From positions 1 through 23,666 of the IMG/VR virus record IMGVR_UViG_3300027834_000132: 23,666 bases of DNA. The stretch is one strand, 5' to 3'. Of this stretch, positions 1 to 23,666 are shown in pieces (positions within the stretch are counted from its first letter, which is position 1; each line of letters begins with the position of its first letter). Position numbers and translations under genes: made by a program. The notes below the pieces were generated by a model. That model was not told the DNA's origin. It made no database searches and saw nothing but the letters and a program-made list of their open reading frames with translations. Source of the DNA: a virus.

Positions 1-127
1 ATCCGGGCATGTTTTCCAGGCGATAGCCCGCTTAATCCTGGTTGGAACACTCCCCCATTTAGCAAAGGGATTGTTTCCAAAAGCGGGTGAACGGACTCGA
101 ACCGTCAACATTCAGCTTGGAAGGCTG
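1..127. repeat. Left attachment-site direct repeat
   Basis: This block is identical, base for base, to 23461-23587. It contains the 3' part of the tRNA-Gly(UCC) gene (82-127, minus strand, from the anticodon loop to the discriminator base) and 81 bp that lie downstream of the tRNA. Identity breaks at 128 (TAACTC here, ACGCTC at the other end). It marks the junction left by site-specific integration into the tRNA gene. A perfect core of at least 127 bp is long for a tRNA-targeting integrase. Confidence 0.92.
82..127 (-). pseudogene. 3' fragment of tRNA-Gly at the left junction
   Basis: The 46 bases match the 3' part of the intact tRNA-Gly at the other end: the rest of the anticodon loop, the 3' anticodon strand, variable loop, T arm, acceptor strand and discriminator T. 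The 5' half (D arm and 5' acceptor strand) is absent; the sequence after 127 does not fold into one. It is the displaced remnant expected after integration, where the incoming element restores the gene at the opposite end. Confidence 0.85.
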
Positions 128-164
128 TAACTCACCCCCGCACAAATGCCGTCTAAAAGTATTT

Positions 165-216
165 TTTATGCTTTTGGCATAAACCCATAAAAATATGGAT
201 TCTGAGCAGGGTTTAT
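165..216. repeat. Overlapping inverted repeats beside the left att site
   Basis: Two overlapping dyads fill the space between the last gene and the left att repeat. One is TTTATGC (165-171) with GCATAAA (177-183), loop TTTTG. The other is ATAAACCC (179-186) with GGGTTTAT (209-216). They share bases and so are mutually exclusive as hairpins. Read on the minus strand they follow the last tail gene, but no clean run of T follows, so a terminator is only possible. Being next to att, they might instead be arm-type integrase or bending-protein sites. The rest of 128-237 shows nothing recognisable. Confidence 0.4.
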
Positions 217-237
217 CCTCAAGATGGGCGCTCGCTG

Positions 238-1533
238 TCAATCAGTTTGAGTTGGTACACCACAACACCCGCCCTGGGAAGCTCGCCGTTTCTCAGTTTC
301 AACATCAGCGCCCAAAACTTCGAGCTCAGCCTCTGAAACCATCCCTGATTTCTTTGTTGGATCTGGAGCAGCCGAATTCACTGAATCTGTCGCTGTTGAT
401 CCCCTGGCCATAAGTGGAGCTGGAGAGCCTGGGCATGGGTCAGTTGAGTAGGTGAGATCTTGCACCGGCCCAGGTTGATAGATGATCGTTGAGAGATCGA
501 ACTGAAGACCCGCTGTGAAAGCTGTGATTGCGTCCAGTGGCTTCAAACCCTCATCGAATGGAGCGTAGAACTCAAATGCACACGCTTTTGCAGCTGGATA
601 GCATCCTGCAGCGCCCCAAGTGACTCCTGATGATGGTAGAACCTTCTCAAATCGCTCATCAGTCAGGTTGTACGGCCACGACTGATGAAATGGGAATCGA
701 TCCTGTGTATCTGCTCCAGTGGGCTTGTCGTCGATATCTACGAAGATTTCAGGATCAACCCCGCTGGGTGGTGTACCACAAGCAACCGCTTTGTAGGTTG
801 TGGGAAAATCAAAACAGATATTGCTGGGTGATGGATTCACAACCGCTGATCCACCTGCGAAAATTGATCTCTGAGAACTTGTGCAACCTGCAATGATTGT
901 GTTGTTGTTTGCGACTGATTCACCTAGATCGGCGCTCAGGTTTGAAGTGCTAAATAACCCCTGTGAACTTGCACCAGTGTAGCTCCAACTTGTGTTGACT
1001 GTCTCCGATGTTGAAGATCCATCAATAGGATGATTCGTTGTTGTGTTGAGAATATAAGTTCCATCTAGATCAATGCTGATCTCTGTCACTTCTGGATCAA
1101 CTCCATCTACATAGTTCACTTCAACCGTGATCGTTGCTGATTCATACGAGTAGATATCTTGCCTATAAGTGTCAGCGCACACATACTCGACTGGATCAGG
1201 ATTGATCAAATCTGGAAAGTACGATCTTGTGACTGCTCGATACGCAACAACAACCGGCGCAACGATTTGATATGTGTAGACCCCAAACGGATGAGTTGGA
1301 GTGTTTGCAGAAACCACTGGCAACCTGAAAGTTTGATTGATGCCTGAAACGGATCCTGCAATCCATTTGTAATAATCATGCGGGGCATCGTCACAAGCTG
1401 AGTTTGTTGATCCATCACCTAGATCGAGCGTGCATGAAGTCGCATTGATGCCTGAGAATGTGACTGTGATGCAAGGGACATCTCCATCGATATCAGGTTC
1501 AGTCACCCCGCAACAACACTGCATATGAGTCAT
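238..1533 (-). CDS. Cysteine-rich distal tail protein, unknown function
   Basis: I do not recognise this 431-residue protein. It is the last gene of the tail module, after the tape measure gene and two other tail-tip-region proteins, so it is probably part of the distal tail or baseplate. It is rich in Thr, Ser, Asp and beta-prone segments. I count 15 cysteines, with a CCC cluster near the N terminus and a GGCCG motif near the C terminus, unusual for a phage structural protein made in the cytoplasm. The start chosen is the ATG at 1533: its ATGA overlaps the stop of the preceding gene and GGAG lies about 10 bases upstream. A TTG at 1542 is the alternative. Confidence 0.7.
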   Translation of the reverse strand: MTHMQCCCGVTEPDIDGDVPCITVTFSGINATSCTLDLGDGSTNSACDDAPHDYYKWIAGSVSGINQTFRLPVVSANTPTHPFGVYTYQIVAPVVVAYRAVTRSYFPDLINPDPVEYVCADTYRQDIYSYESATITVEVNYVDGVDPEVTEISIDLDGTYILNTTTNHPIDGSSTSETVNTSWSYTGASSQGLFSTSNLSADLGESVANNNTIIAGCTSSQRSIFAGGSAVVNPSPSNICFDFPTTYKAVACGTPPSGVDPEIFVDIDDKPTGADTQDRFPFHQSWPYNLTDERFEKVLPSSGVTWGAAGCYPAAKACAFEFYAPFDEGLKPLDAITAFTAGLQFDLSTIIYQPGPVQDLTYSTDPCPGSPAPLMARGSTATDSVNSAAPDPTKKSGMVSEAELEVLGADVETEKRRASQGGCCGVPTQTD

Positions 1534-2399
1534 GCTGGACAAGCTCCGTCAACGATGTTGTTTGCACTGAAAAACCAGTTGTTTGAAGCATCGGTGTAGG
1601 TGTGCGGCCCTGTGAGCGGAATCACTGCTCCAACTCCGATTGGTTTAATCGCAAATGTTCCCAGGAGATTCCCAATATCCAAACCGTTCCCCTGGACACC
1701 CGATGAATCGTTGGGAGCTTCGAGTAGGTTGTATGCTTTGCCGTTCGTTGTTGAGTTTGCCCCGCCTGTGAGCTGCGTGAAATCTCCATCATTGATTTCA
1801 ACCTCGGCCCAGGAGTATTCCCAACGATTTGAACCGATTGAAACTGCAGCTGTGATCACGGCCAAAACTGAATGTTGAACATGATCAATACTCATCACTG
1901 CTCGTTTGTCATCGCCTGCAGATGATTCAACCCAATGCAATCGAACCGGCCCAACTGAAGATGATTCGAGAACTGCAGATCCTACTACTGGAGTTGCAAA
2001 TCGGTGGCGTACATCACGAACCTTGATCGTTCCTGTAACCTCACCCCTGATCATGCATCGTCCAATTTTGCCGTTTGGTATGGGCTCTAGTGCATATACA
2101 AAATCAGCTTTGTTTTCAGCTGCAACTGCAACCCCAGAAATGAGAACTCTTGAGAGAAACTCATTCTCGTTTGCAGTGGGTGTGATGAGTGGATTATCAA
2201 TCGCGAGTACACCGAATCGATCGAGATCTACACCAGAATCATTCTGAACCAGGATCTCATTGAAACTCTGTAGAATCTGTTGCGACGAATCGAATGAAGG
2301 GGATACGCTGCTAGCAGCAACTCTGAGCATCTGATTCCAAGCAACTGCAGGAATGACCAACTCTTCGCCCTGGTTTACTTGTCGGAATGGATCAGGCAT
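1530..2399 (-). CDS. Putative tail protein, unknown function
   Basis: A 289-residue protein in the distal tail block. It has no catalytic motif that I can see. The segment around NDSGVDLDRFGVLAI, followed by a GEVTG-type stretch and a C-terminal sheet-rich portion, resembles a class of uncharacterised phage tail proteins. It starts at an ATG overlapping the stop of the upstream tail gene by one base and ends with an ATGA overlap with the cysteine-rich gene, so the three distal tail genes are probably translationally coupled. Structural role inferred from position only. Confidence 0.7.
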   Translation of the reverse strand: MPDPFRQVNQGEELVIPAVAWNQMLRVAASSVSPSFDSSQQILQSFNEILVQNDSGVDLDRFGVLAIDNPLITPTANENEFLSRVLISGVAVAAENKADFVYALEPIPNGKIGRCMIRGEVTGTIKVRDVRHRFATPVVGSAVLESSSVGPVRLHWVESSAGDDKRAVMSIDHVQHSVLAVITAAVSIGSNRWEYSWAEVEINDGDFTQLTGGANSTTNGKAYNLLEAPNDSSGVQGNGLDIGNLLGTFAIKPIGVGAVIPLTGPHTYTDASNNWFFSANNIVDGACPA

Positions 2400-3229
2400 C
2401 AGATCCCCAACTCGGTGAAAGTACCGGATTCATAAACCTTCTCAACAAAGTAGTTGACAACTTTTTTAACCATAGCAGCGCCGCCTGCATCTACCGTATC
2501 TTCATATCTGACCCATATGTGATGCCAGCCCTGCTTGACAACACCTGTGAATGATCCAACTACCAAATCATCGCGATTATCAGATTGAGCAAAGTTGAAA
2601 ACGATTTCCCAATCACTTTTGTTATCTCTCTTGTGTCCCTGGGCTCCGAGAAATAGCACCTCTCCAGCAGGGTAATCTCTGAAAGTTGCATCGTTAACTC
2701 TGCCCGTATTCTTTGCAATGAGTTTCTTGTATGCAGTAGTCATTAGAGTGTCATCAATGTAGTGAGTCTCTTTGAACTTGAAGACTGGAACTGTGATATC
2801 TACGCCCTCGATGCCGTCCTTTGTTGCACCGATTGCACCGTCGAAGTCTGGAACCGGCTCAGCTCCCAGGGAGTCAGCAAACACCGTTTGTAGCGATTGT
2901 GTTATGTGCTGAGTTCCACCGCCTGTATCGAAACTGAATGAGCTAGATCCTGTCTCAGCTTCAGCAGGGAACGAGCCAGCAACATATCCATCATTTGCAT
3001 ATAGAACTGTAACTTTCCAGCGTTCGTCTGAATCCCCCCCGAACTCTTCAACATCAACCCGTTGTATAGGCATCCCGTCATAGTCAGCGTCCAGACTTGA
3101 TCGAGCATCAGCTTCAACCTGGAGTCTATCAGTCTCTCCGAATGCTTCCCATGAAACCTCATATGATGGGTTTGGCCCAGTTGTAAGTGTGCTTCCCAGG
3201 AGTGGATTCAATTTGAATATCGTTGCCAT
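2399..3229 (-). CDS. Putative distal tail protein following the tape measure
   Basis: A 276-residue acidic protein immediately after the tape measure gene; start and stop overlap as TAATG at 3229-3231, implying coupled translation. In siphophages the gene after the tape measure usually encodes the distal tail protein that forms the tail tip hub, and the size fits. The C-terminal part carries aromatic-rich segments (GWHHIWVRYED and VEKVYESGTF) typical of a beta-sandwich structural protein. I see no enzyme motif. Family membership is inferred from synteny, not from a diagnostic motif. Confidence 0.7.
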   Translation of the reverse strand: MATIFKLNPLLGSTLTTGPNPSYEVSWEAFGETDRLQVEADARSSLDADYDGMPIQRVDVEEFGGDSDERWKVTVLYANDGYVAGSFPAEAETGSSSFSFDTGGGTQHITQSLQTVFADSLGAEPVPDFDGAIGATKDGIEGVDITVPVFKFKETHYIDDTLMTTAYKKLIAKNTGRVNDATFRDYPAGEVLFLGAQGHKRDNKSDWEIVFNFAQSDNRDDLVVGSFTGVVKQGWHHIWVRYEDTVDAGGAAMVKKVVNYFVEKVYESGTFTELGI

Positions 3230-5427
3230 TATGCAAACCTCGCTGAGCCTGGTTGATTCTGAATCTGTCGAATAAGTTTGTTAGTGTTTTCAGCAGTTTT
3301 TTCAGTTGCAGCTGCAGTTCTTGAAGCATCTGATCCGTTGCCAGATAGGCCTCGTACTGCAAACGGGTTGAAAGTTCCCCTGGTTGATTCGTTGATTGTT
3401 TTATCAGCAACCCTCTTGAGTTCTGCAGCTTGGTCTGAGAGCAGCTTTGTAAAGTCTGCAACCTTCCCGAACAATGGATTTGCTCCGCTTTCTTTGTTGT
3501 TCTTTGATTGCTCGATTAAGGTTTTAAGCTCGTCTTTCAACTCATCAACTTTGCTAGTGAGTTTTTCACTTTGAGCTTTGGAACCAGCATCAATCAGATC
3601 TTTTAGAATATTGAGCTGCTGCGCGTCTTTGCCAATTTCAGCATTCTTATCAATGAACTTTTCTAACACTCGGGCTTCATCTGCTTTGTCGATTTCCTTG
3701 AGTTCGTCGAATGTTCTTGAATCTCCGATGGTAACTTTGTTGAGAAAACGCCCAAAGCTCTTTGAATCTGCCACGATATTATCGAATATGTTTTCGATTC
3801 CTGCGAGAGCTTCAGGAAATGCTGAAAACAAATCAATACCAGTTTTAGCAGTAAACGCTTGGAATGAAAGCCATTCTTTTTTCATAGCAGATAGCGCGCT
3901 AATCCAGGCAACTTCCATGCCCTTCCCTGCAATCTTCACGGATAGTTCAAGGTTTCCATTTGCGATCGCATCGCTGATTCCGTTGAGAACTTCCCCAGCA
4001 TAGTTTGAGATCCTCTGAAATGTTGCACCAAGATATTGAAGAGCCCTCGATGCAAGCTGGGTCTTTGTCAGAACCAAAGCAATGAAAGCTGCAAGCGCAC
4101 TCGTTGCAATCCCAATCGGTGAAACTACTGCTGTAAATGCTGCAGCTGCAAGTGTGAGGATTCCTGGGATGATCGCAAATGCTGAGAGAAAGCCGCCCAC
4201 CGCCGTAGCAGTCAATGAGAGCAACAAACCTACTCCGATGAAAGCAAGCCCAACTGCAGCAGCTCCTGCTGTGATCTTGAAGAATGTTGCAACCAGGCTA
4301 GAGTTTTGAGTAATCAATGCTTTGATGATTGCGGAAACTTTTGCCGCGTTATCAGTCATCTTTTTGAGTGGTTCTGATATTGATTCACCGATTGCGATTC
4401 CTATTGCTTCAACCGCTGAGAATAGCTTTCGAAGAGAACCTCCAACACCTGCATCCATTTCAGCAGCTGCAGCCCTGGCCGCCCCAGATGAATCTTTAAT
4501 ATTCTTCACAAGCTCATCAAATGATTTTCCACTTGATGCAAGTTTGAGAGCTGCAGCTTGACCTCTCCCAAAGAGTGATTCAAAGATTGAAAGCCGTTGC
4601 CCTGATCCAAGATTCGCCGTCGATTTTGCAAGCTCATTGATGATCAGAGCAATGGGTCTTAGATTGCCCTGGGCATCTAATGCGTCAACTCCCAGCTTCT
4701 TCAACTCTGATTGCTTCGCTTCGTTTGAAAGATTCTTATATGCCCGAGCTAGAGAGTTGCCCGCCAATGAGCCCTTGATACCGTTGTTTGCCAGGACAGC
4801 TATTGCAGCTGAAATTTCCTCGATACCCTCTCCTGCTTCAGCTGCGATTGGTGCAACTGGTTTCAATGCTTCGAATAGATCCTCAAGGGTTTGCGCTGAA
4901 CCGTTTGCAGTTGCTGTGAGAACATCAGTAACCCTGCTCATTTCAGATACATCAAGATTGAAACCCCGTAGAGCAGCTCCTGCTATTTCCGTTGCCCTGG
5001 CTAGTTCAGTATCTGTTGCCCTGGAGAGAGCGAGAACCGCCTCAGTAGAAACGAGAATCTGATCGGGTGTGAATCCCGCCCGTCCTAGCTCAGCCATTGC
5101 ATCGGCAACCTGTCGAGCGCTGAAAGATGTTTGAGCGCCTAAACGCTTCGCTTCTTCGCGTAATGATTTGAACTGGTTTTCAGTCGCTCCCGATACTGAA
5201 CGAACCACTCTCATTCGATCATCGAACTGACTAAAAACCCGAGCTGAGAGAAAGAATCCACCTGCAGGGATTGCGAATGCTTTTAGTAAACCCTGACCGA
5301 TTGCTGTAGCGCCCGCTGCAAATGTCCTGAGTTGCCGCTGAGCTATTGTGAGCCCTCGTTTGAGCGTATCACTCACTCCGAGTTCTACATACGCTCTACC
5401 CGCTTTGATTCCACTTGTGTTTGCCAT
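3229..5427 (-). CDS. Tail tape measure protein (TP901-type)
   Basis: A 732-residue protein that sets tail length and is thought to leave through the tube during DNA entry. The N-terminal third matches the TP901 tape-measure core: a FDDRMRVVRSVSGATE segment, then an AMAELGRAGFTPDQ segment, then an ATANGSAQTLEDL segment (roughly residues 65-190). A strongly hydrophobic stretch at about residues 380-450 (several potential membrane segments) is typical of this family, and the C-terminal part is charged and helical. The start at 5427 has GAGAGG seven bases upstream. At about 1.5 angstrom per residue the tail would be near 110 nm, an estimate from a known rule. Confidence 0.95.
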   Translation of the reverse strand: MANTSGIKAGRAYVELGVSDTLKRGLTIAQRQLRTFAAGATAIGQGLLKAFAIPAGGFFLSARVFSQFDDRMRVVRSVSGATENQFKSLREEAKRLGAQTSFSARQVADAMAELGRAGFTPDQILVSTEAVLALSRATDTELARATEIAGAALRGFNLDVSEMSRVTDVLTATANGSAQTLEDLFEALKPVAPIAAEAGEGIEEISAAIAVLANNGIKGSLAGNSLARAYKNLSNEAKQSELKKLGVDALDAQGNLRPIALIINELAKSTANLGSGQRLSIFESLFGRGQAAALKLASSGKSFDELVKNIKDSSGAARAAAAEMDAGVGGSLRKLFSAVEAIGIAIGESISEPLKKMTDNAAKVSAIIKALITQNSSLVATFFKITAGAAAVGLAFIGVGLLLSLTATAVGGFLSAFAIIPGILTLAAAAFTAVVSPIGIATSALAAFIALVLTKTQLASRALQYLGATFQRISNYAGEVLNGISDAIANGNLELSVKIAGKGMEVAWISALSAMKKEWLSFQAFTAKTGIDLFSAFPEALAGIENIFDNIVADSKSFGRFLNKVTIGDSRTFDELKEIDKADEARVLEKFIDKNAEIGKDAQQLNILKDLIDAGSKAQSEKLTSKVDELKDELKTLIEQSKNNKESGANPLFGKVADFTKLLSDQAAELKRVADKTINESTRGTFNPFAVRGLSGNGSDASRTAAATEKTAENTNKLIRQIQNQPGSARFA

Positions 5428-5430
5428 GAT

Positions 5431-5868
5431 TCAACCTCTCAGAGAATCCCTGAACAATCCAGGGAAGCGGGGGATTGCTTTTTGAAGAGCTGGATCCATC
5501 GACGGCCTCGCCTTGATCCGAATTCGTTTCTTCTCGATCTTGCCTGAGTTTGGGTTTCTTCTCAGAACGGTTGTAATTCCACCGTGTTCTAAAGCTTGTG
5601 GAATATTGCCCTTCTTAAACTTCACTGGCCCAACAACAACTGAATCACGCTTTGAATCGAAACCAAAACGAATCTGTCTCAGCTCGCCTGAATGACTTGA
5701 TGGGGGTTGCCCTGGTAAACTCACTCGCTTGCGTTTTCGGATACTTCGACGACTTGTAGTACGCACAAAGCCGCCCGCCTGGGCAAGCTCTCTACGCTTC
5801 ATTCGATCAACTGAACGAATGACTTTGGGAGAGTCGAAAAACGCAAACTTTGTGTTCATCGAGATCAT
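5431..5868 (-). CDS. HK97 gp10-like neck/tail morphogenesis protein
   Basis: A 145-residue basic protein. The order of elements (basic N-terminal half, SHSGELRQIRFGF, VVVGPVKF, LEHGG, then a basic strand, RPSMDPALQKAIPRFP and a C-terminal RDSLRG) follows the pattern of HK97 gp10/Mu gpG-type morphogenesis proteins, which act at the neck or in tail completion. Its place, just before the tape measure and after the chaperones, is unusual, as gp10-type genes normally precede the tail tube gene. The start overlaps the lipoprotein stop as ATGA; there is no strong ribosome binding site, so coupling is likely. Confidence 0.65.
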   Translation of the reverse strand: MISMNTKFAFFDSPKVIRSVDRMKRRELAQAGGFVRTTSRRSIRKRKRVSLPGQPPSSHSGELRQIRFGFDSKRDSVVVGPVKFKKGNIPQALEHGGITTVLRRNPNSGKIEKKRIRIKARPSMDPALQKAIPRFPGLFRDSLRG

Positions 5869-6434
5869 GCAGGATTCGCGTTTCCTGGTTTATTGATTCC
5901 CGCTTTAATCATTGCGAGAATATCAGCTGCTGTCTGATCTGGATTAGATGTTGGAGCTGCTCGCTGTCGCTCCTGGATCTCAACAAGCATGTCTCTTCGA
6001 GCTTTGTTGTAGCTGGCTTTCTGATCCTCAGCATTTTGAGCTGCTGATTTGTCCCCTGGCCGTTTTGTCAAAAAACCAATCAGCATACCGAGTCCAGGTA
6101 TCGCAACAACTGCAGGGTTTGCTTTTAGATCTTCGCCCATCTGCATAGATAGGGATTTGAACATAGATGCAGTGTTTCGCCCGCCCTCATTCCGATTGAT
6201 CCACTCAAACCCTGAATCTTTGGTTTGATCGTACCATTGCTCAAACTCAAACTCTGATTCATTGAGTGTGAGTGTTGCTGGGAGTCCTTGTGATTTCTGA
6301 ACTGAAACGGGAATCTTGACTTTCACAAAATCGCCCCAGTCCTTCCCTGCACAAGCAACCAGGATGAAAGTCGTGAACACTCCCAGGGCAAGAATCATGA
6401 GAGTTCGAACATTGATCAACTTTGAAAGATACAT
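5865..6434 (-). CDS. Prophage lipoprotein next to the tape measure gene
   Basis: A 189-residue protein with a clear lipoprotein signal: basic N terminus, hydrophobic core at residues 11-24, and lipobox LVAC with the modified Cys at residue 28. Residue +2 is Ala, compatible with outer-membrane sorting in Gram-negative bacteria. The mature part is soluble apart from a hydrophobic patch (around VVAIPGLGMLIGFL, residues 108-121) followed by a charged helical tail. An AGGAG lies nine bases upstream of the start. Phage lipoproteins are often expressed to block superinfection (T5 Llp; TP-J34 Ltp, which targets the tape measure protein); being encoded between tail chaperones and tape measure makes that a fair but unproven hypothesis. 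Confidence 0.8.
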   Translation of the reverse strand: MYLSKLINVRTLMILALGVFTTFILVACAGKDWGDFVKVKIPVSVQKSQGLPATLTLNESEFEFEQWYDQTKDSGFEWINRNEGGRNTASMFKSLSMQMGEDLKANPAVVAIPGLGMLIGFLTKRPGDKSAAQNAEDQKASYNKARRDMLVEIQERQRAAPTSNPDQTAADILAMIKAGINKPGNANPA

Positions 6435-6452
6435 TTCTGTTTTCTCCTATTT

Positions 6453-6641
6453 TTAATCTAACCCGTAGATTGATTTGAGAACCTGAACTGGATGCTTCAC
6501 TGGTTCAGGTTTCTTGAAAAACGGGTTGAAGTCGGATGCTTCAACTGCATCCTCTGGTTTAACATTTGTGTTTACGATCATTGCGAGCAGTTGGCTATGT
6601 CTATTCCATTCGTCCTCCTGCTTGCCTTGAGCAGCCCACAA
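6453..6641 (-). CDS. Second tail-assembly chaperone domain (gpT-like), overlapping frame
   Basis: The coordinates give the part after the first available start codon (TTG at 6641; 62 residues), but the conserved domain clearly begins upstream. The same frame stays open without a start codon and reads WETVYKLAGIAGVVP from about 6710, overlapping the end of the upstream chaperone gene in the -1 frame. This is the arrangement of gpG-gpGT tail chaperones, where a frameshift appends the T domain. I see no canonical slippery heptamer in the right phase: GGGAAAC is present at 6703-6709 but its codon phase is one base off. So the product is either made by an atypical frameshift or by poor internal initiation. 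Confidence 0.65.
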   Translation of the reverse strand: MWAAQGKQEDEWNRHSQLLAMIVNTNVKPEDAVEASDFNPFFKKPEPVKHPVQVLKSIYGLD

Positions 6642-6670
6642 GAGTTCTCTGAGTGTGAAAGAGTCTGGAA

Positions 6671-7141
6671 CTACTCCTGCGATTCCTGCGAGCTTGTAAA
6701 CGGTTTCCCAGCCGCTTGAATCAGATCCTCTCCTATCTTGTCCAGGGCTCCGTTCTTGATCGCATTGCTGATCTGATCCCGGCCCACTTTCATCAGCTCT
6801 TGAGTCTTCGCTAGAACCTTCTCTAGATTCTCCCGATCCTGTGGGTTTGGGGTAAAAGAAACAAGTGCATCGAGCATCGCCTCCGTTGCAGCTGCAATCA
6901 CATCGCCAAACATGCGTTCTCCGAAATCTTCATCTGAGATCCCGAGTTCATCAGCTTGCTTTTTGCAGATTACATATACGCAATTCACCAGGAGTATCGG
7001 ATCAGAGATCAACTGATTTACGATTGTTCCATCAGCGATATCAAGCAGGTTCAGTCCAAGCAACTCCTGAACCCGCTTGATAGTCGATATGTTGATTGAA
7101 ACAATCCACTCAACGCCTTTTTCATCTTTGAATGTGCTCAT
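6671..7141 (-). CDS. Tail assembly chaperone (gpG-like)
   Basis: A 156-residue, mainly helical acidic protein between tail tube and tape measure genes, the universal place of the siphophage tail chaperone that coats the tape measure protein before tube polymerisation. The N terminus (MSTFKDEKGVEWIVSINI) and the later segment with ISDEDFGERM resemble chaperones of many proteobacterial-type prophages. AAAGGA lies six bases before the start. The 3' end overlaps the second chaperone domain in the -1 frame, as in lambda G-T. Confidence 0.75.
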   Translation of the reverse strand: MSTFKDEKGVEWIVSINISTIKRVQELLGLNLLDIADGTIVNQLISDPILLVNCVYVICKKQADELGISDEDFGERMFGDVIAAATEAMLDALVSFTPNPQDRENLEKVLAKTQELMKVGRDQISNAIKNGALDKIGEDLIQAAGKPFTSSQESQE

Positions 7142-7180
7142 GAAATGTCCTTTGATTTAGAGCTGGATCTGGTTTAGGGA

Positions 7181-7615
7181 TCAAGAAGGATCTTGCCAAG
7201 CTGGAGCAGTATCAACAAAGGTGATGAATGCTGTTACGCTCGCTTCTTGAATGCCGCCTGAGTTTTGAGTCCACTTAAAATCACCGATTCCAAAGTCTGC
7301 AATGAGCCCAGCTGCGTTTGTTTCACCATCGAAGATCTGGAAACCCACTGCAGCTCCTGAAGTCCAAGCATTACGGATACCAATGAACAGAGGATCAGAA
7401 GGGCTCCAGGGCATTGTGAAAGTAAGATCGCCCTCTTTGAGTGTTCCGATTTTTGATTTCCAGCCGTTGTTGGCTCGGGTCGTATTGTCGATAATGTCCT
7501 TAGTAAGCCCTTGTTCAAGATCCTTGATATTCACGAGCTCAGCCCAAGCCGAAACCCCTGATACTCCATCGAGTTTCACATTGAGGACTGCATCGATTCC
7601 TAGTTTGTCTGGCAT
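7181..7615 (-). CDS. Major tail tube protein
   Basis: A 144-residue sheet-rich protein. It is preceded by a head/tail completion gene and followed by the tail chaperones, the expected position of the tube subunit. The sequence (strands around VLNVKLDGV, DNTTRANNGWKSK and TLKEGDLTFTMPWSP, and a C-terminal ASVTAFITFVDT strand) fits the phage tail tube fold. It has one of the strongest ribosome binding sites of the window (AGGAG eight bases from ATG) within an 18-base segment nearly identical to that before the capsid decoration gene, as expected for a highly expressed structural protein. Confidence 0.85.
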   Translation of the reverse strand: MPDKLGIDAVLNVKLDGVSGVSAWAELVNIKDLEQGLTKDIIDNTTRANNGWKSKIGTLKEGDLTFTMPWSPSDPLFIGIRNAWTSGAAVGFQIFDGETNAAGLIADFGIGDFKWTQNSGGIQEASVTAFITFVDTAPAWQDPS

Positions 7616-7643
7616 TTTTCACACTCCTATTTTGGTGCTTTGT

Positions 7644-8081
7644 TTATTGATTCGTACTGAACCCGAGAGAGAAAATGGATTCGAAAAGCATTTCATCTTT
7701 CAAGCGTTCACTGTTATATGGGACAGGAAGTTTTACACTCTCAACCGTGTATCTCTGTGCATCAACTTGGAGAGATTTCTTCACAAAAGATTGCATCAAC
7801 GCCTCAACGAGTGTGAGCATTTCTGGAGCTGTATCATCGATTTCTTCTTCATCGCTCGATGAAAAAGTAACTACAACCGTGATACTGATATCCCAGGTGT
7901 TTTGGTTTCTGCTATACCCTTCAATATCAACTTCGCCTGGTAGAACATAGATACTCAAGCCGTCCAGATTTGATCGATCGAGATCTACATAGAGAACAGA
8001 TTCAACTGTGAGATCTCGCTCAAAGTTGAATGTTTTAAGATCCAATGCAACGGCATCAGCTAGACCTTTGATGATGCTCAT
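7644..8081 (-). CDS. Putative tail terminator/completion protein
   Basis: A 145-residue acidic protein of mixed alpha/beta composition, directly before the tail tube gene. That position and size are typical of the tail terminator (lambda gpU/HK97 gp10-region type) that caps the tube and binds the neck. The segment WDISITVVVTFSS followed by a long helix resembles such proteins, but no decisive motif is visible. The start at 8081 forms an ATGA overlap with the stop of the gene before it; an in-frame upstream ATG at 8150 would create a long overlap and has no support. Confidence 0.6.
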   Translation of the reverse strand: MSIIKGLADAVALDLKTFNFERDLTVESVLYVDLDRSNLDGLSIYVLPGEVDIEGYSRNQNTWDISITVVVTFSSSDEEEIDDTAPEMLTLVEALMQSFVKKSLQVDAQRYTVESVKLPVPYNSERLKDEMLFESIFSLGFSTNQ

Positions 8082-8470
8082 TGGGTTTCCATTCTCAATA
8101 GTTTGGTGTGTACCAGGATTGCGTTCCTGTACTCTCCTGACCATTCCCAAACCGGCGAACCGTTATCAGAAACAACATGGAAAACCATCTTGATTCCTGT
8201 TGCCTCATCTGTTTCAGTGATGAGATCCCGAGCTATCGGTCGTGTTTCGGTTCCATCAATCACTAGATCTTCTGGACGAATGATGAAATCACGCAACCTC
8301 GACTGAATGACTACTCCATCCTCATCGAGAAACTCATTGACTGCGTCAACTGGTGTTGCACTCGGGTATATTTCAGTTTGCCCAGCTCGCTTGTATGTGA
8401 CCTCATCTGATAGATGTTCATGTCGTTTTTCATGCAGGAAGGCTGCACCGATTCGCAGGATATTGCTCAT
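8078..8470 (-). CDS. Putative head-closure/neck protein
   Basis: A 130-residue protein between the capsid-proximal genes and the tail terminator candidate. The start of the chain (SNILRIGAAFLHEKRHEHLSDEVTYKRAG) and a later sheet-rich half (RDFIIRPEDLVIDG, MVFHVVSDNG) suit a small head-closure or stopper protein, which in this gene order is expected here. The assignment is by synteny. The start chosen is the ATG at 8470, with AGGTGA six bases upstream; a TTG at 8476 is weaker. It ends in an ATGA overlap with the next gene. Confidence 0.6.
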   Translation of the reverse strand: MSNILRIGAAFLHEKRHEHLSDEVTYKRAGQTEIYPSATPVDAVNEFLDEDGVVIQSRLRDFIIRPEDLVIDGTETRPIARDLITETDEATGIKMVFHVVSDNGSPVWEWSGEYRNAILVHTKLLRMETQ

Positions 8471-8472
8471 TG

Positions 8473-8775
8473 TCAATCACCTGCTTTCTTGCAGTTTAAT
8501 TGTGTCGCAATAACTTTTAATTCTGTTGTTGCCTCTTGGAGAATCTTTGCAGTTTGCAGATTCGTCTGAGATTGAATCGTTGCAGACTGAATCATCTGCT
8601 TCATGAGTTCTTCATCTCGTAAACGAACTTCGGCCCAGCGTTCATCATCTCTGTCCTGCTGATCTTCAACCCATTTCTGAGACTTCATCCAGATCACATA
8701 GACGGCGAACAGAATAACTCCCGACAAACCGAGTTGCCCTAGTATGCCAATCATTTCTATCTGTTCGCCGCCCAT
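8473..8775 (-). CDS. Small membrane-anchored coiled-coil protein
   Basis: A 100-residue protein with one hydrophobic segment near the N terminus (about residues 8-29, LGQLGLSGVILFAVYVIWM included) followed by a long, highly charged heptad-like helix (WVEDQQDRDDERW onward). It sits between the capsid decoration gene and the neck gene, where a membrane protein is not needed for virion assembly. It might act in lysis (holin-like or spanin-like) or be a membrane-bound accessory; I cannot decide. The start taken is the ATG at 8775 with GGAG five bases upstream rather than the GTG at 8781. Confidence 0.65.
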   Translation of the reverse strand: MGGEQIEMIGILGQLGLSGVILFAVYVIWMKSQKWVEDQQDRDDERWAEVRLRDEELMKQMIQSATIQSQTNLQTAKILQEATTELKVIATQLNCKKAGD

Positions 8776-8806
8776 GCTCACTCCAAATCAAAGATCCGAT
8801 ATGTGT

Positions 8807-9160
8807 TTACGCGATTGATTCAGCCGCTGGCATATTGATTGCAACCAGGACAAAATCATCATCGTCAGAGACTGCAGCTGTAACTCGTCCGAGATACTGA
8901 TCTGCACCGCTCTGATCTGCAATTTGTTTCGATGTTGTGTCGAATCCGACACCCTCGCCAAGTGTTCGAGCTGTACCAACTCCAGTTGGTTTTGCAAACT
9001 CAAAAACGCCTTGAATCGTCGCGTTTGCTACCCCACCTGATGCAACTGCAGCATCAATGATTGCTGTTCCCGTTCCGAATGCGATTACATCGCCCGCTTC
9101 ATATTGCTGAGTTGCTGTGAACCTGATTGATCGTCCCGAGTTGTGATATGTTGATTCCAT
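8807..9160 (-). CDS. DUF2190-type capsid decoration protein
   Basis: A 117-residue Ala/Gly/Thr-rich beta protein right after the major capsid gene, the place of lambda gpD-like cement proteins. The pattern of an N-terminal FTATQQYEAGDVIAFGTG strand pair, a central GVFEFAKPTG segment and a C-terminal AAVSDDDDFVLVAI end is that of the DUF2190 family, found next to capsid genes in many prophages. The ribosome binding site (AGGAG, eight bases from ATG) is strong. The role, stabilising the expanded head, is inferred. Confidence 0.8.
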   Translation of the reverse strand: MESTYHNSGRSIRFTATQQYEAGDVIAFGTGTAIIDAAVASGGVANATIQGVFEFAKPTGVGTARTLGEGVGFDTTSKQIADQSGADQYLGRVTAAVSDDDDFVLVAINMPAAESIA

Positions 9161-9201
9161 TTTTCACGCTCCTATGTTTGAGTGATATTGAAATAAACCA
9201 A

Positions 9202-9217
9202 CGGGCTTTTCAGCCCG
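9202..9217 (-). terminator. Hairpin after the capsid gene, weak terminator candidate
   Basis: On the minus strand CGGGCT and AGCCCG form a six-base stem with a GAAA loop, followed by TTGGTTTATTT. It lies between the capsid gene stop (9244) and the decoration gene. The T tract is interrupted, so partial termination or an mRNA-stabilising 3' end is as likely as a true terminator. It is the only strong hairpin inside the head-tail gene block and could set the ratio of capsid to downstream transcripts. Confidence 0.45.
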
Positions 9218-9243
9218 ATGGATTTGTGTTTGTATCGAGAGGA

Positions 9244-11310
9244 TTAGCCGCCGTCTGACTTCACAATTCCGTTTGGATCTTGGAGAGATGCACCAACATC
9301 GATGTAGCCTCTGAAACCTACGCCGAGTTGTGTTGCAGGTGGTGCAACTCGCTCAATGGTTGGCTCAACCTTGCCATTGAGAGCGAGTAGCTCAACTGCA
9401 GCAACAACTGCTGGATTTGCGAGCATAAACCAAGCAGTAGCGCTACTGCCTGAATAGAACTCATCTGACAGATGTGGAGCTGATACAACTTGGTACTTGC
9501 CCCTGTGAGGATTCATGTTTCCAGCAGCAGCCCCGCCGCCCGCATCGATCTGAGCAGATCCAGTGAGGATTTGAGCATCGATTTCATGCTCAGGGGGAAC
9601 GAGCAGGATCTCGGGTCTGATGTTGATTGGTTTCTGGTCTTTCTTCTTCGTTCCTGGCCCAGCCTTTTGTTTACGGAACTTGAGAACTGCTGCCTTCATA
9701 CCAGCTTGGCCAAACTCTGAACCTGCTCCAGTGATCAGGTTGTTATTGTCGGCGTGCATGAAGTTTCCAGCGTTTGCTGCAATGAGCCCAAACACTAAGT
9801 CATTCAAAACCTCTCGTCCAGAATGCCCCATCAGCGTTCCAGCATCTTGAAGCATTTGCAAATCATCATTGATCATCGTTTGACGATCAACAAAGATCAC
9901 TTGTGCGTAGGTATCAGCCTGGTTTGTAAATTTCTGATCTGTGAGTTTACCGCTCGGAATCTCACCACCTGCCCCAACTTTTTCAAACTGTCCAGTACCA
10001 AACAATCGAAGTCTGGATACTTGCTTGAAGTCAGTTGTTCGAGAGATTTTCGCAATTTGCAGTGCTTGAATCTCTGCGCTCTTGTATGCCATAAGAGCTT
10101 GCTTATTCATCACATTCTCAAGAATATTTGAGAGTGAGTTTGTGCTGAATGCACCTCGAATCCAGGCTTCACCGTCACCCCAGATACGCCCATGATCTTG
10201 CCCGTTCATATGACAGGAGAGCATTGCAAGCTCTTGAAGTCCTACGCCCTTGAAGGCATCTGCTGCCTCAAGTGTTTTCTCTCCGTAGAACTTCATTCGT
10301 TTCTCTTCAGAAACTCCCAGTGTGTTCATCACTGCAGCTTCAAGGGTCAACTCATTTAGATTCTTGGGTTTGTCGTCGCCTGCTCTTGCAACTCCGTTCA
10401 CTGTTGGCCTACTTGCTTTGAGAATTTCAAGCTCTGCTTTTGTTGGAGTCCAACCTTGCTCGATAGCTTGTGCTTGAATAGCTTGATTGTCTGCACATAT
10501 CGCTTGAATCTCTGCAATCCGGGTACTCTCAGCTGCATGTCGAGTTCTGATATCAACAATAGATTGATCAACATCAGCACCAGTTGCAGGAACACTTGGA
10601 ACCCCGCCTCCTGGGTTTGGTGGTGATGTTTCGCTTTTCCAAGCTGCTTTGAGTGTTTTGAGTTGATTCTTGCTGAGCGTTTCTGGATCGAAATCCTGCG
10701 CCTTGAGCCATGTTTCAAAGTCCATATCTTTGCCTTCCTGCAGCGCCGCCGCAATTTTAGTTTTGGTGTTTGCATCCGCTCCAAGCGATACAACAGACAC
10801 CTCTTTCAATGTTGATTTTTCAATGACATATAACGGCCCGCGAAACTCACGACCGTTTACTTTTACTGATGCACCCGCTCGGATGAGCTGAACATCAGAT
10901 CTCCGAAATGGAGTTCCAATGGATGCTTGCCAGGGAAAGCCATTTTTCCCTGATGTAACTATCCGCTGAGAGTCTTCACTCTCTGCACTGATCACGCCTT
11001 CTACGAATACATCACTCGTAGTTTTTTCAATATTGGTAGTGTGTCCAACTTCCCGCCCTTTATCGTGATCGCGTAGAAGTGGAATCTTTTTCCTGCTGAT
11101 GTTGAGCCCTGCAATATTTACAATCACAGGAAGTTCAAACAGTGGGCTCATCATTGGCCCGCCTGTATATGCAATTTGCGATACTTTAGGAAGATCTCCA
11201 CTTGATGAATCAGCAAACTGGATCTCTAGCTCTCGCCCTGAATCGCTCAGCTGCAAAACTTCCTCGTTAGAACCAAAAGTGAGCATTTCAAACGGTTCAC
11301 TCGTCTTCAT
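9244..11310 (-). CDS. Prohead protease (S78)-major capsid protein fusion
   Basis: A 688-residue protein with two parts. Residues about 55-190 are an HK97-type S78 prohead protease: LLRDHDKGREVGHT holds the catalytic His candidate, and KEVSVVSLGADA holds the nucleophile Ser candidate. A Pro/Gly-rich linker and a coiled-coil-like region (about 225-300) follow, like a scaffolding/delta domain, and then a capsid domain of about 380 residues (FVDRQTMINDDLQML, and AWFMLANPAVVAAVELLALNG near the end). Such fusions occur in many prophages; self-cleavage would release the capsid subunit. It overlaps the portal 3' end by 14 bases. ATG at 11310 is six bases from GAGAGG; ATG at 11313 is possible. Confidence 0.9.
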   Translation of the reverse strand: MKTSEPFEMLTFGSNEEVLQLSDSGRELEIQFADSSSGDLPKVSQIAYTGGPMMSPLFELPVIVNIAGLNISRKKIPLLRDHDKGREVGHTTNIEKTTSDVFVEGVISAESEDSQRIVTSGKNGFPWQASIGTPFRRSDVQLIRAGASVKVNGREFRGPLYVIEKSTLKEVSVVSLGADANTKTKIAAALQEGKDMDFETWLKAQDFDPETLSKNQLKTLKAAWKSETSPPNPGGGVPSVPATGADVDQSIVDIRTRHAAESTRIAEIQAICADNQAIQAQAIEQGWTPTKAELEILKASRPTVNGVARAGDDKPKNLNELTLEAAVMNTLGVSEEKRMKFYGEKTLEAADAFKGVGLQELAMLSCHMNGQDHGRIWGDGEAWIRGAFSTNSLSNILENVMNKQALMAYKSAEIQALQIAKISRTTDFKQVSRLRLFGTGQFEKVGAGGEIPSGKLTDQKFTNQADTYAQVIFVDRQTMINDDLQMLQDAGTLMGHSGREVLNDLVFGLIAANAGNFMHADNNNLITGAGSEFGQAGMKAAVLKFRKQKAGPGTKKKDQKPINIRPEILLVPPEHEIDAQILTGSAQIDAGGGAAAGNMNPHRGKYQVVSAPHLSDEFYSGSSATAWFMLANPAVVAAVELLALNGKVEPTIERVAPPATQLGVGFRGYIDVGASLQDPNGIVKSDGG

Positions 11311-12817
11311 CATCGTCCTCTCGGTTATCTGAATTTGAATTCCCGCTTGATAGTGCAGGTGTTTTTTCAGGTGTAGTCAGCCCGAGTTCTTTTCTGTACT
11401 CTTCAACTTCGAGCTGCCCATCTAGAACATCTTGCCAATCATGGCCGAGATTCGCGCACTCAATGATTTCGTTAGAAACACCTGTTTCTAGGCGATGCCG
11501 TAAACCTGCTCCCTCTTTCGCTGGGTCTGCATGAATCTGAGCTGGCCACATCCAAGCAAACTTGAGCTTTGGTTCTCTACGGCGAAGCGATTCAGGCAAC
11601 AACCCATCTACAAGCTGAGCCTGTGAAAGCCAAGCTCTAAAAATCCGGTCGATTTCAGTTACTCTGAACTCTCTCCGATCAACCGTGATCTTTTTGAAGT
11701 AGATCATTCTATCGAGTTTTCCGCTTGCAAAGTTGTGCTTTGAGCTATCGCAAAGAACTACATTGATTGGCATTGATAAACAACGGCCAATATCGTTTGC
11801 AATCTGTCGCCTGAAGTCTGCAAATGTCGTTGTTGGGTGTTCAGGTTTGGTCTGAAAGAGCTTGTATCCATCGGGCATAACTGTTGCCATACCTGGAGTC
11901 ATGGGAACCTCATCCATTGGCTCAGGAGCTGAATACGATTCATCTTCAGGGTCTGGGGGGTTGTCTGTTTGGATCGATGTAGCAAGGTTTGCTGCGTTCT
12001 CAGCTGCTGTGAGTGTTGCGCTCTCGTAACGCCGTAGCTGTGCAAACTGATTCAGCGCTGGAGTGATATCAGGGACACCGCGAACCTGGCCGACTCTTCG
12101 AGCTGTGAAAAAATGAATGATGTAATCTGCATCAATCCAATCATGATCATTTTCGTCGTTAACTTGTGCTATTGATCGATCATCTGGGTGATGCTTGAGA
12201 ACTCGGTACTTTGTAGGGTTGCCATTCTTATCAAACTTAATGCCGTCAACTTCACGGATATCAATATCAGATGAATACGGGTTTGCAACTCGCTCAGCTT
12301 CGATGAGCTTGATATTCATTTGTACCGGATGATCTACTTTCTCATCAGTTACAATCGTCGAGAAAACTTCTCCATCTGTGACCTTGCTTGAGACTGCAAG
12401 TAGTAGCGTTCCCCAAAGATCAACAGTATCAACCCATTCATTCCAGATCTGTTCGAGCTTCTGAGCATCTTGACGCGATACGCCTTGATTCTTTGTTGAA
12501 GGAACCTGCAATCTAGGCCCATCACCTATGAGATCTTCTGCATAAGTATCAACGATCCCGCGAGCTAATGAACTGTTTGCAGTCTCATATCGCGCTCGAT
12601 TTCGTAGTGATTCACGAACACCTGGAGAGTTTGCTTGCCGTGCTGAGATAGAACCAGCTGCGCTCCAGTGAGTCTCGTTGATCCCGCCTGTCTCAGATGA
12701 TTCATATGAAAACGCCTGGAGCATTCGCATTGTTGAGAGAGCAGTTCGCAACTTTGTGCGAACTCGCTTAGGACTCACTGTTGATCCTGCACTCGATATC
12801 AGACTCAATAGCTTCAT
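11297..12817 (-). CDS. Portal protein (lambda gpB family)
   Basis: A 506-residue protein forming the dodecameric DNA gate at the capsid vertex. It matches the lambda-type portal family (Phage_portal_2): an N-terminal RNRARYETANSSLARGIVDTY segment, a central DWIDADYIIHFF strand followed by RRVGQVRGVPDITPAL, the clip/stem segment RQIANDIGRCLSMPINVVL, and the C-terminal WMWPAQIHADPAKEGAGLRHRLETG signature with GHDWQDVL. The tail end is acidic (DDDEDE). The start overlaps the stop of the gpW-like gene as ATGA. Gene order terminase, gpW, portal, protease/capsid is that of lambda. Confidence 0.95.
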   Translation of the reverse strand: MKLLSLISSAGSTVSPKRVRTKLRTALSTMRMLQAFSYESSETGGINETHWSAAGSISARQANSPGVRESLRNRARYETANSSLARGIVDTYAEDLIGDGPRLQVPSTKNQGVSRQDAQKLEQIWNEWVDTVDLWGTLLLAVSSKVTDGEVFSTIVTDEKVDHPVQMNIKLIEAERVANPYSSDIDIREVDGIKFDKNGNPTKYRVLKHHPDDRSIAQVNDENDHDWIDADYIIHFFTARRVGQVRGVPDITPALNQFAQLRRYESATLTAAENAANLATSIQTDNPPDPEDESYSAPEPMDEVPMTPGMATVMPDGYKLFQTKPEHPTTTFADFRRQIANDIGRCLSMPINVVLCDSSKHNFASGKLDRMIYFKKITVDRREFRVTEIDRIFRAWLSQAQLVDGLLPESLRRREPKLKFAWMWPAQIHADPAKEGAGLRHRLETGVSNEIIECANLGHDWQDVLDGQLEVEEYRKELGLTTPEKTPALSSGNSNSDNREDDDEDE

Positions 12818-13014
12818 TGGAGCCCACCTGGACGGCCTGGCTTTTGCTTGAATCTATACATTCCAGCAAGGGGGCTTTTGCGTGATGTTTTTCTGGTGTG
12901 CTTATCAGCTTCGATCAACTCTCCAACGCTTCGTTGCTGGATCTCGATTGAGCCGTCCCTTGCCTTGAGTGGCTCAGCAGCTGCTTGCTCGATTTTGTCT
13001 GATAGATTGGCCAT
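12814..13014 (-). CDS. gpW-like head-tail connector protein
   Basis: A 66-residue basic protein directly upstream of the portal gene, as W is in lambda. It has an N-terminal helix (LSDKIEQAAAEPLKARDG), a short strand region (SIEIQQRSVGELIEADK) and a basic, Gly/Pro-rich C terminus, the helix-hairpin-helix plan of gpW-type connectors in many prophages. The start is taken at the ATG at 13014; TTG at 13020 is possible, and neither has a strong ribosome binding site. Its stop overlaps the portal start (ATGA). The assignment rests on size, plan and synteny. Confidence 0.6.
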   Translation of the reverse strand: MANLSDKIEQAAAEPLKARDGSIEIQQRSVGELIEADKHTRKTSRKSPLAGMYRFKQKPGRPGGLQ

Positions 13015-13020
13015 GCCCAA

Positions 13021-13091
13021 CTGATATCAGATTCAGAGCTTGGTTTTTTATGTTGATTATGTCGCACATAAAGATTCGTACAGATCTGTAC
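13021..13091 (-). promoter_or_regulatory. Palindrome-rich control region before the head genes
   Basis: Three perfect or near-perfect dyads lie in 71 bases between the zinc-ribbon gene and the gpW-like gene: GTACAGATCTGTAC (13078-13091, perfect), TTATGTCGCACATAA (13057-13071, six-base arms) and CTGATATCAG (13021-13030, perfect). A CATAAT within the second dyad on the minus strand could be a -10 element, but no good -35 is visible. The TTATGT/ACATAA half sites resemble the operator-like dyad at 22940-22957. I infer a promoter/operator for the head and tail genes. Confidence 0.5.
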
Positions 13092-13093
13092 TT

Positions 13094-13276
13094 TTATTGC
13101 TTTTTAACCTTCGGATTGCGCTCATAGCTTGTGAATCTTCGTTTGCAATGAACACACTCTCTCACCCGTCGAACGCCTCTAAAAGCTGGCCTGGTATATT
13201 TAACAGGTGTGAAAGCACTGTTGCAGTTTGGGCATCTGAGCCCCATATCTTCCGATTCTTTAGCATCCTTGCTCAT
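13094..13276 (-). CDS. Small NrdR-like zinc-ribbon protein
   Basis: A 60-residue basic protein with four cysteines as two CxxC knuckles: C15/C18 (RCPNCN) and C41/C44 (ECVHCKRRFTSYE). The second knuckle and the following RRFT-YE segment resemble the zinc ribbon of NrdR repressors and of small phage zinc-finger proteins of Ogr type, but no ATP-cone domain follows. A nucleic-acid-binding regulatory role, perhaps for the adjacent palindromic control region, is a reasonable guess. AGGAG lies five bases before the start, and the gene begins eight bases after the terminase stop. Confidence 0.7.
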   Translation of the reverse strand: MSKDAKESEDMGLRCPNCNSAFTPVKYTRPAFRGVRRVRECVHCKRRFTSYERNPKVKKQ

Positions 13277-13284
13277 ATCGACTC

Positions 13285-15360
13285 CTAGTTTCTATTGATC
13301 TGGCTAAGTTTCACACGCTTTTTCACGGTCTTTTTCACTTGCAACTGCTCTTTGATTGCTGCTCCCTTGATGGATGCCGCAACTGCACAACCAACACCAC
13401 AATCAAAAAGATGATTGTCCATCCCAATTTTCTTGAGCTTCCATTCGTCACACTTGCGCCCTCGGCCCTCGGTTTCGATTCTCTTCTCTGATGTGAGCTG
13501 CTCTGAGAGCATTCTGTGAACATCGGGTTTCTTTCCGTAGAGTGTCAGCGCCCCAGGATCTCCCATCGATGTAGCGAGCCGAGCAGTGAAAAACGATTTC
13601 CAAAAGTTCGTATCCCAAGTGCAAATTCGAGCCCGCCCGCTTTTAGCTGGAGGAACAAACCAGTTGAGCCCTACTTTGTCGCCTCGCTTCTTTGTTCGTT
13701 CTGAAACTGGGTTTGTACTTGCACCGTAGAACTTGCCGTTTGAAGGCATCAGCTGAGAAGTGAAATCGCTCGTTTTAATCACCTTATGAATCAGATCTGT
13801 ACTCTTATGCCAGTTCTGATCGATCATGCAAAGATCCATCTTCATGATCGTTCCATCTTCACGAATCCAATCTTTCCCGCAAAGATCATCTGTAAGCTCA
13901 ACGAGTCCTGCATAGAGCTGAGCTTCTAGCCCTACACCTGGTTTCCATCGTCCAAGTGTCCGCTTTGCGTTCTTGAGTGTGTAGTAGCTTCGGCGCTGAT
14001 CTGGAAATACTCCGTAATCCACAACTGAACCACCAAATTTCATATCCCACGCAACTACCGTGTAGTAGAGTAGTTTTCCTTGAACATCGATAAATGAAGT
14101 GACAAGCTCAGCATCAGTTGGAATCACTCGTTGCTTTATTCCGTTTACTCTAACTGCAACATCAACCGCCTTGAGATCTAGATCATCTCCGGTTGTGTCG
14201 TCGAGTGGTTCATTTTGATATTCAGCCCAAAAAGTATGTTCATTGTTGAGCAGAATATTCATCGCATGTTGAATCGCTGAGATCTCGCCTTCATCGCGTT
14301 TGTATTGCTCAGTCCAAGTTGGCTCTGCTCCCTTGTCCATTTCCTCCCGATTTTCAATATAGAAATCAGTTGAAAGGCTTGTATCTTCTCTCTCTCGTAG
14401 AGAGCGTTTCATCAGTTCGTCATACTCACCCCAAAGCTCATCGTTCTCAGGTAGAGCTGTCATCATCTTGGTTCTGATTCCTCTCCATTGTGGACTGAGT
14501 TCTCTATCGAGCAGCTCGTCTGCTAGATCTCCCTTGCGAATGACTGTACAAGGGAAGATCATTGTTGTTGATTTGCTTTCACCTGAACCTGATAGCCCGC
14601 CGACTGCATTATCGATCAATCGTCTACGAGTTGCGCATTGAGTTTCTGAGTATGCGCTTTCATCTGTTTGAATATCATCCAAGATTGCAAGTGTTGGCCT
14701 GATCGAGTCGCCGTTTGGAAGCACAACTCTTCGGCCTCGGATATGACCCTCGATGCCAGATGTTTGAATTACAACTCCCGATGCTTTCGAGCCTGGAATC
14801 ATTGGGAATCTGATTTCATCAGCTGCCCAGCCGATGTGAGTTCTCTTTCCATGATGCAGCTGGCCCTTTGCGCGTCGAGCTTCGCCCTGGAGAGCTTGGA
14901 ACGGGTAGCAGATCTCAGGATAAATATCTCCGAGATCCTCGTTCATGCTCAACTCAACCTGGATGTTTTCGATGATGCTTGTTGAATCGTCTTTCGTCGC
15001 CCCAATGAGCATCAAATATCGATGATACAAAGCAGCCCCGGCCCAGATACCAGCACATTCAACGATTGAAGTTTTTCCTCGGCCTCTGGGCATTGCCAAT
15101 GCAAACCGACCGCCGTTCTGAATAGTGTTTTGCATCGTATTCAAAACGGTTAGATGATCAGGCGACCATTCAAGAGTAAATCTGTTTGGAAAAAGAATTT
15201 CACAAAACGCCTGGAGATATTTATCACATTCTCTTCGGAGCTTCGGAGATCGAACGGGTGGGATCGATCCGATATCTCGACCGAGCCTGGATGCATCCCG
15301 TCTACGAGCTGCAGCTTCGGTTTTGATTTTCTCGTAATCAACCCGCCTAGTTTTCGCCAC
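13285..15360 (-). CDS. Terminase large subunit (gpA-like)
   Basis: A 691-residue DNA-packaging motor ATPase and nuclease. The ATPase part has a Walker A-like MPRGRGKTS (residues 90-98) and a Walker B LAILDDIQ (224-231). The C-terminal nuclease part has acidic positions in SFIDVQGK and CMIDQNWH, and DNHLFDCGVGC near the end, the counterpart of the NHALD motif of lambda gpA-type terminases. The C terminus is very basic. The start is a GTG at 15360 with AAGGA nine bases upstream, overlapping the small-subunit gene by 14 bases. It acts with the portal at the procapsid. Confidence 0.93.
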   Translation of the reverse strand: MAKTRRVDYEKIKTEAAARRRDASRLGRDIGSIPPVRSPKLRRECDKYLQAFCEILFPNRFTLEWSPDHLTVLNTMQNTIQNGGRFALAMPRGRGKTSIVECAGIWAGAALYHRYLMLIGATKDDSTSIIENIQVELSMNEDLGDIYPEICYPFQALQGEARRAKGQLHHGKRTHIGWAADEIRFPMIPGSKASGVVIQTSGIEGHIRGRRVVLPNGDSIRPTLAILDDIQTDESAYSETQCATRRRLIDNAVGGLSGSGESKSTTMIFPCTVIRKGDLADELLDRELSPQWRGIRTKMMTALPENDELWGEYDELMKRSLREREDTSLSTDFYIENREEMDKGAEPTWTEQYKRDEGEISAIQHAMNILLNNEHTFWAEYQNEPLDDTTGDDLDLKAVDVAVRVNGIKQRVIPTDAELVTSFIDVQGKLLYYTVVAWDMKFGGSVVDYGVFPDQRRSYYTLKNAKRTLGRWKPGVGLEAQLYAGLVELTDDLCGKDWIREDGTIMKMDLCMIDQNWHKSTDLIHKVIKTSDFTSQLMPSNGKFYGASTNPVSERTKKRGDKVGLNWFVPPAKSGRARICTWDTNFWKSFFTARLATSMGDPGALTLYGKKPDVHRMLSEQLTSEKRIETEGRGRKCDEWKLKKIGMDNHLFDCGVGCAVAASIKGAAIKEQLQVKKTVKKRVKLSQINRN

Positions 15361-15859
15361 TCTTTGCCGTCCTTAGCTGATCAGCTGCAATCCTTGCAAG
15401 CTCGTCTATTGGGTAATCGTCATCAAGCTCAGAAAACAATGGTTGCAGATGATCACGAACCCTTGTGAGCTGCTCAGACTTGTTTTCTCCTAAATCATCG
15501 TCTGGATCACCTGTTGAGCCTGCCTGGACTTCGTGGAGCTTTAAGAGCTTGTTCAGTTCGATCTGAGCCCTGATCGCTGTTTGTGGATCTGCTCCATCTC
15601 CCCAGGACGAATCGTTTTCTTCTGGTAAGCTCAACTCAATGATTCTGTTGAGTCGCTTGATTGCCAGCCCAAGCTGCTCATCACGGTTGTATTCAGCTGT
15701 CAACTGAATGCGTTTTCGAGCCTCTGCTAGAACGATTCCGACATCATCCAGGGCAATCTTGCAACTCAAAATTTTCTTGGTGGTTTCTTCGTCGCTCAGA
15801 CCTCTGATCAAAGCCATGACTGCAGCCATGATTGCAGGTTCTTTTGGGGTTTTGGCCAT
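15347..15859 (-). CDS. Terminase small subunit
   Basis: A 170-residue mostly helical protein overlapping the start of the large terminase gene, the usual place of the DNA-recognition subunit. The N-terminal helical part (residues 1-65, with an alternating basic pattern up to EARKRIQLTAEYNRDEQLG) could be the DNA-binding region, followed by an oligomerisation region with INL-type helix (AIRAQIELNKLLKLHE) and an acidic C terminus that would contact the large subunit. No single diagnostic motif is visible; the call rests on synteny and plan. Start and preceding stop overlap as TAATG. Confidence 0.72.
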   Translation of the reverse strand: MAKTPKEPAIMAAVMALIRGLSDEETTKKILSCKIALDDVGIVLAEARKRIQLTAEYNRDEQLGLAIKRLNRIIELSLPEENDSSWGDGADPQTAIRAQIELNKLLKLHEVQAGSTGDPDDDLGENKSEQLTRVRDHLQPLFSELDDDYPIDELARIAADQLRTAKSGEN

Positions 15860-16275
15860 TATGATTCAGACTTGAAATCAGGGTGTTGGTGATCCATATG
15901 TCTAGCTAAATTTTGAAATGTTCTGTTGCAACAAGGGCAAACGCCTGCAGCTACTCGATTTTTCAATCTGGTTTTCGCTGCTTTTTGGGCTCTTGCTTTA
16001 TTCTTATATGAGTCTCGCTCATCTCGAAGTCGAGCTTCATATTGATCATTGGAAGCTCGTTCTCTTGCTCGTGATTCCCTCTCTGCTTTCAGTTCCTCTT
16101 TTAGTTTTTCAGCTTTGGTTTTTTTGTAAACCCATTGATGCCCCATTGGGCAATATATAGATCTCCCGTTTTCGTTTGCTTGTCGATCGAGAGAGCTAGG
16201 GATTGCGTGACGAACCCCGCACCAGCATGTATGTACTACGAGTCGTTGTGTGTGAGTGTCTGATATCGTTGGCAA
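15859..16275 (-). CDS. Phage zinc-finger protein with two metal sites
   Basis: A 138-residue protein with three parts: an N-terminal zinc-ribbon-like site (CWC at 17-19, YCPMGH at 41-46), a long highly charged coiled-coil-like helix (about 52-108), and a C-terminal C2H2-type finger (C113, C116, H126, H131). This plan is seen in small proteins of many phages next to terminase genes; a DNA- or RNA-binding role is inferred. The start chosen is a TTG at 16275, seven bases after AGGAG. The longer frame starting at TTG 16305 lacks such a site. Confidence 0.72.
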   Translation of the reverse strand: MPTISDTHTQRLVVHTCWCGVRHAIPSSLDRQANENGRSIYCPMGHQWVYKKTKAEKLKEELKAERESRARERASNDQYEARLRDERDSYKNKARAQKAAKTRLKNRVAAGVCPCCNRTFQNLARHMDHQHPDFKSES

Positions 16276-16368
16276 TTCAATTCTCCTATTTTGCTGCGCA
16301 AACAAACTCTACTTCTTAAAGCTGCTGTTCCCTTGTGTATAACCTCCGAGAGATCCCCAGGGAGGACC

Positions 16369-16578
16369 CTAGCTATTCTCGTCCATCGTCTTGATATCTA
16401 TGCTGATCTCTCTCACTTGATCATCCAGCTGCTTCTCAAGCTCCATCACTCGCCTTGCGAGTTGCTCTAAATCCTTAATGCGGGTACACAAAATTGACAC
16501 TGATTCACTCAATATCGATATGCTGAGATTTGTATCTCTGATAGCTGCCTCAACTCGTTTGTATTTGTCTTCACTCAT
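16369..16578 (-). CDS. Small coiled-coil protein
   Basis: A 69-residue protein that is almost entirely heptad-like helix (around SISILSESVSIL, LEQLARRVMELEKQLDD). It begins at an ATG overlapping the stop of the previous small gene (ATGAGTGA) and ends before a 93-base gap. I do not recognise it. It could be an oligomerising partner of the adjacent small membrane protein, or a regulator. Confidence 0.6.
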   Translation of the reverse strand: MSEDKYKRVEAAIRDTNLSISILSESVSILCTRIKDLEQLARRVMELEKQLDDQVREISIDIKTMDENS

Positions 16579-16801
16579 CCGAATCACCCCCGACTCTTGC
16601 AACCCGTTTTCGATCAATCCGCTCTCGCTTCCTGCGCATCTGCCGAGTCTCATTCTCGGGCACAATCCCGTCGTGTTTTTCTTGCCGGGTATAGGCCGAT
16701 CGGTCATACTTTTTCTCACCTCTTTTCGCCGCCGGCGGATCGATCACCGGATACGCGCACATCGCTGATATCGCCGAGAATAAAATCACACTCTTATTCA
16801 T
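16571..16801 (-). CDS. Small exported or membrane-anchored basic protein
   Basis: A 76-residue protein. The N terminus (MNKSVILFSAISAMCAYPVI) looks like a signal peptide or signal anchor; a Cys at residue 14 lacks a good lipobox. The rest is strongly basic (MRRKRERIDRKR). The start at 16801 follows GGAGG by five bases and overlaps the previous stop. Located next to a small membrane protein gene, it could be part of an unrecognised lysis cassette (spanin-like), but the mature part has no predicted transmembrane or lipid anchor beyond the N terminus. Confidence 0.6.
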   Translation of the reverse strand: MNKSVILFSAISAMCAYPVIDPPAAKRGEKKYDRSAYTRQEKHDGIVPENETRQMRRKRERIDRKRVARVGGDSDE

Positions 16802-17036
16802 CGCCGCCTCCATTCGATTCGAGTTCTTCGCGTGCTGGCGCAGCTGCTTCGGTAGTCGAGTAGCTACTCTCACTCTCCAATCGATTGAGTGCGGATGCGA
16901 GAGCTTTGAGGATCTCAATTGAGACTAATTTAATGATCCAAATTCCGTCGAAAATAAGTCTTATTGCTCCATAGAATATAAAAAAGAAAAAACCGACAAA
17001 CTGGACAATGTCTGCTATTTGAATCCCATCACTCAT
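16794..17036 (-). CDS. Small membrane protein, holin candidate
   Basis: An 80-residue protein with a long hydrophobic region (residues about 6-48, including VQFVGFFFFIFYGAIRLIF and IWIIKLVSIEILKAL) that could form two membrane helices, followed by a polar, acidic C terminus. Size and layout suit a holin, and no other better candidate exists except the coiled-coil membrane protein at 8473-8775. Position in an early-looking gene chain is not typical for a holin. Start overlaps the preceding stop by eight bases. Confidence 0.6.
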   Translation of the reverse strand: MSDGIQIADIVQFVGFFFFIFYGAIRLIFDGIWIIKLVSIEILKALASALNRLESESSYSTTEAAAPAREELESNGGGDE

Positions 17037-17244
17037 CTGATTCGGCTTTCATTTTGTATGTCTTGTTAGGTTGTGGATCTACTACGACTAATCCGCTCTC
17101 AATCATTTGAGTGATGATTCGAGTTGCAGCTGTGTATCCCAATCCCAAATGCCTTTGTAGCAATGAGACTCGAACAAATCCCATTCGCTTGCCAAGATCG
17201 ATTGCTCGTTCGTAAACAATCAGTTCCTTCTCACTCATACTCAT
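17029..17244 (-). CDS. Free-standing FtsK gamma-like winged helix
   Basis: A 71-residue protein matching almost only the gamma domain of the DNA translocase FtsK: YERAIDLGKRMGFVRVSLLQ, then RHLGLGYTAATRIITQMIES and GLVVVDPQPN. In FtsK this winged helix reads KOPS sequences and activates XerD. Against the Escherichia coli segment GYNRAARIIEQM, the protein reads GYTAATRIITQM: the middle Arg (R42) is kept but the Asn and Glu positions are Thr (T38, T45). No motor domain exists in the element. It may bind DNA as a regulator or interfere with host FtsK. Start forms an ATGA overlap with the upstream stop. Confidence 0.75.
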   Translation of the reverse strand: MSMSEKELIVYERAIDLGKRMGFVRVSLLQRHLGLGYTAATRIITQMIESGLVVVDPQPNKTYKMKAESDE

Positions 17245-17483
17245 TGCTTAGCCTTTCTTCTCTTGTTGATTTGTTCACCACCGTACATGATGGGGCATTC
17301 CTCAACGGGTATTTCTAAAGGTGATTCTGCGATTGCATCCTGGTCAACAACCAAATAGCCTGGGAAGAATCCCACGCCGTCGAATGCCTCATGTTCTTGG
17401 TTCACTGGTAAGCATCGAACTTGATTCTCTCGCTGAGATATCACTGTGACTCTGATGTAAGCTTCGTGTCCAATCCTGATCAT
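17241..17483 (-). CDS. Small protein, unknown function
   Basis: An 80-residue protein with a sheet-prone N-terminal half (YIRVTVISQRENQVRCLPV) and a basic C terminus (NKRRKAKQ). I do not recognise it. It is embedded in a chain of small genes that overlap as ATGA at both ends (17483-17480 and 17244-17241), which strongly supports that it is translated. The half around EHEAFDGVGFFPGYLVVDQDA could bind a partner, but no function can be given. Confidence 0.7.
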   Translation of the reverse strand: MIRIGHEAYIRVTVISQRENQVRCLPVNQEHEAFDGVGFFPGYLVVDQDAIAESPLEIPVEECPIMYGGEQINKRRKAKQ

Positions 17484-17563
17484 CTCTTTGCTCGTTTCAC
17501 TCGTCGAATGCTCGCGATTAAAACGCCGCCCATGATGATGATTTGTATTTGCAAGATGCTCAT
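17480..17563 (-). CDS. 27-residue single-span membrane peptide
   Basis: A very short gene. The start codon overlaps the stop of the gene before it (ATGA at 17563-17560), and its own stop overlaps the start of the gene after it (ATGA at 17483-17480). The peptide starts MSILQIQIIIMGGVLIASI and ends in a strongly basic segment (RRVKRAKR), so it is a single hydrophobic helix with a positive cytoplasmic flank. Double overlap makes chance unlikely. Function unknown; small lysis, toxin or membrane-regulator peptides have this form. Confidence 0.6.
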   Translation of the reverse strand: MSILQIQIIIMGGVLIASIRRVKRAKR

Positions 17564-17841
17564 AGTGCGTCGCCCCGCATTTGATCGACTCTGCCTAACT
17601 GCAGCATTGTCATTGCAACTCGCATATGTCCTTTCGTGATCATGTCAGGTTCAATGATTCGTGAATCGTATTTGACTTGCCGTAGAACTGAGTCCATGTC
17701 GTCGGAGTTCATGATTTGCGGCCCCAGGCTAATGAGAGCCAATCCCAACGATTCCCAATCGCCCATCATCAAGCCGCCAACACGCTGTTCTAGTGATTTT
17801 TTCGCGTGCTTGTTTGAATACCGCCGGTAGTTACTAGACAT
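17560..17841 (-). CDS. Small protein, unknown function
   Basis: A 93-residue protein with a basic N terminus (NYRRYSNKHAKKS) and a methionine-rich helical remainder. It starts inside the last codons of the putative replication initiator (the TAG of that gene overlaps ATGTCTAG) with GAGG about ten bases upstream, so it is probably translated with it, and its stop overlaps the 27-residue peptide. Methionines are unusually frequent (MITKGHMRVAMTML). I do not recognise a family; a replication accessory role is a guess from position. Confidence 0.65.
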   Translation of the reverse strand: MSSNYRRYSNKHAKKSLEQRVGGLMMGDWESLGLALISLGPQIMNSDDMDSVLRQVKYDSRIIEPDMITKGHMRVAMTMLQLGRVDQMRGDAL

Positions 17842-18910
17842 TCGCTGCAGTCCTCATTGTCCTGATGGTTTCCCATCGTGCCAAAATAAAATCAGTCATC
17901 TGATCCCAGTTGATCAGATCAAATCTGAACTTCCCATCGGGCATCAGCTCAGAACAAATCTCAGCTCCAAGCTCGCCCTCGATGAGTGTTTGAGTTCGAG
18001 TCTGGAGCATTCCGATTGCGTCACCTGGTTGATTCTGAATGAACTTGATGAACTCGTTTCGTCGGCGCTCCTGAGCTTGAGTTCGTTTGATTGATTTCTG
18101 AGACGGCTCAGGCCCTCCAGGCCGCGTTGCGATTGTTCGGAGTAGTCCTAGAGGGTTTCGCACGCTGCCGCTGCTTAGGCGCTCTCTGAGCCGCTCCAGG
18201 GCAACGATCCCGATTGTTCTGTCGTTGATTCCCAGCTCGATGAATGAGTGAGCGCATTGACCTGCAAGCCCTGAATCGAATCCGACTCGCTTGGCCTCTT
18301 TGACCCATTCCCCCTGATCGAAGATCAAACCCCCAGCAGCAGCAGCAGCAAGAATCTGCTCAGCTTGCTGGGCGCTGCTGCTGCTGCTGGTACTTGCAGG
18401 AATTGCAGTTTCTTCCTTAATGTCGGCGGCAGGAGCTGCACCCGATGGTGCAGGAGCTGCACCCGTTGCGGCAGGAGCTGCACCCGTTGATTTGATCGCG
18501 TGCATGTCCTGCACCCGTTCGAGTGCAGGAGCTGCATCCGTTCGGGTGCGAGAGCTGCACCCGTTGCCCGTTGTTTTTAATCGAGCATCGACCCGATCTG
18601 ATGGTTGTAGCCATTCAGCTAATCGCTCATAATGCATCCGATATCGAGCCGCTCGCCCAGGAGCAGGTGTTCCGATTTGTTCTAAAATTCCATGCTCTTT
18701 CAGGATTGCGATTGCCATACGAACTGATCGCTTGCTCAGACAAGTTCTAAGCTCGATGATGGAAGTTGGTACACAAAGATCTGCTCCAGGCGCTCCCAGT
18801 CCTCTGAGACACCATAGAACTGATTTCAGAGTGGGTTGACCACATCCGAGTCCTTTGGGTGGTACACATCGATCTGTGATGATCGTTGCTTGTCCTGCAT
18901 CTATTTGCAT
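17834..18910 (-). CDS. Putative replication initiator with winged helix and internal iterons
   Basis: A 358-residue protein. Residues about 22-95 form a winged helix like those of phage replication initiators (KSVLWCLRGL, then CVPTSIIELRTCLSKRSVRM as helix-turn-helix and AILKEHGILEQ as the wing-preceding helix). A low-complexity Ala/Pro/Ser linker (about 115-185) follows, then a helical C-terminal part. The linker DNA holds the iteron-like array and a CAG/CTG inverted repeat, the plan of lambda O where the origin is inside the initiator gene. The start is the ATG at 18910, eight bases after GGAGG; upstream ATGs at 18955 and 18925 lack such a site. No helicase or primase gene accompanies it. 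Confidence 0.7.
   Translation of the reverse strand: MQIDAGQATIITDRCVPPKGLGCGQPTLKSVLWCLRGLGAPGADLCVPTSIIELRTCLSKRSVRMAIAILKEHGILEQIGTPAPGRAARYRMHYERLAEWLQPSDRVDARLKTTGNGCSSRTRTDAAPALERVQDMHAIKSTGAAPAATGAAPAPSGAAPAADIKEETAIPASTSSSSSAQQAEQILAAAAAGGLIFDQGEWVKEAKRVGFDSGLAGQCAHSFIELGINDRTIGIVALERLRERLSSGSVRNPLGLLRTIATRPGGPEPSQKSIKRTQAQERRRNEFIKFIQNQPGDAIGMLQTRTQTLIEGELGAEICSELMPDGKFRFDLINWDQMTDFILARWETIRTMRTAANV
18333..18390. repeat. 16-bp perfect inverted repeat of CAG/CTG units
   Basis: CCAGCAGCAGCAGCAG at 18333-18348 is the exact reverse complement of 18375-18390, with a 26-base loop. On the coding strand the units give a run of five Ser and a run of five Ala in the linker of the putative initiator. 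The arms could form a long hairpin or cruciform. It lies 38 bases from the iteron-like array. It could be part of an origin or only a trinucleotide expansion tolerated in a disordered linker. Confidence 0.8.
18429..18566. repeat. Iteron-like array, possible replication origin
   Basis: Six copies of a 19-20 base unit, consensus GCAGGAGCTGCACCCGTTG, with the core CTGCACCCGTT (one base changed in copies one and five). Cores start at 18436, 18457, 18478, 18509, 18532 and 18555: spacings 21, 21, 31, 23 and 23, close to whole helical turns. Most copies hold an internal dyad; copy two is the perfect GGTGCAGGAGCTGCACC. Because spacings are not all multiples of three, the unit is translated in three phases, so conservation is at DNA level. 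No long AT-rich stretch adjoins it. Confidence 0.72.
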
Positions 18911-18954
18911 TGTGAGCGCCTCCATGCGTTCGGGTCTTTGATTTTGAAAACTCA

Positions 18955-18974
18955 TGCGGGTGTTTAGACCCGCA
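18955..18974 (-). terminator. Inverted repeat between integrase and initiator genes
   Basis: On the minus strand TGCGGGT and ACCCGCA form a seven-base perfect stem with a six-base loop, 14 bases after the integrase stop. It is followed by TGAGTTTTC, a poor T tract, so termination would be partial at best. It might equally be an operator for the initiator gene, whose start is 45 bases further on. Confidence 0.4.
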
Positions 18975-18987
18975 CAAGCGAGAGAGA

Positions 18988-19950
18988 TCAAATCGCAAGT
19001 TTGATTGCAGCGTTCAGGGCTGCAGTGTCGTCAGGTTCTGCATAGATCAAAGTTGTTCTCGGGTCTGCATGTCCGAGCAGATCTGCAATCAGCTCCAGCT
19101 GAATGCCCTTAGAACGGGTTTCAGTCGCGTACCCATGTCTCAGTTGATTGGGAGTCCAACGATTAACACCGGCCCGATCACAAGCTCTGCGCACTGCTTG
19201 ATGAATCGAGTTCGTCGCGTATGGCTTCTCTCCATGTCCATCAACTGAGAACAAATAGCCCTCGCTCTCTGGAGCAAACAGATTGAGTCCAACGAGTGTT
19301 GAAATGCGCTCAACTGTGAGCTTGTGCGCTCTCCCAACTAAAAAGATTCGACGGCGTTTCCCCAGGTACGATGTTTTGTGCATCTTGGGTATATACCGAA
19401 TCACGGTTTTTCCCTCGACTTCAATTGTGGTGAGTTCAGATGCTTTCATCATCCTTGCTTCACCTGGACGCATTCCAGTGAGCTGAATCATCTCCATCAT
19501 GTCTCTGATTGGATCTGCTAGGTAGTCATCTTTGAGGACGGTTTCAACATCAGATATAACTGCAGGGCGCACTGGATCACGATCACGGGCTCCATAGCGC
19601 CCACGCTTGACCTTCTCAACACTTGTGAGCGCTATGAGCTGTTCAGGCTTTGAGAACCCGCGCTCAATACACCATTTCACTAAACGAGTCACATATTGAA
19701 TTCGCTTGTTGATAGTGGAACGAATCACTTTGCCTTCATGCGCCCATTGATCCCGCAACTGTGCAAGCGTGGGGGCATCGAGCTGGATGAGCAATCGAGA
19801 TCCTACTGAACTCACTAAGGGCTTTAAGCCGCTTCTCAAGTTCTGAACTTCCCGAGTCGGCCCATCTCCTGAATCATAATAATGTGTTCTATCAGCCAAA
19901 TACATTTGAACTGCTGCCTCGATGGTGATTGATTCTGATGATTGAAACAT
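18988..19950 (-). CDS. int: Tyrosine site-specific integrase
   Basis: A 320-residue tyrosine recombinase. The N-terminal part (about 1-110) is a SAM-like core-binding domain (AAVQMYLADRTHYY; TINKRIQYVTRLVKWC). Catalytic candidates: R161 in TGMRPGEARM, K192 in the hairpin, R271 in TPNQLRHGYATE, H294 in LLGHADPRTT and the nucleophile Y303 in LIYAEPD. The first position of the HxxR box is N268 rather than His. Start at ATG 19950 follows GGAGG by eight bases; a longer frame to 20109 would run into the spike gene. It most likely catalyses insertion into the tRNA-Gly gene, although it lies about 4 kb from the nearest att copy. Confidence 0.95.
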   Translation of the reverse strand: MFQSSESITIEAAVQMYLADRTHYYDSGDGPTREVQNLRSGLKPLVSSVGSRLLIQLDAPTLAQLRDQWAHEGKVIRSTINKRIQYVTRLVKWCIERGFSKPEQLIALTSVEKVKRGRYGARDRDPVRPAVISDVETVLKDDYLADPIRDMMEMIQLTGMRPGEARMMKASELTTIEVEGKTVIRYIPKMHKTSYLGKRRRIFLVGRAHKLTVERISTLVGLNLFAPESEGYLFSVDGHGEKPYATNSIHQAVRRACDRAGVNRWTPNQLRHGYATETRSKGIQLELIADLLGHADPRTTLIYAEPDDTAALNAAIKLAI

Positions 19951-20002
19951 GATAAATAGCCTCCGAAAAATAAAAAAATCGTCGGCTCTTATGCGTCCGT
20001 GC

Positions 20003-21859
20003 TTAGAGCAAATTTTGAGATGGAAACGGTTTAGTAAGAATCGTTGATGCTGGAGATTCGTCCGTGATCTCAGGCACTTGCTGAACAAGTGTGCCGTCGG
20101 CAAAACCAATCATGGTTGTTGATGCTCTATCAAACCCCCAACCGTCATTGGGGTTGTTTGCAAGTCGTGGCATCGATTCAACTTCCATTGATGGATACGC
20201 ATACTCGCCTAGTATGGTTTCACCTTCGTAATCAGTTCCAACTGCTGAGAGAGCATTCCATTCAAGTAAAGTTTGATTGATTGAATCTGCAACGAGCTGT
20301 CCGTTTACTCTGTTGTTGTCACACGCTCCAGGAGCAAACGCAGATGTTTCAATCTTCATACCACCTGCAATAACCAAACAACCCTGGATCTCTTGTCCCT
20401 GGAGAAGAACTGCAGTTGGATCAAGAGCGCTTGTGATCAGCCCCTCTGATGTACAGTTGTAAGCTCTCACATGATCATTGAGATCATTCACACCTGCTTG
20501 CGTTCCCGCTCCCAGGCTAATGCCATTGACCCCTGCATAGCAGTTGCGTAATCGGACATGAGAACAATCTTGCCGAACATCTATGTTTGCTCCTGCAGTT
20601 GAAACTCCTGTTGACCAAACACCGTCCAGCGTGATGTGATTCTCAATGAGTGATCCATCAGAACCAGTTTGCGAACCGATCTCAACGCCTCCATCAATGC
20701 AATAAGGCCCGATGATGTTTGAGTATGTTGGATAGGTATATCGAATAGTTGATTTTGACTGAGTTGCGGAGTTGTCATACCGGCCAAACATGGTCTTTAG
20801 ATTCTTAACTCGACCAGCACCCGAAACGGTTGTTCGGAAAATCGATTCGTTCACCGATGCTCCAAAGTCGCCGCCATAAATATGAATGAGATCTTGATCG
20901 TTGGTTCCTCCAAGCGCGACGGTATAACTTCCAGATGTTGTCGAGCCTGCAGCTTCGCAGTTGATCAGTGAGTTGCAAACCATCGCTTGCGAACCACTAT
21001 CAAAGTAGAAGGGTTTTCTGAAATGTGCTGCATCAACATGCGGACTATTCAACACCTTTCCATTGATGATTGCACAATGATTGCCCCTGAATCTACACGC
21101 CTTGCAATCATTTGCAGCAGATCTGGTAGATGGTGCAAAGTTCACCCCGTCGATGATGCTTCCTTCAAACCCCTGGGCAAACTCAAACAATCTTTGAGTA
21201 TTGCCAACGGTATCATCATGACCCATCACTGATCTTGCTCCATTAACAGGATCAACGGTTTCTACTAAGCAGTAGTTCCTCTGAATTCTAAACATCCCGT
21301 CACCTAAGACGGTTTCATCGAAATCATTATCAACAATGAGCTTTCTTGAGTCGCCACCTGCAAGCCAGGACTCAGCAGACGACCAATCAGAATAATCCCG
21401 TCCAGATGTTCCCAGGGTTGCACTCGATCGAGTATCAGCTTCAATCACAACGCCCCATGAAACAGTAGTTGATTCTCCTGATGGGTTTTCACAAGTGAGA
21501 TCGATTGAATAGCTGCCCTCGATGAGCGTGTAGTTTTGTGAATACCCAATCATCATGTTTCGAGTTCTGCCTTCATCGCCTCCCCGTAGATCTACGATGG
21601 TTGCAACTGGACTACCTGCGATAACCACGAATGCAGCTGAACTCATTAGCCGTTCATCTCGAACCTTCATATATCGATCAGGGATGTTTGCAGGATCTGT
21701 TCCAGATATTCCATTGAGTTTCCAGTAGAACTGGCAATCATCAATGAGTGATCCATCACCTGAGTTGAAGGTTGAATCGTCGAGACTGTAACCTACATGA
21801 CAAGGCCCCATTTTGATAGATGGTTCATGTGCAGTAAGTGCTATTGTTGGTGCTGCCAT
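20003..21859 (-). CDS. Putative tail spike/fibre with beta-helix
   Basis: A 618-residue protein with an N-terminal sheet domain (about 1-140, PKD-like: TIALTAHEPSIKMGP; LIEGSYSIDLTCENPSG) and a long repetitive region (about 170-500) with the pattern of a right-handed parallel beta-helix, with short strands and recurring Asn/Gly/Cys turns (IINGKVLNSPHVDAAHF, VRLRNCYAGVNGISLGAG, VRAYNCTSEGLI). A different C-terminal part follows. Such proteins are commonly receptor-binding or polysaccharide-degrading spikes, but I cannot see a catalytic site. It has AAAGGA about ten bases before its start. It is separated from the other tail genes by att. Confidence 0.65.
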   Translation of the reverse strand: MAAPTIALTAHEPSIKMGPCHVGYSLDDSTFNSGDGSLIDDCQFYWKLNGISGTDPANIPDRYMKVRDERLMSSAAFVVIAGSPVATIVDLRGGDEGRTRNMMIGYSQNYTLIEGSYSIDLTCENPSGESTTVSWGVVIEADTRSSATLGTSGRDYSDWSSAESWLAGGDSRKLIVDNDFDETVLGDGMFRIQRNYCLVETVDPVNGARSVMGHDDTVGNTQRLFEFAQGFEGSIIDGVNFAPSTRSAANDCKACRFRGNHCAIINGKVLNSPHVDAAHFRKPFYFDSGSQAMVCNSLINCEAAGSTTSGSYTVALGGTNDQDLIHIYGGDFGASVNESIFRTTVSGAGRVKNLKTMFGRYDNSATQSKSTIRYTYPTYSNIIGPYCIDGGVEIGSQTGSDGSLIENHITLDGVWSTGVSTAGANIDVRQDCSHVRLRNCYAGVNGISLGAGTQAGVNDLNDHVRAYNCTSEGLITSALDPTAVLLQGQEIQGCLVIAGGMKIETSAFAPGACDNNRVNGQLVADSINQTLLEWNALSAVGTDYEGETILGEYAYPSMEVESMPRLANNPNDGWGFDRASTTMIGFADGTLVQQVPEITDESPASTILTKPFPSQNLL

Positions 21860-21905
21860 TGGTCTAAATCCTTTTAGATATGCTGCTCATCTTGAGCGTT
21901 TGGTT

Positions 21906-22193
21906 TCAGTTTTGGGTGATTGCTTCGTTGCGTTTTTTGAGTGTTATTTTTCTTTGTTCTAGTTTCGATCCATACTGAGAAACCAGATTTTCTATATATG
22001 ATTTTTCCTGCTTGAGCTGAGCCAAGCATTCATCTCTCTGATCCTCAACGGCTTGAATCCGTTGATTCTTCATCTGGATCACTCCTGAAAGCTCTTCGTT
22101 GTGAGTCTGAGTTTCCAGCAACTCTCGGTAGAGAATCTCTTTTCGTCTGATGTGAATTCGTACTGATTCAATTGCTTTTTTAAGCATCTTCAT
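21906..22193 (-). CDS. Small coiled-coil protein
   Basis: A 95-residue, highly charged, almost wholly helical protein; the stretch from residue 10 to 85 has heptad-like spacing (for example ELLETQTHNEELSGVIQMK and QRDECLAQLKQEK). The N terminus is basic. The start at 22193 overlaps the previous stop as ATGA, with AGAGG seven bases upstream; the longer frame to 22268 would overlap without need. Unknown function, directly before the spike gene, so a chaperone for the spike is possible. Confidence 0.65.
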   Translation of the reverse strand: MKMLKKAIESVRIHIRRKEILYRELLETQTHNEELSGVIQMKNQRIQAVEDQRDECLAQLKQEKSYIENLVSQYGSKLEQRKITLKKRNEAITQN

Positions 22194-22519
22194 GAAGCAA
22201 CCTCTTTGCTTTCTGTGTCGATTTTGATTGTGCTGTTTCCAACTCTGCGAACTTTGAACCCTGCACACTTCAACGAGCGTGCTTCGAGTACAACCAGGAC
22301 TGCAGCAATCCAGCTCTCACCTCTTGGCCGTGTGCCGCCTTGCTCGCAAATCACTCGGTGCGCGTGTTCGAGATCCTGGGCAAGTTCGATTGCAGTTTCA
22401 TTCTGCTGAACAAAATTCAAGACTCTTGCCCAATGCCCTGATGTGTAGGCAGGAACGGGTTTTGACCCAAGCATCGCTTGAGTTCTCCAGATCCCTTTTT
22501 TGTGTTGAGATGAACTCAT
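22190..22519 (-). CDS. Small protein, unknown function
   Basis: A 109-residue protein with no family I recognise. It has a central helical part (RVLNFVQQNETAIELAQDLEH, then GESWIAAVLVVLEARSL) and a short sheet-like end (GFKVRRVGNSTIKID). Start at the ATG at 22519: it forms an ATGA overlap with the stop of the RMF-like gene and stands eight bases after GGAGG. Its stop overlaps the next gene in the same way. Coupled expression with an RMF-like protein suggests an early host-modulating operon. Confidence 0.65.
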   Translation of the reverse strand: MSSSQHKKGIWRTQAMLGSKPVPAYTSGHWARVLNFVQQNETAIELAQDLEHAHRVICEQGGTRPRGESWIAAVLVVLEARSLKCAGFKVRRVGNSTIKIDTESKEVAS

Positions 22520-22761
22520 GTGCATTCCCTCCAGCTGCTTGCTGAAATGAATGCGCCGTGCCCACTGAGCCAGGCTTTACGCCATGATCCTGAGCCCCGC
22601 CCAGGTTCATATGGGCACTTTGAAACTTCAGCGCCCCGAGCAGCTGCACGAACTCCCTTCATCCAGGCGTTTGCTCGTCCAGATCCTCGACCTTGTGAGT
22701 GGTAGTGTTCAGGGACTTCAAAACGAATCCCCTTTGCAGTGAATGGTGCAATGGCAACCAT
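22516..22761 (-). CDS. Ribosome modulation factor-like protein
   Basis: An 81-residue protein whose middle resembles ribosome modulation factor, the small protein that silences and dimerises ribosomes in stationary phase. The segment ANAWMKGVRAAARGAEVSK, then CPY (residues 49-51) and GSWRKAWLSG matches the RMF plan GxxAxxxG-x5-CPY-x8-WxxxW. RMF-like proteins occur in several phage genomes. It is the first gene of a short overlapping operon. The ATG at 22761 follows GGAGG by four bases, while ATGs at 22776 and 22788 lie upstream of that site. The role, shifting host translation, is an inference. Confidence 0.55.
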   Translation of the reverse strand: MVAIAPFTAKGIRFEVPEHYHSQGRGSGRANAWMKGVRAAARGAEVSKCPYEPGRGSGSWRKAWLSGHGAFISASSWRECT

Positions 22762-22873
22762 GTAGCCTCCGTGCATACATGCGAACATCCAAAAATGAGA
22801 TTGCGCGAATGCGAAAACTCACCTTTTGGGTGATCTTGGTTCATGCCCCTTTGATGTGGTTGGGGCTAAATGT

Positions 22874-22905
22874 GTCTCACGATGTATTTTGTCAACGGGT
22901 GAGAC
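22874..22905 (-). promoter_or_regulatory. Dyad with an internal TTGACA box
   Basis: GTCTCAC at 22874-22880 and GTGAGAC at 22899-22905 are perfect inverted seven-base arms around an 18-base centre that contains TTGACA on the minus strand (22895-22890). A good -10 is not visible at 17 bases (CATTTA), so this is either a weak promoter with an overlapping operator or an operator only. It lies upstream of the RMF-like operon. Confidence 0.45.
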
Positions 22906-22921
22906 GACCGAAGACATGAGC

Positions 22922-22950
22922 ACCATATCGGCGCTTTAGCTTTATGTCAA
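22922..22950 (-). promoter_or_regulatory. Promoter for the right-end operon
   Basis: On the minus strand a perfect -35 box TTGACA (22950-22945) is followed after 17 bases by TATGGT (22927-22922), four of six matches to TATAAT. It points toward the RMF-like operon, the start codon of which is about 160 bases on. The -35 lies inside an 18-base palindrome, which suggests repressor control. Confidence 0.55.
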
Positions 22951-22957
22951 CATAAAG
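22940..22957. promoter_or_regulatory. Operator-like palindrome over the -35 box
   Basis: CTTTATGTCAACATAAAG is a dyad with perfect eight-base arms around a two-base centre. It covers the TTGACA of the minus-strand promoter, a classic position for a repressor site. Half sites TTATGT/ACATAA recur at 13057-13071. The repressor is not identified: no cI-like gene is visible, and candidates are the winged-helix, FtsK-gamma-like and zinc-ribbon proteins. Confidence 0.6.
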
Positions 22958-22975
22958 AATCTGTTTGTGAATAAC

Positions 22976-23383
22976 TCAATGAACTGGTAACGAGTGACCT
23001 GTTCCAAAATTATTTTCAAGTGCTTCGTAGAGTTCATAATCTGCAAGCTCATGAAGTCTTGTTATAGAAGCAGTTGATTCTAAAACTTCCAAAAGAGCAA
23101 GCGTTTCCTCGTAATCTTCATCTTCATAAATCAGTTTCAGATTCGCAGTTCTGCTTATTTCACAACTGCCTTGCCAGTAAATAGATATATCCAAGCCTGC
23201 ATCAAACATTGGGATCAGATACATACTTGGTATTGCAGGTATTGGCCCGAGTACTCCAAAGCTGTTCCCTTCATCATAAATCACAATCAATCTATCATTG
23301 TGGCGTATGAGTCGAAGACCGATAGGCATCGTTTCTTCAGGTGAGTTCTGTGTGCTATTAATTTGAATCTGAATACTGCCCAT
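22976..23383 (-). CDS. Acidic accessory protein at the att-proximal end, unknown function
   Basis: A 135-residue acidic protein that I do not recognise. The first half is sheet-like (SIQIQINSTQ; GLRLIRHNDRLIVIYDEGNSFGVLGPIPA), the second half helical and Glu-rich (LKLIYEDEDYEETLALLEVLESTAS). The start at 23383 has GGAG seven bases upstream; an in-frame ATG at 23470 lies in the att/terminator region and is unlikely. It stands alone between a terminator and the operator region, next to att, a typical place for morons or immunity genes. It is not a helix-turn-helix repressor. Confidence 0.6.
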   Translation of the reverse strand: MGSIQIQINSTQNSPEETMPIGLRLIRHNDRLIVIYDEGNSFGVLGPIPAIPSMYLIPMFDAGLDISIYWQGSCEISRTANLKLIYEDEDYEETLALLEVLESTASITRLHELADYELYEALENNFGTGHSLPVH

Positions 23384-23390
23384 GAAATCT

Positions 23391-23422
23391 CCAAAGAAAG
23401 AGCCGACTCCCGAAGGAGCCGG
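23391..23422 (-). terminator. Strong intrinsic terminator downstream of tRNA-Gly/att
   Basis: On the minus strand GCCGGCTCC, loop TTCG and GGAGTCGGC form a nine-base stem (one G-T pair) followed by TCTTTCTTT. The stable tetraloop and T-rich tail make an efficient intrinsic terminator. It lies about 120 bases after the 3' end of tRNA-Gly, so it would stop the host tRNA transcript from entering the prophage. It also sits only a few bases before the ribosome binding site of the next gene. Confidence 0.8.
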
Positions 23423-23460
23423 CCAGTTCTGTAGATCGCTCGGGACATCACTCCTCCACG

Positions 23461-23587
23461 ATCCGGGCATGTTTTCCAGGCGATAGCCCGCTTAATCCTG
23501 GTTGGAACACTCCCCCATTTAGCAAAGGGATTGTTTCCAAAAGCGGGTGAACGGACTCGAACCGTCAACATTCAGCTTGGAAGGCTG
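23461..23587. repeat. Right attachment-site direct repeat
   Basis: This block is identical to 1-127. It covers 81 bp downstream of tRNA-Gly and the 3' part of the gene (anticodon loop to discriminator). Identity ends in the anticodon loop, consistent with strand exchange by tyrosine integrases, which often act near the anticodon stem-loop. The intact tRNA at this end shows that the element supplied the 3' half of the gene. Confidence 0.92.
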
Positions 23588-23613
23588 ACGCTCTACCATT
23601 GAGCTACACCCGC
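23542..23613 (-). tRNA. tRNA-Gly (UCC anticodon)
   Basis: A full cloverleaf can be read on the minus strand. The acceptor strand GCGGGTG pairs with CACCCGC, the D arm is GCTC-AATGGTA-GAGC, the anticodon arm TCAGC with loop CTTCCAA (anticodon TCC) pairs with GCTGA, and the T arm is GACGG-TTCGAGT-CCGTT. The discriminator is T, as usual for bacterial tRNA-Gly. CCA is not encoded. It is the integration target and remains intact. Host DNA (23614-23666), with no recognisable gene, lies upstream of it. Confidence 0.96.
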
Positions 23614-23666
23614 AAAAAGAACAAACTTGCGAAGGAAACAAGGTCTCAAGGCTCAAAGTCTTAATA

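Follow-up and report, generated by a model that had tools for sequence, protein, structure and literature searches.

The stretch of DNA analysed here, referred to as the window, is the whole of the IMG/VR virus entry IMGVR_UViG_3300027834_000132 and comprises 23,666 bases. Its assigned genes all lie on the minus strand, none on the plus strand, and its two ends share a long direct repeat:

1-127, unstranded: left att copy, an exact match to 23461-23587
18988-19938, minus strand: tyrosine integrase (PF00589, 2.3e-17 on the longer reading frame 18988-20109)
23461-23587, unstranded: right att copy of the 127-nt exact direct repeat, which holds the 3' part of a tRNA-Gly gene

The intact tRNA-Gly (tcc) occupies 23542-23613 on the minus strand, and a remnant of it is detected by Rfam at the left att (82-141, 33.5 bits). 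The window also carries an O-like replication gene (a phrog_391 match) and homologues of TerL, portal and TerS. Taken together, the integrase, the O-like replication gene, the TerL and portal homologies and the 127-nt tRNA-Gly repeat indicate a temperate tailed phage, judged from its sequence most likely a small one integrated at the tRNA-Gly gene. The number 127 is a common assembler k-mer too, so that the record might consist of a circular phage genome plus a host junction. The 211-bp gap at 22765-22975 exceeds every other non-coding stretch between assigned genes; it heads the all-minus-strand gene series that includes the integrase and the O-like replication gene.

Elsewhere in the window, five degenerate direct repeats of 22-24 nt (GCGGCAGGAGCTGCACCCGTTG-like) lie within the O-like replication gene at 18423-18566 and are possible origin iterons. 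A single ORF of 689 amino acids fills 9244-11313, where protease and major capsid genes would sit; from its position and length we would guess at a protease/major capsid fusion.

TerL relatives number 265 of 268 stretches in viral contigs and 108 of 127 in genomes, and the best 80 of each were kept. Their identity is 48% at most. Among the best 80 kept, the named genomes with TerL relatives belong mostly to the Planctomycetota, many of them to the Phycisphaerae. Three genomes (G004, G393 and G101) have genes that match the tRNA-Gly at 97% identity over 76-77 nt, and G004, which contains locus L127, is a Phycisphaerae MAG. The host is probably a planctomycete of the Phycisphaerae.

Promoter, dyad and leader at the right end

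The 211-bp gap and the genes on either side of it contain the following features:

22516-22761, minus strand: RMF/CrpP-like small protein, the first gene downstream, with its ATG at 22761 behind GGAGG (22770-22766)
22762-22915, minus strand: predicted structured leader with several hairpins, in which GUCUUCG pairs with CGGAGGC
22887-22896, unstranded: half-site TTTTGTCAAC, 9/10 against TTATGTCAAC and flanked by GTCTCAC/GTGAGAC arms
22927-22922, minus strand: -10 hexamer TATGGT, after a 17-nt spacer, with a predicted start near 22915
22940-22957, unstranded: candidate operator dyad CTTTATGTCAACATAAAG, with perfect 8-nt arms and a 2-nt centre
22950-22945, minus strand: -35 hexamer TTGACA, wholly inside the dyad
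22976-23383, minus strand: orphan 135-aa ORF, upstream of the promoter and adjoining the att

The original prediction had described TTGACA, 17 nt and TATGGT facing the RMF-like gene, with the -35 box inside a dyad with eight-base arms, and direct reading of the sequence bears out every one of these details. The promoter agrees with the consensus at 10 of 12 positions, as in sigma-70-type promoters, whose near-consensus hexamers stand 16-18 nt apart, and a script scan found it to be the sole promoter with at least 10/12 in the 23,666-nt window. As a count this single promoter is no signal, because ten simulated windows held 2-9 such promoters each. Divergent promoters around shared operators were not found, the plus strand being devoid of any promoter with at least 10/12 in the window. 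The dyad was also considered as a hairpin or terminator and rejected as such (-4.4 and -5.4 kcal/mol, z -1.2 and -1.5; absent from the terminator-like sites).

Taken alone, the dyad is unremarkable, because the window holds 7 perfect dyads (arms of at least 8, gap of at most 8) against a Markov mean of 3.75. When the 187-nt stretch 22789-22975 was modelled in the same manner, a dyad appeared in 2.8% of the runs, and in 1.2% with a gap of at most 2. The joint feature, that is a promoter of at least 10/12 whose -35 lies wholly inside a dyad with arms of at least 8 and a gap of at most 2, occurred once when the 211-bp gap was simulated 20,000 times and never in 400 simulated whole windows; the thresholds were set post hoc, after the site was seen. 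The strength of this statistic depends on those thresholds: under looser ones (-35 of at least 5/6, arms of at least 7, gap of at most 4, any overlap), at least one such site turned up in 23% of the windows, of which 150 were simulated. At the post hoc thresholds, then, the dyad overlaps the promoter more than expected by chance.

The first gene downstream had been called RMF-like. A distant resemblance is plausible, although weak: the protein scores 24.9 bits (1.1e-5) against NF041886, where the curated cut-off is 28, and 19.3 bits against PF04957, where it is 27.9, and thus falls outside RMF/CrpP by both cut-offs. According to the predicted fold, the leader begins with 7 nt (GUCUUCG) that pair with the CGGAGGC covering the Shine-Dalgarno of this gene. 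From the predicted start to just past the ATG, the minimum free energy of this one sequence is -48.8 kcal/mol (z -2.86, reached in 0 of 200 shuffles); a repeat run gave z -2.92 and 1 of 200. The lowest z among 51 background windows was -2.70, and the second lowest, -2.21, belonged to the window covering the RMF-like leader. Starts just one base later lose the Shine-Dalgarno pairing in the predicted fold. Rfam matched the tRNA and its remnant only, with no credible match at the right end. On the folding of one sequence, the structured leader would be a second control layer for the RMF-like gene.

A second dyad and the TerL-portal motif

The exact arms TTATGT-N-ACATAA occur at one further place in the window, in the intergenic gap 13015-13093, beside two other features:

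13057-13071, unstranded: second dyad with the same arms, TTATGTcgcACATAA
13072-13093, minus strand: TerL-portal motif member (AAGTACAGATCTGTACGAATCT), containing the palindrome GTACAGATCTGTAC
13094-13276, minus strand: NrdR-type zinc-ribbon ORF of 60 aa (PF22811, 1.2e-10)

Its centre is 3 nt long, compared with 2 nt at 22940-22957. Simulation equalled the recurrence in 4 of 20,000 runs on the non-coding gaps and in 3 of 1,500 runs on the entire window; in a general gapped alignment the second copy scores 13, a value that 8 of 60 shuffled windows also reach. No sigma-70 promoter was found near 13057-13071, and the dyad abuts the TerL-portal motif. Among 67 TerL-portal spacers, the dyad of the window is the only one with a further exact-arm copy in its own locus. 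A private operator in the TerL-portal spacers of relatives was rejected as a general rule, a dyad being present in 6 of 67 (the window included) against 5.5 expected.

The adjoining motif takes the form agtTCtA.ATgcGgAACgATcT in loci such as L006, L017, L071, L078 and L086. Scores above 9 bits were obtained in 66 of 107 distinct TerL-portal regions, whereas shuffles gave 1-4 and the reverse strand 2; the 66 of 107 are partly by construction, because the matrix, seeded from 25 sites, was refined with the sites above 9 bits. With the seed-only matrix and a threshold of 16 bits, a site lies within 4.5 kb after TerL in 47 of 160 loci, with just 2 sites elsewhere in 2.25 Mb. The site in the window scores 12.7 bits, and no other position on its minus strand exceeds 5.7. 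A second element (GGGTAAGTAAC / GTAGGTAACC..TAGAC) often follows the motif, and its offset is 63 nt in 18 of the 36 sites where the pattern was found. The motif may be either a late promoter signal or a packaging (cos) site; with one site near TerL, packaging fits at least as well. Because it recurs across many relatives, the motif may matter more than the dyad.

The ORF that precedes the motif here, as in many relatives, encodes an NrdR-type zinc ribbon that lacks the rest of NrdR and is located between the TerL and portal genes. An ORF with a zinc-ribbon pattern occurs in 94 of 136 TerL-portal pairs, by a loose pattern whose matches in at least L106 and L160 look spurious.

Candidate regulators and rival explanations

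The original prediction noted that no cI-like gene is present. Among the 18 distinct right-half ORFs that we scanned (right of 12814, past the structural-gene ORFs, with all 18 compared with Pfam, 10 with PHROGs and 10 with NCBIfam), none matched the cI/Cro/XRE family. To this extent the statement holds, but two small domains of DNA-binding type do exist, an FtsK-gamma winged helix and the NrdR-type zinc ribbon at 13094-13276. One ORF is a candidate DNA-binding regulator by its profile matches:

17029-17244, minus strand: stand-alone FtsK-gamma winged-helix ORF of 71 aa (PF09397, 3.9e-9; phrog_13700, 2e-6)

In 20 relative records, the FtsK-gamma family gave 1 weak match and 0 over the cut-off. 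The orphan ORF at 22976-23383 has no match in Pfam, PHROGs or NCBIfam and none in 392 genomes. AlphaFold models of the orphan ORF and of ORF 22190-22525 were uninformative (pLDDT 46.5 and 44.9, respectively).

Relatives were sought with the RMF-like protein, the orphan ORF, the integrase and TerL, and none of those found carries the right-end genes; the searches returned TerL, portal, a few TerS and one integrase only. A match to the orphan ORF (L173) was set aside, as it is part of a 911-aa frame with a portal-like beginning. Matches to the RMF-like protein were likewise dismissed as noise, one (L186) being surrounded by longer open frames that overlap each other and several further weak ones being interrupted by stops. 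A dyad over a -35 box was found once in 1,052,714 bases of 80 viral loci (L067) and in 0 cases in one shuffle of each. Near 11300-11334 of L067, a TTGACT-type promoter precedes an ATG, and similar stretches occur in L060, L104 and L163; in L067 and L104, the dyad AAAAGTCTTGACTTTT covers the -35 box.

These observations bear on what the site at 22922-22957 might be. We think it probable that it is a real early promoter of a temperate phage with a repressor operator across its -35 box. It would drive early leftward transcription in a small temperate siphophage that sits in the tRNA-Gly gene, and the repressor, a DNA-binding dimer, would have its operator over the -35. While bound to the 18-bp dyad, the dimer would mask the -35 and thereby keep RNA polymerase out; once it is released, the RMF-like gene and those that follow would be expressed. 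As candidates for the repressor we would rank an unrecognised phage protein (the orphan ORF 22976-23383 or another small ORF) first, the stand-alone FtsK-gamma winged helix at 17029-17244 next and a host protein last. Beyond the sequence, the geometry, the statistics, the gene order and the att repeat that we observe, this account would entail binding of a protein, transcription from the predicted start, repression rather than activation and a link to lysogeny. The locus had been proposed as the lytic/lysogenic or early control point of the element, a proposal that gains from the promoter with its dyad in the longest gap, from the structured leader and from the second copy of the arms, and that stays conditional in its lysogeny part. 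Several points speak against the account. None of the 18 right-half ORFs scanned matches cI/Cro/XRE, the searches gave no relative close enough to show the site conserved, the second copy has a 3-nt centre and an alignment score that shuffled windows also reach, the statistics are post hoc and sensitive to looser thresholds, and the nine exact dyads in viral contigs look like chance. There is also a single full operator: the promoter has one full dyad and one half-site (22887-22896) and no set of several full copies, whereas classical phages typically have two or three operators at the early promoter. A more elaborate version, in which one repressor of an unrecognised type binds both dyads and silences early and head genes while the leader adds an RNA-level lock, is a speculative one to which we give little weight.

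The promoter could also be a genuine sigma-70-type one whose palindrome arose by chance and binds no regulator. The abundance of comparable dyads in the window, the 23% of simulated windows with sites under the looser thresholds and the nine exact copies of the dyad in viral contigs, which lie mostly in open frames of AT-rich contigs as they would by chance, are all in line with this reading. The joint test and the reappearance of the same arms in a second intergenic gap argue against it, and we regard it as unlikely. We are slightly more sceptical still of a transcription factor of the host, whose site would tie the early genes of the phage to host physiology and make a repressor gene of its own unneeded. 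The ORFs scanned contain no recognisable repressor gene, and a first gene resembling RMF would suit control by growth state; yet a hand tally that allows up to 2 mismatches counts 85 occurrences of the dyad, spread over 58 of 298 genomes of the likely host class, a set that perhaps does not include the true host, and the reversed-pattern control exceeds 85 before the end of its table. For this reason we see no sign of a host regulon: the scan for the 18-mer that had been suggested as a check yields no enrichment over the reversed control in these 298 genomes. Least probable by far is that the dyad serves mainly a positive regulator or an architectural or replication protein. Such a role would agree with a second copy that has no sigma-70 promoter nearby and adjoins a motif for which packaging or activated late transcription is a possible function, but full overlap with the -35 is the usual geometry of a repressor, and the possible origin iterons lie elsewhere, at 18423-18566.

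Comparison with known systems

We know of no worked-out lysogeny control in any planctomycete phage, and among the papers listed by a literature search, judged by title and the beginning of the abstract, none is a study of the subject. In P2 and P4, late control depends on a small zinc-binding protein, Ogr and Delta, respectively. The arrangement at the TerL-portal motif is similar in that the gene of a small zinc-binding protein and a dyad stand ahead of the head genes. By contrast, the ribbon here is of NrdR type rather than Ogr type, and the single site near TerL and the second element at fixed spacing also fit a cos site.

CTX-phi exemplifies phages under a host repressor such as LexA. The element resembles these in the missing repressor gene, as far as it was scanned, and differs from them in a dyad dissimilar to the LexA boxes familiar to us, with no enrichment across the likely host class. 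The LexA of planctomycetes is stated not to bind the motif used in E. coli (PMC3108266). The 18-bp dyad next to a predicted promoter offers a defined bait with which the regulator should be easy to capture.

The operators of lambda-like and XRE-type (cI/Cro) phages are AT-rich dyads of about 18 bp placed over the -35 of an early promoter. Unlike these systems, the element has a single full site, no divergent repressor gene, no recognised cI/Cro/XRE protein and one coding strand. Like them, it has an AT-rich dyad of about 18 bp on the -35 of what would be the early promoter of a temperate phage, and in this respect the site is an ordinary kind of control site.
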